In this document: positions 1 through 64,000 of the stretch, piece by piece
Numbering within the stretch: position 1 is the first letter of the stretch
Layout of the letters: each line of letters opens with the position of its first letter
Origin: Thermodesulfobacteriota bacterium
Lineage (GTDB): Bacteria; Desulfobacterota; Syntrophorhabdia; Syntrophorhabdales; JANXAF01
Direction: 5' to 3'
NCBI GenBank assembly: GCA_025062045.1
Contig: JANXAF010000002.1
Location: forward strand, 70,765 to 134,764
Length of the DNA stretch: 64,000 nt
Notes under the pieces: generated by a model
The model's input: only the letters and a program-made list of their open reading frames with translations
What the model was told of the DNA's origin: nothing
Databases searched by the model: none
Program-made: the position numbers and the translations under genes

Positions 1-1665
1 CTGGCATACTCTTCCGTGTACGCCAAAGATTAAAGGATTCTCTGCCCTAAGCTCCTTTTTTATCTCTATTGGCCTTTTTTTGTACTCATTGTAAAGGATC
101 CTTAAGGAATCTTCTATTGCTCCATGGACATTAACTTGCGACTTTTCCTCCTCCTTTTGCCTTGTTGCATAAAGAAGGCTCTTGACTATATTTTCCGCTC
201 TGTTAAGTTCTTTCAAACAGAACTCCAAGTCACCGTAAAGATCTCCCTCTTTGTCAAGTCGATCAATATGGTATTCTATTGTGCTTCTCACAGATGCCAA
301 AGGGTTATTAAGCTCGTGGGCAACTCCCGCAGCGAGTCTTCCGATCTCTGCGAGGCTTTCGCTTCTTATTAAAGCCTTTGTCTTCTCTTCAACCATTTTC
401 TCAAGGGACTCACTGAAATCTTTTAGCTGCCCATAGATATAAGCATTATCAATTGCAAGCGCCAAATTGTTCGCAAGGATACTCAAAAGCTCTATCTCTT
501 CCTCCGTATAAAGGGTCATATCCAGCTTCTCCCCAAGGAGAAGTTCTTGAGGGGCCCGATCTGATGGAACGACAAGACCGACTCTGTAACCTTTTCGCCA
601 CTCTGGGTCCGTTTCGCTAAAAAACCTTACATTTCTTTGCGGTTCCTTCAAAAGACGGGGCCTTATTGCACATTCCCTTAGCTGGAATGCGGATCGGAGC
701 CTTCCGATGACAAACTCTTTTACGTCTTGGATAGAACCTATTTTTAGGATAGACAAGCTCAACTCTTTTAGAATGCCTCTTCTTTTTAGCTCTTCCTTTA
801 GGGTCATGTTGAGTACGATTGATTCTATCCTATCTCTGAAAGCAAGAACGAAGGCAAGGCTCACAAAAAAGGCAAAAAGGGAATTAAGGTAGGGGTTAAT
901 ATCTCGTCCATAGAGGTGATCAACTATTGTGATTAACCCAAGAAAAAGCGCAGACGAGAGGAAAAAGAAGATGAAGAACAAAAGCCCTCTATTCAAAAAT
1001 ATCTTCCATTCCATTATGTCATGTTTCAAGAGAGAGTAGGCGAGTAATGACATGGGAAGGAATATGAAGTTGCCGAAGGGATAAACATCCCATCCAAGAA
1101 CAACTAAAAGATCGAAATGGCTAAGAAAAGCGGAACTCCCCATGCTTAAAATTATGTACTTTACTTTAGCCCTCTTTAAAGCTACCGTTTCTTCCCGCAA
1201 TGAAGAAAATAAAATAAACATGGATAGTCCTATGCTTACGATGCTTAGAAGTCCGAATGCGTAGAATAGTGGCCCGGCCGTAGCAAAGAATCCGAAAAAG
1301 TGTCTTCTAACTCCAGAGAGATAGTAGTCCGTTTGGGTAAAAGGCATAAGCAAAAAAGAAATAGCGTAAAGAACTTTGTAAACCTTTGAATACTCTCCTT
1401 TTCCCGTAAGAGCACAGCTAAAGTGCATATAAAGAGGGATTATGAAGACTAAGAACATGTGATCGAGGCGGCTTATTTTTAAAGCTTGAGTCTCATCTTC
1501 AACCAGAGTTAGAAGCATTTTGTCGAGGTTTAGAAAGAACCCCAGAAGACACACGAAGGAAAAAAGGATATTTTGTCTTTCCGTCTTTCCTCTAAAAATG
1601 CCAATTACAAAGAAAATGAAAAGTACTATACTCGAGATAAGCGGAGGAATCGTGTAAATGCTCAT
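1..1665 (-). CDS. Membrane-bound sensor histidine kinase (C-terminus beyond left edge)
   Basis: The reading frame is open from an ATG at 1665 to the window edge (555 codons), so the C-terminus is missing. Residues 1 to about 270 hold several hydrophobic segments, like the N-terminal 7TM sensor regions of histidine kinases. A GAF-like region follows (around 300-420, with the LANNLALAIDNA stretch typical of GAF ends). Then comes a HisKA domain with H-box AAGVAHELNNPLAS; the phosphorylated His is residue 450. The last visible residues enter the N-box region of the ATPase domain. It probably autophosphorylates in response to a membrane signal; its partner regulator is not visible here. It is transcribed divergently from glgC. 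Confident as a kinase; the signal is unknown. Confidence 0.85.
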   Translation of the reverse strand, partial: MSIYTIPPLISSIVLFIFFVIGIFRGKTERQNILFSFVCLLGFFLNLDKMLLTLVEDETQALKISRLDHMFLVFIIPLYMHFSCALTGKGEYSKVYKVLYAISFLLMPFTQTDYYLSGVRRHFFGFFATAGPLFYAFGLLSIVSIGLSMFILFSSLREETVALKRAKVKYIILSMGSSAFLSHFDLLVVLGWDVYPFGNFIFLPMSLLAYSLLKHDIMEWKIFLNRGLLFFIFFFLSSALFLGLITIVDHLYGRDINPYLNSLFAFFVSLAFVLAFRDRIESIVLNMTLKEELKRRGILKELSLSILKIGSIQDVKEFVIGRLRSAFQLRECAIRPRLLKEPQRNVRFFSETDPEWRKGYRVGLVVPSDRAPQELLLGEKLDMTLYTEEEIELLSILANNLALAIDNAYIYGQLKDFSESLEKMVEEKTKALIRSESLAEIGRLAAGVAHELNNPLASVRSTIEYHIDRLDKEGDLYGDLEFCLKELNRAENIVKSLLYATRQKEEEKSQVNVHGAIEDSLRILYNEYKKRPIEIKKELRAENPLIFGVHGRVCQ

Positions 1666-1673
1666 TGACCTGA

Positions 1674-1702
1674 AAATTACAAAAACTTGGTTACCTGTTC
1701 AA
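1674..1702 (-). promoter_or_regulatory. Promoter of the membrane histidine kinase
   Basis: On the minus strand, TTGAAC (1697-1702), a 17-nt spacer and TAATTT (1674-1679) are followed after 8 nt by the ATG at 1665. With normal +1 spacing the transcript would begin within one or two bases of the start codon, so the mRNA is probably leaderless or nearly so. Confidence 0.55.
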
Positions 1703-1728
1703 GCCTATTTTTTCGGATTGTTTTTCTG

Positions 1729-1737
1729 TGGTATAAA
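1729..1737 (+). promoter_or_regulatory. Extended -10 promoter of glgC
   Basis: TGG followed by TATAAA (hexamer 1732-1737) forms an extended -10 element. No good -35 lies 16-18 nt upstream, as is usual for the extended class. The predicted +1 (about 1744) almost coincides with the GTG start at 1746, so the message would be leaderless or have a 1-2 nt leader. Confidence 0.5.
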
Positions 1738-1745
1738 ATTTATGT

Positions 1746-2975
1746 GTGAGGGAGCGTCTCCTCTATAACGCGCTTGCATTCGTACTTGCCGGGGGGGCTG
1801 GCGAAAGACTTTATCCCCTTACCAAGGATAGGGCGAAACCTGCGGTTCCTTTCGGTGGTAAATACAGAATAATAGATTTTACCCTCTCTAACTGTATAAA
1901 CTCCGGTATAAGAAAGATCTTCGTGCTACCCCAGTACAAATCCCATTCGCTTCTTAGCCACATAAGGGATGCTTGGAGTGTTTTAAACCCCGAACTTGGC
2001 GAGTTCATCACCCATCTCTCCCCCCAGATGAGGGTCGGCGAAGACTGGTACAGGGGAACGGCTGATGCTGTATACCAGAATCTCTACCACCTTGAAGGTT
2101 TAGACGTGGACTACATCCTCATTTTATCCGGTGACCATGTCTACAAAATGGATTACGGGCCCTTCATAAGGTATCACAGGCAAAAGGGCGCCGATCTCAC
2201 AATCTCTGTGATAGAGACTGATATAGAGGAGGCAAAACGTTTCGGGGTCGTAGAGATCGACAACGAATACAAACTTCGGGCCTTTTATGAGAAACCAGAC
2301 AAACCACCTTCAATCCCGGGCAACCCAAAAAAGGCTTTGGTCTCAATGGGTATATACGTGTTCAAAAGGGACGTCTTGATGGATGTTGTGAAGGAGGATG
2401 CCAGCAAAAATACATCCCATGACTTCGGAAAGGACATAATCCCCTCAATGATAGGCAGATACAAGGTATATGCCTACCGATTCGGTCAGGGAAGGAAGAA
2501 AGATTCAGGCTACTGGAGAGACATAGGTACCATAGACGCCTACTACAAGGCGAACATGGATTTGGCCTCGGTGAACCCTACCTTCAACCTCTACGACAAA
2601 ACCTGGCCCATCAGAACTTACGAGGGCCAATACCCTCCGGCCAAGACAGTTTTTGCCGACGAGGAGAAAGGAAGAGCCGGAAAAGCGCTCGATTCGATAA
2701 TCTGTAGCGGAGTGATAATAAGTGGTGGCAGGGTCGAAAGGAGTATTCTCTCCCCAGGAGTCAGAGTGAATAGCTACGCAGAGGTCAAGGATTCAATCCT
2801 TTTTCATAATGTAAATGTGGGAATGAGGGCCAAGATAAGAAGGGCCATCATCGACAAGGGCGTGCGAATCCCAGAAGGTGAGAAGATAGGCTATGACCTG
2901 GAAAAGGATAGAAAAAGGTTTTTCGTCTCCCAAGAAGGGGTAGTTGTTGTGCCGCGAGGAACTGTTATAAAATAA
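1746..2975 (+). CDS. glgC: Glucose-1-phosphate adenylyltransferase (ADP-glucose pyrophosphorylase)
   Basis: It makes ADP-glucose from glucose-1-phosphate and ATP, the committed step of bacterial glycogen synthesis. The N-terminal nucleotidyltransferase signature is clear (FVLAGGAGERLYPL, then DRAKPAVPFGG), with GDHVYKMDY and the substrate-binding region KDSGYWRDIGT. The C-terminal part is the left-handed beta-helix typical of GlgC. At 409 aa it is of normal length. The start is GTG at 1746; an in-frame stop lies just upstream (1734), so no longer form is possible. There is no Shine-Dalgarno, matching a leaderless message. The glycogen synthase gene lies about 39 kb away in this window. It ends 3 bp from the converging polyprenyl synthase gene. 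Confidence 0.95.
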   Translation: MRERLLYNALAFVLAGGAGERLYPLTKDRAKPAVPFGGKYRIIDFTLSNCINSGIRKIFVLPQYKSHSLLSHIRDAWSVLNPELGEFITHLSPQMRVGEDWYRGTADAVYQNLYHLEGLDVDYILILSGDHVYKMDYGPFIRYHRQKGADLTISVIETDIEEAKRFGVVEIDNEYKLRAFYEKPDKPPSIPGNPKKALVSMGIYVFKRDVLMDVVKEDASKNTSHDFGKDIIPSMIGRYKVYAYRFGQGRKKDSGYWRDIGTIDAYYKANMDLASVNPTFNLYDKTWPIRTYEGQYPPAKTVFADEEKGRAGKALDSIICSGVIISGGRVERSILSPGVRVNSYAEVKDSILFHNVNVGMRAKIRRAIIDKGVRIPEGEKIGYDLEKDRKRFFVSQEGVVVVPRGTVIK

Positions 2976-2978
2976 TCT

Positions 2979-3935
2979 TCAGCTTTTCCTTTCAGGTATT
3001 AGATCGCACAATTTGAGAAGGCTTTCTTTGTAGGGGGAGAAGGGGATCCCTTTTATGCAATCCTTCGCTTCCTCTATAAAAGTTTTTGCAATTTTATAAG
3101 TCTCAATAAACCCGTTCCTTTTCTCAATGAAATCCTTTACAGCCAGGAAATCTTTGGAGTTTATGCGCGTCTTTTTAAAAATTAGCTCCACCATCCGTCT
3201 TTCAGCCTTTGTTGATGACTTTAAAGCCAATATGAGGGGGAGGGTCACCTTTCTCTCCTTAAGGTCAGTTCCTATCTTTTTGCCCAAGGTTCTTTCCTCC
3301 GAAACGTAATCCAAGACGTCGTCAGTGAGCTGAAAGGCGAAACCTAGTTTTTCACCGAACCTTCGAAAAGTTTCCCTTGTATCTTTTCCCTTCTTCGCCA
3401 AAAGGGCTCCCATTTCACAGGCTGCCCCAAAAAGACTTGCTGTTTTGAACCCTACTATCTCGAAATACTCTTCCTCTTTGAGGTCAAGATCTCCCGTCCT
3501 TAAGACCTCTAGTATCTCGCCTTTTGTAACTTCTGTTGTCGCCCGGGAGATTATCCTTATCACCTCTTTATCCCCATATTTACTTACTATCTCAACAGCT
3601 TTCGAGTAAAAAAAATCACCGAGAAGCACCGACTGTTCATTTCCCCAGAGTTCATTAACTGAAGGTCTGCCCCTCCGGATCTTCGCGTTGTCAAGGACAT
3701 CATCGTGCAGCAAGGTCGCCGTGTGGATAAGTTCCACAATGGCAGCGTAGGGTATTGTTTTCCTTCCCCTGTAATTGCACACCCTCGCCGAAAGGATAAC
3801 TAAGGCTGGCCTTATTCTCTTTCCTCCTCCACCCATGACATATTTGCTAACTTCATCGATAAAAGGAACGTTCGAACTCATGCTTTTTAAGATAAATTTT
3901 TCAAATTTTCCAAGTTCTTCCCTTATTACATCCAT
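2979..3935 (-). CDS. Polyprenyl (trans-isoprenyl) diphosphate synthase
   Basis: A 318-aa all-alpha prenyltransferase that condenses isopentenyl diphosphate onto an allylic primer to make the long chain of respiratory quinones (octa- or nonaprenyl type). Both aspartate-rich motifs are present: first LLHDDVLDN, followed by the RRGRPS loop, and second FQLTDDVLDY. GGGGKRIRP near the N-terminus binds the diphosphate. Chain length cannot be read from sequence alone; the resemblance is to IspB/HepT-type enzymes rather than FPP synthase. It is last in a three-gene minus-strand operon after the methyltransferase (3-nt gap). Confidence 0.88.
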   Translation of the reverse strand: MDVIREELGKFEKFILKSMSSNVPFIDEVSKYVMGGGGKRIRPALVILSARVCNYRGRKTIPYAAIVELIHTATLLHDDVLDNAKIRRGRPSVNELWGNEQSVLLGDFFYSKAVEIVSKYGDKEVIRIISRATTEVTKGEILEVLRTGDLDLKEEEYFEIVGFKTASLFGAACEMGALLAKKGKDTRETFRRFGEKLGFAFQLTDDVLDYVSEERTLGKKIGTDLKERKVTLPLILALKSSTKAERRMVELIFKKTRINSKDFLAVKDFIEKRNGFIETYKIAKTFIEEAKDCIKGIPFSPYKESLLKLCDLIPERKS

Positions 3936-3938
3936 CCT

Positions 3939-4676
3939 TTAAAGCTCGTAGTAAGTTTTAACTTCCTCCGTGTATTCAGAACCACTGTACACATAAAGTG
4001 GTCTTTCGACCCGCACGCCAGTTTTCGCACCTTTCCTTAGATCAGCAAGGACTAGGTTTGCCTCCTCTTCTGCCCTTGAATGTACGAACCTCAGTCTCTT
4101 CGGTTCCAGCATATGCTTTTTCCCAAAGTATATTAACTCTGAGGTCCTGTAAGCAGGGTATATAAGGTAGAGACGTCCGAGGAATTTTAGAAGCAGTCTA
4201 CCTACGTCCATTATCTCTTCCAGTCGCAAGGAGGTCTCGTACCTCGCAAGATGCAGAGATTTTTTGGGGCTTTTCCTTCCCGATTCCTCCCTGGTGTAAG
4301 GGGGGTTGCTGATTATAACATCGAAGGGTTCCTTTTTTAGCTCCTCTTTTAGCACTCTTATGTCTCCGTGGATGAATTGAACATTCTCACATCTGTTGAT
4401 TATCTTGTTCTTTTCTGAAAGTCTATAAAGCTCTTCTTGGATCTCCACTCCCAAAAAGCGGTTTTTAAACCCCCGAAAAGTAAGATATATTGGGATAATT
4501 CCACACCCGCTGCCTATTTCTAGAACTCGGTCGCCTTCTTTGAGCTCGACGAAATTGCAAAGCAGAATAGAATCGATTGAAAACCTATAGCCTTCTTTTT
4601 TTTGGATAAAGAAGAGTTTCTCGTTGAAAAGGACATCGAGTGTCTCGTCATCTCCTATTTCGATTGGCTTATCCAT
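3939..4676 (-). CDS. TrmN6-like tRNA (adenine-N6) methyltransferase
   Basis: A 245-aa Rossmann-fold SAM-dependent methyltransferase. SAM motif I is VLEIGSGCGIIPI. The catalytic NPPY motif is followed by EESGRKSP and then ARYE, the arrangement of the COG4123 family that methylates A37 N6 in tRNA1(Val). The N-terminal FSIDSILL (usually F..DA.LL) also fits that family. The start codon overlaps the end of the DUF1015 gene by 8 nt, so translation is probably coupled. The exact substrate is inferred from family membership; another N6-adenine substrate is possible. Confidence 0.75.
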   Translation of the reverse strand: MDKPIEIGDDETLDVLFNEKLFFIQKKEGYRFSIDSILLCNFVELKEGDRVLEIGSGCGIIPIYLTFRGFKNRFLGVEIQEELYRLSEKNKIINRCENVQFIHGDIRVLKEELKKEPFDVIISNPPYTREESGRKSPKKSLHLARYETSLRLEEIMDVGRLLLKFLGRLYLIYPAYRTSELIYFGKKHMLEPKRLRFVHSRAEEEANLVLADLRKGAKTGVRVERPLYVYSGSEYTEEVKTYYEL

Positions 4677-5880
4677 ATCTGTAAAAGATTGGACCCGTCG
4701 GCAACTTGGGATAGAAGTAGGTTGATTTAGGGGGCATGGTCAGTTTTGCCTCTGCTACAGATTTTATTTCATCCACTGTCACAGCGGGACAGATAAATGC
4801 CACATCGACATGTCCTTCCTTCATAAGCTTTTTCGCTTTCTCAAGCCACGGGATAAAATCAATCTCACGATCCTTAATCTTTAGGAGGCCTTTTATCACC
4901 CGATTGTGGATCATTTGGATCTTTAATTTCTTTGAGGGGTCTTTCCTTTCTTCGTGCCCCCTTCTTTCGATCTCGAAAATGTATATGACTTCTGGGTTCT
5001 CCTTTCTTAAAAACCCGAAGGATACCGTCTGTGGATCCTCAATTTTTGATTTCAGTTCCTTTAAGTTTTCTCCCGGAATCTTATATGCGGAGTGAGGGTA
5101 CTTTTTAAGAAGAAGTTGGAGGATCTCTTCCGTTCTTTCTCCATCACGAAACCTTACGAGCCTGTGATAGGGAAGGATCCGGAGACCCCGACTGAACATA
5201 TTCGTAAGGTAGATTGGAATGTGCTTCAACCTCAATCTTTTGAACACTGCAAGCCTATGATGACCATCCGCAATGTAGATCTTTTTATTTTCCATAAACT
5301 CTCTGATTCTATCTATGTCTCTTTTCAATCTCACCCTATGAAACTCTGTATGTATTTCGTTTTCCTCCACAAATTCAAAAAGCTTCTCCTTTTTGGCCCC
5401 ATCGATAATTTCTTCGATTCTTTCCTCTTTATCAGCGTAAAGGCCGAACACAAAGTTTGTAAAAGTTTTTATGGCCCGAAAAAGCCTCTCCCTATCCTCT
5501 TTCGGTTCTCTCCTTGTCCGCTCATGCGTTAGTATTCTTTCTCTGTCTAACCCTATAAGAGCCAAAAATCCTCTCCTTTTATACGTTTCACCGTCTAAAG
5601 TAAAAGTCTGTTCGCAAATGTATATCGACTCCTCATCCTCTATGAGGACTCTTTCGTTTATCCATTTTTGGAGTGTTATTCTTGCCGCCTCGTAGCGGTT
5701 CGCTTTTTTAGAATCCATCGGTAACTCCAGCTTTATTGCGTTATACGGCGACATTCGGTAGTAGTATTTTGGCTCATCGATAACGTCATAAGGTGGACAT
5801 ATACACGAGGATAGATCATTGACTACTTCCGGGTTGTAAAGTAAACCTTTGAAAGGCTTTATGCTATCCGGAAAAGACAT
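4669..5880 (-). CDS. DUF1015 family protein
   Basis: A conserved protein of unknown biochemical function (403 aa from ATG 5880). It shows family hallmarks: the N-terminal PFKGLLYNPE, then CPPYDVID, and the central IADGHHRLAVFK. No signal peptide or membrane segment is seen, so it is likely cytosolic. A GTG at 5895 would add five residues, but it lies inside the spacer of the promoter TTGACG-17-TTAAAA, whose predicted +1 is at the ATG 5880; I therefore choose 5880. It is first in an operon with the TrmN6-like methyltransferase and the polyprenyl synthase. Confidence 0.85.
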   Translation of the reverse strand: MSFPDSIKPFKGLLYNPEVVNDLSSCICPPYDVIDEPKYYYRMSPYNAIKLELPMDSKKANRYEAARITLQKWINERVLIEDEESIYICEQTFTLDGETYKRRGFLALIGLDRERILTHERTRREPKEDRERLFRAIKTFTNFVFGLYADKEERIEEIIDGAKKEKLFEFVEENEIHTEFHRVRLKRDIDRIREFMENKKIYIADGHHRLAVFKRLRLKHIPIYLTNMFSRGLRILPYHRLVRFRDGERTEEILQLLLKKYPHSAYKIPGENLKELKSKIEDPQTVSFGFLRKENPEVIYIFEIERRGHEERKDPSKKLKIQMIHNRVIKGLLKIKDREIDFIPWLEKAKKLMKEGHVDVAFICPAVTVDEIKSVAEAKLTMPPKSTYFYPKLPTGPIFYRYG

Positions 5881-5886
5881 GAATTC

Positions 5887-5915
5887 TTTTAACACACATC
5901 TGGAAGAAACGTCAA
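5887..5915 (-). promoter_or_regulatory. Promoter of the DUF1015 operon
   Basis: On the minus strand, TTGACG (5910-5915), a 17-nt spacer and TTAAAA (5887-5892) are followed by exactly 6 nt and then ATG (5880). This places +1 at or next to the A of the start codon and implies a leaderless mRNA. It also decides between the ATG and the upstream GTG. Confidence 0.6.
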
Positions 5916-5939
5916 AACTTGGCTTTTAGTCCGCCCTTT

Positions 5940-5969
5940 TTGACAGTCACAGGGATGAGCAAATAAAAT
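5940..5969 (+). promoter_or_regulatory. Promoter of uvrB
   Basis: TTGACA (5940-5945), an 18-nt spacer and TAAAAT (5964-5969) precede the uvrB ATG at 5984. The leader would be about 8 nt; AGGG (5975-5978) overlaps the predicted 5' end, so any Shine-Dalgarno use is doubtful. No SOS box is obvious, though the operator of this lineage is unknown to me. Confidence 0.6.
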
Positions 5970-5983
5970 AATTTAGGGCCATC

Positions 5984-7975
5984 ATGAAAAAAAGATTCAG
6001 GCTTGTGAGTAATTACGAGCCAAAAGGAGATCAGCCCCGCGCCATATCTAAGCTGGTCGAAAATTTATCCAAGGGTGTGAAACACCAAGTTTTGCTTGGT
6101 GTGACAGGGTCTGGAAAAACCTTCACAATGGCAAATGTTATAGAAAGGACTCAAAGACCCGCTCTAATCATTTCGCACAATAAGACGCTTGCAGCTCAGC
6201 TTTTTACAGAGTTCAAAAACCTTTTTCCGGAAAACGAGGTCCACTTTTTCGTAAGCTATTACGACTACTATCAACCGGAAGCGTACGTGCCGCAAACCGA
6301 TACATACATTGAAAAGGACGCCTCCATAAACGAAGAGATAGACAGAATGAGGCTCCTTGCTACAAACGCCCTCTTCGAAAGAGATGATGTCATAATAGTC
6401 GCGTCAGTATCCTGTATCTATGGCATCGGTTCACCCGACTCTTATTACGGGATGATTATCTCAGTTGAGGAAGGTCAAAAGATCGACAGAAGATCCTTTT
6501 TAGAAAGACTTATCCAATGCCACTACGAAAGGAACGATTTCGACTTTTATAGGGGTCGTGTACGGATAAAGGGCGAAAACGTAGACATATACCCTCCATA
6601 CGAGGAAGAAAGGGCAATTAGAGTTGTTATAGATGACGACAGGGTCTCGAAAATCTACGTCATCGATCCTTTAAGTGGCATCTTGAAGGAAAGATTAAAA
6701 AGATGTGTTATCTTTCCCGCATCCCATTATGTTACTCCCACCGATAGGCTGGAAAGAGCGATAAAATCGATTGAAGAGGAGCTAAAGGCGCAACTTCGCC
6801 ATCTTAGATCGCAGAACAAACTCCTTGAAGCTCAAAGACTTGAGGTGAGAACCCGCTACGACCTTGAGATGCTAAAAGAAATGGGCTACTGTCCGGGGAT
6901 CGAGAATTATTCCAGACATCTCTCAGGCAGGATGCCAGGCGAACCGCCTCCCACCCTTCTCGATTATCTGAAAGAAGATACAATAATAATGATAGATGAA
7001 AGTCACGTCACCATACCCCAACTTATGGGGATGTACAGGGGCGACAGATCCCGTAAAGAGATTCTTGTTGAATATGGTTTTAGATTACCTTCTTGTCTCG
7101 ACAACAGACCTTTGACGTTCGAAGAATTCGAAAGAAGGGTAAGGCAGGCCATATACATCTCTGCAACCCCGGATGAGTACGAACTTCGAGTATCCCAAGG
7201 TCATGTGGTCGAGCAGATCATAAGGCCTACAGGCCTTATGGATCCCCAAGTCGAGGTAAGAAGCACGAAAAACCAGATAGAGGTTCTACTAGAAGAGATA
7301 AAAACCGTAATAAAAAGGAGAGAAAGGGTCCTTGTTACCACCTTGACAAAAAGATTCGCAGAGGATCTTGTGGACTTCCTTTTAGATAAGGGTATAAAAG
7401 CCAAATACCTCCACTCTGACATAGATACTCTTGAAAGAGTATCAATTGTCCGTGATTTAAGGCTTGGGAAATTTGACGTCCTTGTAGGCGTCAACCTTCT
7501 GCGGGAAGGACTAGATATACCAGAGGTTTCTTTAGTTTGCATTCTCGATGCTGACAAAGAAGGTTTCCTCCGTTCCTCCACCGCCCTTATCCAGACTTTT
7601 GGCAGGGCTGCAAGGAATGTGAACGGAAAAGTCATAATGTTCGCCGACAGAATCACGGATGCCATGAGAAAGGCTATTGAGGAGACCGAAAGAAGGAGAG
7701 CAATTCAGAAAAAGTACAACGAGGAACACGGGATAACGCCGGAAACAATAAAAAAATCTATATCTGACGTACTCTCCTCCATTTACGAAAGGGATTACTA
7801 CTCAGTGCCCATTGAAGATTTCGATGATTTACAGATCGAACCCAAAAAGATCCCTTCCATAATAAAGAAGCTGAAAAAAGAGATCGAAGAGGCCGCAAAA
7901 AGGTGGGATTTTGAAAAGGCTAAAGTTTTGCGCGACAGACTCTTAAAGCTAGAAAGAATGGAGATGATCCTCTGA
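5984..7975 (+). CDS. uvrB: UvrABC system protein B
   Basis: The damage-verification ATPase of nucleotide excision repair, loaded by UvrA and then binding UvrC. It is 663 aa, the normal length. Walker A is GVTGSGKT near residue 42. The DNA-threading beta-hairpin region [13 protein letters not shown], the DESH Walker B box and the helicase motifs V-VI ([13 protein letters not shown], then QTFGRAARN) are all present. The C-terminal UVR coiled coil that contacts UvrC is at about 625-660 ([13 protein letters not shown]). Its TGA overlaps the uvrC start (ATGATG junction), so the two are co-translated. uvrA is not in the window. Confidence 0.97.
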
Positions 7976-9567
7976 TGATTGACATCTCGAGATTACCAGA
8001 AAGCCCGGGAGTCTATCTCTTTAAGGATAAAGATGGAAGGATACTTTACGTTGGCAAGGCAAAGAATATTAAAGAGCGAGTAAAAACTTACTTCAGGAAC
8101 GATTTTAAAAATCCGAAAACGCAAAACCTCATAAAAAAAATTTTTGACCTTGAGGCCATAATAACTTCAAGTGAAAAAGAGGCTTTTCTTTTAGAGAACA
8201 ACCTCATAAAAGAGTACGCTCCCCCTTATAACGTAAACTTGAGGGATGACAAGACATACATATCGATAAAGATAACGACTGCCGAAGAATATCCCGGACT
8301 TTACATAACGAGAAACGTAAAAGATGACGGGTCTACCTATTTTGGTCCTTATCCCCATGCGCATGATGTAAAAGAGACTCTAAGACTACTACAGCGTATA
8401 TATCCATTAAGAAGATGCAAAAACACGGTATTTCGAAAACGGTCGAGGCCTTGCATACTTAACGAGATAGGCAGGTGTCTAGCGCCATGCACGGGTCAAG
8501 TAACTAAAGAGGAGTACGCAAAAGTAGTCGGAGCTGTTATCGACTTTCTCTCAGGTCGGGCCGATGAGCTACTCAAGGATCTGGAACAAAAAATTCAGAA
8601 TTACGCAAAAACTTGGCAATTTGAGGAAGCCCAAGCCCTAAAAGAGAAATACATGGCCATTAGGGAGATGCTGGAAAAGCAGAACGTTCACTCCCACTTC
8701 GGAAAAGACAGGGACGTTTGGGCATTCCTTTGGGGTTCTGACATCTTCCGCTGTGTCGTCCTTAATTTCCGGCGGGGTGTTCTCATAGGAAAAAAGATTT
8801 ACAAAAAAACGGTTTTTTGCCCGTACGACGATGACGAAATTGTCTCTCTCCTTTTCCAATATTACAGTTTCAAACCGATCCCTGATGAGATTATCCTTTC
8901 CGAAAAGGTAGAAGGGGTCCATCTCTTAAGAGAGTATCTTAGCGAAAGAGCCAAAAAAGACGTGTCCTTTAAAGTTCCATCCGACGACGAGACTCGCGAC
9001 TTGGCCTTCATGGCAATTGAAAACCTTTACGCGGACGATATGCCGCTCGACGTAGCTTTCGTAAAGTACCTTCATCTTTCCCGCAAACCACGAAGAATAG
9101 AAATTTACGACTGCTCTCACCTCTTCGGAACGAGTCCATATGCAGCAATGGTAGTATTTGAGGATTTTAAGATGAAGAAGGAGGACTACAGGTTATTCCG
9201 TATAAAGGATGCTAATCCCATGGATGACCTTGCCTCACTAAAGGAGGTTCTGACAAGGAGAATAAAAGACTCAAGCCTAGGACCCCTTCCTGATCTATTC
9301 ATAGTAGATGGCGGAAGAGCTCACCTCAACGCATTAAGCAAAGTTCTCTCTGAGTTAAAAATTGAGGCCGATCTCATAGGAATAGCTAAAGCCAGAAAAA
9401 GGAAGAAGCTGGAAGATACCATATATCTTCCCACGAGGAAGAATCCCTTATACCTTCCCAGATCTTCGAGCGTCTTTAAAGAGCTTATTAGGATGAGGGA
9501 CGAGGCACACAGATTCGCCTTATCTTCCCACAAAAGGGGAAAGAAAAAGGATGCTTTCGGCGCATGA
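7975..9567 (+). CDS. uvrC: UvrABC system protein C lacking the C-terminal HhH domain
   Basis: The dual-incision nuclease of excision repair. The N-terminal GIY-YIG domain (GVYLFKDKDGRILYVGKAK, about 12-30) makes the 3' cut. The UVR domain (about 200-235, TWQFEEAQALKEKY) binds UvrB. The RNase H-like domain (EIYDCSHLFGTSP to FIVDGGRAHLN) makes the 5' cut. At 530 aa it is short: it stops just after RDEAHRFA plus a basic tail, where other UvrC proteins continue into the tandem helix-hairpin-helix domain. The next gene starts 17 nt before the stop and codes for a kinase, so the HhH part has not simply shifted frame. Confidence 0.95.
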   Translation: MIDISRLPESPGVYLFKDKDGRILYVGKAKNIKERVKTYFRNDFKNPKTQNLIKKIFDLEAIITSSEKEAFLLENNLIKEYAPPYNVNLRDDKTYISIKITTAEEYPGLYITRNVKDDGSTYFGPYPHAHDVKETLRLLQRIYPLRRCKNTVFRKRSRPCILNEIGRCLAPCTGQVTKEEYAKVVGAVIDFLSGRADELLKDLEQKIQNYAKTWQFEEAQALKEKYMAIREMLEKQNVHSHFGKDRDVWAFLWGSDIFRCVVLNFRRGVLIGKKIYKKTVFCPYDDDEIVSLLFQYYSFKPIPDEIILSEKVEGVHLLREYLSERAKKDVSFKVPSDDETRDLAFMAIENLYADDMPLDVAFVKYLHLSRKPRRIEIYDCSHLFGTSPYAAMVVFEDFKMKKEDYRLFRIKDANPMDDLASLKEVLTRRIKDSSLGPLPDLFIVDGGRAHLNALSKVLSELKIEADLIGIAKARKRKKLEDTIYLPTRKNPLYLPRSSSVFKELIRMRDEAHRFALSSHKRGKKKDAFGA

Positions 9568-10381
9568 TCTTCTCTCTTCACCCATAACACTTAAGGGCAT
9601 CGTTATGGTCATAGGCGCTCCGGATACTGGTAAAACTTACCTATGCAGGGAGCTCTTTAAAAAAGCGAAACTTTCCCAAAGAAAGGTCTCTCTCCTCGAC
9701 CTCGATGTTGGCCAACAAAGCCTCGCATATCCTGGAACGGTTGCTCTTACATACGAGCTTTCCGATTCTTTTCCTAACTTTCACAAGATGAGGTTTGTCG
9801 GCACAATAAATCCTTTTTTACGCCTTGAGGAACTTATAGAAGCCGCGAGGTCGCTCCTTTCCTATTCTATAAACTCCGATCTCACCATAGTTGACACATC
9901 TGGGCTTGTCGCAGGAGAACAGGGAAGGGTTCTAAAGACAAAGAAAGCTAACGCTCTCCTTCCAGACTTAATAATAGCGATCCAGAAGGAAAATGAGTTG
10001 GAGCACATTCTAAAGGAACTTAAAAACTTTGAAATTATAAGGGTTTCTCCCTCCTCACTCACTCAGGTGAAGACAAGGGATGTGAGAATAAGAAACCGAA
10101 CGCAAAAGCTCGTGTCCTATTTTTCCCTACCGCAGAACCAATTTTCCATAAAGCTCAAACACGTAAGGCTAAAACCTGATGGTCTGCGAGGATGGAACCT
10201 TCCTCCGGGACGTATAATAGGTTTAAATAGCAAAAACGAGACTGTAGCATTGGGGCTTTTAGAGGGGATTAGTAGAGAAACCCTCTTCTTTTCCTCTCCC
10301 CTCCCTATAGATAGAATTGGGGAGGTCGAAGAGATCGTCCTTGGCGAGAGGGGTTTAGACCTTGTCCTGGAAACCTGTTGA
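9551..10381 (+). CDS. Clp1/Grc3-family P-loop polynucleotide 5'-kinase-like protein
   Basis: A 276-aa P-loop protein. Walker A is GAPDTGKT near residue 23, then LDLDVGQQS and PGTVAL, and the family block TIVDTSGLVAGEQGRVLK followed by PDLIIAIQ. These are hallmarks of the Clp1/Grc3/NOL9 family, whose studied members phosphorylate 5'-hydroxyl ends of RNA (some DNA). A short C-terminal beta-rich tail follows the kinase core. It starts inside uvrC (17-nt overlap) and ends 65 nt before dnaA. Its place after uvrBC suggests a nucleic-acid end-processing role, but that is inference; the substrate is unknown. Confidence 0.75.
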   Translation: MLSAHDLLSSPITLKGIVMVIGAPDTGKTYLCRELFKKAKLSQRKVSLLDLDVGQQSLAYPGTVALTYELSDSFPNFHKMRFVGTINPFLRLEELIEAARSLLSYSINSDLTIVDTSGLVAGEQGRVLKTKKANALLPDLIIAIQKENELEHILKELKNFEIIRVSPSSLTQVKTRDVRIRNRTQKLVSYFSLPQNQFSIKLKHVRLKPDGLRGWNLPPGRIIGLNSKNETVALGLLEGISRETLFFSSPLPIDRIGEVEEIVLGERGLDLVLETC

Positions 10382-10446
10382 AACTTTCGGACTTTTGTTT
10401 TATCATTTACGAAACCTCCAAAGGCAAATGTCAGATAATTAAAGCC

Positions 10447-11769
10447 ATGGATATCCGAAGAATCGAGTCCTTCTTAAAGGAGAGGCTCTCTGAATCTCTA
10501 GATGCGGAATCATTTAAGACTTGGATAGAGCCTATATGTGTAGAAGAGGTGCATCAAAAGAAAATCACTCTTTCAGTGCCAAACAGTTTTTTTAGGGACT
10601 GGGTCTTAGAAAACTACTCCTCCACTATAAAAAACGTTCTTTTTGACATCATGGGTCAGGATGTATCTGTCGAATATACGGTAAAGAAACAATCTGAGCA
10701 AAGAGACAATAGACGGTTCCTATACGAAGAGAAACGACCGACCGGGATCTTTAACCCAAAGTACACTTTTGACAATTTTGTCGTCGGAGCAAACAACCAA
10801 TTTGCGAATGCCGCGGCTTTAGCAGTTGCTACGAATCCTGGAAAGACTTACAATCCCCTATTCATCTACGGTGGTGTCGGGTTAGGTAAGACCCACCTCC
10901 TTAACGCCATTGGGAACTTCGTAATAAAACATGGAACTATAGAACCCGATAAAGTCTGTTATATAACTGCAGAGGTTTTCACTAACGAGCTAATAAACTC
11001 GCTACGTTATCAGAAGATGGATGAGTTTCGGAATCGCTTTCGAAAGATGAGTATACTTCTCATAGACGATATACAGTTCATAGCTGGAAAGGAGCGGACA
11101 CAGGAGGAATTCTTCCATACTTTCAACGCTCTTTACGAAGGCATGAAGCAGATAGTGGTTACGAGCGACAAGTTTCCAAGGGACCTTGAAAACATCGAAG
11201 AAAGATTAAAGTCCCGCTTCGAGTGGGGTCTAATAGCCGACATTCAGCCTCCCGACATAGAAACGAAAGTTGCGATCTTAAAGAAGAAGGCTGAGGAGGA
11301 GAACATCGATCTGCCACTGGATGTGGCGTTTTATATAGCCTCACATACCGACGATTCTGTAAGATCGCTCGAAGGATGTCTAAAGAGGTTAAGTCTATAC
11401 GCCTCCCTTCATAACGCCGAAATCACACTTGAACTTGCAAAGACGGTTATGAGCGGCTTTTTAAAGAAAAAAGATCGACCTGTGAGCGTAGAAACAATAA
11501 TAAGGGAGGTCGCCAAGTACTTTTCCATTAGGCCTCAGGATCTCCTGTCTAAGAAAAGGGCAAGATCGGTTCTCCTGCCAAGACAGATCGCTCTATACCT
11601 TGCAAGAAAACATACCGACCATTCTCTTATAGATCTCGGTCAAAAGTTCGGGGGAAAGGACCACGCAACGGTTATACACGCCATAAAAAAGATCAAACAG
11701 GAACTCGATTTCAACAAAGAGTTGAAAACTGCTGTAGAGAACATAGAGAGGAATCTAAAAGAGAGATAA
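10447..11769 (+). CDS. dnaA: Chromosomal replication initiator DnaA
   Basis: The origin-binding AAA+ ATPase that opens oriC. From ATG 10447 it is 440 aa, normal length, beginning MDIRRIESFL and then the domain I pattern SFKTWIEPI. Walker A is GGVGLGKT (142-149), Walker B is LLIDDIQF, and sensor regions follow. Domain IV has the DNA-binding signature GGKDHATVIHAIKKI. A TTG further upstream (10378) overlaps the previous stop and would add a 23-residue tail not typical of DnaA, so I reject it. A GATAAT (10434-10439) lies 7 nt before the ATG and could be the -10 of a leaderless message, but no -35 is evident. Confidence 0.97.
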   Translation: MDIRRIESFLKERLSESLDAESFKTWIEPICVEEVHQKKITLSVPNSFFRDWVLENYSSTIKNVLFDIMGQDVSVEYTVKKQSEQRDNRRFLYEEKRPTGIFNPKYTFDNFVVGANNQFANAAALAVATNPGKTYNPLFIYGGVGLGKTHLLNAIGNFVIKHGTIEPDKVCYITAEVFTNELINSLRYQKMDEFRNRFRKMSILLIDDIQFIAGKERTQEEFFHTFNALYEGMKQIVVTSDKFPRDLENIEERLKSRFEWGLIADIQPPDIETKVAILKKKAEEENIDLPLDVAFYIASHTDDSVRSLEGCLKRLSLYASLHNAEITLELAKTVMSGFLKKKDRPVSVETIIREVAKYFSIRPQDLLSKKRARSVLLPRQIALYLARKHTDHSLIDLGQKFGGKDHATVIHAIKKIKQELDFNKELKTAVENIERNLKER

Positions 11770-11884
11770 GGTTACAATGGGTGAACCGGAATTCAACATC
11801 TATTGTTAAAAAAAATCGCTTTATTTTCACCGTTTTATCAACTTTTTCAACAGGTGATAGACTCTTTATTACGGGTGGTGATTT
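11770..11884 (+). promoter_or_regulatory. dnaA-dnaN intergenic region with possible DnaA boxes and dnaN promoter
   Basis: A 115-bp AT-rich spacer. Two adjacent 9-mers, TTATCAACT (11835-11843) and TTTTCAACA (11844-11852), each match the consensus DnaA box TTATCCACA at 7 of 9 positions. TTTCAA (11845-11850), 16 nt, then TATTAC (11867-11872) is a plausible dnaN promoter overlapping the second box. GGGTGGTG just upstream of 11885 is a weak ribosome site. It could be an autoregulatory or origin element; it is short for a full oriC. Confidence 0.35.
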
Positions 11885-12970
11885 ATGTTTGAAACAGTAA
11901 TAGCAAGAGACAAACTTCTAAACCCTCTCTCCTTCGTTGTAGGAGTAACCGAAAAGAAGAACCTTATGCCTTATCTCGCCAACGTTCTTCTCTATTTCGG
12001 GAAGGAAAGCTACACCTACGCCACAGATCTCGAAATTTCGGCGATAGCAAAAGTCGACCACGAAACTCCCGAGGAAACTTTCATTCTGGTTAACGCAAAA
12101 AAGTTCTATGACGCTCTTCGGGAGATGGAAAGGGGAGATATTTTCCTTACTGTAACCGAAAGTCTTTTGATCGTTAGGCAGGAAAACACCGAGTTTGCAC
12201 TTACGCTTTACCACCACGATGACTTCCCGGAACTCAAACCACTAAACCCTGAGACTAAATTCCAGATAAGAGGTAGAGAACTCCTAGACGTTCTCGATTC
12301 CATCTCTTTTGCCATGGCTACTGATCAATCAAGGCCAGTTCTTTGCGGTGCTTTTCTCAAGCCTGAAAGTGAGAGATTTACAATTGTTGCGACTGACGGT
12401 TTCCGGATGGCCGTAAGGAGAGTTCCTCTATCTGGGGTTGAACCTTTTCCTGGGGTTATAGTGCCACTAAGAGCGATAAAAGAACTCGAAAAGACAATTC
12501 CGGAAGAGGAAAACGTGGTAATAGAAATTGAAAAGTCACAAGTTTGCTTTAGGACATCGTCTGCGACAATCATTTCAAGGACTGTGGAGGGGAAATATCC
12601 GGACTACGAGGCCGCAATTCCAAAGAATTACAAAATCAGAGCGACATTTGAGAAGGTTCATTTCCAAAGGGCTTTAAAGAGGGTATCTGCTCTTCTTGGA
12701 AGGAACGAACCAATACGGATTCTGTTCCTTTCGGATGGGATAGAACTGTCTTCTCGCTCGCAAGAAGGAACGGCCAAAGAGGTGATTCCAGCGCGGCTAG
12801 AAGGCAAATCGAAAGATTTTTACTTCAACGTGAGGTATCTCATGGATGCCGCATCCCGTGCGAGGGGTGATATGATTACTATTGAGCTTCCTGAAGATTT
12901 TGGAGCTATTTTACTTGAGGACTCTTCTGAGAAGGACTATGTAAATGTTATTATGCCTGTCAAGATGTGA
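11885..12970 (+). CDS. dnaN: DNA polymerase III beta sliding clamp
   Basis: A 361-aa ring-forming processivity clamp for DNA polymerase III. The three-fold repeated clamp architecture is visible by length and by conserved pieces such as FVVGVTEKK at the N-terminus, TDGFRMAVRR in the middle domain, EGKYPDYEAAIP leading into domain III, and the conserved C-terminal end VNVIMPVKM, which lies next to the peptide-binding pocket. It sits directly between dnaA and gyrB. recF, often found after dnaN, is absent; only 9 nt separate dnaN from gyrB. Confidence 0.96.
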   Translation: MFETVIARDKLLNPLSFVVGVTEKKNLMPYLANVLLYFGKESYTYATDLEISAIAKVDHETPEETFILVNAKKFYDALREMERGDIFLTVTESLLIVRQENTEFALTLYHHDDFPELKPLNPETKFQIRGRELLDVLDSISFAMATDQSRPVLCGAFLKPESERFTIVATDGFRMAVRRVPLSGVEPFPGVIVPLRAIKELEKTIPEEENVVIEIEKSQVCFRTSSATIISRTVEGKYPDYEAAIPKNYKIRATFEKVHFQRALKRVSALLGRNEPIRILFLSDGIELSSRSQEGTAKEVIPARLEGKSKDFYFNVRYLMDAASRARGDMITIELPEDFGAILLEDSSEKDYVNVIMPVKM

Positions 12971-15929
<2,959 letters not shown>

Positions 15930-15930
<1 letters not shown>

Positions 15931-17189
15931 TGCATCTTAACGAGTTGAAGAAAAAGAAGATTGAAGAGTTGATGCAGATCGCGAAGGATCTTGGAATAGA
16001 GAACGCTTCGGGAATGAAAAAACAGGAGCTCATCTTCGCGATACTTCAGGCCTACGTAGAAAGGAACGAAACGATTTACGGAGAAGGCGTGTTGGAGGTT
16101 CTGCCGGAAGGGTTCGGCTTCCTTCGATCACCTGAGTCAAACTATCTTCCGGGTCCTGACGACATATATGTTTCTCCGTCCCAGATAAAGCGCTTCAATC
16201 TGAGAACGGGGGACACAACAGCGGGCCAGATAAGACCACCGAAGGACAACGAAAAGTATTTCGCCCTTCTTAAGGTCGAATCTATAAACTTCGATGACCC
16301 TCAGGTGGCGAAGGAAAAGATAATATTCGACAACCTGACACCTATCTTTCCCAACGAAAGGATAAAGCTGGAGACCACCCCAGACAATCTTTCGGCTCGG
16401 ATTATGGATCTTTTCACTCCGATCGGTAAAGGGCAAAGGGGGCTTATCGTTGCCCCACCAAGAACGGGAAAGACTGTACTCCTTCAGAACATAGCGAATA
16501 GCATAATAAGGAACCACAAAGAGATTTACCTTATTGTTCTCCTCATCGATGAGAGACCGGAAGAGGTCACCGAGATGATGAGAACCGTTGACGCCGAGGT
16601 AATTAGTTCCACTTTCGATGAGCCTGCAACGAGACACGTGCAAGTGGCGGAAATAGTGATCGAGAAGGCCAAAAGGCTTGTAGAGCACAAAAGAGACGTC
16701 GTAATTTTGCTTGATAGTTTGACTAGGCTTGCAAGAGCTTATAATACTGTCGTTCCTTCAAGCGGAAAGATACTGTCTGGCGGGATCGATGCAGCGGCCA
16801 TGCAGAAGCCGAAGAGGTTTTTCGGGGCGGCAAGAAAGATTGAAGAAGCAGGAAGCTTAACGATTATAGCCACAGCCCTTATAGATACTGGCAGTAGAAT
16901 GGATGAGGTGATATTTGAGGAGTTCAAAGGGACAGGAAACTGCGAAATTTACCTTGACAGAAGACTTGCGGAAAAAAGAATCTTCCCAGCCATCGATATC
17001 AACAAATCTGGAACGAGAAGGGAGGAACTTTTACTGGACCCCGATGATCTTTCGAGAATCTGGCTTCTTAGAAAGGTTTTACAGCCTATGAATCCGGTTG
17101 AGGCGATGGAATTTCTAATCGAAAAGTTAAGCGACACTGAATCGAACAGGGAGTTTTTGGACTCCATGAGTAGAGGAGGTCAAAGATGA
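15930..17189 (+). CDS. rho: Transcription termination factor Rho
   Basis: An RNA-dependent hexameric ATPase that terminates transcripts. From the ATG at 15930 it is 419 aa; this start is preferred because GGGAGAG sits just upstream and it gives the usual N-terminus MHLNELK. An earlier in-frame start at 15915 would add five residues. Domains: the N-terminal SAP-like helical region (about 1-45), the cold-shock RNA-binding domain ([22 protein letters not shown]), and the RecA-like motor with Walker A (APPRTGKT), Q-loop and R-loop pieces ([20 protein letters not shown]). Only one clear intrinsic terminator is seen in the window, consistent with reliance on Rho. Confidence 0.97.
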
Positions 17190-17386
17190 AAAAGGACATT
17201 CATCCAGTTCTGAAAAAGGCTATTGTGAGATGCGCATGTGGGAACACATTTGAGACGCTCTCGGTGAAAGAGAGGATAAACGTGGACATATGCGCAAAGT
17301 GCCATCCCATTTTTACTGGAAGAGAAAAGATCGTGGATACAACAGGACAGGTGGAAAGGTTTGAGAAACGGTATAGGAAGAAATGA
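17186..17386 (+). CDS. rpmE: 50S ribosomal protein L31 (zinc-binding type)
   Basis: A 66-aa ribosomal protein of the large subunit. It has the zinc-binding cysteine set of the C+ form: CACGNTF and then [10 protein letters not shown], and the usual tail of a basic FEKRYRKK. Start and stop overlap rho and prfA by 4 nt each (ATGA-type junctions), so the three are translated as a chain. The zinc-containing paralogue is the form replaced by the C- type under zinc limitation in some bacteria. Confidence 0.95.
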
Positions 17387-18459
17387 TGTTTGAGAAGCTT
17401 AAAGAGTTAGAGATTAAATTTGAAGAACTGGAAAAGGAACTGGCGGACCCCGCTATTTTTTCTGACGTTGAAAAGTACAGGAGAATAGCGAAAGAGCACA
17501 ATGAGCTCGAAAAGACGGTGAGCCTTTTTAGGGAGTGGAAGCGTGTAGCAGAGGAGGAAGAGAAACTCCTAGATATGATTGACGAGGAAAAGGACGAAGA
17601 ACTTAGGCTTTTAGCAAAGGAAGAACTTAAGGTTTTAGCTAGAAGGAAAGAAGAGCTTGGAAAGATGATACGGGATGAGCTTTTAAAGAAGGATGAGAAG
17701 GAAGTAAAAAGCATGTTTCTCGAGATTAGGGCTGGCACCGGGGGCGAGGAAGCTGCACTCTTTGCGGGCGAGCTTCTTTCTGCGTACTTGAAGTACGCGG
17801 AGAAAAAGAAATGGAAGACAGAGATAGTGAGTTTGTCTCTTTCAGATCTGGGAGGAGTAAAAGAAGCCATAATTGTCATCGATTCTAAAGAGGCATACAA
17901 TCTTTTACGCTACGAAAGCGGGGTACATAGAGTGCAGAGGGTCCCTGTGACTGAGGCTCAAGGAAGGATCCACACGTCTACAGTCACGGTTGCGGTTTTG
18001 CCTGAACCCGAAGAGACCGAGATAGTGATAAACCCTGAGGATTTACGGATAGACGTCTTCAGGGCAAGTGGGCCGGGTGGCCAACACGTAAACAAGACGG
18101 AATCTGCTGTTCGCATAACGCACATCCCGACAGGCATTGTCGTTACTTGTCAGGATGAAAAATCTCAGCATAAAAACAAGGCGAAGGCTCTGCGGGTTCT
18201 AAGGGCCAGGTTGAAAGAGATGGTAGAAAGGGAAAAAGCAAAGGAGCTCAGTGAGGAGAGGAGAAGACAGGTAGGTACTGGCGAGCGAAGCGAAAAGATA
18301 AGGACGTACAATTTTCCTCAGGGCAGGGTCACTGACCATAGGATCGGTCTTACGATTTATAAGATACAGGATATAATGGATGGTGACCTTGACGAGATAA
18401 TAATACCTGTCACAGAGCATTTCAAAGCAGAGGCCCTAAGAACCAAAGGATGGCATTGA
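17383..18459 (+). CDS. prfA: Peptide chain release factor 1
   Basis: It recognises UAA and UAG in the ribosomal A site and triggers peptide release. It is 358 aa, normal for RF1. The GGQ catalytic loop is at residues 232-234 ([18 protein letters not shown]), and the RF1-type codon-recognition region contains [18 protein letters not shown] coiled-coil domain fills the first 100 residues. prmC, the enzyme that methylates the GGQ glutamine, follows directly with a 10-nt overlap. A second ATG at 17386 could be the start. Confidence 0.96.
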
Positions 18460-19286
18460 AAAAGAGGGATCTTTTACTCTCGGTTAGCAAGGTAAAAAAG
18501 GAGGAGATCATTTGTATCATTTCGTATGTGCTAAACGAGAGCAAAGAAAAGGTACTTTCGACTTTAGACGAACTGATAGGAGAATTGGAAAAAGAAAGGA
18601 TTGCGAGTCTTATAAAGGAGAGAGAAAAGGGAAGACCGCTTGCTTACATTACTGGAAGGAAGGAGTTCTATTCCTTAGAGTTTTTGGTAAACGAATCGTG
18701 TCTTATTCCCAGACCTGAGACAGAACTTATCGTGGAAGAAGCAGAAAAAATTATAAAGACAGGAGGGGTCGAAAGGATACTCGATATGGGAACGGGTTCG
18801 GGAATAATAGGAATAACACTTGCAAAAAGAACGGGGGTTCCGGTTCTCTGTATAGACATCTCCAAGGAGGCCCTCTTTATTGCAAAAAGAAATGCACGTT
18901 TAAACAGAGCGGAAGAAAAAGTAGTTTTTTTATGTTCTGACCTCTTTTGTGCGTTAAATTCTAAAAAGAAGTTCGATCTTATTTTGGCGAACCTCCCCTA
19001 TGTAGCTCAAGAGGAGTGGGAAGAGTTGCCTGTAGATGTGAGAGAATATGAGCCAAAAGTCGCTCTTTGGGGCGGTAAGGATGGATTAGAGGTCATAGGG
19101 AAGTTTGTTGATAGAGTCGATCGGTACATCTCTTTTGGAGGGAGAGTGCTTCTCGAGTTTGGGAATCAAAAGCAGAAGTCTATCCTTAAAAGTAAGCTTG
19201 AGGAGAGAGGTTTCCATGTGGAAATCTTAAAGGATTATTCAGGGAGGGAGAGGGTGATAAAAGGGGTATGGAAAAACTTGTCATAG
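18450..19286 (+). CDS. prmC: Peptide chain release factor N5-glutamine methyltransferase
   Basis: A SAM-dependent methylase that modifies the GGQ glutamine of release factors. It is 278 aa, normal length. The N-terminal helical domain carries PLAYITGRKEFYSLEF and LIPRPETE, and the Rossmann domain has motif I LDMGTGSGIIGI. The catalytic N-x-P-Y motif reads NLPY rather than the commonest NPPY, a substitution compatible with family function. Located between prfA, its substrate gene, and murA (19-nt overlap), as in many genomes. Confidence 0.94.
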   Translation: MALKKRDLLLSVSKVKKEEIICIISYVLNESKEKVLSTLDELIGELEKERIASLIKEREKGRPLAYITGRKEFYSLEFLVNESCLIPRPETELIVEEAEKIIKTGGVERILDMGTGSGIIGITLAKRTGVPVLCIDISKEALFIAKRNARLNRAEEKVVFLCSDLFCALNSKKKFDLILANLPYVAQEEWEELPVDVREYEPKVALWGGKDGLEVIGKFVDRVDRYISFGGRVLLEFGNQKQKSILKSKLEERGFHVEILKDYSGRERVIKGVWKNLS

Positions 19287-20542
19287 AGGGCGGCTATAAA
19301 TTAGAAGGAGAAGTTTCGATAAGCGGCTCTAAGAACGCGGTACTTCCTGTCCTTGCTGCGACACTTCTCGCAAAGGGGGAATTCCGGATAGGTAATGTTC
19401 CTAGGCTTAAAGACGTTGAAACGATGATGGAGCTTTTGAAGCTTCTGGGATGCGAGGTGGAATGGATCGACACAAGGATGCTAAGAGTTGATACTTCTAG
19501 GGCCGAAAATTACGTTGCTCCATACGATGTGGTAAAGAAGATGAGAGCCTCTGTGCTGGTTATGGGTTCTCTCGTGGGAAGACTGAGACGCGCAGTTGTA
19601 TCCTATCCTGGGGGATGCGCCATAGGCGTTCGACCGATAGACATGCACCTTGAAGGTTTAAAGAAAATGGGGTGCGATGTGGAACTCAAAGGAGGATACG
19701 TGGATGTTAATGCACAAAAGATAAGAGGAGCAAAGATCTCTTTTAAGACGAAAACAGTAGGAGGAACGGAAAATCTTATGATGGCTTCTGTTTGTGCACC
19801 AGGAGAAACGATCTTAGAGAACGCGGCGAGGGAGCCAGAGGTAGTTGATCTTGCGCGAATGCTTAAAAAAATGGGAGCAAAAATTGAGGGAGAAGGAACG
19901 GACGTGATAAGGATCGAAGGTGTCAGTGAATTACACCCGTGCGACTATGAGGTGATCCCTGATCGAATTGAGGCGGGTACTTATCTTGTGGCATGTGGAA
20001 TAACGGGTGGGGAAGTCATCATAAAGGGGTGCATCCCCGAGCACCTCCGCTCTGTTATAGAGAAGTTAAGAGAAGCTGGAATGGAAATAGTGGAAAAGGA
20101 TGGAGAGTTATTATCCCGCATGAGAAGGAAAAGACCGATTGCCTGTTCAGTTTCGACCATGCCATATCCTCATTTTCCGACTGACATGCAGGCTCAGTTT
20201 ATGGCATTTATGTGCGTGGCTAACGGAATAAGCCGTATCACAGAAAATATATTCGAAAATAGAATGCTCCACGTAGCTGAGCTAAAAAGGATGGGGGCGG
20301 ATATAGAGCTTTCTGGGAGAACCGCGGTAGTGAGAGGGGTAAAGTCACTATCCGGAGCCAAGGTTATGGCCTCCGATCTCAGAGCTTCGGCGTCTCTTGT
20401 CCTAGCCGGGCTTAGATGCGAGGGAGTGACAGAGGTTCTAAGGATATATCATTTGGACCGAGGCTACGAGCGGATAGAGGAGAAATTGAAAAAATTGGGA
20501 GCAAAGATAGAAAGGGTGGAAGATGAAGATATGGGAGCTTGA
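19268..20542 (+). CDS. murA: UDP-N-acetylglucosamine 1-carboxyvinyltransferase
   Basis: It performs the first committed step of peptidoglycan synthesis, moving enolpyruvate from PEP to UDP-GlcNAc. It is 424 aa, normal length. The N-terminal GSKNAVLPVLAATLL is characteristic. The catalytic loop holds Cys117 in YPGGCAIGVRPIDMH, so the enzyme is predicted to be fosfomycin-sensitive. RIEAGTYLVA and the C-terminal DLRASASLVLAGL are also family blocks. Start and stop overlap prmC and hisD by about 20 nt each. Confidence 0.96.
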   Translation: MEKLVIEGGYKLEGEVSISGSKNAVLPVLAATLLAKGEFRIGNVPRLKDVETMMELLKLLGCEVEWIDTRMLRVDTSRAENYVAPYDVVKKMRASVLVMGSLVGRLRRAVVSYPGGCAIGVRPIDMHLEGLKKMGCDVELKGGYVDVNAQKIRGAKISFKTKTVGGTENLMMASVCAPGETILENAAREPEVVDLARMLKKMGAKIEGEGTDVIRIEGVSELHPCDYEVIPDRIEAGTYLVACGITGGEVIIKGCIPEHLRSVIEKLREAGMEIVEKDGELLSRMRRKRPIACSVSTMPYPHFPTDMQAQFMAFMCVANGISRITENIFENRMLHVAELKRMGADIELSGRTAVVRGVKSLSGAKVMASDLRASASLVLAGLRCEGVTEVLRIYHLDRGYERIEEKLKKLGAKIERVEDEDMGA

Positions 20543-21857
20543 AAAGGATAAGGACGAACTAGTAGCGTTATTGAACGAGGTGAGATTTAAGAGAAAGGAG
20601 GAGGTAAGGAAGGAGGTTCTTGAAATAAAAAAGAGGGTCGAAAAAGAAAAGGAGAGAGCATTAATCGAACTATCTAAAAGATTTGACGGTTGGGATCGCG
20701 AATACAGTTTAAAACTGACGGTGGAGGAGATAAGAGACAGTTTGAGGAAGGTAAAAGAGGAAGACATCCTGTTACTTAAAAGAATGGCGCAAAGGGTGAG
20801 AGCATACCATGAGGATAAAAAGAATGATAGGAGACTTTTTAGAAGAAAAGGTCTTCTCGTAGAAGAAGACTATGTAGCCATAGAGAAGCTTCTCATATAC
20901 GCTCCTGGTGGAAAAGCGTCATATCCCTCGTCGCTTATCATGGCAGCGGTACCCGCCCTAATTGCTGGAGTAAAGGAGATATACGTCACAAGTCCAGCCC
21001 CAAAGGGAGAAGTAAATCCTTACCTATGTGCGGCGGCCGAAGTCTTGGGGATAACAAATGTTTACCGTGTAGGTGGCGCACAAGCAATATTCGCATTTGC
21101 CTTAGGTCTGGGTGAGATACCGAAGGTGGATATGATAGTTGGGCCTGGAAATGCCTACGTCGAGGAGGCAAAGAGGGAGTGCTTCGGCCTTGTAGGGTTA
21201 GATACGATTGCGGGACCGTCCGAACTTCTAATCCTGGTAAAGGAGCCGGTTTTTCCCGATTTGGTGGCAAAGGATATGCTTTCCCAGGCGGAGCACGATG
21301 AAATGGCTTTGGTTTGGCTTCTCTGTAGGGATCGAAGATACATAGAAGAAGTAATAAGTCACCTATCCTCGTACTCGCAGAGGGCCCAAAGAAAAGACAT
21401 AATAGAGAAAGTTTTAGAGAGGAACGCCTTCTTCGTCCATTATGCGAGTGAGGAGAGAGCCATAGAGACCATAAATAGAATAGCGCCCGAACACCTTGAA
21501 GTTATAGGAGATGTTAATGTGGAAAAAATCCTCTACCCCGGTATAATTTATCTGGGGATTACAACGCCGACAGCTTTAGGGGACTACTACATAGGGACAA
21601 ATCATATTTTACCGACGGGCGGTTCAGGAAGATTCCTAGGCGGGCTCTCCGTTGAGACCTTTAAAAGAAAGAGGGTGATGGTTAAGTGTGACCTTGATTT
21701 TATTTTGAAGCACGGAAAGCACGCCGAACGTCTTGCTGAAATAGAAGGACTCGAATGTCATAAAGAAGCGATCAGGGCAAGAAAGGAGAGGAGAGATGAA
21801 ATTAAAGATTGGGTTTCCAAAAGGGAGCCTTCAAGAACAGACCCTAAGACTCTTTAA
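20523..21857 (+). CDS. hisD: Histidinol dehydrogenase
   Basis: A zinc enzyme oxidising L-histidinol to histidine in two NAD-linked steps. It is 444 aa, slightly long. Family blocks include [41 protein letters not shown], and the zinc/catalytic stretch [14 protein letters not shown] and [15 protein letters not shown] follow. The C-terminus runs 62 nt into hisG: after the usual end near AIRARKER there are about 20 extra charged residues, as if an ancestral stop was lost. Histidine genes here follow murA in the order D-G-B. Confidence 0.95.
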
Positions 21858-22665
21858 AAACGCCGGTTACTCGGTGAAAGTCGCAGAAAGGTCGTATGTG
21901 CCTTTAATCGATGACGATGAGATGGAAGGACTCCTCATTCGGGCACAGGAAATCCCGAGGTACGTAGAGAGCGGGATCTTGGATGTGGGCATTACGGGAC
22001 TCGATTGGGTGCTTGAGCAAGAGGCGAAGGTTGTTCACGTTGAAAGATTAAGGTACGGAAAAGTTGGTTTTAAAGGTGTCAAGTGGGTTGTGGCAGTCCC
22101 AAACGACTCTCCCATAAAAAGAATCGAAGATTTAAGAGGAAAGAAGATCGCCACAGAACTTGTTAACTTTACAAAGAAGTACTTCCAGGAAAGAGGGATA
22201 GAGACGTTTGTGGAGTTTTCATGGGGAGCCACCGAGGTAAAACCGCCTCTTCTTGCCGATGCCATCGTGGAGGTAACGGAGACAGGTGCCTCTTTGAAAG
22301 CGCATAACCTGCGGATAATCGAAACGGTTTTAGAATCGGAAACGGTAGTTATAGCGAATGAAGGTTCCTGGCAAGATAGCTGGAAGAGAAAAAAAATAGA
22401 GAATATAGTTATGCTTCTCAGGGGAGCGCTTCTTGCTGAGGAGAAAGTGGGATTAAAGATGAACGTTCCGAAGGAAAGATTGGAGGATGTGACAAGGATA
22501 CTTCCTTCTTTGCACACACCGACCATCTCGAACCTCTACGATCCCGGGTGGGTAGCGGTGGAAGTCATAATAGATGAGAAGATTGTGAGAGATTTGATTC
22601 CCGAACTGAAAAGGGCTGGGGCCCAAGGTATAGTTGAATATCCGTTAAACAAAGTGATTTTGTAG
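21796..22665 (+). CDS. hisG: ATP phosphoribosyltransferase, long form
   Basis: The first and feedback-controlled step of histidine synthesis: ATP plus PRPP to phosphoribosyl-ATP. Its 289 aa make it the long HisG form, with a C-terminal ACT-like regulatory domain (about 215-289, including [21 protein letters not shown]), so no HisZ partner is expected. The N-terminal [13 protein letters not shown] and the PRPP loop region [13 protein letters not shown] are visible. GGAGAGGAGAG lies just before the ATG, which supports this start despite the long overlap with hisD. Confidence 0.94.
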
Positions 22666-22674
22666 GAGAAGAGG

Positions 22675-23259
22675 GTGACAAGACGATCAGACCTTTTAAG
22701 AAAAACGAAAGAGACAGAGATAAAGGTTTCCCTAAATGTGGAAGGAGAGGGTAAGTACAGGATCGTAACGCCCGTTCCTTTTCTAAACCATATGCTCGAG
22801 CTTTTCGCAAAGCACGGCAACTTCGACCTAGAAATTGAGGCGACTGGAGATGTAAACGTCGATCCCCACCACACAGTGGAAGATTTAGGTTATGCGCTTG
22901 GTGCTTCTTTTTATGAAGCCCTTGGAGACAAAAGAGGTGTAAACAGGTATGGGTATGCTTTAATACCGATGGACGAGACCCTTTGTCTTTTCGCTTTGGA
23001 TTTAAGTGGAAGGCCACATCTTGCGGTTAAAGGAAGTTTGAAGGGGTTCGCGGGCTCATTCGACACAGGGCTTATAGTCGACTTTTTCTGGGCCTTTGTG
23101 AATGAATCCAAAATGACTATACACATACACATTCTTTCCGGAAGGAATCCTCACCACAAAATTGAGGCCATATTCAAGGCTTTCGGAAAGGCTATGAGAA
23201 TGGCCGTAGATGCAAGTGAAAAACAAGGAGATATTCCATCAACGAAAGGTGTTCTTTAA
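22675..23259 (+). CDS. hisB: Imidazoleglycerol-phosphate dehydratase
   Basis: A Mn-dependent dehydratase acting late in histidine synthesis. It is 194 aa and monofunctional, without the histidinol-phosphatase domain of enteric HisB. The metal-binding histidine motifs are FLNHML, DPHHTVED, HIHILSGRNPHHKIEAIFK. The start is GTG at 22675, preceded by AGGAGAAGAGG. It closes a run of twelve overlapping or nearly abutting genes beginning at dnaN. Its stop is 11 bp from the converging tRNA-Leu. Confidence 0.95.
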   Translation: MTRRSDLLRKTKETEIKVSLNVEGEGKYRIVTPVPFLNHMLELFAKHGNFDLEIEATGDVNVDPHHTVEDLGYALGASFYEALGDKRGVNRYGYALIPMDETLCLFALDLSGRPHLAVKGSLKGFAGSFDTGLIVDFFWAFVNESKMTIHIHILSGRNPHHKIEAIFKAFGKAMRMAVDASEKQGDIPSTKGVL

Positions 23260-23270
23260 TAAAATTTAAT

Positions 23271-23353
23271 TGCGAGAGAGGGGAGTTGAACCCCTACGGT
23301 TTGTAACCCCTGGATTCTAAGTCCAGTGCGTCTGCCAGTTCCGCCACTCTCGC
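23271..23353 (-). tRNA. tRNA-Leu (anticodon UAG)
   Basis: The minus strand folds as a class II tRNA: acceptor GCGAGAG pairs with CTCTCGC, with discriminator A at 23271. The anticodon stem CTGGA/TCCAG holds the loop CTTAGAA, giving anticodon UAG, and a variable arm (GGGGTTACAAACC) follows. The T arm is GGGGTTCAACTCCCC. CCA is not encoded. A good promoter lies just upstream. Confidence 0.95.
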
Positions 23354-23367
23354 TTTAATCTTTATTG

Positions 23368-23396
23368 ATTTTACAACCGAAGGCTTTATGTGTCAA
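23368..23396 (-). promoter_or_regulatory. Promoter of tRNA-Leu
   Basis: Minus-strand TTGACA (23391-23396), 17-nt spacer, TAAAAT (23368-23373), ending 14 nt before the mature tRNA 5' end. It is near consensus, as expected for a stable RNA gene. Confidence 0.75.
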
Positions 23397-23407
23397 TAAA
23401 GGGACCA

Positions 23408-23436
23408 TTGCGCTGATCCCTACGGATGCCTTAAAT
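23408..23436 (+). promoter_or_regulatory. Candidate promoter of the ABC-2 transporter operon
   Basis: TTGCGC (23408-23413), 17 nt, TTAAAT (23431-23436), then 10 nt to the ATG at 23447. The leader would be only a few nucleotides and no Shine-Dalgarno is present. The boxes are weak. Confidence 0.35.
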
Positions 23437-23446
23437 TTTTTACGCG

Positions 23447-24178
23447 ATGAAAGTTGTGGAAGTGAGAGACCTTGTTAAAAATTATAACTCCCTTAGAGCA
23501 GTAGACCGGGTGAGTTTCGATATTTTTAAAGGTGAGTGCTTCGGGTTTCTCGGGCCAAATGGTGCTGGAAAGACAACGATAATTAGAATTCTTTATGGTC
23601 TTTCTCCCCCAACATCGGGCGAAGTTAGAATTTTTGGGATGGACATAAAGACGGATGCTCCATTGATAAAAGCAAAGATAGGAGTTGTTCCACAGGAAGA
23701 GAACTTGGATGTGGAGCTATCTGTGATGGAAAATCTCATAGTCTATGCCAGGTTTTTTGACATACCAGGGAAGAAAGCTAAAGCCATCGCGGAAAGGCTG
23801 CTTGAATTTGCCAATCTTAAAGAGAAGAAGGCGGAAAACGTAAGGTCACTTTCCGGCGGAATGAAAAGATCGCTCCTTTTGGCGCGGGCGCTCATTAACG
23901 ACCCGGAACTCATCATCTTGGATGAGCCTACGGTAGGGCTAGACCCTAAGATGAGAAGGATGATCTGGGAAAGATTAATAGAGCTAAAGAGTAACGGTAA
24001 AACTCTAATCCTTACGACCCACTACATGGAGGAAGCCCAAAGGCTTTGCGACAGGGTCGCAATTATGGACCAGGGTAAAATAGTTGAGCTGGGTAATACT
24101 CAGGAAATAATAAAAAGGTACGGAGGAGACTTGGAAAAGGTTTATCTTAGGCTTACTGGGAAGAGTCTAGGAGCATGA
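23447..24178 (+). CDS. ABC-2 type transporter ATP-binding protein (NodI-like)
   Basis: A 243-aa ABC ATPase that powers the adjacent permease. Walker A is GPNGAGKTT, the Q-loop is VPQEENLD, the signature is LSGGMKR, Walker B is LIILDEPTVGLDP, and the switch histidine lies in TTHYMEEA. The sequence resembles the NodI/DrrA exporter class. It overlaps the permease by 4 nt (ATGA). The substrate is unknown: a lipid, polysaccharide or drug are all possible for this class. Confidence 0.88.
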   Translation: MKVVEVRDLVKNYNSLRAVDRVSFDIFKGECFGFLGPNGAGKTTIIRILYGLSPPTSGEVRIFGMDIKTDAPLIKAKIGVVPQEENLDVELSVMENLIVYARFFDIPGKKAKAIAERLLEFANLKEKKAENVRSLSGGMKRSLLLARALINDPELIILDEPTVGLDPKMRRMIWERLIELKSNGKTLILTTHYMEEAQRLCDRVAIMDQGKIVELGNTQEIIKRYGGDLEKVYLRLTGKSLGA

Positions 24179-24930
24179 GCGTAAAGAGAGCACTAAGAGT
24201 TTTTCAGAGAAACTTGGCGGTGTACAAAAAACTTTATAGATCGAGCATCGTGCTTAACTTTTGCGAACCCGTCCTTTACATTTTGGCGTTTGGGATAGGA
24301 CTCGGGGCCTATATAAAGGAGATAAACGGAGTTCCGTATATGGAATTTATCGCACCTGGCATAATCGCGTCATCCTCTATGTTCGCATCCTGTTATGAAT
24401 GCACTTATGGCACTTTCGTGAGGATGAACTTTCAAAGGACATTCGAAGCGATACTTTCCACCCCCGTTTCAGCTTATGAGCTCATTCTGGGTGAACTTCT
24501 ATGGGGGGCTTCAAAGAGCGTATTTTACGGCAGCATAATCATACTGACCCTCCTCCTTCTAGGCATATTTTCGTCCTTTTCCTTATTTCTAGTCCTTCCT
24601 GTGCTTTTTTTAAGCGGGTTTGTCTTTGCTCAACTCTCTATAATTTGTGCTTCCTTTGTTCCAGGTATCGATTCTTTCAACTACTTTTACACGCTCTTTA
24701 TAACTCCCATGTTCCTCTTTTCGGGAATATTCTTTCCTGTCGATATACTTCCGGAATCCTTGCGGATAGTTGCAGAATTCACTCCGCTTTACCATTTGAC
24801 CAATCTGTGTAGGGGATATGCGTCCGGGGAATTTTACGGGACAATTCCGGATCTTCTTTGGCTAATCGGGTTTGCTTTAATTTTATTCCCCTTCCCCTTT
24901 CTTCTCATGAAGAGAAGGATTGTAAATTGA
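24175..24930 (+). CDS. ABC-2 type transporter permease (NodJ/DrrB-like)
   Basis: A 251-aa membrane protein with about six hydrophobic segments. The ABC-2 family pattern is present: PGIIASSSMF, then FQRTFEAILSTPVSAYELILGE, and the C-terminal FTPLYHLTNLCRG. With the upstream ATPase it forms a dimeric exporter (two of each subunit). It is followed 44 nt later by the threonine synthase start, so the metabolic gene is probably in the same transcript. Confidence 0.87.
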   Translation: MSVKRALRVFQRNLAVYKKLYRSSIVLNFCEPVLYILAFGIGLGAYIKEINGVPYMEFIAPGIIASSSMFASCYECTYGTFVRMNFQRTFEAILSTPVSAYELILGELLWGASKSVFYGSIIILTLLLLGIFSSFSLFLVLPVLFLSGFVFAQLSIICASFVPGIDSFNYFYTLFITPMFLFSGIFFPVDILPESLRIVAEFTPLYHLTNLCRGYASGEFYGTIPDLLWLIGFALILFPFPFLLMKRRIVN

Positions 24931-24974
24931 AAATGGTCGGAAATTCTCGTAATATGATAGGCATGAGGAAGATA

Positions 24975-26420
24975 ATGTACTACAGCACGAATAATTACCA
25001 AGAAAAAGTGGACTTTGAGACGGCCCTTTTGAACGGAATGGGCTCAAACTATGGGCTATACATGTTCTCGAAAGAGGACATTCCGCATTTGAGTATGGAA
25101 AAGATAAAAAGTATGCGCGGTATGTCTTATGCGGAGATAGCCTACGAAGTTTTGAGTCCCTTCCTTTTATCAGAGATCCCAAAGCCCGACCTAAGAAAGC
25201 TCTTAAATAACGCCTATGATGAAGAAAAGATAAGGACCCGCGTAGAACATGTAACCGGAAGGACTTACATAATGTGGCTCACGGACGGACCCACATATTC
25301 ATTTAAGGACTATGCTGCCAGGTTTTACGGTCGCGTACTCGAGTTTTTCTTAAAAAGGAGAAAAGAGAGGAGAATAGTCATAGTGGCAACGAGCGGTGAC
25401 ACAGGAGGTGCGATAGCTGATGCACTCTACGGGCTGGAAAGCGTCGATTTATGCGTATTCTATCCTAAAGATTCAATTTCGGAAGAACAGAGAAGACAGA
25501 TGACCACCCTTCAGGGGAACGTATACGCGTTCGAGGTGAATGGGGATTTTGACATTTGTCAGGCGTTGGCAAAGGAGATCCTCTCTGATAAAGAGTTTGC
25601 TAAAGAGGTTTTTAAACAGGCATCAATTTTTACTTCGGCGAACTCCATAAGCATAGGTAGACTTTTGCCTCAGGCCGTCTATCCGTTCTATGGTTATTCT
25701 AGGATCGAAGATGGAGGTTTAGGTTTTATAGCATCAGTTCCCTCAGGAAATTTTGGAAATATGATGGGGACCGTCATCGCAAAAGCTATGGGCCTGCCGG
25801 TTCGAAAAATAATCTGCGCACTGAATGAAAATGCAGAATTCATGGAGTTTTTGAAGGAAGGGAGGTACGTTGTAAAACCGACGGTAAAGTCGCCTTCTTC
25901 GGCCATGAACGTTTCCCATCCGAATAACATTGCGAGGCTTTTTGACTTTTACGGCGGTCACATATACGATGAAAGGGATGTGGAGAAAAACGAAGTAGTG
26001 AGGCGGGGAATCATAGACAGAATGCCAGATATGGAGAAGTTGAGAAGGGATATAGAGGCGATAAGTGTTTCGAATGAGGAGCATTACAAGACAATAAGGG
26101 ATGTCTATTACCAGTTCGGGGTACTACTGGACCCTCACGGCGCGGTTGGCTGGAATGCTTTAGAGAAGTACCTAAAAGGCGTACACGATTTCCCCTCAAT
26201 TGTCTATGAGACTGCCCATCCCGGAAAATTTCCGAAAGAGGTTGAAAGGGCCGTCGGTTTTAAGCCTGAAATTCCTTTCGGTATAACGAAAAGAATGGAG
26301 ATGGAAGAACGAATTTACAAAGTTGAGAGTGAACCGGAAAGAACAGAATCTGGACTTAGGCTTACAAAAAGACAGGTGGAAGAGGCAAAAAGCAAGATAA
26401 GAGAGATTTTGGCACCATGA
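24975..26420 (+). CDS. thrC: Threonine synthase
   Basis: A PLP enzyme converting O-phosphohomoserine to threonine. From ATG 24975 it is 481 aa. The PLP lysine lies in TYSFKDYAARF, and phosphate-binding blocks ATSGDTGGAIADAL and SVPSGNFGNMMG follow; the N-terminus MYYSTNNYQE is typical. Several earlier in-frame ATGs exist (24933, 24954, 24963), but only 24975 has a spaced ribosome site (GAGGAAG). Its last bases overlap the metal-binding protein gene (ATGA). No other threonine gene is nearby. Confidence 0.9.
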   Translation: MYYSTNNYQEKVDFETALLNGMGSNYGLYMFSKEDIPHLSMEKIKSMRGMSYAEIAYEVLSPFLLSEIPKPDLRKLLNNAYDEEKIRTRVEHVTGRTYIMWLTDGPTYSFKDYAARFYGRVLEFFLKRRKERRIVIVATSGDTGGAIADALYGLESVDLCVFYPKDSISEEQRRQMTTLQGNVYAFEVNGDFDICQALAKEILSDKEFAKEVFKQASIFTSANSISIGRLLPQAVYPFYGYSRIEDGGLGFIASVPSGNFGNMMGTVIAKAMGLPVRKIICALNENAEFMEFLKEGRYVVKPTVKSPSSAMNVSHPNNIARLFDFYGGHIYDERDVEKNEVVRRGIIDRMPDMEKLRRDIEAISVSNEEHYKTIRDVYYQFGVLLDPHGAVGWNALEKYLKGVHDFPSIVYETAHPGKFPKEVERAVGFKPEIPFGITKRMEMEERIYKVESEPERTESGLRLTKRQVEEAKSKIREILAP

Positions 26421-27292
26421 GAAAGATCCTTTGCGTCGGTCTTATTTTACTTATCTTCGTGGATACCTCTTTCGGCAAGACAAGGATTGTCGCGAGTATC
26501 TTCCCGTTTTATGACTTCACCCGCCAAGTGGTGAAGGAAAGGGCTGATGTACATCTTCTTGTAGGTGCAGATGTGGATCCCCACCATTTCGAGCCTAAAC
26601 CGAGCGACTTTTTGGAGATCAGGAGGGCTGATTTCTTTGTATATGGAGGTAGTGAAATTGAGCCGTGGGCGGCAAAAATAATAAAAGGGATCATTAGTGA
26701 GCGACCATATATCGTTCCATTAGGGGAGGGATTGGATCTTGCCTATTCAGGAAAAGGTGTCAAGGATCCCCATGTCTGGCTAGATCTTACTTACGTTGAA
26801 AGGATGGTTGTTACTCTTATGGAGAGTCTTTCGCAAAAAGATCCGGGAAACGGAGACTTCTACAGAAAAAACGGTAAGCTCTACATAGAAAAGATAAGGC
26901 AACTAGACAGGAAATTCGAAAGAACATTATCGTCTTGCAAAGTAAAAACGATCGTTCACGCAGGTCATTACTCTTTCGGTTATTTAGCAAAACGGTACGG
27001 ATTAGGATATTTTGCCGCCTATCCTCCGCATATGGAATCGGATGTTCAACCGAAAAAGGTATGGAAGATGAAAGACATTCTGAAAAAGAACCGGGCAAAG
27101 TTTGTCTTTTACGAAGAGTCGAAGAATCGAAAGCTGGCGGAAAAATTAGCAAAAGAGCTCGGTATAGAAATTTTACCCCTCAATCCTGGCCATTCTGTTT
27201 CAAAAAAGGATCTGGAAGGGGGGATAACGTTTGAAAAAATCATGGAGAATAACCTTCAGAGTCTTAGGAAGGGCTTGGAATGCAACCCGTAG
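26417..27292 (+). CDS. Metal ABC transporter substrate-binding protein (ZnuA/TroA family)
   Basis: A 291-aa periplasmic metal-capture protein. It has an N-terminal signal peptide (hydrophobic ILCVGLILLIFVDTSFG). The cluster A-I metal ligands are recognisable: DPHHFEPKPSD (first His), DPHVWLDL (second), then the HAGHYSFGYLAKRYGL region. The His-rich charged loop of classical ZnuA is short here, so Mn or Fe cannot be excluded as the metal. The start overlaps thrC by 4 nt and the end overlaps the ATPase gene. Confidence 0.88.
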   Translation: MRKILCVGLILLIFVDTSFGKTRIVASIFPFYDFTRQVVKERADVHLLVGADVDPHHFEPKPSDFLEIRRADFFVYGGSEIEPWAAKIIKGIISERPYIVPLGEGLDLAYSGKGVKDPHVWLDLTYVERMVVTLMESLSQKDPGNGDFYRKNGKLYIEKIRQLDRKFERTLSSCKVKTIVHAGHYSFGYLAKRYGLGYFAAYPPHMESDVQPKKVWKMKDILKKNRAKFVFYEESKNRKLAEKLAKELGIEILPLNPGHSVSKKDLEGGITFEKIMENNLQSLRKGLECNP

Positions 27293-28083
27293 TTTCCGTT
27301 AAAAATATCGATTTTTTTTACAACTCGGAATTCGTTCTAAAAGATGTGAGTTTCGAACTTAAAAAAGGAGATTATTTAGGGATTGTTGGACCCAACGGTT
27401 CTGGAAAGACAACTCTTGTGAGATTGATTCTCGGTTACCTTAGGCCAAAGAGGGGAGAGATTGAGGTTTTCGGAAAAAGCCCAAAAGATCTAAAAACGAA
27501 ATCCCTTATAGGATATTTGCCGCAAATCATCCCAGACAGAAAATTCCATTTTCCTTTGACAGTTATGGAAGTGGTTCTCATGGGGCTTGTTTCACAGAAA
27601 AGCTTTCCAAAGTTAGTAACTAAAAAAGATGTGGATAAGGCTACAGAAGTTCTTAAAATGATGAACGTGCTTGACCTACAAAAGAGACTGATAGGCGAAC
27701 TTTCCGGAGGCGAAAGACAGAAAGTATTTCTGTGTAGAGCGCTTGTTCATGAACCTGAGCTTCTGATTTTGGATGAACCAGTAAGTGCACTAGATCCGGA
27801 AAGTAGAGGCGAATTTTACGTCCTACTTGAAAGACTTAGGAAAGAGAGAGAAACAACCATAATCATGGTTACACACGATGCAGGAGAAATAGGCAACTAC
27901 GCAACGAAATTGCTCTATTTAGACAGAAGAGTAATCTTTTTTGGGAGCTTTGAAAAATTTTGTGAGTCGGAGGAGATGACAAAGTACTTTGGCGAACACT
28001 CCCAGCACCTTATATGCCATAGACATAACAGAAAAAAGGCATGGTTGAACTCTTTAGAGAACCATTTATTCTTAAAGCAGTAG
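27280..28083 (+). CDS. Metal ABC transporter ATP-binding protein (ZnuC family)
   Basis: A 267-aa ABC ATPase. Walker A is GPNGSGKTT, the signature is LSGGERQKV, Walker B is LLILDEPVSALDP, and the switch His is in VTHDAGE. The C-terminal end EHSQHLICHRHNR contains several His plus a Cys, possibly metal-sensing, and extends 43 nt into the permease gene. It forms a complete importer with the binding protein before it and the permease after it. Confidence 0.88.
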   Translation: MQPVVSVKNIDFFYNSEFVLKDVSFELKKGDYLGIVGPNGSGKTTLVRLILGYLRPKRGEIEVFGKSPKDLKTKSLIGYLPQIIPDRKFHFPLTVMEVVLMGLVSQKSFPKLVTKKDVDKATEVLKMMNVLDLQKRLIGELSGGERQKVFLCRALVHEPELLILDEPVSALDPESRGEFYVLLERLRKERETTIIMVTHDAGEIGNYATKLLYLDRRVIFFGSFEKFCESEEMTKYFGEHSQHLICHRHNRKKAWLNSLENHLFLKQ

Positions 28084-28862
28084 TTTGTGGGATTTTAATC
28101 TCTGTACCCCTTTCCGGACTAGGTCTATTTTTAGTGTTGAGAAGGTTATCTCTCATCGGAGATGGACTGGCCCATGTGAGTTTTGGAGGGGTCTCTTTAG
28201 GGATACTTCTAGGGAAGTCACCTCTATATTTCACAATCCCCTTTTGTGTGTTAGCTTCCATAGGTATACTTAAGGTGAGAAAGGCGGTAAAGATAAGTCC
28301 GGATGCTGCAGTAGGCATCATATCTTCTTTTGGTATCGCGTCAGGCATCGCTATTTCAGCCTGGAAAGGGGGATTTAGTCTTGAGGTTTTAAACTACCTA
28401 TTTGGCAGTGTCCTTTCCGTGCACGACGAAGATCTACTCATTGCTTTTATTTTCAGCATTATTTTCTTGGGGTATCTCATTTTTTTTTATACTGACCTCA
28501 TATCGACCACTTTTGATGATGAACTTGCCTACGCTGAGGGGATAAACGTCGAGAGGATCAATACGATACTTGGAATTTTTACGGCTTTAACTATTGTACA
28601 GGCAATAAAGATAATTGGTGTTCTTCTTGTCACATCGCTTCTAATAATGCCTGCTGTGACCGCTTTGCAGTTTTCGAAAGGTTTCAAAAGGACACTTTTC
28701 CTTTCCATGATCTTTGGGGTTATCTCTGTTGTTGTGGGGATAGGGCTTTCGATAGTAGTCGATTTGCCTTCTGGGTCCTCGATAGTACTTGTGAGTTTCG
28801 GAATTCTTCTCCTCTCCGTCTTCTTTGCGAGAAAAAAACGGTTGACAACCGGTAAAAACTGA
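28041..28862 (+). CDS. Metal ABC transporter permease (ZnuB family)
   Basis: A 273-aa integral membrane protein with eight or nine hydrophobic segments. Family features include FLVLRRLSLIGDGLAHVSFGGVS near the N-terminus and the DDELAYAEGINVERIN coupling region followed by VLLVTSLLIMPAVTA. It is the third part of the importer with the two preceding genes. No Zur or MntR operator was recognised. Confidence 0.88.
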   Translation: MVELFREPFILKAVVCGILISVPLSGLGLFLVLRRLSLIGDGLAHVSFGGVSLGILLGKSPLYFTIPFCVLASIGILKVRKAVKISPDAAVGIISSFGIASGIAISAWKGGFSLEVLNYLFGSVLSVHDEDLLIAFIFSIIFLGYLIFFYTDLISTTFDDELAYAEGINVERINTILGIFTALTIVQAIKIIGVLLVTSLLIMPAVTALQFSKGFKRTLFLSMIFGVISVVVGIGLSIVVDLPSGSSIVLVSFGILLLSVFFARKKRLTTGKN

Positions 28863-28907
28863 AAAAGAATAAAAATCAGTAGCCAAAAGCCTCTTTGGGA
28901 GGTCAAA

Positions 28908-30440
28908 ATGGTGGAAAAGCGTGGCATCGATTGGTCTTCTCTTTGGAAAAAGGATGATTGGGTGTCCGTTTGGATAGGCTTTCTCATACTCATTGTTTTT
29001 CTTGCGGGATTCAAGTTTTCAATGCCCAGCTGGAAATGGATGAGTGATGGAGCTTTTCAAAAGAAGGTTGAAGGTACAATCGAAAAACTTGAAAGATTAG
29101 CAAAAGATGCGGAAGCGAAGGGCGAGCACGCGGTGAAAGCATCTGCTTTAGCTGCCGTTGGTGCGATCAAATCAAAAGAAAGAAAGGCGGTGGGGGAGGC
29201 AGGAAAGAAGTTGGAGGAGGCGGCTAAAGGCGCAAAAGACAAGGATGTGAAAAAGGCGGGGGAGAAGTTAGGTAAGGATTTAAAAGATTGGTCGGGACAA
29301 CTTATAGGAAAGGTATTTTCCGGTGGAAATCTTCTAAGGATGGTTTACCTTTTTATCGCCCTTGCAATACTTGGGTCAATCGGGATAATCGTTATGGGAC
29401 AGCCGGTTTCTAAATTTATCGTAGGATTTCCGGTGGTCTACTTCCTTGGGGTCTTAGCTTTCATTATCGGAAATAATTATACAGTGTCTTACTGGGGATT
29501 GGAGGTGGTCTTCTGGGCTCTGATTTTAGGGCTTGTAGTTAGCAATATACTTAGGGTGCCTGATTGGCTTAAACCTGCAATAAGGACTGAGTACTTCATT
29601 AAGATAGGTCTTGTACTTTTGGGCGCCGAGGTTCTTTTTCCCACAATAGCCAAAGTTGGGGCATACGGGATCGTGCAATCTGTCCTGGTCATTGCTGTAG
29701 TTTTCTACTTCTGCTTCTGGGTGGCAAAGAAGCTCGGTCTTGATGATGAATTTGCTTCAATCCTCGGAACTGCGGTGTCAATATGCGGAGTTTCAGCAGC
29801 TATTGCTGCAGGTGGAGCAATAAAGGGAGATCCTAAAAAGGTAAGTCACACGATATCACTCGTTTTGCTATGCGCAATCCCTATGCTCATACTTGAACCT
29901 TTGATAGCCAAAGCTGTGGGGATGGCGCCTGAAGTTGCAGGTGCGTGGATAGGCGGTACGATAGATACAACAGGAGCTGTGGTTGCGGCGGGAGCAATTG
30001 CTGGAGAAGCTGCGATGGCTGTAGCCGTGGTTGTAAAAATGGCTCAAAACGTGCTTATAGGGGTCGCCGCTTTTCTCCTTGCACTTTGGTTCGTGCTTAA
30101 GGGGAGAGAGGTTGGGGAGGCTCCGAGAGCGATTGAAATATGGTATAGGTTTCCGAAGTTCGTAGTGGGATTTCTCGTAGCATCTATAGTCTTCTCTTTT
30201 TTTATGAGTGAAGCTTTTGCAAAGGCTATAACCGCATCCACAAGTGGGTTTAGGGTATGGTGGTTCACCCTGGCATTTATATGCATAGGGCTTGAGACGA
30301 ATTTCAAAGAACTAGTGGCGATGGGTGGGGGAAGGCCGGCGATTGCATTCTTATTGGCTCAGCTTTTTAACGTGTTTTGGACACTTCTTCTTGCCTATCT
30401 CTTATTCGGTGGCGTGCTTTTTCCTCCGCCGAAATTCTAA
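28908..30440 (+). CDS. YeiH/UPF0324-type putative sulfate exporter with charged N-terminal insert
   Basis: A 510-aa membrane protein. The C-terminal two thirds (from about residue 140) hold roughly ten hydrophobic segments and the YeiH-type blocks LRVPDWLKPAIRTEYFIKIGLVLLG, LGTAVSICGVSAAIAAGGA and GAWIGGTIDTTGAVVAAGA. One hydrophobic segment lies at about 20-40, followed by a Lys/Glu/Ala-rich, probably helical stretch of about 95 residues (40-135). The substrate is inferred only from family naming. GGGAGG before the ATG is a good ribosome site and could pair with CCTC at 28890-28893 in a small hairpin. An intrinsic terminator follows. Confidence 0.8.
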   Translation: MVEKRGIDWSSLWKKDDWVSVWIGFLILIVFLAGFKFSMPSWKWMSDGAFQKKVEGTIEKLERLAKDAEAKGEHAVKASALAAVGAIKSKERKAVGEAGKKLEEAAKGAKDKDVKKAGEKLGKDLKDWSGQLIGKVFSGGNLLRMVYLFIALAILGSIGIIVMGQPVSKFIVGFPVVYFLGVLAFIIGNNYTVSYWGLEVVFWALILGLVVSNILRVPDWLKPAIRTEYFIKIGLVLLGAEVLFPTIAKVGAYGIVQSVLVIAVVFYFCFWVAKKLGLDDEFASILGTAVSICGVSAAIAAGGAIKGDPKKVSHTISLVLLCAIPMLILEPLIAKAVGMAPEVAGAWIGGTIDTTGAVVAAGAIAGEAAMAVAVVVKMAQNVLIGVAAFLLALWFVLKGREVGEAPRAIEIWYRFPKFVVGFLVASIVFSFFMSEAFAKAITASTSGFRVWWFTLAFICIGLETNFKELVAMGGGRPAIAFLLAQLFNVFWTLLLAYLLFGGVLFPPPKF

Positions 30441-30443
30441 TTC

Positions 30444-30464
30444 GGGGCCGAAAGGCCCCTTTTT
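30444..30464 (+). terminator. Rho-independent terminator
   Basis: GGGGCC (30444-30449), loop GAAA, GGCCCC (30454-30459), then five T. It ends the transporter unit. It is the only strong intrinsic terminator I see in the window. The HAD gene starts just 6 nt after the T-run. Confidence 0.85.
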
Positions 30465-30469
30465 GATCT

Positions 30470-31075
30470 ATGAAGAAGGTTCTCTCATTCGATCTCGAGG
30501 GAACGCTTGTGACCTTAGAATTTGGTGAGATAATCTGGAATCACGCTATCCCCCTTGAGTTTTCGAAAAAGTACGGGATCTCTTTCGATGAAGCCAAAAG
30601 ACTTGTGATCTCTGAATATCAGTCAGTTGGAGAGGAAAGAATCGAGTGGTACGATCTGGAATACTGGCTTAAGAGGTTCGATCTAAAAATTAAACCTTTG
30701 GAGCTTCTAGATAAGTATGAGAAGCATATTAGACTTTTTGACGGGGTCAAAGAGGCGCTAGAGATGCTCAAAGAGAGATTTACCTTAATTATCTCTTCCA
30801 ATGCTACAAGGCTCTTTATCGAAAAGGAACTTAGGTTTTCGGGCATAGAGCATTTCTTTGCAAAAATCTTTTCGGCAACGAGTGACTTTCAGCTTACCAA
30901 AAAGAGCATTCTGTTCTACAAAAAGGTACTGGAAGTTCTTTCTCTATCTCCAGAGGAGATGGTGCATGTGGGGGACCATCGTCTCTTCGACTACGAAATA
31001 CCAAAAAGTCTTGGTATAGACGCTTATCTTGTGGAAGAAGAAAGGACGGTCAAAGAGATAGTTTCGGCTCTATGA
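30470..31075 (+). CDS. HAD-superfamily hydrolase
   Basis: A 201-aa haloacid dehalogenase-fold protein, most likely a small-molecule phosphatase. Motif I is FDLEGTLV: the nucleophile Asp is present but the second Asp is Glu, as in the MtnC and ThrH groups. Motif II is IISSNA, motif III Lys is near LTKKSI, and motif IV is VGDHRLFDYEIP. An alpha-helical cap sits between I and II. No ribosome site is visible because the gene starts immediately after a terminator hairpin. It overlaps the zinc-ribbon gene by 4 nt. Substrate unknown. Confidence 0.8.
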   Translation: MKKVLSFDLEGTLVTLEFGEIIWNHAIPLEFSKKYGISFDEAKRLVISEYQSVGEERIEWYDLEYWLKRFDLKIKPLELLDKYEKHIRLFDGVKEALEMLKERFTLIISSNATRLFIEKELRFSGIEHFFAKIFSATSDFQLTKKSILFYKKVLEVLSLSPEEMVHVGDHRLFDYEIPKSLGIDAYLVEEERTVKEIVSAL

Positions 31076-31353
31076 AAAGATGTTACAATTGCGGGACGGA
31101 GTTAAATTATGGAAAGGTTTCAAGAAGGGACGAGTGCCCCAAATGCGGAAAAGAGCTTCATGTCTGTTTAAACTGCAGATTCTACGATAAATCGAAAGCG
31201 TATTTGTGTGCTGAAGTTAGAGCCGATCCTCCTTTAGACAAGGACAGAGCGAATTTTTGCGAGTACTTTGAGTTGAAAGAGGAAGAGGAGCAAAAAACTG
31301 GTAGACTTGAAGCGGAAAGGATCTGGCAGGAGATATTCAAAAAGAAGAAATGA
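31072..31353 (+). CDS. Small zinc-ribbon protein
   Basis: A 93-aa hypothetical protein with two CxxC knuckles (CYNCGTE and CPKCGKE) followed by CLNCRFYD, a lone Cys in YLCAEV and another in NFCEYF, so a structural zinc site is likely. The C-terminus is charged and helical. It is translationally coupled to the HAD gene before and the aminotransferase-like gene after (4-nt overlaps). I do not recognise a named family; role unknown. Confidence 0.7.
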   Translation: MKRCYNCGTELNYGKVSRRDECPKCGKELHVCLNCRFYDKSKAYLCAEVRADPPLDKDRANFCEYFELKEEEEQKTGRLEAERIWQEIFKKKK

Positions 31354-32396
31354 AAATGCTCGATCTCACATCCAATAGTAACCCTTTTGGTCCTTCAAAG
31401 AGGGTGAGAAATGCATTGAGGAAGGCGATAAAAAAAATAAACAAAGATTCGGGCAGGGAGAAAGATCTGCTGATTAAATACATGGCCATGAAATGCGGGG
31501 TGGAAGTAAAAAGGATCGTTTTTTTTTCGAGTCTGCCTTTATTTCTTAAGGCTTTTTTTTCAGAATATTCGGTTAGATCTGTCGGTCTTGTGGCACCTGT
31601 TTCTAAAAGGCTGAAAAATATACTTGAGCGTGTTATAGCCTCGAGCAAAAAAGAGATTTTAGTAAAAGCAGGTTCATCTTTGGATGACTTTTCTTCGGGA
31701 GAGCCGATCGATCTCCTCTTTTTGATTTATCCGCACGACGTAGTTGGAGCAAAGACTTCTTTGCTGTCGCGGAAGCTTTTAGATTGGGCACTATCAGAAG
31801 GTGTCAAAATCATAATAGATGAAACCTTTTTGGAATTTTTGGAAAGCCAGGAGATCCGGAGGGAGTATAAACTGGGAGAGGTAACGCTGGTAAAGAGTTT
31901 TTCTGAATTCTACGGACTTTCTGGTCTCGATCTTTTCTGCGTATGTGGCGGTGAAGAGATCGTAGAAAGACTAAGGCCACATCTTGAAGTTGCGGACGCT
32001 TCCATCCTTGCTTACTGTGCGGTAAGAACTGCGCTTAAGGACAAAAAGTTCAGAGATAGAACTCTCTCATTATTAAGGGAGGAAAAGAAATACGTAATCG
32101 ATAAGTCAAAGAAGGCAAAGACGCTCATTGTGGAAGATACTGGAAGTCATATTTTGCTCATAAAAAGCCCACACTTTGCGAAAATAGATGAGATTTTAAG
32201 AAGGAAGGGAATCCTCGTGGACACCTATCTAGATCAGGAGAACGTTTCGTACATACGGTTTCCTTTAAAGAAAAGGAGAACGAATGCTCTATTTATAAAA
32301 ACGCTTCTCGCTATTGTGGAACCTTTTGAAAAACTACCAAAGAAAGACTCAGAGCCAGTAAGAGTCGACCCTTCCGCCACCCATTTCGTGCCTTAG
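31350..32396 (+). CDS. Class I aminotransferase-like protein lacking the catalytic lysine
   Basis: A 348-aa protein of the HisC/CobD-like fold. The N-terminal SNSNPFGPS, the PLP-ring Asp region IIDETFLEF and the block SFSEFYGLSGLDLF align with the family. In that last block active members have SxxK (SFTKFYGLPGLR-like); here residue 186 is Glu (GAA) instead of Lys, and the following Arg of GLR is Asp. It therefore should not form the usual Schiff base and may be a pseudo-enzyme or use PLP differently. The reading frame is intact. Its 3' end overlaps the converging 550-aa gene by 48 bp. Confidence 0.7.
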   Translation: MKMLDLTSNSNPFGPSKRVRNALRKAIKKINKDSGREKDLLIKYMAMKCGVEVKRIVFFSSLPLFLKAFFSEYSVRSVGLVAPVSKRLKNILERVIASSKKEILVKAGSSLDDFSSGEPIDLLFLIYPHDVVGAKTSLLSRKLLDWALSEGVKIIIDETFLEFLESQEIRREYKLGEVTLVKSFSEFYGLSGLDLFCVCGGEEIVERLRPHLEVADASILAYCAVRTALKDKKFRDRTLSLLREEKKYVIDKSKKAKTLIVEDTGSHILLIKSPHFAKIDEILRRKGILVDTYLDQENVSYIRFPLKKRRTNALFIKTLLAIVEPFEKLPKKDSEPVRVDPSATHFVP

Positions 32397-34001
32397 TACC
32401 CATGCGGTAAGCTTCCCAGGATCTATAGGTGTTTTTCCTTGAGTCTTCGGTTTAGGAAACGAAAGGATTTGGCTCTTTGTAAAAGTCTCTATTCTTTTCT
32501 GCCACCTTTCCATATTCTTATCCCGTAGATCTATCCACTCTTTTTCCGCGAACCGCTCTACGTTTTCCTCGTTTATCGTCCAAGGCTTTTGCTCCCAAGC
32601 CTTATCGGGTATTTGCCTTTTAGCGAAAAGTAATTTTTTGCCGTCTGGAAGAAGAATAGGTATCCCGATCGAAAGGGCCTCCTTCCTCAAAGGATTATCC
32701 TTTTGCAGAATGAAGGACTCAGCCGTGCGTGATAGTTCAGATGGGCTCAATTGAATCACATCCTCCTCGTAAGTAAAGCATATTTTAAGGATGGAAGCCT
32801 CAAATATGAGCTTGGAAACTTTTGGCCCTAAAAGGCCGTAAGAGAAACCGGCGCCTCCGTAACTTTCGATTTCTGCCAAAGCTACATCTCTTAAGATTCC
32901 TGCCCTGTATGTTGAGCCAATGACCGAAGAGTTGATGCCGGATATTACGTCTTTTGCGTAGGGAACGCCCTCTATACAATCGAGTACAGCTTTTGCAACC
33001 TCTTCAGGGGTCACAAATTCCATAAGTCCTAGCTCTGTTATTGCTTTGAACTCGTAAGGAGAAAGATAGCCATTTTCGCCTGTGTCTATGTAAGTCCCCT
33101 CGATGAACTCGTTTTTTTCAAAATCTCGAAAGTCGAACCCTTCGAGGGTGAATGTGGTGTTATCTTCGAGGATAAAAGGCCTATCTAGTCGAGAATCGTA
33201 AGCTTTTATAGGTTTTCCCGACCTTATTATGGTTCCGGTTGCTATACCTTTCCAGGCTATCATGGTAGCCGGCTTAACTTCCTTTATTATGGGCAAGCCG
33301 GGAGTTCTACTCATTACAAAGAGGAGCATGGAGTGGGCACCGGCAAATGCCGATTTCATCATCAAAAGTTTAGAGGGCATCTCTTCTCCGTGGGTGAAAG
33401 GAATGTTTAGCCCCATACCACCTGTTCCTGTTGTTCCAACTTTTACGTAGATTTTTACGTTCGCTCTTTTTAGTGCTTCTTGGAGGATCTGTATGTGCCT
33501 TACAAGAAAAGGTAAACCTGATGCGAGAAGAATCTTTGAAAAGAGGGTCTCTTCCGAAAGACTGGCCTCTGGCGGCTTAAAAAAGGACTCGTAAAATGAA
33601 TAGATATCAGTATAGGCAAGAGCAGTTGCAGTGTTTATACAGTCGATCACTATCTCGGGACGATACTCAACGATAAAACTGAAAAGGGAAGAGGAGTTTA
33701 AAATGTCTTCTGTAAGATCGTCGAAACTGTCTTTTAGAATGATGGAAAGCTCCCTTTTACCAAGTTCTCCTGAAGGTATATCCTTTAAATCCTTCCGGAC
33801 AAATAGATTTCCCCAGAAAGGAACGATCTCACAGAGAGATCTATAAGAGGAGATTTTTTCAAGGAGTTCCTCCACCTCCTCTTTCCGCAAAGAAGAAACA
33901 AAGACCTTTTTGGGATTTTTTGCCAAGATCTGTTTTGTGAGTGCCATTCCCACTTCGCCGTACGCTCCGAGAATCATAACTGTTGAACCCGTGATTTCCA
34001 T
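32349..34001 (-). CDS. Large Rossmann-fold NAD(P)-dependent dehydrogenase-like protein
   Basis: A 550-aa protein whose N-terminus VMILGAYGEVGMALTKQIL is a nucleotide-binding beta-alpha-beta unit of the SDR/epimerase type. A later region has VKVGTTGTGGMGLNIPFTHGE, suggesting a catalytic loop, and the remainder (about 250-550) matches nothing I can name. No signal peptide. AGGGGGG stands 5 nt before the ATG. It is downstream of the DUF3108 gene in a minus-strand operon and converges on the aminotransferase-like gene. The reaction is unknown. Confidence 0.6.
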   Translation of the reverse strand: MEITGSTVMILGAYGEVGMALTKQILAKNPKKVFVSSLRKEEVEELLEKISSYRSLCEIVPFWGNLFVRKDLKDIPSGELGKRELSIILKDSFDDLTEDILNSSSLFSFIVEYRPEIVIDCINTATALAYTDIYSFYESFFKPPEASLSEETLFSKILLASGLPFLVRHIQILQEALKRANVKIYVKVGTTGTGGMGLNIPFTHGEEMPSKLLMMKSAFAGAHSMLLFVMSRTPGLPIIKEVKPATMIAWKGIATGTIIRSGKPIKAYDSRLDRPFILEDNTTFTLEGFDFRDFEKNEFIEGTYIDTGENGYLSPYEFKAITELGLMEFVTPEEVAKAVLDCIEGVPYAKDVISGINSSVIGSTYRAGILRDVALAEIESYGGAGFSYGLLGPKVSKLIFEASILKICFTYEEDVIQLSPSELSRTAESFILQKDNPLRKEALSIGIPILLPDGKKLLFAKRQIPDKAWEQKPWTINEENVERFAEKEWIDLRDKNMERWQKRIETFTKSQILSFPKPKTQGKTPIDPGKLTAWVLRHEMGGGRVDSYWL

Positions 34002-34042
34002 TTTTACCCCCCTAAAATTTTGGTGCCGTCATAGTGGTTTCT

Positions 34043-34816
34043 TCAGTTTGCTTTTACTCTTTTTATTAATCTTCCGCGAACATCTCCAAAAAGAAATACG
34101 TCCCGAATGAGCCCCTCTACCGGATAAAGGCCAGAAGAAAGCCACCCCTCCACGTAGCCAGATGAAGAATTGACAAGGTCTGGGTCGACCTTTATGAGAA
34201 CGTGGTAATCTTTTAGAGCCGATCGACCATTTTTTGGGCGAAGAACAGTAATTTCGTAGTTTGTAAATTCCTTCCGTCTAAGGATCGGAATAGAGTAATT
34301 TGAACCCTCCTTTATCTGACCATAGACACCGTAACGGAAGTTATAGGCTGCCGTAAGAAAATCGTTATGATCCGAGCTCTTTGGTACTTTGAGGTGATAT
34401 TCCCTAACTTCACTGCCATCCTTTATTCTCTTTATAAGCCACTCTCCCCTATTTTCGTCGAATGTACACATGAGCTGCCTTTTTCTTTTGCCCAAAGTGA
34501 CATTTTCCTCGTAATAGACCGTTTTTAACCTTCTGCCTCCATCGATTTCCTCCGCGATTGCGATATATTCGTCGGATCTTTCAATAGATGCGAAGGCTGC
34601 AAGGCTTTTCGTCCTGCCTTTTAGAGTTATGATGTATCTGCCTTTGGTCTGTGACCTAGAAAAGAAGATTGTGACTTCTGCAATCCCTTTGATAAACCAT
34701 AAGTCTATCTCATAGTGGAGCTCTTCTCCTACAAAAGTCTCCCCGATTGAACTCTGACCGAAAGCGAAAGAGACGAAAGTAAAAATTAAAAGGGAGATGA
34801 GTAAAAGACCTCTCAT
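34043..34816 (-). CDS. DUF3108 family exported protein
   Basis: A 257-aa protein with a signal peptide (LLLISLLIFTFVSFAFGQ) and the opening typical of DUF3108 proteins: GEELHYEIDLWFIKGIAEVTI, followed by repeated beta strands such as KSLAAFASIERSDEY. It is probably a periplasmic or outer-membrane-associated beta-rich protein; the family has no settled function. It overlaps the LigD-type phosphoesterase gene by 4 nt, an unexpected partner. Confidence 0.72.
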   Translation of the reverse strand: MRGLLLISLLIFTFVSFAFGQSSIGETFVGEELHYEIDLWFIKGIAEVTIFFSRSQTKGRYIITLKGRTKSLAAFASIERSDEYIAIAEEIDGGRRLKTVYYEENVTLGKRKRQLMCTFDENRGEWLIKRIKDGSEVREYHLKVPKSSDHNDFLTAAYNFRYGVYGQIKEGSNYSIPILRRKEFTNYEITVLRPKNGRSALKDYHVLIKVDPDLVNSSSGYVEGWLSSGLYPVEGLIRDVFLFGDVRGRLIKRVKAN

Positions 34817-35265
34817 AAATCGCGTGATTTAATCTCTTTTGCTTTCTCAGGGGACAAAAGAGGTTTGAGCTCAAAAGAGTAATCGGCGTATTCGTCCTTT
34901 TTCTTTATGAAGAGCCAATCGTTTTTTTTGTTTTTTAGCTTCGTCAGGACGAAGAGACCTTTCAGAATTCTTCCTTCCATCGACACTTCTAGGATCCCCT
35001 CATCTAAGCTTCCCTTTACTAGCTTATATATGCCTTTATCCCAAATGAGCACAGGTCCTGCACCATACGATCCTTCTGGAATTACGCCTTCAAAATCGGC
35101 ATATTCGATTGGGTGATCATCCACAAGAACGGCTAGTCTTTTGTCTTTGGGTGAAAGCGTGGGCCCTTTTGGAATGGCCCAAGATTTCAAAACCCCTTCC
35201 ATTTCTAGCCTTAAATCGTAGTGGAGTTTTCTTGCGTGGTGTTCATGGACTACAAAGATAGGCAC
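34813..35265 (-). CDS. Stand-alone LigD-type 3'-phosphoesterase domain protein
   Basis: A 150-aa protein equal to the phosphoesterase domain of bacterial ligase D, which removes 3'-phosphate or a 3'-ribonucleoside at DNA ends during end joining. The catalytic core is clear: EHHARKLHYDLRLEMEG, then SWAIPKGPT, VDDHPIEYADFEG and IPEGSYGAG. No ligase or polymerase domain is attached, and no ku or ligD gene is in the window. The start is GTG 35265, placed 6 nt after a TACTAT -10 box, so the mRNA is probably leaderless. Confidence 0.85.
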   Translation of the reverse strand: MPIFVVHEHHARKLHYDLRLEMEGVLKSWAIPKGPTLSPKDKRLAVLVDDHPIEYADFEGVIPEGSYGAGPVLIWDKGIYKLVKGSLDEGILEVSMEGRILKGLFVLTKLKNKKNDWLFIKKKDEYADYSFELKPLLSPEKAKEIKSRDL

Positions 35266-35271
35266 AAAAAC

Positions 35272-35300
35272 ATAGTACCACCATATTGGTCATTTGTAAA
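35272..35300 (-). promoter_or_regulatory. Promoter of the LigD-PE / DUF3108 / dehydrogenase operon
   Basis: Minus-strand TTTACA (35295-35300), 17-nt spacer, TACTAT (35272-35277), then 6 nt (GTTTTT) and the GTG start. +1 falls at the start codon. Confidence 0.6.
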
Positions 35301-35428
35301 CCTTAAAAGACAGGGTTCGACTAGCGCTGATCTAGGAAAGGAGCCTTGAGAGACCTTAAGTAGATTGGCAGCTTTTATGCAAAGTTTTAGAAAAATAAGA
35401 AAAGTCCTGCGATTTTTTTAGGTTAGTA

Positions 35429-37030
35429 CTAATCGCCCTTTTCCATTCTTAACTCCCAGCGATAGATTTCATCCTTTGCAGCCCTCGCGTCCGGTGCGTC
35501 AGGATAGAGTTCAAGGTAGATAGACATGTTTTTTATGGCTTGATTAAAATTTTTGACTTGGGCGTAATTTAGCGCCAAAGCCTTGTAAATTAAAGGAAAG
35601 AAAGGTTGAATTTTTAAAGCCCTCTTATACTCTTCTATCGCCTTCTCAAACTGACCATCCTGTGTGTACGTTTCTGCCCTAATGACCATTCTTCTTGCCT
35701 CTTCAGGAAGCGCAAACATGTGAGGGTGCTTTGCGATTAGATCTGCTATGTGATTCCTTACCATTTTTGCTTCCTTTTCATCCGCAAGTTGAAGGTAACT
35801 GGAATAATTCCTTATAGCTTCTCTTAGCTGACCCTTTGCCTCATTATCTTTTGCCGATTTGAGTATTGCCTCCTTGTAAGGTTTCCATAGAGCTTTAGCG
35901 AGCGCTATGTAGTTTTGGTAGAATACGCTTTTCGTTTCAAACAAGTCGTCTCCTACTTGGGAAAAAGCGTCTACTGCCTTATTCATATCCCCTGCTTTAG
36001 AGTAAACTATACCCTCTAGGAGTCGATCGAAACTATCCTTTTTTTGGGAAAGAACCTTTAATGCCTCATCGTAACGACCTTTTTCGATATGGGTAAAGAC
36101 TATAGCCCGCCTTGCCCATTCATTTTTAGGATCTAAGATGAAAGCCCGTTCTGCGTCCCTAAAAAAAGCCTGAGTTGCTCCGAGTTCCTTCTCGGCAAGG
36201 GCCCTTATGGCAAAAACGGCTGCCAATGGAGGATCCTTTTCGGAAGAGTGTCTTGTCCAGTAGGATACTTCAAGGACTATATCTTTTGGCTTATCCCATT
36301 TTTTCCTTTGCACAGTGAAAATAACGGTAGGTTCTTCGCGTCTTAGAGCTCTGAAAAGTTCTCTTAAGTCGGACAGGGTGACAGGTTGCCCGTTGATCTT
36401 GAGAATGCGATCGCCAACTTGAAGTCCAGCTTTTTGGGCAGGGGATGATTCCTTAATTTCTGCGATGACTAATGTACCATCCTCCTCTTTCATGTTGATC
36501 CCTATCAAGGATGTTTTTTGGGCAATGACTATCGTTGAGAGATTGGCCGCCTCATTAAACTTTCCGAGATTAAAATCGTGGAGGATTTCTATTAGCCGAT
36601 ACTCGGCCATAAAAAACTTGTCCATTTCGCTGACCCTGATTTTAAGCCTTTTTCTTATCTCTTCAGGGAATGACTCGAACTCCGACCCCAGATATAACTC
36701 TCTATTCCTTTTAAGGGCGGATTCATGCTGTCGTGACGGAAGGTAGTAGTGCCGTAAGACATTCCCAGAGGAAGAGAGTGTTAAGACGAATCCATCGGGG
36801 AAATAGGCTTTGTAAATTGCATCCCTCACCTTATATTCCTCGCAAGAAATAAGGGTGCATGGAAAATAGGCGATCGCCATATTTTCGGCTGGATCGAACT
36901 TCCACATAGCTGCTTCATTTGATACCATTTTTTCTGAAGGGCGTACCTGGCCCAAGGTTGCACCTGAAAGCGAAAGGAGAACGAGTGCAATGAGTGCTAT
37001 TTTTATGATGAAGCATCTAAGTGATGTCAT
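35429..37030 (-). CDS. Exported PDZ-TPR protein
   Basis: A 533-aa protein with an N-terminal signal peptide (IALIALVLLSLSGATLGQ). A PDZ domain lies at about 175-255 (IKESSPAQKAGLQVGDRILKINGQ). From about 270 to the end are tetratricopeptide-type helical repeats, including FEKAIEEYKRALKIQPFFPLIYKALALNYAQ split over two repeats. There is no protease domain, so it is likely a periplasmic adaptor or scaffold. It overlaps the coiled-coil gene upstream by 4 nt; the two are presumably partners. Function unknown. Confidence 0.75.
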   Translation of the reverse strand: MTSLRCFIIKIALIALVLLSLSGATLGQVRPSEKMVSNEAAMWKFDPAENMAIAYFPCTLISCEEYKVRDAIYKAYFPDGFVLTLSSSGNVLRHYYLPSRQHESALKRNRELYLGSEFESFPEEIRKRLKIRVSEMDKFFMAEYRLIEILHDFNLGKFNEAANLSTIVIAQKTSLIGINMKEEDGTLVIAEIKESSPAQKAGLQVGDRILKINGQPVTLSDLRELFRALRREEPTVIFTVQRKKWDKPKDIVLEVSYWTRHSSEKDPPLAAVFAIRALAEKELGATQAFFRDAERAFILDPKNEWARRAIVFTHIEKGRYDEALKVLSQKKDSFDRLLEGIVYSKAGDMNKAVDAFSQVGDDLFETKSVFYQNYIALAKALWKPYKEAILKSAKDNEAKGQLREAIRNYSSYLQLADEKEAKMVRNHIADLIAKHPHMFALPEEARRMVIRAETYTQDGQFEKAIEEYKRALKIQPFFPLIYKALALNYAQVKNFNQAIKNMSIYLELYPDAPDARAAKDEIYRWELRMEKGD

Positions 37031-38151
37031 CTCATTACCTCCGTGAATCTCATTTTTAACTCATTTAATTCCTTTTCTATAACCTCCTTTTGGCGGATGA
37101 GTTTTTGTTCATCGTCTAGTACTTTCTGATACTCGGCGTCTATTTCGTGCTTTAGCGCGATAGTCCTACGAAGAAGATCGTCTAACTCGTTCTTTTCGGT
37201 GGGCGTTTGGGCAGTCTTTTTTTGAAGCTCCATCCTTTTTATCTCCTCCTCAACTTCCTTTAGCCTTTTTTCCGATATTTCTCTTTTAATTTTTATCTCC
37301 TCCATCTTTGCGATAGTCTCTTGAAGGACATCGAATTTTGGTAACACCTCTTTAAAAAGCCTCGAGTTTTGGGCAAGCCTCCTACTCATCTCCACTGCTT
37401 TGCGACTATCCATAGCATTTATAAGTTCTTTAGGTGGTTTGTAATCGATATCTCTTGGAGAAATGGATGGGCCTTCAAAGGCAAAGGTTGCCCAAAAACG
37501 GGCCGCCTCTAAGTCTCCATTCGATAGGGCGGTCTCTGCCATCTTCGAAAAATAAACCGTGCGCAAAAGTTCTTCCTTGACACTGTCGGCCGAAGATTCT
37601 AGTTTCCCCCTCGGATGATCCCAGTCTATGGGTGATAAGGATGGTTGAGTTTTTACGGGACTGAGTGTAGTTCCCATTCCGACCTTTTGGAGAATGCTCT
37701 CTCCTGCCTTCTTTCTCTCCTCCAATTCTTTTTCAGCCCTCCTTTTAGCCTCTTGAAGATACCTCTCCCAGGCCTCCGTCGTTTGATTGGTCTCCTCTCC
37801 TTTTTTTATTTGCTCATCCGTTTTTTGGGGAAGGAAGAGGTAATTGAAATTAAAAAGGGCGCTAAAGAGAGGCTGCAAAACACTTTTAATCATTTGGAGC
37901 TGCATCTGTTGCTGAGGAGATCTGGGAGTTACGGAAGGTTTAACTTGAGGGGGCCTGCAGTAGATGCGGAATTCTTCGGGTGTGTACCAATTGCCATCAA
38001 ACGGACAATGAATCTTGGCTCGGGGAGTCGGAATGTTTTGAGCGAAACTCCAAAAGCTCGTGCCAGTTAAGAGGATTGCGATTACAATCATAACGGGCAT
38101 TTTTTTTCTTAAGGCAAATAATTGCTGGATTTCTTGTCCCATAAGTTTCAC
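37027..38151 (-). CDS. Exported coiled-coil protein of unknown function
   Basis: A 374-aa protein. A hydrophobic segment at about 17-37 (MPVMIVIAILLTGTSFWSFA) looks like a signal peptide or anchor, followed by a small region with two Cys (HCPFDGNWYTPEEFRIYC). The middle is Gln/Pro-rich. Residues from about 255 to the end form a long charged coiled coil (EIKIKREISEKRLKEVEEEI...). AAAGGGGTG precedes the ATG. It heads a two-gene operon with the PDZ-TPR protein from a near-consensus promoter. I recognise no family. Confidence 0.65.
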   Translation of the reverse strand: MKLMGQEIQQLFALRKKMPVMIVIAILLTGTSFWSFAQNIPTPRAKIHCPFDGNWYTPEEFRIYCRPPQVKPSVTPRSPQQQMQLQMIKSVLQPLFSALFNFNYLFLPQKTDEQIKKGEETNQTTEAWERYLQEAKRRAEKELEERKKAGESILQKVGMGTTLSPVKTQPSLSPIDWDHPRGKLESSADSVKEELLRTVYFSKMAETALSNGDLEAARFWATFAFEGPSISPRDIDYKPPKELINAMDSRKAVEMSRRLAQNSRLFKEVLPKFDVLQETIAKMEEIKIKREISEKRLKEVEEEIKRMELQKKTAQTPTEKNELDDLLRRTIALKHEIDAEYQKVLDDEQKLIRQKEVIEKELNELKMRFTEVMR

Positions 38152-38196
38152 CCCTTTGTTTTGATAAAAGCGGGACGGGTTCCATAGTTTGCTAAA

Positions 38197-38225
38197 ATTC
38201 TATGAAGTTAAAGTTTCCCTGTCAA
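38197..38225 (-). promoter_or_regulatory. Promoter of the coiled-coil / PDZ-TPR operon
   Basis: Minus-strand TTGACA (38220-38225), 17-nt spacer, TAGAAT (38197-38202). Unlike several others in this window, this transcript has a leader of about 40 nt with a Shine-Dalgarno. The rest of the 195-bp gap (38152-38346) shows no further feature. Confidence 0.7.
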
Positions 38226-38346
38226 TTTAAGCTAGTGCACCTCGGAAGTATACTTCTTTTGAGATTAGACCCAAGTGTATTCAGTGTTTTTGGTTCTGGC
38301 TAGTTATCTCTCGACAGTTATTCTTACTTGAAGAAGGAACGTCACT

Positions 38347-38418
38347 TGGAGGTGAGGGGGATCGAACCCCTGACTCCCTCGTTGCGAACGAGGTGCTCTC
38401 CCTCTGAGCTACACCCCC
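38347..38418 (-). tRNA. tRNA-Ala (anticodon CGC)
   Basis: The minus strand folds as GGGGGTG/CACCTCC acceptor with the G3:U70 pair that marks alanine tRNAs and discriminator A. The anticodon stem CCTCG/CGAGG carries loop TTCGCAA, anticodon CGC. The T arm is AGGGGTTCGATCCCCCT. CCA is not encoded. The first 10 nt overlap the end of the response-regulator gene; U8-A9-G10 are its stop codon. No separate promoter is evident. Confidence 0.95.
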
Positions 38419-38774
38419 TCGAACTTTAGAATTTTTTTTACCTTCTCTTTCAATTCGGATGTATCCGCCGATTTAACAACGTAGTCGTCGGATACCCAGC
38501 TTGCGAAGTCTTGTTTATACTCAGTGTAAGCGGAACAGAGTATAACGGGAAGATCTTTATTGATGCTCTTTATTTCATTTAGGGTTTTCATACCGTCCAT
38601 ACCTGGCATCCTGATATCGAGTATGACTAGATCGTAGGGCTCTTTTTTTATTTTTTCGATGGCTTCGAGACCGTCTTCTGCAAGTTCTACACTAAATCCT
38701 TCATCTTCCAGTTCCTCTCTGTAGAGAAGCCTTATGTGCTCCTCGTCATCCACAACGAGTATTTTGGGCTTCAA
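38409..38774 (-). CDS. Single-domain response regulator
   Basis: A 121-aa receiver domain with no output domain. The acidic pair is in VVDDEEHIR, the phospho-acceptor Asp in LVILDIRMPGMDG, the conserved Ser/Thr in ILCSAY. The last position, normally Lys, is in VVKSAD. It follows the GAF histidine kinase by 19 nt and is its likely partner. The final codons read through the acceptor of tRNA-Ala, ending at a TAG formed by tRNA bases 8-10. Confidence 0.9.
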   Translation of the reverse strand: MKPKILVVDDEEHIRLLYREELEDEGFSVELAEDGLEAIEKIKKEPYDLVILDIRMPGMDGMKTLNEIKSINKDLPVILCSAYTEYKQDFASWVSDDYVVKSADTSELKEKVKKILKFEGV

Positions 38775-38793
38775 TGTCCCTCAAACCTCAAGT

Positions 38794-40512
38794 TTAGATT
38801 TTATCATTTTGCTTTACGGATGTCGAGTCGTAAGGAGCTGGGAGGTAAACAATAAATGTGGCACCTACTCCTGGGTGGTTTTGGACCTCTATTTTCCCCT
38901 TGTGGCTAAGTATAATCTTGTTGGAGATGGAAAGACCGAGGCCTGAACCTTTTTCCTTTGTTGTGAAAAAAGGGTTGAAGATGTTATCTACGATGAGGGG
39001 GTCTATCCCGCCTCCGGTGTCAGAAAAAGCGATCCCTACGAATGGTTTTTCATTTATAATCTTTTTGAAGGTTTTTATCGTTATTGTGCCCTCCCCTGCC
39101 ATTGCCTCATGGGCATTGACAAGAATGTTTATGAAGACTTGTTTTATCTGGTGCGGATCGCAAAGAATAGGCGGGATCTCTGGTTCAAAATCTTTTAAAA
39201 ACCTTATTTTCTGCCAGAGGGGATCGTGACTGAAAAACTGGATAAGTTCATCGAGTATCTCCTTTACATTTTTGGGAACCATCTCTAGCTTTACGTCCCT
39301 TGCGTAGTTCAATATCTCCTCTAGAATAGCTTCAAGCCTATGGACCTCACTTAAAATTATGTCGAGATAATGTTTCTCTTTCGACTTAAGCTCCAGCTTT
39401 TTTGCGAGCCTTTTTGTGAAACCGCCTATGACGACTAAAGGGTTTTTTATCTCGTGGGCGATGTTTGCGGTCATCTCTCCCAAACTTTTTAGTTTTTCCT
39501 GTTCTATTATCCTCTCCTGGGCCAGACTTAATTCGTGAACAAGGTTCTTAAGCTCCATGTTAAGGAAGATGCTTTCAAGACCGCTAGCCAAGTAGTTAGA
39601 AATTGTTTGAAGAAGGTACACTCCATCGAGCTCATCAAGGGGGGGGTTTTCTGGATTCCTCAAAATGGTTATCACTCCTATTGTCGTTCCTTTTGACACA
39701 ATTGCGGTTGAGTAGAGAATGTACCTATCCAAAACGGAAGTGTTGGCGGGTTGAGACAGGCCCAAGACTCTGCTTTCAATTCTTTGTAAATCGCTTTCAA
39801 GGTTCTGGGATAAAGTTCCAAAGGTTGCACAACTGGGGAGGTTCTGTGTGTATTTCTCGTTTATCCTTATCCGGACAAAATCGGCGCCAAAAGTTTTAGC
39901 TAAGATTAGGGCCAAATTTTTGAGAACGTTGTCAATATCCCGGTTCGATATGAGGACTTTTCCAATCTCAGAAAGGGTCATAAGCTCTGTTATCCTTTTT
40001 TTCGAATCGGTATAAAGTTCGTTAAGCTTGAAAAGGCCGACCAATTCTTTCGCGGTAATTTCGAGAAGGATAGTCTCAGAGCTGTTAAAAAATGTGCCGG
40101 AGGAAGAAAGTAGAGCAAGTACTCCATAGCAGTTGCTCTCGTCAGAGATGGGGTAAAAGGCGAACCTTCTGTAAGAAGGAATTATGTTGTCCAGATCCGG
40201 TTTTAGGAGTAGCCCTAACCTTCTGGGAACGTTTTCGATGTTAAAAAAAAGAGTCTCCCTTTTTTGGGCTACGGAGCCAATTATGCCTTCTCCCAGTTGC
40301 GGTCTATAGGAAGAGAGGATGCTTGATGTTTCAGTCTTTTCCGTGGAATATTTCAAGGTTAAGCGTTTGTCTTTATCGAGGACATAGATGAAGATTTCGG
40401 AAGATTCAATGGCCCTCTCTAAGAGACGAACTATGTGACTTATTCTCGCATCTATGCGGATATTCGAGTGGGATATCTCTACGAGGCGACGGACAATATC
40501 AACGAGATCCAT
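38794..40512 (-). CDS. Soluble GAF-domain sensor histidine kinase
   Basis: A 572-aa kinase from ATG 40512. No membrane segments; two GAF-like domains (about 20-165 and 190-335), then HisKA with IAHEIKNPLVVIGGF (phospho-His), and a HATPase_c domain with FSDTGGGIDP and the G-box FTTKEKGSGLGLS. An upstream TTG (40527) is possible but has no ribosome site and lies further within glgA, so the ATG is preferred. It is encoded directly after glgA (11-nt overlap with the ATG start) and before its likely regulator, hinting at a link to carbon storage or energy state. Confidence 0.88.
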   Translation of the reverse strand: MDLVDIVRRLVEISHSNIRIDARISHIVRLLERAIESSEIFIYVLDKDKRLTLKYSTEKTETSSILSSYRPQLGEGIIGSVAQKRETLFFNIENVPRRLGLLLKPDLDNIIPSYRRFAFYPISDESNCYGVLALLSSSGTFFNSSETILLEITAKELVGLFKLNELYTDSKKRITELMTLSEIGKVLISNRDIDNVLKNLALILAKTFGADFVRIRINEKYTQNLPSCATFGTLSQNLESDLQRIESRVLGLSQPANTSVLDRYILYSTAIVSKGTTIGVITILRNPENPPLDELDGVYLLQTISNYLASGLESIFLNMELKNLVHELSLAQERIIEQEKLKSLGEMTANIAHEIKNPLVVIGGFTKRLAKKLELKSKEKHYLDIILSEVHRLEAILEEILNYARDVKLEMVPKNVKEILDELIQFFSHDPLWQKIRFLKDFEPEIPPILCDPHQIKQVFINILVNAHEAMAGEGTITIKTFKKIINEKPFVGIAFSDTGGGIDPLIVDNIFNPFFTTKEKGSGLGLSISNKIILSHKGKIEVQNHPGVGATFIVYLPAPYDSTSVKQNDKI

Positions 40513-41950
40513 GTCGCTCGATGGCAAGTTTGTAAAGTTTTATATACTCCCTTGCGGATCTTTCCCAGGAAAAGTCCTGTAGCATGCATCTTTTGATTAA
40601 CTGCCGCCATGCGGTCTTGTCACTATATAGCGATAATGCCCGTCTTATCGCAGATAGGAGAGCCTCCTTTGAGTACTCTGAGAATTTAAAGCCGGTGCCT
40701 AAGGAAGGGTTCTCACTGTAGTCGACTATAGTGTCGTCAAGCCCTCCCACGGCTCTCACAACGGGGACAGTTCCATATTTAAGACTATATAACTGGTTTA
40801 GCCCGCAAGGTTCGTACCTCGAGGCTAAAAGGAAGATATCAGCACCGGCCTCTATGAGATGGGCAAGCTCATCATCATAGCCGATTTTAAGACCGATGGA
40901 TTCTGGGTACGTTCTTTTGAGCTCTTCGAGATCTTCGTGGAATTTTCTTTCGCCTGTACCCAGTATCACGTACTGAACATCGAAATTTACGAGATCCGGG
41001 ATGGCCTGGATTATCAAGTCTAGGCCTTTCTGTTCGGAGAGGCGAGAGATAGTTGCAATAAGGGGTTTATCGGTGACTGGAAGGCCTAAAGTTTTTTGGA
41101 GAGCGATTTTATTCAATTTTTTGTTTTCTATTCGGTCTGGGCCATAGTTGTAGGGAATTTTTGTGTCCGTTTCGGGATTCCATTCTTCGTAATCTATCCC
41201 GTTTACGACGCCGAAGAGGTCGGAGGCTCTCTTTTTTAAAACGCCATCGAGCCCGAATCCGAACTCAGGAGTCTGTATTTCTTGGCTATATTTTTTGCTT
41301 ACGGTATTTATGATGTCAGCAAATATTATGCCCCCCTTTAAGAAGTTTATCTTTCCGTAAAACTCGAGGTACTCAGAAGTGAAGAACTCCCAGCCGAGGT
41401 TCAAAAGGTGCATATCGTAATGCCAAAAGATGCCCTGATAGCCTAAATTATGGATGGTAAGTAAGGTGGCCACATTCCTAAGGAGAGGGTCGTCTTTATA
41501 GTGTACCTTAAGGAACATTGCGGAGAGGGCTGTCTCCCAGTCATTGAGGTGGAGGACGTCAGGAATGAATCCTGTGATCTTTATAGCTTCGAGGATGGCC
41601 TTCGAAAAGAAGGCAAACCTTTCTGCGTTGTCAAGGTAGTCGCCGTCCGGGGTGCTATAGAGGTAGTCGCGATAAAAGTACTCGTCTTTTTCAATGAGAT
41701 AGGCAATTATTTCGTCATACTGGCTTTCGATTATTTCGGCCTCGACAATTCTGTTCGATATAGGGCAGGATATCTTCCAGTTGTGGTATCGCAAGGGAAA
41801 CTTTTCGCCTATTTGCTTATGTTTGGGAAGGATAACCCTCGCATCTACGCCCAGTTTTTTTAAAGCCTTAGGGAGACTTCCGGTTACATCGGCCAAGCCC
41901 CCTGTCTTTACAAAGGGGTAGACTTCGGGGGAGGCTATGAGAACCTTCAT
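40499..41950 (-). CDS. glgA: Glycogen synthase
   Basis: A GT5 glycosyltransferase that extends alpha-1,4-glucan from ADP-glucose. It is 483 aa, normal length. The N-terminal VLIASPEVYPFVKTGGLADV holds the ADP-glucose-binding KTGGL. Later blocks include HLNDWETA, TIHNLGYQG, VNGIDYEEWNP and the C-terminal EPCGLNQLYSLKYGTVPVVRAVGGL. It follows a GalT-like gene (3-nt gap) and pairs functionally with glgC at the left end of the window. Confidence 0.95.
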   Translation of the reverse strand: MKVLIASPEVYPFVKTGGLADVTGSLPKALKKLGVDARVILPKHKQIGEKFPLRYHNWKISCPISNRIVEAEIIESQYDEIIAYLIEKDEYFYRDYLYSTPDGDYLDNAERFAFFSKAILEAIKITGFIPDVLHLNDWETALSAMFLKVHYKDDPLLRNVATLLTIHNLGYQGIFWHYDMHLLNLGWEFFTSEYLEFYGKINFLKGGIIFADIINTVSKKYSQEIQTPEFGFGLDGVLKKRASDLFGVVNGIDYEEWNPETDTKIPYNYGPDRIENKKLNKIALQKTLGLPVTDKPLIATISRLSEQKGLDLIIQAIPDLVNFDVQYVILGTGERKFHEDLEELKRTYPESIGLKIGYDDELAHLIEAGADIFLLASRYEPCGLNQLYSLKYGTVPVVRAVGGLDDTIVDYSENPSLGTGFKFSEYSKEALLSAIRRALSLYSDKTAWRQLIKRCMLQDFSWERSAREYIKLYKLAIERHGSR

Positions 41951-41953
41951 GCT

Positions 41954-42949
41954 TTAAACCTCCCTCAGGAAAGAAGTGGCTTCCTCCGGGGGTGTAGGGT
42001 TTATGTAAAATCCGGTTCCCCACTCAAAACCCGCAAGCCTGGTAAGCCTTGGGATTATTTCGATGTGCCAATGGTAATGGGGAAGGTATGAAGTGTTAAG
42101 TGGGGAAGTATGGATTATAAAGTTGTAAGGAGGCCTCTTTAATCCCTTATCGTATTTTTTTAGAATAACCGAGAAGATCTCGGCCAGGGAAAGGTAACTA
42201 TTCGATTGAGCATGCTTTTCAAAATGGGATTCGTGGTTTTTTGGGAGTATCCAGATCTCGAAGGGGAACCTGGAGGCGTAAGGTGAAATGGCGAGAAAGC
42301 GGTCGTTCTCAAAAACGACCCTTGTCTTTTCATCTTTCTCTTGGGCGATTATGTCACAGAAGATGCACCTTTCCTTCAGTCGGAAGTGGGTCAGTGCACC
42401 CGCCATTTCTTCGGAGACGATTTTGGGAACAATTGGTAAAGCGATGAGTTGGGAATGGGAATGGTCTATAGATGCCCCAGCCCTCTGACCGTAGTTTTTG
42501 AAAACCATGATGTATCTGAATCTTATGTCTTTTACTAGATCCTCGCATCTTTCCCTAAAAGCTATGAAGATGTCGGCCAATTTTGGAATTTCCATATCGA
42601 AAAGATGCTCATCGTGATCTGGAGTCTCAATTATTACCTCGTGCGCGCCAATCCCGTTCATCCTGTCGTAAATACCCACACCTTCCTTTTGGAGGTCTCC
42701 TTCGATCCTTAGTGCTGGAAATTTATTAGGTACGACTCTCAAAGTCCAGCCGGGTCTGTCTCTAGGGGAGCCGTCTCGCCTTATGGCAAAGACTTCAGGG
42801 GGGGTCATCGATTCATTTCCAGGACAAAGGGGGCAGACAGTGGGCCTCGTATAAGGAGTCTCATCGAGGACGAATATTGGCCTTTTACCTCTTTCCTCAG
42901 AGATTATTACCCATCTGTCGCTTACCGGGTCCTTCCGCAATTCTGGCAT
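41954..42949 (-). CDS. galT: GalT-family nucleotidylyltransferase (galactose-1-P uridylyltransferase or ADP-glucose phosphorylase)
   Basis: A 331-aa HIT-superfamily protein. N-terminal RKDPVSDRWVIISEERGKRP and CPLCPGNE (zinc ligands), the middle IDHSHSQLIALP, and the C-terminal HYHWHIEIIPR with the catalytic His triad pattern are diagnostic of GalT. ERCIFCD supplies two more Cys. No galK or galE is near; the gene lies directly before glgA, so an ADP-glucose phosphorylase-type activity on glycogen precursors is a real alternative. Transcribed divergently from the rhomboid gene. Confidence 0.82.
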   Translation of the reverse strand: MPELRKDPVSDRWVIISEERGKRPIFVLDETPYTRPTVCPLCPGNESMTPPEVFAIRRDGSPRDRPGWTLRVVPNKFPALRIEGDLQKEGVGIYDRMNGIGAHEVIIETPDHDEHLFDMEIPKLADIFIAFRERCEDLVKDIRFRYIMVFKNYGQRAGASIDHSHSQLIALPIVPKIVSEEMAGALTHFRLKERCIFCDIIAQEKDEKTRVVFENDRFLAISPYASRFPFEIWILPKNHESHFEKHAQSNSYLSLAEIFSVILKKYDKGLKRPPYNFIIHTSPLNTSYLPHYHWHIEIIPRLTRLAGFEWGTGFYINPTPPEEATSFLREV

Positions 42950-42977
42950 TGTGTTAACCTCTGGCGTCTTCTTTATT

Positions 42978-43006
42978 TTGACAGGGGGCGTGTGCGAGTG
43001 TTAAGT
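42978..43006 (+). promoter_or_regulatory. Promoter of the rhomboid gene
   Basis: TTGACA (42978-42983), 17 nt, TTAAGT (43001-43006), with +1 about 8 nt before the ATG at 43021. No Shine-Dalgarno is visible in the short leader. Confidence 0.5.
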
Positions 43007-43020
43007 TTAAACTGAAATCT

Positions 43021-43689
43021 ATGATCCCTATAAAAGATAACATACCTACCCGGACCTTCCCCATTATAACAGTTGGTATAATCTTTGTAAACATCTCGGT
43101 CTTTATCTGGCAATCTTTTCTTTCACCTAGAGAGGAGGAACAATTATTCCTTTATCTGGGTCTCATTCCAAGGGAGCTAACACTCGCTCTCTCCTCAAGA
43201 ATCGAAATTCTGCCTTATAATCTGGTTACGCTTTTTACGTCGATGTTTTTGCACGGCGGGGTCTTCCACGTAGTCGGCAATATGCTCTATCTGTGGATAT
43301 TTGGGAATAACATAGAGGATTCCTTTGGTCATGGGAGGTTTGCTTTCTTTTATCTGCTTTCTGGAGTATTTGCGGCGATCGTTCAATACCTTTACGATCC
43401 TTTGTCTAATGTACCGATGATTGGTGCTTCGGGGGCTGTTTCTGGTGTTTTGGGGGCATATCTTGTGCTTTATCCTTACGCGAGGGTTATAACACTAGTC
43501 TTCATATTTATATTTGTTAAGATTGTGGAACTTCCAGCCCTTATTTTTCTTACATTCTGGTTTCTAATGCAGTTTCTCCATTCTGGGATGGAAGGGGTGG
43601 CGTGGTACGCGCACATAGGTGGATTCATATTTGGGATTTTTATGGGAAGGCTGTTTGCCAAAAGACGCGTAAAAAGATTGTGGCGCTAG
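43021..43689 (+). CDS. Rhomboid-family intramembrane serine protease
   Basis: A 222-aa protein with six hydrophobic segments. The catalytic Ser is residue 137 in GASG, and the His is residue 198 in HIGGFIFG; LHGGVFHVVGNMLYLWIFG with its His-x-x-x-N pattern is also typical. It cleaves membrane proteins within the bilayer; targets are unknown. It ends 18 nt before the radical SAM gene, with the parS site between and overlapping that gene's start. Confidence 0.9.
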   Translation: MIPIKDNIPTRTFPIITVGIIFVNISVFIWQSFLSPREEEQLFLYLGLIPRELTLALSSRIEILPYNLVTLFTSMFLHGGVFHVVGNMLYLWIFGNNIEDSFGHGRFAFFYLLSGVFAAIVQYLYDPLSNVPMIGASGAVSGVLGAYLVLYPYARVITLVFIFIFVKIVELPALIFLTFWFLMQFLHSGMEGVAWYAHIGGFIFGIFMGRLFAKRRVKRLWR

Positions 43690-43698
43690 ATCGGAAAA

Positions 43699-43716
43699 TT
43701 GTTTCACGTGAAACAA
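43699..43716. promoter_or_regulatory. parS centromere site (ParB-binding palindrome)
   Basis: TTGTTTCACGTGAAACAA is a perfect 18-bp inverted repeat whose inner 16 bp (43700-43715) equal the widely conserved parS sequence bound by chromosomal ParB. No second copy was found in the window. It spans the 5' end of the radical SAM gene. parA and parB are not in the window. Confidence 0.93.
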
Positions 43717-45108
43717 CCTTTTGTCCTTCTCGTTAATCCTTACATTTACGATTTTGCAGCGTACAATTATTGGTCCAAGCCACTCGGACTCCTCTATATC
43801 GGTGGGATTTTGAGAAAAAATAAAATTGAGGTTTTACTCATAGATTGTATGGAGGAAGACAAAAGAAAAAAGAAAGAAGATGGCCGCAGTCCTTACGTGA
43901 AAGAGAAGGTCAAAAAACCTGATGCCCTAAAGGAGATAAAACGGCCGCTTAGAAGATATGGCATTTCTCCGAAGAGACTCGTAGCGGCTCTAAAAGAAAT
44001 ACCGAATCCAGATATGATTTTCGTGAGTTCGAGCATGACTTATTGGTATTTAGGGACAAAAGAAGTTGTCCACATCCTAAAAGAGATTTATCCCTCGATA
44101 CCAATAGTAGTCGGAGGAATTTATCCGAGCCTCTGTTGGGAACACGCCCAAAGAACGCTAAATGGAGCAGATCTTATAGTTTCGAAAGAAAAGATTAACA
44201 CAATCTATACTTACCTCGAAGAGAGACTTAACATCAAATTCTCTTTTAAACCCCATTTGGAGGACTTGAATTCCCTCCCACTGCCTGCTTTTGATCTCTA
44301 CGAATCGGTCGACTTTGTTCCCCTTCTAACTTCGCTCGGATGTGTATTCAGATGTACCTATTGTGCAACAAACTATTTATATCCAAAGATGAAAAGGATG
44401 AAACCGAAAAAAGTGTTAGAGGAGATTTCATACTGGGTTTCTTTTGGGGTTAGAAGGTTTGTTCTGTACGATGACTGTTTCCTTGCCGACAAGGACAATC
44501 ACGCAGTCCCAATCCTTCGCGGAATAGCTACTTTTAAAGAGAAAGTGGAGATTTACAATCCGAATGCGCTAAATGCGGTTTTCATCGACGATGAGGTTGC
44601 AAGCCTTCTCTCGGAAGCAGGTTTTATGGAAGTAAGGCTTGGACTTGAGTCGTTGAATCCTTTTACCCAGATTAATACAGGCGGAAAAGTAGATACACAA
44701 GGATTGAGGAAAGCCGTATCACATCTTATGGCAGCTGGATTCAAAGGGAAAGATATCCACATTTATCTTTTGGCAGGGTTGCCCAACCAAAGATGGGAAG
44801 AAGTAAAAGAATCTATAGATTTTGTCTTAGATCTAGGATGTACCCCCCACATAGCCGAATACGCACCGTGTCCAAAAACAGAGATGTTCGAAAAGAACAA
44901 AAGGATTGCACGCTTTCCAATCGACGAAGAACCGCTATTCCACAATAACACGCTTATGCCCTTTGCCTGGTCAGGTTTTACCGAAGATGACCTTCAATAT
45001 CTCAAATCTTACTTAAGACAAAATATTCAGCGGCTCTCCCAAGATTTGACCCAAAGGGTACCACACAAATGTTTAAAAGAACAACTCACACAGACTTTTG
45101 AGACTTGA
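43708..45108 (+). CDS. B12-binding-domain radical SAM protein
   Basis: A 466-aa protein from GTG 43708. The N-terminal region (about 1-185, LLVNPYIYDF, then GLLYIGGIL and VVGGIYPSL) resembles the cobalamin-binding domain; the radical SAM cluster motif is CVFRCTYC, followed by RRFVLYDDCFL and VRLGLESLNP. Such enzymes do methyl transfers or other radical chemistry; the substrate is unknown. A TTG nine bases earlier would give MFHVKQ, a peptide that comes directly from parS; GTG inside parS, with GGAA about 11 nt upstream, is preferred. The 3' end overlaps addB by 82 bp. Confidence 0.8.
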   Translation: MKQPFVLLVNPYIYDFAAYNYWSKPLGLLYIGGILRKNKIEVLLIDCMEEDKRKKKEDGRSPYVKEKVKKPDALKEIKRPLRRYGISPKRLVAALKEIPNPDMIFVSSSMTYWYLGTKEVVHILKEIYPSIPIVVGGIYPSLCWEHAQRTLNGADLIVSKEKINTIYTYLEERLNIKFSFKPHLEDLNSLPLPAFDLYESVDFVPLLTSLGCVFRCTYCATNYLYPKMKRMKPKKVLEEISYWVSFGVRRFVLYDDCFLADKDNHAVPILRGIATFKEKVEIYNPNALNAVFIDDEVASLLSEAGFMEVRLGLESLNPFTQINTGGKVDTQGLRKAVSHLMAAGFKGKDIHIYLLAGLPNQRWEEVKESIDFVLDLGCTPHIAEYAPCPKTEMFEKNKRIARFPIDEEPLFHNNTLMPFAWSGFTEDDLQYLKSYLRQNIQRLSQDLTQRVPHKCLKEQLTQTFET

Positions 45109-47813
45109 GCAGGAGGGCTGAACGGGAAGGACGGATCCTTTATTTCGCTAATCGCGGATTTTGTTAATTCTTTTACAGATTCTAGTCCTTCTCTTATACC
45201 CATCTCTGAGAAAGGATCAAGAATACACTTATCGTTTAAGAATTTTTGACCCAAAAAGAAGTAAAAACCCCTTATCGTTGTTGGATCAAGGTCAAATTTT
45301 TTCGCATAAAGAAGTACATAGAGAGGTATCTGAAGCTTTACAGGCTTTAATGGATCTTTTCGCTCCAATAAGCTCTTTAGCACGTTGCTTTTTAATAGAT
45401 ACACGCTCGATTCACCCGATGTTTTAAAATCGATAATTTCAATTTTCGAATTCCTCTCCTGAACAAGATCTATACGGAACGCGAATTTTGCACCGTAAAG
45501 TTCCTCCTCTATAAAAGTCTCGGCCGAAAGTACCCTTATCGTATCGGACGAAGCATGCTTTCTCATATAGTCCAAAACGTGGTGCAATCTCTTTTCAATT
45601 TGCCTTTTTACGAGGAAGGCCCTACCATCGAGGTAGCTTCCATATCTTCTTTTGAAAATCTCATCGAGAATTTCGCTCATTTCTTCATTAGAGAAAGAAT
45701 GGGGCAAGATTCTTTCATTCAATTTCCTTTCGAAAAAGGTCTTTAGGGCGAGATGCACTATTGTTCCAATGTCAGATCTTCCAATTCCTTCACGAATTTC
45801 TTCCTCAGCTTTTAATCCAAGGACATACTTGTAATAAAACCTGATCCCACATTCCAAATAGTCATCGATTGCCGTTGGGGAAAGCCTGACCAATTCTAGA
45901 AGTTTAAAGACACTTTGATTTTTTTCTTTTGGTCGGGGAAGAACGTTTGATAAGCTGACCTTGTAGTTTACGTATCTTATAAAAGTGTGGTCGTCCAGAG
46001 GTTTACCAATTTTCTTCTCCATCTCCCACACTATCCTTTCTGCGAACCTCGACCTTATAATCTCAGTATTTTCAACGAATAGGAGATGGACCTCCTCTGC
46101 ACCGCACAAAAGGGTATTAAAATAGTAGTAGAGCAACCCCTCCCTGTCTTTTTCGGTAGGAAGCCCAAGAATCTTCCTAATCTTATAAGGAATGAAGTAA
46201 TCTTCCGTAAGATCAGGGAATACTCCTTCGTTAAGATCGAGGAAAACAACCCTTTTGAATTTCAAATTCCTCGTTTCAAGGAAACCCAAGATTTGGAGAC
46301 CCCTTGTCAGGTCACCTTCGAAGGGAAAAAAGGAGGAAGATATGAGCCTAACGAAAAAATTAAAATAAGAGTCCCGACTTTCGAACACCAATTCTCCAAA
46401 GAGGGAATTCTTTGCCCTCTCAAACTCGTTCATAAAGCCTTGCGCGTAACGGTAAAAGAATGGATCATAAGAAGCGGTGCTATTCTCTGAAAGGTAATAG
46501 ATTACCTCGGAACACTTGCGAAAAAAGTCTTTGACACTCTTTATATCAAGAAACGGAAGGAAAAGATTTGCGTGTATACCTTTTATGTAATCTCTCACGA
46601 TGGTCTCATCCTTAGTAGACAGACAGGAAAAGTTAGCTATCCTTCCGGGTAGTTTTTCTTCAAGGTATTCGAAGTCGGAAAAGCTGTAGGGAAGCACATT
46701 CTCAAGTACGTTTTCGATTTGTTTAAGAATCGTAGCAGTCTTTTCTGATCCTCCTAAAGAATGTAAATTTTTAGCGTATGGGTGATGTAAAAACCGTAAG
46801 TAAGTGGGAATGTGGACCTTAGAATCTTTTAAGTTTCGAACTACATCGAAAAGGCTCATAAAAAAACCAAAAAGCGGTGTTCGCGAAAGTGGATATCCAA
46901 GCGAAATGTTATAATCTTCGGGCTTGAGGTGAGAAATCCCGTGTCTTATGAGAGGGATTAGCGTTTCCGACCTTGGAAGCACCACTAAGACATCATCGAT
47001 CTTTTCTGTCTTCCTTAATATCTCCTGCAAAATCTTCACCTCTCCGTGAACATCAGGAGCTGAATAGAGAAAGATCCTCCGGTTACTAGACGTTATCTCA
47101 CCTTCCTTTTGAATTATGAAGAAAAAACCATCCTTGGCAGAAAGCTTTGAGAGTATTTTTCTTTCTGAGTTTGTAAGGGCATAAAAACCGACAAATATGA
47201 TTCTTTCGAAATCTATTTTCGTTAGTAGATCGTCCCTTTCTGAAAGTTCCACATATCTTTTCGATCTTGTGCAAAATCCGGAATCCTCAATTCTTTTATA
47301 AAACTCAGAGTAAATGGTGGATAAAAAGCGGAAATTGTTCGAGGAGTAAGAAGGCACATGTATGGAGTACTCAATTTCTCGCAATCTTTCCAGAGTTACA
47401 CCTTCTATGTAAAGCTCTTCGAGTAAACTTAGGATCCTCTGACCCAAACTTAAAAAAATGCTAAAATCTGCGAAAGTTTCCGAAAGCCAAAGTCGTTCTT
47501 GGCATATCTTGTAGATTATATAGATCGCATCCAAAGAATCGATCGGTTTTGACCGGAAAAGTCGACGGTGGAGGTCGAGCACAAAATCGTCCATAGAATA
47601 AATAACAGGGGGTATAAAAACCTTCTTGGTCTTTTTCGCTATTTTCTGACGAAGATAGCTTGCGGGTCTCCTTCCGGGGTAGACGACGGCGTTCGTAGAA
47701 AAGTCAGACCCGTCACTTTTGAGGTATTCTATGACTACCTCCTGAAGATTGACTGAGCTATCGACGATTACAATCTTCTCTCTATCTATGAACTCAAATC
47801 CATCGGGTATCAC
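45027..47813 (-). CDS. addB: AddB-like ATP-dependent nuclease subunit
   Basis: A 928-aa protein. The C-terminal PD-(D/E)XK nuclease has FRIDLVQE and IDFKTSG, and four cysteines (ECGIRFYYKY, then CVSCSFKHLCG) form the iron-sulfur staple of AddB nucleases. The N-terminal inactivated-helicase region (about 1-600) is divergent and lacks an evident Walker A. With AddA it resects double-strand breaks for RecA loading. The start GTG overlaps the addA stop (GTGTGA). Shorter than Bacillus AddB (about 1160 aa). Confidence 0.82.
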   Translation of the reverse strand: MIPDGFEFIDREKIVIVDSSVNLQEVVIEYLKSDGSDFSTNAVVYPGRRPASYLRQKIAKKTKKVFIPPVIYSMDDFVLDLHRRLFRSKPIDSLDAIYIIYKICQERLWLSETFADFSIFLSLGQRILSLLEELYIEGVTLERLREIEYSIHVPSYSSNNFRFLSTIYSEFYKRIEDSGFCTRSKRYVELSERDDLLTKIDFERIIFVGFYALTNSERKILSKLSAKDGFFFIIQKEGEITSSNRRIFLYSAPDVHGEVKILQEILRKTEKIDDVLVVLPRSETLIPLIRHGISHLKPEDYNISLGYPLSRTPLFGFFMSLFDVVRNLKDSKVHIPTYLRFLHHPYAKNLHSLGGSEKTATILKQIENVLENVLPYSFSDFEYLEEKLPGRIANFSCLSTKDETIVRDYIKGIHANLFLPFLDIKSVKDFFRKCSEVIYYLSENSTASYDPFFYRYAQGFMNEFERAKNSLFGELVFESRDSYFNFFVRLISSSFFPFEGDLTRGLQILGFLETRNLKFKRVVFLDLNEGVFPDLTEDYFIPYKIRKILGLPTEKDREGLLYYYFNTLLCGAEEVHLLFVENTEIIRSRFAERIVWEMEKKIGKPLDDHTFIRYVNYKVSLSNVLPRPKEKNQSVFKLLELVRLSPTAIDDYLECGIRFYYKYVLGLKAEEEIREGIGRSDIGTIVHLALKTFFERKLNERILPHSFSNEEMSEILDEIFKRRYGSYLDGRAFLVKRQIEKRLHHVLDYMRKHASSDTIRVLSAETFIEEELYGAKFAFRIDLVQERNSKIEIIDFKTSGESSVYLLKSNVLKSLLERKDPLKPVKLQIPLYVLLYAKKFDLDPTTIRGFYFFLGQKFLNDKCILDPFSEMGIREGLESVKELTKSAISEIKDPSFPFSPPAQVSKVCVSCSFKHLCGTLWVKSWESR

Positions 47814-50800
47814 ACCGAAACGACCCTCATTTCATCAACGTAGAATATAAAAGCCCGGACGGATCTTCCTTTGAAGACCGAGGATATAAGTCTTTTATAT
47901 TTCTCGACTTGGGTTCTGTGTTCTGGGATAGGTTCGCCGGTTTTATATTCAAGGATGGTAACGCTTTCAGGATCGATAACGATCCTGTCTATTCTATAGA
48001 CATTTCCTAAATGATCCGCCACCTCAAACTCATTTTTCACAAGCCTTCCAAGTTTTTTTGTAAAAAATGAACGGATAGGATCAGTCTTTATGGATGTAGT
48101 AACGAGCCTTGTAATTTCTTCCATGTCAGTAGAGTAACCGAGTTCATAGGCAAAAAGATAGGCCTTCCACCTAAGATCCTCCAAAGTTATCTCTTCCGCG
48201 TACTCTATAGAGGCAAAAAGCTTGTGGATCAATTCACCCCTCTTTTTCTCACCGATTCCAAAAAAGGAAGACCTAATCCCTTCGTAAACCGGTAAACACT
48301 CTTCATATGTGAAAGTGATCTCATTCTGTTTTTTACGTAGTGCAGCCGTGTTTCGTTCTTTGATTCCGTACCTTTTTCCGAACTCCTCGGTCAAGAAGTC
48401 AAAAGGAAACGCTGCGTCTTTTTTTGAACAACATACGACGTATAATTCATCTTGAGCCCTTGTAAAGGCCACGTAAAGGAGATTTAATAGCTCTGCATAA
48501 GCAGACTCTTCCTTTTCCATTCTTAGATTTTGAAGTCTTTCGCTCGAATCGGCCAAATCCTTTTTTATTTTTAGAGGCGCGAAGTACCCTCTTTCGTCTC
48601 TTATAACATAGTCCATCCGACCTAGGTAGCTAAACTCTTCGAGGTAAACGAATACAACTGGAAAACCAAGTCCTTTCGCCTTATGAATGGTCATAAGTGT
48701 TATAGCATCCGCATTTTGTGGCAGAGAAATATCAAAAAGTCCTTTTTCAGACTCTGAAAAAAGAAAAAAGTCAACGAAATCGCCTATGCATCCCCACCTT
48801 TCAGTTTCGAAGGCGCGAGCTACCTCGAGGAACTTTAAAAAAGCGGCCTCTTCAAAGGGGAACAGATTGAAGAGATCGAAGTGCTTGTAGATCCTTGTAG
48901 TAAGGTCATAAAGGGGCAAATAGGAAGCTGAGCTTAAAAGGTCTTGAAAATGGTTTGCCCAAAAGTCAGGATATTTTCTTTCAAAAATCTTATACAGTGG
49001 TTCGTTGTCTAGCCTTTTTTTCTTTTCCAAAAAGATCTCAGAAGGATCAAAAAAAAGGTTGTTTTTAGCTAAAAAAGTTGAATATGTCTCACTCAAAAGA
49101 AAGGACGCGAATGAAAAGTCGTCCGTAGGGGAAAAGAGGAACGATAAAAGAGTAAGGATTTCGTGAATTATCTTTCTGAATCTTATGTCTATACTACTGT
49201 GAGAGATAACAGGAAGGCCCATTCCGTTAATGATAGATGCAATATGTGTAACGTAGCTATTTCTCTCGGCCAATATGGCCACATCGGATAGGGCATAGCC
49301 CCGCTCCAAAATGTCATTTATTCGGGATGAGAAGTACTGAGCCAAAACTTTTTCGTCCCCGCTTAAAATCTTCTCTATTTCGACGTACCCAGCTCCCTCT
49401 CTCACAACCTTTTGTTGAACCTCATCGAGTCGAGTAAGAGCGAGAGCTCCTTGATAACGGGATTTAAGAATTCCATTTCGGAGGAACAAATTCTCGACAA
49501 AATCGAGGATTGCTTTTTTCGATCTCCAGTTAACGTCCAATCTCTCAACCTTTTTACTATCTTTGCATGACGGAAACTCATCGCCCAACTCAAGGCCCCT
49601 CATGATTTTTAGGTTCGCTCCCCTAAACCCGTATATTGCCTGTTTTGTGTCGCCAACGACAAAAAGACTTCCTCCCAGAGAGAGTGACTCCTCAATAAGA
49701 GGTTTTAAGTTAAACCACTGTATGGGCGATGTATCCTGAAACTCGTCTATGAAGAAGTGGTAAATTGTTTCGCCAAGCTTAAAATACACATCAGGAACAA
49801 TCTCAGAGCTAAGATTTTCAGCAATCTTTCTCCCTATGTCTCCTATAAATAACCTACCCTCTTTTTTCCTCTTTTTCTCCAAAAAGTCCCTTAGTCCATC
49901 GAAAACGGACATGTACGGCTGATAAAATGAGATAGAGTAAAGATAAGCATACTCTGAAAGAAGCTTTTGAAATTCATTCCAAAGATTTTGCAAAGTTCTG
50001 TAAGCGTTCTTTAGTTTTGCATCAGTTTCCTTCGGTACGCAGATAGGGAGTTCCTTTTTTGCGAAGGAAAAGAAGGATGTAAAGTCGGAAGACGAAACGA
50101 TCTCTGGAAATTTTGTGTCGATTGCGGATCTTTTTTTGAAGGTAAGACCCGATTCCTTGGCTAGCCTAACTATCTTCAATGCTAAATCGGCAAGACTCTT
50201 CTCACACTCAAAAAGATGGTCGAGTTTTTCTAGGATAAGAGGTGCACTCGGAGTCGTGCAGAAGGAGCTGTAGATGGTTTCAATTTTCTCCTTTATGTCT
50301 TTTTGCGGATCCCAAAGATATGATACTTTCGTGGACTCTATAATCGATACAAGTTTATCTAGGAAGTTTTGCCCTTCCTTTGAAAGGATGAGATTTTCCA
50401 GATATACATCCAAAGCGTAAGCTAAATCTTCGGAGTTGGAAAAAACGAACTGAATCTCTGGGGGATAATCGAAGTTAAAAGCCTCAGCCTTAAATATCTT
50501 AGCCATGAAACTGTCTATTGTTCTTATTTGCAAATCGGAATAGTTGGCAAGGATGTAATCTATGAGAAGTCCTGATCTTTTTTTTAACTCCTCATTGCTT
50601 ATGGAAAGGAGATTTTTTAAACTTTCCATTCTACTTTTCTCGCCAAAATAAAAAGCCTTCAGGGTCCCTAGAACCCTCTTTCGCATCTCGTTTGCTGCGT
50701 TGTTGGAAAAAGTAATGGCGAGCATGTTTTTAAAATCGCTTTTAGGGACGATATCGGAAAGCAAAAACTGAACGTACCTTTCTGTTAAGGCATGAGTCTT

Positions 50801-50893
50801 ACCGGAACCAGCGGAAGCCCTAACTATGAGAATGTGGGGAAATTTAATCTCTGAGTCCTTTTGAGCCTTCATCCTTAAAAGCTGAAGAGACAT
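47810..50893 (-). CDS. addA: AddA-like helicase-nuclease (RecBCD/AddAB family)
   Basis: A 1027-aa SF1A helicase with a C-terminal nuclease. Walker A is RASAGSGKT, motif II is DEFQDTS, motif III is GDTKQAIYGFRGA, motif V includes TIHKAKGLGFPVVF, and motif VI is LLYVAFTRAQDE. The nuclease residues are in YRIDRIV and LEYKTGE. It unwinds and degrades broken ends in partnership with AddB. An internal ATG (50872) just past the uvrD-like stop is an alternative start. Coupled on both sides in the operon. Confidence 0.85.
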   Translation of the reverse strand: MSLQLLRMKAQKDSEIKFPHILIVRASAGSGKTHALTERYVQFLLSDIVPKSDFKNMLAITFSNNAANEMRKRVLGTLKAFYFGEKSRMESLKNLLSISNEELKKRSGLLIDYILANYSDLQIRTIDSFMAKIFKAEAFNFDYPPEIQFVFSNSEDLAYALDVYLENLILSKEGQNFLDKLVSIIESTKVSYLWDPQKDIKEKIETIYSSFCTTPSAPLILEKLDHLFECEKSLADLALKIVRLAKESGLTFKKRSAIDTKFPEIVSSSDFTSFFSFAKKELPICVPKETDAKLKNAYRTLQNLWNEFQKLLSEYAYLYSISFYQPYMSVFDGLRDFLEKKRKKEGRLFIGDIGRKIAENLSSEIVPDVYFKLGETIYHFFIDEFQDTSPIQWFNLKPLIEESLSLGGSLFVVGDTKQAIYGFRGANLKIMRGLELGDEFPSCKDSKKVERLDVNWRSKKAILDFVENLFLRNGILKSRYQGALALTRLDEVQQKVVREGAGYVEIEKILSGDEKVLAQYFSSRINDILERGYALSDVAILAERNSYVTHIASIINGMGLPVISHSSIDIRFRKIIHEILTLLSFLFSPTDDFSFASFLLSETYSTFLAKNNLFFDPSEIFLEKKKRLDNEPLYKIFERKYPDFWANHFQDLLSSASYLPLYDLTTRIYKHFDLFNLFPFEEAAFLKFLEVARAFETERWGCIGDFVDFFLFSESEKGLFDISLPQNADAITLMTIHKAKGLGFPVVFVYLEEFSYLGRMDYVIRDERGYFAPLKIKKDLADSSERLQNLRMEKEESAYAELLNLLYVAFTRAQDELYVVCCSKKDAAFPFDFLTEEFGKRYGIKERNTAALRKKQNEITFTYEECLPVYEGIRSSFFGIGEKKRGELIHKLFASIEYAEEITLEDLRWKAYLFAYELGYSTDMEEITRLVTTSIKTDPIRSFFTKKLGRLVKNEFEVADHLGNVYRIDRIVIDPESVTILEYKTGEPIPEHRTQVEKYKRLISSVFKGRSVRAFIFYVDEMRVVSV

Positions 50894-52497
50894 TCCATCT
50901 TCGGCTTTTTTGGCTTTTTAACCCTAAGCCTCTCAACGAAAGAATCGGGAATTTCTGAAAGGAAGGGAGAGGGAGACCTATCTTCGCTGTGGATTAAGAA
51001 AAGCTCATCCTTTGCCCTTGTCATGCCGACGTAGAGCAAACGCCTTTCCTCCTCAATGTCGAACCCGTCGGTCTGTCTTAGCGGGATACGACCTTCGTCG
51101 AGACCCACTATAAATACGCAGGAAAATTCAAGTCCCTTTGCCCTGTGAAGCGATGTTAGGGTTACAGCGTCAAAGTGAGGAATATAATCGTCCTCGCGAG
51201 TAAGTGTCATAAGGAAGGAAGGGACCTCTTTTAGACTGAAAGAAGAAAAAAGTTCTTCAATGAGAAAAGTAAGCCCACAGTTTTTCTGACGCAGGATTGG
51301 TAGAAGCTGGAAAAAGTCACGGACGGTAAGATCTTGGAGGCTTGAATCATTTTTTAGAGCCTCAGTAATAAGCTTTATGAGCTCGCGCAAACCGTTCTCA
51401 GAACCTTCAAGCCTCCCACCTATTATTTGGTAAGGGATCTTTGAGCTCTCGAAGGCTCTTTTTAAAAAAGACGCTTCCTCATTGGTTCTATAAAGGACAG
51501 CAAAGTCGGAAAAGGAAAGACTCAATCGGTCCTTTAAAGGTCTTACATTTTGAGCATCGATCTGATCCAACCCGCCAATTCTCCTTTGTATCTCCCCCAC
51601 TATAAAATCACCTGCCGCATAAGGATTAGGCACGCATGCGACCTTTATCTTAGGACCTTGCTCCCTTTTTGCGACTAGAGGATTATCCATTCTCATTTTG
51701 TTGTTCCTTATGAAGGCCGTAGATGCTTCGATTATGTTTTTCGTTGATCTATGGTTCTCATTCAGTTTTAGAACCTGACAATCTGGATAGTCTTTTTGGA
51801 AATCTAAAAGTATGGAAGGATCAGACCCCCTAAATCCATATATGGATTGATCTACATCGCCGAACGCGCACAGAACGCTTTTGTGAAGTTTTACGATGTT
51901 CGATATGAACTCATACTGGGCCCGATTTAGGTCCTGAAACTCATCAACGAGTACGTGTTCTATTCTCGGTTCCCAAGACAAGTCTTTTACGATTTCTGCT
52001 GCCTTAAGGATGAGATCTTCGAAATCATAAAGGTCATGAGCCCTAAGCGTCCTTTCATAGATTTCAAATACGCTATCTTCTGGGTTAAAGACCATGCGAT
52101 TTTTCGCTTTCTCGATCCTTTTGGCCTCCAATTTTGCAGTTTTTTCATCGCCAACTATCGTTTTTAAAATCTGAATCTGCGTTTCCCTGTCTATTACTCT
52201 TATCTCTTTCTTTGTGTAGGCCTCAAGAAACTTAAGAGCCAGTCTATGGATAGTGCCAACAAAAAGGGATGAAATTTCACCTCTAAGGACCCTTTGAAGC
52301 CTTTTATAGATTTCGGTTGCAGCTTTGTTGGTAAAGGTGATGGCAACTATGGAGGAAGGTTCCACCTTGGAATTTAGAAGATACTCGATCCTTTTTGTTA
52401 ACGCGTATGTTTTTCCCGTACCGGGACCAGCACAGACAAGAAGGTTGTTTGAAGAGTCTTCACAAACCTTCCTTTGACTCTCATTAAGATCTTCCAC
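50875..52497 (-). CDS. Compact UvrD/PcrA-type DNA helicase
   Basis: A 540-aa SF1A 3'-5' helicase. Walker A is AGPGTGKT, motif II is VDEFQDLN, III is GDVDQSIYGFRG, IV includes LNENHRST, V is SLHRAKGLEF, VI is LLYVGMTRAKDE. Usual UvrD/PcrA proteins are about 700 aa: here the stretch between motifs IV and V is short, and the usual FxxRxEIKD element appears only as GSENGLRELIKL, so the 2B subdomain is reduced. It precedes addA (19-nt overlap) and follows hsp20. Confidence 0.85.
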   Translation of the reverse strand: MEDLNESQRKVCEDSSNNLLVCAGPGTGKTYALTKRIEYLLNSKVEPSSIVAITFTNKAATEIYKRLQRVLRGEISSLFVGTIHRLALKFLEAYTKKEIRVIDRETQIQILKTIVGDEKTAKLEAKRIEKAKNRMVFNPEDSVFEIYERTLRAHDLYDFEDLILKAAEIVKDLSWEPRIEHVLVDEFQDLNRAQYEFISNIVKLHKSVLCAFGDVDQSIYGFRGSDPSILLDFQKDYPDCQVLKLNENHRSTKNIIEASTAFIRNNKMRMDNPLVAKREQGPKIKVACVPNPYAAGDFIVGEIQRRIGGLDQIDAQNVRPLKDRLSLSFSDFAVLYRTNEEASFLKRAFESSKIPYQIIGGRLEGSENGLRELIKLITEALKNDSSLQDLTVRDFFQLLPILRQKNCGLTFLIEELFSSFSLKEVPSFLMTLTREDDYIPHFDAVTLTSLHRAKGLEFSCVFIVGLDEGRIPLRQTDGFDIEEERRLLYVGMTRAKDELFLIHSEDRSPSPFLSEIPDSFVERLRVKKPKKPKMECLFSF

Positions 52498-52500
52498 GTT

Positions 52501-52950
52501 TTACTCTATTTCTATCTTGATCTCTTTTGGTAGATCTTTCTGGAGCTTAGGTATCACTATCTTTAGTACTCCGTCCTTGTAAGAAGCCTTTGCTCTTTTT
52601 GCCTCAACTTCCGTGGGCAAAGGTATTATCCTTTGAAAAAACCCGTAGAATCTCTCCTTTCGGAAAAAGCTTTCGATGTCTACATCTTCCACCTTTTTCC
52701 TTTCACCTCTTATTGTGAGTTTATCCTCAGAGACTGTGATAGAAACGTCCCTTGGATCTACCGCGGGAAGATCCGCGTATACAACTATATCGCTTGGCGT
52801 TTCAAACACGTCTATTGGAAAGACCCAGGGAGTTTCCTCTATAACTGGAAAGATAGGTCTTCCGAAAAACTCATCGAAGATCCGATCCATCTCTTCCTTT
52901 ATAGAGAGGAGATCCGACTCCCAAATCGATCTCCAAGGTGTAAGGGGCAT
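52501..52950 (-). CDS. Hsp20-family small heat-shock protein
   Basis: A 149-aa alpha-crystallin chaperone that holds unfolding proteins. The alpha-crystallin domain (about 45-140) includes PSDIVVYADLPAVDPRDVSI, LTIRGERKK, and the typical C-terminal DGVLKIVIPK. The N-terminal WDRP-like start is WRSIWESD and EEMDRIFDEFF. AGGAGGAAGG gives a strong ribosome site. It heads the helicase-nuclease operon (3-nt gap to the UvrD-like gene). Confidence 0.93.
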   Translation of the reverse strand: MPLTPWRSIWESDLLSIKEEMDRIFDEFFGRPIFPVIEETPWVFPIDVFETPSDIVVYADLPAVDPRDVSITVSEDKLTIRGERKKVEDVDIESFFRKERFYGFFQRIIPLPTEVEAKRAKASYKDGVLKIVIPKLQKDLPKEIKIEIE

Positions 52951-52970
52951 TTATTCCTTCCTCCTTTTTA

Positions 52971-52998
52971 TTTGCTTTTTCGAGATGTTTCTTATAAT
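52971..52998 (+). promoter_or_regulatory. Candidate promoter of the PflX-like radical SAM gene
   Basis: TTTGCT (52971-52976), 16 nt, TATAAT (52993-52998) upstream of the ATG at 53031. The -10 is perfect but the -35 is weak. The predicted leader of about 26 nt has no Shine-Dalgarno. Confidence 0.4.
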
Positions 52999-53025
52999 TT
53001 TAATGGATCGCTATTTTTTTTCAAG
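52997..53025 (-). promoter_or_regulatory. Promoter of the hsp20 operon, possibly heat-shock type
   Basis: Minus-strand TTGAAA (53019-53024), 16 nt, TAAAAT (52997-53002) fits the housekeeping sigma factor. The same bases read as CTTGAA (53020-53025), 13 nt, CCATTA, which resembles a sigma-32 promoter and would suit hsp20. Confidence 0.4.
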
Positions 53026-53030
53026 TTGTT

Positions 53031-53939
53031 ATGGGCTATCCGTCTTACATTGAACTGAAAAAGAGCGGAGAACTTGACGAAAGAATAAAGAGTCTCTATG
53101 GGCTTATGAATCCTTGTAGACTCTGTGCCAGAGAATGCGGTGCAAAAAGAAAAAGCGGTGAGCTCGGTTACTGTAAAGCACCTTTCGATCTCTATATCTC
53201 TTCGTACTTCGCCCATTTTGGTGAGGAAAGGCCGCTTGTTGGAAGATACGGATCCGGTACTATATTTCTCACTTTTTGCAACCTCAAATGCGTATTTTGC
53301 CAAAACTACGATATAAGCATTTACGGATACGGTGAGAAGGTCAGCGTGACAGACATGGCAAAGATGATGCTAAGATTACAGTTAAGTGGGTGCCATAACA
53401 TAAATTTCGTAACCCCGACCCATTATATACCCCACATAGTAAATGCTTTATCGATGGCTATCGAAGAGGGGCTTTCACTTCCGCTCGTGTATAACTGCGG
53501 GGGATACGAGTCAGAAAAGGTTATAAAGCTTCTTGATGGCATATTTGACATCTACATGCCTGACATCAAATTTTTAACACCCGCTTTGGCGGAAAAGTAC
53601 CTTAACGCTAAGGACTATCCCGAAATTGTGATGCGGGTGCTAAAGGAGATGCAACGCCAGGTGGGCGATCTTGAACTAGATGAGAGTGGAATCGCAAAAA
53701 GGGGCCTCATAATAAGACATCTCGTTATGCCATCCTGTGGGGATGACACAAAGAAGGTCCTCGATTTTATAAAGGAGGAAATCTCTGAGAACGCGTTTGT
53801 CAACATAATGGCCCAATATAGACCTTGCCACAAGGCAGAAAACTTTCCTGAAATCGCAAGGAGAATAACTGCAAAGGAGTACTATTTTGCGTTGGAGTAC
53901 GCACGGTCCATAGGACTAAAAAGGGCTTCTAATCACTGA
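53031..53939 (+). CDS. Radical SAM protein, PflX/COG1313-like
   Basis: A 302-aa protein. The N-terminus has a four-Cys block, CRLCARECG then GYCKAP, typical of this group, followed by the radical SAM cluster motif CNLKCVFC and the SAM-binding GCHNINFVTPTHY. VIRHLVMPSCG-like text near residue 225 (IIRHLVMPS) is another family mark. It resembles pyruvate formate-lyase activating enzymes, but no glycyl-radical enzyme is near; the target is unknown. The 3' end overlaps the lipoprotein gene by 11 bp. Confidence 0.82.
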   Translation: MGYPSYIELKKSGELDERIKSLYGLMNPCRLCARECGAKRKSGELGYCKAPFDLYISSYFAHFGEERPLVGRYGSGTIFLTFCNLKCVFCQNYDISIYGYGEKVSVTDMAKMMLRLQLSGCHNINFVTPTHYIPHIVNALSMAIEEGLSLPLVYNCGGYESEKVIKLLDGIFDIYMPDIKFLTPALAEKYLNAKDYPEIVMRVLKEMQRQVGDLELDESGIAKRGLIIRHLVMPSCGDDTKKVLDFIKEEISENAFVNIMAQYRPCHKAENFPEIARRITAKEYYFALEYARSIGLKRASNH

Positions 53940-54213
53940 GTCTCCTTTTTAAGATCTCGTTGACTTTTAGGACTTCGTTTACATCCCTTCCCTGGATCTC
54001 CCAGCTGTAGTTTCCCTTTCCGTCCCTTTTTACTTTTATCTTTATGTCGGCCTTCAAACTCTTTTTTAACTCCTCAATCTGTTTCTCGTAACTCGTTTGA
54101 GTTATTTTTTCTTCTGGTTTCTGACGGTTTACTAAATCTTTTGCCCTCTCACAACCAAAAAAGATAAGTAAAGCAATCAAAAAGACTACAAAAAAACCGA
54201 CCCTTTTACGCAT
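53929..54213 (-). CDS. Small predicted lipoprotein
   Basis: A 94-aa protein from ATG 54213. The N-terminus MRKRVGFFVVFLIALLIFFGC is a lipoprotein signal with a lipobox-like end at Cys21, so it is probably anchored in a membrane. The rest is charged, with a helical stretch and a strand pair (IKIKVKRDGKGNYSWEI). A longer frame begins at 54348 but would read through the opposite-strand release-factor-like gene and bury the signal sequence. Function unknown. Confidence 0.65.
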   Translation of the reverse strand: MRKRVGFFVVFLIALLIFFGCERAKDLVNRQKPEEKITQTSYEKQIEELKKSLKADIKIKVKRDGKGNYSWEIQGRDVNEVLKVNEILKRRLSD

Positions 54214-54222
54214 CCGGAAAAA

Positions 54223-54231
54223 TGGTATAAT
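54223..54231 (+). promoter_or_regulatory. Extended -10 promoter of the release-factor-like gene
   Basis: TGG then TATAAT (54226-54231) with +1 near 54238. It contains the ATG at 54230, which therefore cannot be the start of this transcript's reading frame and favours GTG 54254, preceded by GGGGAG. Confidence 0.5.
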
Positions 54232-54253
54232 GACTCCAGGGGAGTTTGCAAGG

Positions 54254-54673
54254 GTGTCTTTCGTAGGCTCGAGAAAAAAGAAAGCGCTTAAAGAAAGGAT
54301 GGAAAAATTGGGTATTTTTGAATCGGACCTGGAAGAGAGGTTCATCAAATCTGGAAAGCCCGGGGGACAAAATGTAAATAAGGTTTCGACATGCGTCTAT
54401 CTTAAACATATTCCGACTGGTATTGAAGTGAAGTGTCAGAAGGAGAGATCTCAGGCTTTAAACAGGTATCTGGCACGAAAGATTCTCGTCGAGAAGATAG
54501 AAGAACTCCTCAGAGGAAAGGATTCTGAAAAGTGGAGGAAGATTGAAAGGATAAGGAAAAACAAGAGAAAAAGAGCAAAAAGGGCAAAAGAAAAGAAACT
54601 CAAAAAGATGGAGACGATTGTAGAAGAGATGGGAGCCGAGAACCCGAATCCAAATTCTTATCAAGGTCCCTGA
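54254..54673 (+). CDS. Release-factor-like GGQ protein (ribosome rescue type)
   Basis: A 139-aa protein with the GGQ catalytic loop (FIKSGKPGGQNVNKVST) but no codon-recognition domain. The C-terminus is Lys/Arg-rich (RKNKRKRAKRAKEKK), as in ArfB/MTRFR-type rescue factors that hydrolyse peptidyl-tRNA on stalled ribosomes. GTG 54254 is chosen because GGGGAG stands 9 nt upstream and the -10 box covers the earlier ATG at 54230. The last 74 bp overlap the converging endonuclease V gene. Confidence 0.78.
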   Translation: MSFVGSRKKKALKERMEKLGIFESDLEERFIKSGKPGGQNVNKVSTCVYLKHIPTGIEVKCQKERSQALNRYLARKILVEKIEELLRGKDSEKWRKIERIRKNKRKRAKRAKEKKLKKMETIVEEMGAENPNPNSYQGP

Positions 54674-55310
54674 ACTTTTTAGAAAGCATATGGGCTAGCC
54701 TCAAAGGTTCCGGCGTCCTATACCCCCTTGAACACTTAAGAACAATATCCATAGACGAATGGATGTCGATCTTATAACCCGGTGAGACAAAAAGAGGCTT
54801 CGTATCGTTTTTTGTAACGAGTGCAAGACCGATTATTCTCTCCTTAAAGTAAATGGGAGTAAAAAAGCCACGGACTTTCTCGGGAGGTCTAAATTCGCCT
54901 ATGAGGATAGACTTTGCGCAACCTAAAGATGGAATCCCTGTAATAACCCCAACGTAGGTCGCTATACCCGCGGATCTGGGATGGGCGAGTCCATGACCAT
55001 CAACAATTAAAACATCTGGTTTTAGCTTGAGCTTCGATATTGCTTTTAGGAGGGCCTTCCCCTCCCGGAAACTTAAAAAACCGGGAATGTATGGAAAGTC
55101 TATCGAAGTTTTATAAAGACTGCTCTCAACGGGCACTAGATCTTTGAACCGAAATACGGAAGCGACAGCGTAAATATACTTGTCCGAATAGGAAGCATCG
55201 AGCCCGCAGACGAAATTTATTGACATGAGATTGAAAGAGGGGTTCGCTTTTTTCCCGAAAAAAAGTTGTATCTTTCTTAGCTTTTCAAACTTTCCCGAGA
55301 AAATCTTCAT
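54600..55310 (-). CDS. nfi: Endonuclease V
   Basis: A 236-aa repair nuclease that nicks DNA 3' to deaminated adenine (inosine). Family blocks: CGLDASYSDKYIYAVASV (catalytic Asp), the wedge region YIPGFLSFREG, VDGHGLAHPR with the second Asp and His, and GCAKSILIGEF. The start ATG at 55310 lies 6 nt after a TATAAT box, so the mRNA is probably leaderless. The 3' end overlaps the release-factor-like gene. Confidence 0.9.
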   Translation of the reverse strand: MKIFSGKFEKLRKIQLFFGKKANPSFNLMSINFVCGLDASYSDKYIYAVASVFRFKDLVPVESSLYKTSIDFPYIPGFLSFREGKALLKAISKLKLKPDVLIVDGHGLAHPRSAGIATYVGVITGIPSLGCAKSILIGEFRPPEKVRGFFTPIYFKERIIGLALVTKNDTKPLFVSPGYKIDIHSSMDIVLKCSRGYRTPEPLRLAHMLSKKFRDLDKNLDSGSRLPSLLQSSPSF

Positions 55311-55316
55311 TCGGTT

Positions 55317-55326
55317 ATTATATAAT
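55317..55326. promoter_or_regulatory. Palindromic bidirectional -10 element
   Basis: ATTATATAAT reads TATAAT on both strands: minus 55317-55322 for endonuclease V and plus 55321-55326 for the gene at 55353. No good -35 is seen on either side. The plus transcript would have a leader with a Shine-Dalgarno (GGAGGT, 55340-55345); the minus transcript would be leaderless. Confidence 0.5.
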
Positions 55327-55352
55327 AGTTTACCTTTCCGGAGGTAAAAAGC

Positions 55353-55949
55353 ATGGAACTTACAAAGCTTGAAAGACCCTCTTTAGATAAGTTTACGGAA
55401 AAGAAGAAGCTCTACTGTGTAAATCACATATTCATCAGCCGGAAAGATGAAGAATTCAAAACCATGCTCGATAGGTACTGGACTGAGATCGACGAACATT
55501 TACGAAAGTTGGAGGTGGCTGGCAGGATAAACAAGATCTTTATAGAGGGGCTCATCTATGAAAGTGACGAAAGCGTCTCTGAGATAAAGGAGATAAATGA
55601 GAACCTTTACAATCTTTTGAAGAAAAGGATAGACGAGGGTGGTAAGATAGTACCAATTGAAGATCGGGATACGTTTTCTGCCTTTGTGGATCTGAGAAAC
55701 TGCCTCTTTATAGTCAAAAACAAGGAGGTGTATGAAAAGCTCTACCGATTCTTCAAAGAGGTTGCGGAAAAGAGGTTTGCTTCGATAAAGAAGGCCATAA
55801 TGGACGCGCTTGAAGAGAAAGAATCGGCCCTCCTTATAATGGATGAGCATGTACGATCCGTTATAGACTTTCCAGAGGAGATCGAAATCTTCCTTGTCGT
55901 TCCTCCATCTTACGACGACATAATGAAGTATTTAAGGAGCAAAAGATAG
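55353..55949 (+). CDS. Conserved-looking hypothetical protein
   Basis: A 198-aa, highly charged, cytosolic-looking protein. It starts MELTKLERPSLDKFTEKKK, then HIFISRKDEEFKTMLDRYW. Alternating strands and helices suggest an alpha/beta fold; ALLIMDEHVRSVIDFPEEIEI near the end may be a core strand-loop-helix. No signal peptide, membrane segment or cysteine pair. The ribosome site GGAGGT is strong. It precedes the QueG-like gene by 4 nt. I do not recognise the family. Confidence 0.6.
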   Translation: MELTKLERPSLDKFTEKKKLYCVNHIFISRKDEEFKTMLDRYWTEIDEHLRKLEVAGRINKIFIEGLIYESDESVSEIKEINENLYNLLKKRIDEGGKIVPIEDRDTFSAFVDLRNCLFIVKNKEVYEKLYRFFKEVAEKRFASIKKAIMDALEEKESALLIMDEHVRSVIDFPEEIEIFLVVPPSYDDIMKYLRSKR

Positions 55950-55953
55950 AACT

Positions 55954-56637
55954 GTGCCTTTCGACGAGAAAAGATTTAAGGAGTGGTTAAGCAAACTCGA
56001 TTTGGATCTTTACGGATTTGCTGATATGTCCAATTACGAAGGGGAGCTAGTAAGCATTGAAACCGATCTTAAAAAAAAGCTACCATACGCCATATCTATA
56101 GGATTGAAACTTTCAGATGCCGTCTTGGCTACAGTAAAAGATGGTCCTAACCTTCTATACTACCACCATTATAGACAGATAAATGCTAGACTCGATAGGT
56201 TTGCCACATCCATCGCGAGAAAATTAGAAAAAGAAGGTTATTTAGCTTTACCCTTTCCCGCATCTCAAATTGTCGATTGGAAAAGGCAATTGGGGCATAT
56301 ATCCCATAAACGAGTTGGAGACCTTGCAGGTCTCGGATGGATAGGAAGGAATAACTTACTCGTTAACGAAAAATACGGCTCAAAGGTGAGATACACGACA
56401 ATTCTTACAAACATGCCTTTGTCTTCTGGGCAAAGGATGGGATTCTCATGCGGAGATTGCAGAGCGTGTGTGGAAGTTTGTCCGGCAGGAGCGATAAAGG
56501 AGGACCCAAAGGACTTTGACCATTTGGGATGTTACAGAAAGATAACAGAACTTAAAAACCAACGTAACATAGGCCAGCACATATGCGGAATATGCGTTGA
56601 GGCTTGTGGAGGGAAAAGGGCTAATCGACTCGGATAG
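55954..56637 (+). CDS. Short QueG-like double [4Fe-4S] protein
   Basis: A 227-aa protein from GTG 55954. The middle resembles epoxyqueuosine reductase (LAGLGWIGRNNLLVNEKYGS). It has eight cysteines in ferredoxin-like spacing: CGDCRACVEVC, then a Cys in LGCYRK and CGICVEAC, enough for two [4Fe-4S] clusters. It is much shorter than QueG (about 350-380 aa), lacking the C-terminal HEAT-like domain, so queuosine synthesis is uncertain. The 3' end overlaps the converging hisHF gene by 17 bp. Confidence 0.75.
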   Translation: MPFDEKRFKEWLSKLDLDLYGFADMSNYEGELVSIETDLKKKLPYAISIGLKLSDAVLATVKDGPNLLYYHHYRQINARLDRFATSIARKLEKEGYLALPFPASQIVDWKRQLGHISHKRVGDLAGLGWIGRNNLLVNEKYGSKVRYTTILTNMPLSSGQRMGFSCGDCRACVEVCPAGAIKEDPKDFDHLGCYRKITELKNQRNIGQHICGICVEACGGKRANRLG

Positions 56638-58195
56638 GAAGATACTGATTTAGAAACTCCTTTAGAGCTCTAATCGAGATCTCCCTCCTATGAAAGATCC
56701 CTGCTGCTAGTGCGGCCTGACAGTTGGTCTTCAAAAAGACCTCAAGGAAATGTTCGCTTTTGCCTGCACCACTTGACGCAATCACAGGAATTGAAACTGA
56801 CTGCGAAACTGCCTGTATGAGTTCGATGTCAAAACCCATTTTTGTTCCGTCTCTATCTATAGAATTTAGGAGAATCTCTCCGCATCCTAACTGCTCAACT
56901 ATCTTTGCAAGGGTTATTGCATCTATGTTGGAGCCTTCTCTTCCTCCCTTTGTGGTGCACATAAAATAACAGTACCTTTCACCGTTAGGTCCTGGAATCT
57001 CGGTTTCTATAGTCACGTTTTTCGTGACGTTAGGTGATGTGACGTAAACCCTTTTCGGATCTATTGAAACAACGACAGCTTGGCTTCCATAGACCTTAGA
57101 TATTTCTTCAATAGAGCTTTTGCCGGAAGGACCATTTTTAAGGAAATCCTGGGCGATAACAACAGCATCGGATCCTATAGAGACTTTATCCGCCCCTGAC
57201 CTAAAATAGGCAGATGCCACATCAAGGGCGGAGTAATAATTTCCGTGATCGTCTTTATATCCCTTTATTCCGCCACCTATGGTTAGTGGTATAAAAACGT
57301 TTTTTGAGGTCTCCTTAAGGAGATCCAACATTGGCTGGTCAAATAAAGGGTAGTTCCTAAAACCAGTTATATTTAGAAAGACGATCTCGTCGGCACCCTC
57401 ATCAAAATATTCTTGTGCCATTTTCACAGGATTTCCGAGATTTCTAACCTTCTTTGTCTCTTTGTCCCTTACGTCGTACCTGTCACCCTTTGTCACAACA
57501 AGCCTTCCGTCATCGTCACTTCTCACATCAAGGCAAACAACGATCCTTTTTGAAAGGGTTGTTTTTTCTGGACAAAGAGATGGCATAAAGGGACTTTTAC
57601 GGTTAAGAAAGTTAGATAACATACGCAGTCCGGCCTTTCCGCTCTTTTCGGGATGGAACTGTGTACCCACTATTAAACCTTTCTGGACAGAACTTACAAA
57701 TTCCTCTCCGTAATCTGTCCTTGTGAGCACGATTTCTTCATCCAACGGTTCGACAACGTATGAGTGCACAAAGTAAAACTTCTCCTCACCTTTTAATCCA
57801 TCAAAGATAAAAGATGGCTTCTGGGCCTTAATCCCGTTCCAGCCAATATGGGGCACACTTAAATGAGTTCTAAGCCTTCTTACTTTCCCCTTGAAGAAAC
57901 CTATGCCCCTTTTTCCCGGTGCTTCTTCGCTCTCTTCGAATAAAAGCTGCATACCAAGACATATTCCTAAATACGGCCTTCCAGATTTGAGATACTCGAT
58001 AAGGGGTTCTATCAAGTCTTTCTTCCTTAGGCTTTCTAGTATTTCACCAAAGGCTCCAACCCCTGGAAAAACGATTGTCTCTGCAGAGAGGATATCTTTG
58101 GGAGTTTTAACGAACTTTACCTGGAATCCAAGCTTTAGGATGGCGTTAGTTACACTTCTTACATTACCAGCTCCGTAATCAAGTATCGTAATCAT
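56621..58195 (-). CDS. hisHF: Fused imidazole glycerol phosphate synthase HisH-HisF
   Basis: A 524-aa fusion of both subunits of the step that forms imidazole glycerol phosphate and AICAR. Residues 1 to about 205 are the HisH glutaminase: LDYGAGNVRSV, nucleophile region GICLGMQLLFEES, and TQFHPEKSG. From about 215 it is the HisF barrel: RIVVCLDVRSDDDGRLVVTKG, GGGIKG, YFRSGADKVSIGSDAV, and SIDRDGTKMGFD. The HisF part has the insertions seen in fungal/plant HIS7 (for example DDHGNYYSALDVASAYF and TSPNVTKNVTIE). Supplies the activity missing from hisDGB upstream. Last gene of the minus-strand operon. Confidence 0.93.
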   Translation of the reverse strand: MITILDYGAGNVRSVTNAILKLGFQVKFVKTPKDILSAETIVFPGVGAFGEILESLRKKDLIEPLIEYLKSGRPYLGICLGMQLLFEESEEAPGKRGIGFFKGKVRRLRTHLSVPHIGWNGIKAQKPSFIFDGLKGEEKFYFVHSYVVEPLDEEIVLTRTDYGEEFVSSVQKGLIVGTQFHPEKSGKAGLRMLSNFLNRKSPFMPSLCPEKTTLSKRIVVCLDVRSDDDGRLVVTKGDRYDVRDKETKKVRNLGNPVKMAQEYFDEGADEIVFLNITGFRNYPLFDQPMLDLLKETSKNVFIPLTIGGGIKGYKDDHGNYYSALDVASAYFRSGADKVSIGSDAVVIAQDFLKNGPSGKSSIEEISKVYGSQAVVVSIDPKRVYVTSPNVTKNVTIETEIPGPNGERYCYFMCTTKGGREGSNIDAITLAKIVEQLGCGEILLNSIDRDGTKMGFDIELIQAVSQSVSIPVIASSGAGKSEHFLEVFLKTNCQAALAAGIFHRREISIRALKEFLNQYLPIRVD

Positions 58196-58200
58196 GAGAC

Positions 58201-59733
58201 CTATAGTAAGAAACGTTTGTCGAGCACCCGATACTGGAGGGCCTCCAGTATGTGGTGCTCATCGATCACTTCGTTTTCTTCCATATCAGCGATCGTTCTT
58301 GAGACCTTAAGAATCCTGTGGTAAGCCCGGGGCGATAACCCAAACCTTTCGCAAGCATTTTCCAGTAAGTTTTGAGCCTTCTGAGTAAGTATACAGTATT
58401 TCTTGATGTATCTTGCAGGAATCCTAGAATTGAAGAGAAATTTTTTCCCTTTGTACCTTTCCTCCTGAATTTTACGTGCTACCATCACCTTCTCCCTCAT
58501 CAGCTCTGATGATTCCTCATCTTTGGAAGAGGAAAGCTCAGAGACGCTCACAGGAGGAACCTCAATGTGGATATCAATCCTTTCCAGAAGCGGTCCAGAA
58601 ATCCTTGATCGGTATTTCATTATCATCCGAGGAGTGCAGGTACAGACATGCCTTCTATCACCAAAGTATCCGCAAGGACAGGGATTCATTGCGCAAACCA
58701 GAATAAAGCTTGCAGGGTAGGTCACAGAGTGGGTCACTCTGGAAACTGTAACGAAGCCATCCTCGATTGGTTGTCTTAAAGCCTCAAGGACGTTTCTTTT
58801 GAATTCGGGAAGTTCATCGAGAAACAAAACACCATTATGGGCTAGCGAAACCTCACCAGGCTTAGGTATGTGGCCTCCACCGATAAGCCCGGCGTCCGAT
58901 ATGGTGTGGTGGGGGGCCCTAAAGGGTCTTTCCGTGACAAGACCTTTTTCACTGGGAAGGATTCCAGCAACGCTGTGGATTCTCGTTGTCTCGATAGCCT
59001 CTTCGTACGTAAGCGGAGGCAATATTGTGGGAATCCTTCTTGCAAGCATCGTCTTTCCGGATCCAGGGGGACCGATCATAAGAATGTTATGGGCCCCAGC
59101 GGCTACTATTTGCAAAGCCCTCTTTGCCTGTGAATGGCCTTTTATGTCCGAGAAGTTGACAAGATTATTTGTTAATTTGGCTTCGGAAAAAGGATCCTCG
59201 CTTTTGTGCTCCTTTAGAGTTTTATCTCCCCTGAAAAAATGAACTATGTCCAAGAGATTTTCTCCTGAAAGAACATTAAGCCCCTTAACTATTGCTGCCT
59301 CCTTTGCATTTTCGGAAGGGCAGATTATAGTCTTTATGCCATCATTCTTTGCAAGAAGGGCCATAGAAAGGACCCCTCTTACGCTCTTGATCCGGCCATC
59401 GAGAGATAGTTCACCAGCTATAAGGACTTCAAGAGGTCGTTCCTTTGGTACTACACCTACTGCCGAAAGAATTCCAATTGCTATGGGCAAATCGAAAGAG
59501 GCTCCTTCCTTCTTTAGGTCCGCTGGAGCAAGATTTACGGTGATTCTGTCGTTGGGAAACTCAAACCCGCTATTTTTTATTGCCGCTCTCACCCTCTCTT
59601 TGCTTTCCTTTACGGATGCCTCAGGTAAGCCGACGATGTTGAAAGACGGAAGCCCATAGCTTATGTCGGTTTCAACTTCGACCCTTATGGCGTCTATACC
59701 GAGTATAGCCGAAGTTATAACCTTAGAGATCAT
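58201..59733 (-). CDS. comM: YifB/ComM family Mg-chelatase-like AAA+ ATPase
   Basis: A 510-aa protein from ATG 59733 (start MISKVITSAILGIDA, usual for the family). The N-terminal Lon/S5-like domain (FNIVGLPEASVKESKERVRAAI, NLAPADLKKEGASFDLPIA) is followed by the AAA+ core: Walker A GPPGSGKTML, then RPFRAPHHTISDAGLIGGG, Walker B FLDELPEF and CAMNPCPCGYFGDR. ComM helicases widen DNA branches during natural transformation. A TTG at 59754 with GAGGG 3 nt upstream would add seven residues. It overlaps the manC stop. Confidence 0.9.
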   Translation of the reverse strand: MISKVITSAILGIDAIRVEVETDISYGLPSFNIVGLPEASVKESKERVRAAIKNSGFEFPNDRITVNLAPADLKKEGASFDLPIAIGILSAVGVVPKERPLEVLIAGELSLDGRIKSVRGVLSMALLAKNDGIKTIICPSENAKEAAIVKGLNVLSGENLLDIVHFFRGDKTLKEHKSEDPFSEAKLTNNLVNFSDIKGHSQAKRALQIVAAGAHNILMIGPPGSGKTMLARRIPTILPPLTYEEAIETTRIHSVAGILPSEKGLVTERPFRAPHHTISDAGLIGGGHIPKPGEVSLAHNGVLFLDELPEFKRNVLEALRQPIEDGFVTVSRVTHSVTYPASFILVCAMNPCPCGYFGDRRHVCTCTPRMIMKYRSRISGPLLERIDIHIEVPPVSVSELSSSKDEESSELMREKVMVARKIQEERYKGKKFLFNSRIPARYIKKYCILTQKAQNLLENACERFGLSPRAYHRILKVSRTIADMEENEVIDEHHILEALQYRVLDKRFLL

Positions 59734-60787
59734 CGGAAAGAAAGTACCGAGCAAGTTCCCTCACAAAACCAGCGTATTCATGGGTACAAACCAAAACCCC
59801 GTTCTTTGCTGCAACGACTATCAAACCATCGACTCCCAGAACACCTAGATTTAAATCATCGCTGATTATGATCGAGTTTTTAACGTCCGATACAAAGGCA
59901 TTTCCGATCCTTACGAGAGAGTTCTCATCCTTTTTTAAAATCCTAAAAAGGGAAGCCCAGGTCCCCACGTCGTCCCAGACAAAATCTCCCTTTACCATGA
60001 GCACTTCTGTCGACTTTTCCATAACGCCGTAATCTATGGAAATCCGAGGTAATCTTTTATAACAGGCCGAAAACCTCGCAAAATCGCCATTCTCCTGGTA
60101 AGAAAGAGCCTCTTTTAAACCTTCAAATAATTGAGGGAGACACCTTTCAATCTCACGAAGGATAGCTGATGTTCTCCAAACAAAGATTCCAGAATTCCAA
60201 TAAAAGTCACCAGCCTCAAGATACTCCTTGGCCTTTTCCAGGGAAGGTTTTTCCACAAACCTTTGTACCCTGTAAACAGGTGGCTCAGAGAGTGAAAAAA
60301 CCTCTCCTACCCTTATATAGCCGTAGCCGATCTCTGGTCTTGTTGGACGGATACCGAAAGTTAAAAGAAAATCGGTCTCTTTTGCAATCTCTACTGCCCG
60401 CAAAAGAGCTATTTTGAAAAGGTCTTCAGTCCCTATGTAATGATCGGCTGGAAAGAAGGCTACTACGGGATCACCGAAAAGTTTATTTAGAAAGAAAACC
60501 GAATAAGCGATACATGCGGCTGTGTCTCTTCCCTCAGGTTCCACGATGATAAAATCTGATTTCAAATTCGGATATAATTCTTTAAGCGTGGAAAGATGTT
60601 CTTGAGCCAAGACGAAGAATATCCTATCTTCAGGAAAGACCTTTTTTAACCTCTCGTATGTAAGTTCTATCAGAGAATTTCCATCTATGAGCTTTAGGAA
60701 TGGCTTTGGCGATCTTGGGGTACTAAGCGGCCAGAACCTTTCGCCTTTACCGCCAGCCATTATAACGGCACAGACAGTATCGGTCAT
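59723..60787 (-). CDS. manC: Mannose-1-phosphate guanylyltransferase
   Basis: A 354-aa enzyme making GDP-mannose from mannose-1-phosphate and GTP for cell-surface sugars. The signature AGGKGERFWPLSTPRSPKPF, the AFFPADHYIGT loop, the RFVEKPSLE region and WNSGIFVW are all present. It lacks the C-terminal phosphomannose isomerase domain of bifunctional ManC, so isomerase must come from another gene. Overlaps the sirtuin gene by 4 nt and comM by 11 nt. Confidence 0.9.
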   Translation of the reverse strand: MTDTVCAVIMAGGKGERFWPLSTPRSPKPFLKLIDGNSLIELTYERLKKVFPEDRIFFVLAQEHLSTLKELYPNLKSDFIIVEPEGRDTAACIAYSVFFLNKLFGDPVVAFFPADHYIGTEDLFKIALLRAVEIAKETDFLLTFGIRPTRPEIGYGYIRVGEVFSLSEPPVYRVQRFVEKPSLEKAKEYLEAGDFYWNSGIFVWRTSAILREIERCLPQLFEGLKEALSYQENGDFARFSACYKRLPRISIDYGVMEKSTEVLMVKGDFVWDDVGTWASLFRILKKDENSLVRIGNAFVSDVKNSIIISDDLNLGVLGVDGLIVVAAKNGVLVCTHEYAGFVRELARYFLSDDL

Positions 60788-61521
60788 TTCAGAAATTTAA
60801 TAAGCTCGGGAAGGTAGTAGGATGCACTTCCGGCAAAAAAGAAATCAGTGATTGACCTTGTAAAGGGTGTCCTTTCTATGTTTATTTCTACGATCACAGC
60901 TCCATGAGATTTTGAAATGAAGGGTATCTCAGCAGCAGGGTAAACAACACCGGAAGTTCCGATAACGAACATAACCCTGCACGATCTGGCTTCTTCGTTT
61001 GCCCTGATCATGGCATCGAAAGGTATACTTTCACCAAAAAAAACGACATCCGGTTTTAATGCTCTCTCGCACCTTGCACATCTTGGATAAGGAAAGATGC
61101 TCAAAACGTCCCTTGTAAATTCAGTTTTATACTTGCATGAAGGACAGACAAGCCATCTGTGATTGCCGTGATACTCGATCACATTTTTGTTTCCTGCAAG
61201 GTGATGGAGACCATCCACATTCTGGGTTATGATAGCCCGAAGGTAACCCATCCTTTCTAATTCACTTAGTGCCTCATGGGCTGGAGAAGGTTTGGCATCG
61301 AATATAACCTGCGCCATTTCCCTAAGCATCATCCAGACCTTTTCAGGATGGCGCATAAAGGAACTTATATGTGCGTACTCATCCGGGTCATACCTTTCCC
61401 ATAGTCCTTGGGCTCCTCTAAAAGTAGGAATACCACTTTCCACAGAAATACCGGCACCCGTGAAAGCGACAACATTTGCCCTCTCTTTTATAATCTCAGC
61501 TACCCTCCTTAGGTCCTCCAT
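60784..61521 (-). CDS. cobB: NAD-dependent protein deacylase (sirtuin)
   Basis: A 245-aa Sir2 enzyme that removes acyl groups from lysines using NAD. The NAD-binding GAGISVESGIPTFRG, TQNVDGLHH, catalytic His in EYHGNH, and the zinc ribbon (CPSCKYKTEF, later CARC) are present, followed by LKPDVVFFGE. GTSGVVYPAAEIP is the closing NAD block. Bacterial members often regulate acetyl-CoA synthetase; no such gene is nearby. Confidence 0.93.
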   Translation of the reverse strand: MEDLRRVAEIIKERANVVAFTGAGISVESGIPTFRGAQGLWERYDPDEYAHISSFMRHPEKVWMMLREMAQVIFDAKPSPAHEALSELERMGYLRAIITQNVDGLHHLAGNKNVIEYHGNHRWLVCPSCKYKTEFTRDVLSIFPYPRCARCERALKPDVVFFGESIPFDAMIRANEEARSCRVMFVIGTSGVVYPAAEIPFISKSHGAVIVEINIERTPFTRSITDFFFAGSASYYLPELIKFLK

Positions 61522-61539
61522 CTCTCCTCCAACCGATTC

Positions 61540-62517
61540 TTATGGGACCTTTGAACCCTTAAAAATATCTTTGAATGCTGGAATTATGCCGAACCCATCA
61601 GCCTTCTTCACTGCCCTTTTTATTGCTTCAGCTACAACAAATGCGGCAAGGACACCGACTAAGTTTATGTCTGCTTCAATTTCTCCTGTAGACAATGCGA
61701 ATATCAAATCCCCATCAAATGTTGTATGAGCCGGGCTTATCGTCTTCATTATGCCGCCGTGGGCCATCTGGGCTACCTTCGTTATATCCTTTTTATCGAA
61801 CTTGGCATTCGTCGCAACTACTCCCAAAGTTGTATTGACCATTGCAAACTGTCTTTTTACGTAACCTTCCCGCATACATTTCATCGTATCGGCGAATTCA
61901 TAACTCTTAGAGTCTTTTCGAGCACCGGCTATTATCTTTCCGGTAACGTTGTCTAAAACATCGCCAAAAGCGTTAACGACGCAAAGTGCACCGAGGATAA
62001 GACCGTTGGGCATCACAATACTACTCGTCCCAACCCCGCCCTTCATAGCCCTTTCCATCTCGAAAATTTTGCCGACCGTAGCACCAACACCAACACCTAC
62101 ACTTCCTTCGGAAACCTCATACGAGGAAGACTTGCATGCCTCATAACCCATCTCGGGGGTCGGTTTTGCATAAGCGTCACCGAATGCGAGATCGAATATG
62201 ACAGCCGTAGGAACTATTGGGATCTTTCTTACACCTACGTCAAAACCGATTCCTCTTTCCTCCAGGTATGCCATAACGCCCTGAGCTGCCTCAAGTCCAA
62301 AAGAACTACCACCGCAAAGTAGAATCGCATGGATATGCTCTACTACATGGCTTACACTTAAAGCATCGATCTGTCTCGTACCTGAGGCACTTCCCCTTAT
62401 GTCGATACCGCAAGTAGCACCGTTTTCACAAAGTATGACTGTGCAGCCTGTATAACCTTTAAAGTCCGAAGAGTGTCCGACTTTTATGCCGGGTACATCT
62501 GTGATGGCGTTCCTCAT
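61540..62517 (-). CDS. P1-family (DmpA/BapA-like) aminopeptidase
   Basis: A 325-aa N-terminal-nucleophile hydrolase-fold protein. NAITDVPGIKVGH at the start, GGSSFGLEAAQGVM, IPIVPTAVIFDLAFGD and the putative self-cleavage region GGVGTSSI are family marks; the nucleophile Ser is probably in that last motif (typical members cleave there into two chains). The usual roles are L-aminopeptidase/D-esterase or beta-peptide hydrolysis. The substrate here is unknown. It lies between purE and the sirtuin gene. Confidence 0.85.
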   Translation of the reverse strand: MRNAITDVPGIKVGHSSDFKGYTGCTVILCENGATCGIDIRGSASGTRQIDALSVSHVVEHIHAILLCGGSSFGLEAAQGVMAYLEERGIGFDVGVRKIPIVPTAVIFDLAFGDAYAKPTPEMGYEACKSSSYEVSEGSVGVGVGATVGKIFEMERAMKGGVGTSSIVMPNGLILGALCVVNAFGDVLDNVTGKIIAGARKDSKSYEFADTMKCMREGYVKRQFAMVNTTLGVVATNAKFDKKDITKVAQMAHGGIMKTISPAHTTFDGDLIFALSTGEIEADINLVGVLAAFVVAEAIKRAVKKADGFGIIPAFKDIFKGSKVP

Positions 62518-62524
62518 GTTTTTC

Positions 62525-63004
62525 TCAATTACTTTTTAATTCTTCTTTAAACTTTTTGAGTCTCTCAGCTATCTCTTCGTACTTTATTGAAAGTATTTGG
62601 CAGGCAAGGATAGCCGCATTTTTTGTCGCATCTATACCGACAGTTGCAACAGGAACGCCGCTTGGCATCTGAACTATTGAGAGAAGAGAGTCTAAACCCT
62701 TTATAGCACCGGCGCTCAGAGGAACACCTATAACCGGTAATGTCGTATGGGCTGCAAGAACTCCGGGAAGGTGGGCAGCGAGTCCCGCAGCTGCTATTAT
62801 AACTTCAATACCTTTATCCCTTGCAGTCTTCGCATATTCCACTGTTTTTTCCGGATTCCTGTGAGCTGAAGAGACCTCTGCTACAAATTCCACACCCATT
62901 TCTCTTAAAAAATTGAAAGCTTCTTCAAGTTTTGGAAGATCGTTTTTGCTTCCAACGAGAATAAGAACTTTTGGTTTTTTGTCCATTGCGGCAGTTTCTA
63001 TCAT
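62525..63004 (-). CDS. purE: N5-carboxyaminoimidazole ribonucleotide mutase
   Basis: It moves the carboxyl group of N5-CAIR to form CAIR in purine synthesis (class I PurE). It is 159 aa. The signature VLILVGSKNDLPK, SSAHRNPEKT (catalytic His) and AAGLAAHLPGVLAAHT, then GVPLSAG, are present. Start 63004 is chosen because AAGGAGG lies 7 nt upstream; an internal Met seven residues on has no ribosome site. purK is not adjacent. Confidence 0.94.
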   Translation of the reverse strand: MIETAAMDKKPKVLILVGSKNDLPKLEEAFNFLREMGVEFVAEVSSAHRNPEKTVEYAKTARDKGIEVIIAAAGLAAHLPGVLAAHTTLPVIGVPLSAGAIKGLDSLLSIVQMPSGVPVATVGIDATKNAAILACQILSIKYEEIAERLKKFKEELKSN

Positions 63005-63039
63005 ACACGAACCTCCTTTTTGTTTTCAACAGAAATTTC

Positions 63040-64000
63040 TCACTTTTCCTCTGTAAAGCGGAATATTTCAAGGACCGATACAAAAAGGGCCACAATAAGA
63101 GGACCCATTATGATTCCGAGAAGTCCAAAAAGACTTATTCCGCCAAGGATGCTAAAAAAAACAAGTATAAGAGGCATTTTTACCTTTTCTCTAACGATAA
63201 GGGGCCTCACAACGTTATCAATCATGCTTATCACACCAAAACCGAAGGCAAAAAGGATTATAGCTTTGGCGAGAAGACCCTGGTAGAGAAGAAAAAAAAC
63301 GGTTGGTCCCCACACGCCGAATGTGCCAACGATCGGAACGAAGGAGGCAAAGAATATGGCGAATCCTAAAAGGGAAGCCCTGGGAACATCGAGAAGATGA
63401 AATATAAAACCACCTGCGAGACTTTGCAAAAGGGCGACCACCACACCTCCGTATATGGTAGTAACGATTATGTCCCTTATTTGGCGAAAAAGGATCGATT
63501 TTTGTTCTGGAGCAAAGGGCAAATAGTTGCTCACCCTTTCGATGAAATAGGGGCCATCCTTTAAAAAGAAATAGATAGAGATTAGCATTAACAAAAAATC
63601 CATAAAGAATGAAGGGATACTCTCAACTGTTACCCTGAGTTTCTTAAGGAGACTTTTTACCGCATCGGAAAGTGTGTGGATAAGGATCTCGGTGAACCTC
63701 TCCCGATCGATAGAGAGTTTTTCCATGGCCTTTTCGATTCCTTTCTGAAACCTGGGGTCAGCGACTATTTTGTCTACGAACTCCATCCTCTCCCCTTTTA
63801 TGGCCTTTAAAATCTCGTCAATCTCGCGTGCCACAGAGTATGAAAAATAGGCAATGGGTCCTAAGATCATGAGAAGAATGATGATGACGGTAAGGAACGA
63901 AGATAAAGACCTCCATCTAAGGTACTTATTTAAAAAAGCGTAAAAAGGGTAAAAGACTATGGAAAAAACAATTGCCCATGCAATCGGTGATATGAAGGGC
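63040..64000 (-). CDS. AI-2E family transporter (N-terminus beyond right edge)
   Basis: The frame is open from the right edge to the TGA at 63040, giving 319 residues without a start, so the 5' end lies outside. It begins PFISPIAWAIVFSIVFYPFYAFLNKYL, like the usual N-terminal region of this family, and has several further hydrophobic segments including FAIFFASFVPIVGTFGVWGP, a conserved family block. Such permeases are named for AI-2 export but include ion antiporters, so the substrate is open. It leads into purE (35-nt gap). Confidence 0.85.
   Translation of the reverse strand, partial: PFISPIAWAIVFSIVFYPFYAFLNKYLRWRSLSSFLTVIIILLMILGPIAYFSYSVAREIDEILKAIKGERMEFVDKIVADPRFQKGIEKAMEKLSIDRERFTEILIHTLSDAVKSLLKKLRVTVESIPSFFMDFLLMLISIYFFLKDGPYFIERVSNYLPFAPEQKSILFRQIRDIIVTTIYGGVVVALLQSLAGGFIFHLLDVPRASLLGFAIFFASFVPIVGTFGVWGPTVFFLLYQGLLAKAIILFAFGFGVISMIDNVVRPLIVREKVKMPLILVFFSILGGISLFGLLGIIMGPLIVALFVSVLEIFRFTEEK

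Follow-up and report, generated by a model that had tools for sequence, protein, structure and literature searches.

The chromosomal parS sites of the ParABS systems of B. subtilis, Caulobacter and P. aeruginosa share a palindromic 16-mer consensus, lie close to the origin and occur in genomes that encode both ParA and ParB. Several copies clustered near oriC are common, though not obligatory, linkage between oriC and parAB is usual, and mnmE is part of the classic oriC-proximal gene cluster. A single parS is also known and can suffice (PMC7333895, PMC4368675), as in Xanthomonas campestris with its one parS per chromosome (PMC7333895), and in P. aeruginosa PAO1 nine of the ten parS sites are predicted within coding sequences (PMC4368675). 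The site that we describe here has the same consensus, palindromic form, proximity to the origin and presence of ParA and ParB in the genome as the sites of the three ParABS systems, but it differs from them in being a single copy, in having parAB off the origin contig and in also forming a gene's start region. It resembles the single parS of X. campestris but is located at a junction between a rhomboid and a radical SAM gene, and it resembles the intragenic sites of PAO1 as a centromere site in coding sequence but is placed at the initiation codon, in an overlap kept across genera and families. An intragenic parS is ordinary; the unusual feature is that the overlap with the initiation codon is conserved. 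We are dealing with a parS of ordinary kind, in which the overlap of centromere and start codon is unusually well conserved. Our literature search, with subscription papers outside its reach, found no description of a parS overlapping a start codon, and at the level of full text it found none of a parS with mnmE and a radical SAM gene.

Judged from its sequence, the 16-base palindrome is almost certainly the only centromere-like parS site of this bacterium. The window (the whole stretch of 64 kb that was analysed, G000:C2:70765-134764) belongs to a genome of 1.76 Mb in 29 contigs that is 97% complete, and our pattern and family searches covered the whole genome. The features that bear on the argument are the following.

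10378..11769, plus strand: dnaA (TIGR00362, 544 bits), the marker of the origin region
41954..42949, minus strand: galactose-1-phosphate uridylyltransferase-like (galT-like) gene (Pfam), the divergent neighbour that precedes the rhomboid gene
43021..43689, plus strand: rhomboid-family protease gene (Pfam Rhomboid), directly upstream of the radical SAM gene
43699..45108, plus strand: B12-binding radical SAM gene, an open reading frame with Pfam PF02310 (B12-binding) and PF04055 (Radical_SAM), whose first codons (M F H V K Q) are the parS
43699..43701, plus strand: possible start codon, TTG, which shares its last two bases with the parS (positions 1-2)
43700..43715, no strand assigned: parS 16-mer TGTTTCACGTGAAACA, an exact match to the consensus
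43708..43710, plus strand: central GTG of the palindrome (CACGTG), a possible start codon in place of the TTG

The original prediction had described an exact palindrome holding the consensus parS 16-mer, present once in the window and effectively impossible by chance in 64 kb, and each of these points is borne out. Positions 43699-43716 (TTGTTTCACGTGAAACAA) form a perfect palindrome with the 16-mer inside it, and no other match to the 16-mer occurs in the 64 kb even when up to three mismatches are allowed (shuffled windows hold a mean of 0.21 such matches). By simple expectation (bases / 4^16), the exact 16-mer would arise by chance about 1.5e-5 times per 64 kb and about 4e-4 times per genome. 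The clustered copies near oriC that had been hoped for did not appear, since the genome-wide search returned a single exact copy in this 97%-complete genome, together with one copy with two mismatches on contig C11. The bases are those of parS rather than those of NBS, the related palindrome bound by the ParB paralogue Noc; in the NBS half-site, position 1 is adenine and position 6 is cytosine (PMC7383237).

The position near the origin, predicted at about 32 kb from dnaA, holds as well. The distance from parS to dnaA is 31.9 kb; dnaA is followed by dnaN and gyrB, and the GC skew switches sign near dnaA, which together place parS about 32 kb from the origin region. Nineteen genomes of the order carry dnaA and parS on one contig, and all 34 of their parS sites on such contigs (at most one mismatch) lie 8.4-59 kb from dnaA. 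Between uvrC and dnaA, the window also holds an open reading frame of 276 amino acids (9551-10381) with no NCBIfam match.

A search of the genome for parAB had been proposed as a check, with the lack of a ParB homologue counting against the site; a complete parA-parB pair, the two genes adjacent, lies on contig C5, while the window is part of contig C2. The C5 ParB has homologues among solved Spo0J/ParB chains (E 8.5e-55) and, numbered as Caulobacter ParB by anchoring on the Caulobacter chain, carries R173, N178, T179, K184, G201 and R204; all 27 ParBs compared from the order share R173, N178, G201 and R204. R173 and G201 mark recognition of parS, whereas Q173 and R201 mark recognition of NBS by Noc, and K184 is treated as permissive (PMC7383237). 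The C5 ParB thus carries specificity residues of the parS type rather than the Noc type. At three other DNA-contact positions it differs from Caulobacter ParB (Q162H, K171V, S172E), and most of the order shows changes at positions 162, 171 and 172. The same genome encodes a divergent ParB/Noc-like protein of 310 amino acids (L004, G000:C6, 1342-2274) that falls below the family cut-offs and lies about 3 kb from mnmE, and four relatives (G004, G012, G015, G032) each have 7-12 ParB-family matches and more than 50 first-look candidates, far above the numbers in their own relatives. In no genome of the order was parB found to share a contig with dnaA, nor was parAB found linked to the parS site; wherever parB and mnmE were found, they were on contigs other than that of dnaA, so that parAB seems unlinked from the origin in this order, as seen on draft contigs.

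The predicted overlap with the 5' coding end of a B12-type radical SAM gene is confirmed by the open reading frame at 43699-45108 with its two Pfam domains; no NCBIfam model reaches its cut-off. The frame begins 9 nt behind the rhomboid gene, and the two genes are probably co-transcribed. Translation may start at the TTG, for which a GGA at 43693-43695 would be a possible weak ribosome-binding site, or at the central GTG; no other in-frame start codon was found near 43699 or 43708. The base that precedes parS varies among relatives, and in G004, G011 and G012 the first base of the site is C, which rules out an NTG at this place and leaves only the central GTG as a nearby start. Indeed, this GTG is the sole start common to all in-frame homologues.

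Within the order, for which mostly draft genomes were compared, 43 of 46 genomes have the radical SAM gene, as a single copy in each, and the galT-rhomboid-radical SAM gene order is kept throughout. A parS-like site with zero to two mismatches stands at the 5' end of the gene in at least 19 of the 43 orthologue-bearing genomes. Measured as the distance from parS to the first column of the radical SAM gene, the placement is the same, with at most one mismatch, in G000, G001, G002, G003, G004, G006, G008, G010, G011, G017, G029 and G039, and with two mismatches in G012. In the genus g12 (G013, G014, G031), the palindrome GGTTTCACGTGAAACC, or a version ending in ACT, follows an upstream ATG and is translated in a different frame, giving VSRET, and in G015, G019 and G032 a parS-like site lies just upstream of the radical SAM ATG. 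Thirteen of the 30 full-locus orthologues of the order have no parS at the gene, indicating that the overlap is not indispensable; those without the site typically start directly with MK..LLINP. The one named relative, a Syntrophorhabdus MAG, does not carry the site. Further parS-like sites occur elsewhere in some of these genomes. G011 and G012 carry a second one (L034 and L027, both at 1501-1516) at a distance of roughly 8-11 kb from the radical SAM gene. It lies within the coding region of a gene for a transporter-like membrane protein (chromate-transporter-like by eye), where it is in the FHVK/FHMK frame. In G015 (L030, 1501-1516), a gene that by eye resembles an isochorismatase-family hydrolase has one at its start, translated as VSRET.

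The pairing of parS and radical SAM gene is also found beyond the order. The radical SAM gene is present in 156 of the 297 genomes sampled from the phylum, and among 60 gene starts examined from 59 genomes outside the order, parS stands at the start in 11 genomes of four families.

f15: G057, G094, G129 (two gene copies) and G210
f10: G124, G153, G231, G253 and G294
f74: G207
f26: G068

In G314 (L135, G314:C18), two exact copies flank the gene, one 22 nt before the start and one just behind the stop. The gene directly upstream is mnmE in all 11 genomes and in G314, except in G153, whose contig ends at the site. Outside the order, each examined start behind mnmE has parS at or just before it, and no mnmE was found upstream of the examined starts that lack parS. 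When the parS label is mapped onto a radical SAM tree of 49 rows, 10 changes are required, compared with 19.7 after shuffling; parS is hence clustered on the tree, yet has been gained or lost several times. We reject a permanent bond between parS and the radical SAM gene, given the many orthologues without the site and the parS behind mnmE in G052 and G056, where the radical SAM gene is absent. Most genomes of the phylum have one or two parS sites (at most one mismatch), while G257 has 19 and G319 has 20, the latter over several contigs.

We propose that the palindrome is a parS centromere that would serve predicted ParB/ParA segregation of the origin and that overlaps the gene start since long ago, a reading to which, weighed from sequence, we give a probability of about 0.93. 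The identity as centromere is supported because the site is exact and unique, parAB is present, the position is origin-proximal and conserved, and the DNA is constrained. Against it count the single site, a parB off the dnaA contig, the three altered ParB contacts and the 13 of 30 orthologues without the site. It is very improbable that the palindrome arose by chance or is the CACGTG-type site of another regulator, unrelated to ParB. The genome-wide expectation for chance given above is small, a match with at most one mismatch is present in 46 of 60 relatives while a control with the reversed pattern gave no match in any of the 60, and the site is origin-proximal in 19 of 19 testable genomes. 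Even less credible is the view that the enzyme needs the peptide FHVK and that the palindrome is a by-product of its codons. FHVK is indeed encoded in 21 of the 49 orthologues of the tree; however, the in-frame cases from several families use TTT CAC GTG AAA in 23 of 23 sequences, while the codons downstream vary in the same 23 (AAT/AAC for Asn, 10:13; CCA/CCC/CCT/CCG for Pro, 4:10:6:3). Moreover, genus g12 keeps the DNA in the VSRET frame, elsewhere the site lies outside the gene, and orthologues without it begin directly at MK..LLINP. Because four codons are invariant beside variable neighbours and the site is retained in frame-shifted copies, the comparison of these sequences shows that selection acts on the DNA and not on the encoded peptide, and we reject conservation of FHVK at the peptide level.

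A regulatory role for the overlap, in which ParB at the start codon, or sliding from it, would repress expression of the radical SAM gene or time it with replication of the origin, is unlikely but deserves more weight than either of these. The pairing of parS with the 5' end of the gene recurs across several families, and in P. aeruginosa extra ParB is reported to repress the promoters beside parS3 and parS4 (PMC5521831). On the other hand, the distance and frame between gene and site are not fixed, the site is often absent, and in B. subtilis the loss of Spo0J left the expression of parS-adjacent genes unchanged (PMC7022226). The recurrence of the pairing also follows mnmE synteny, so a shared location explains it without regulation. 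We consider it similarly doubtful that start codon and centromere are functionally coupled, with ParB loading tuning the gene and the pair for this reason kept through rearrangements across families.

Under the centromere reading, a ParB dimer would nucleate on the palindrome, load as a CTP-dependent clamp and slide out across the flanking genes and, together with ParA, would segregate the origin region. The site lies where two neighbouring genes abut and for this reason also forms the first codons of the second of them, the radical SAM gene. On this reading the overlap is old, with parS at the mnmE/radical SAM junction in other families of the phylum; in the window's order, the cluster seems to have been broken up, and the radical SAM gene may have retained its 5' parS and its place close to dnaA. 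What we infer here is the binding of ParB, a role in segregation and the direction that evolution took.

The locus is a clear example from nature of a centromere that also serves as a gene start, and there is evidence that selection is on DNA rather than on peptide. It shows that parS can remain close to the origin although its usual companions, mnmE and parAB, are no longer linked to it. In proteins of this phylum, an N-terminal FHVK or VSRET can point to a parS site, and start codons annotated at such N-termini need care.
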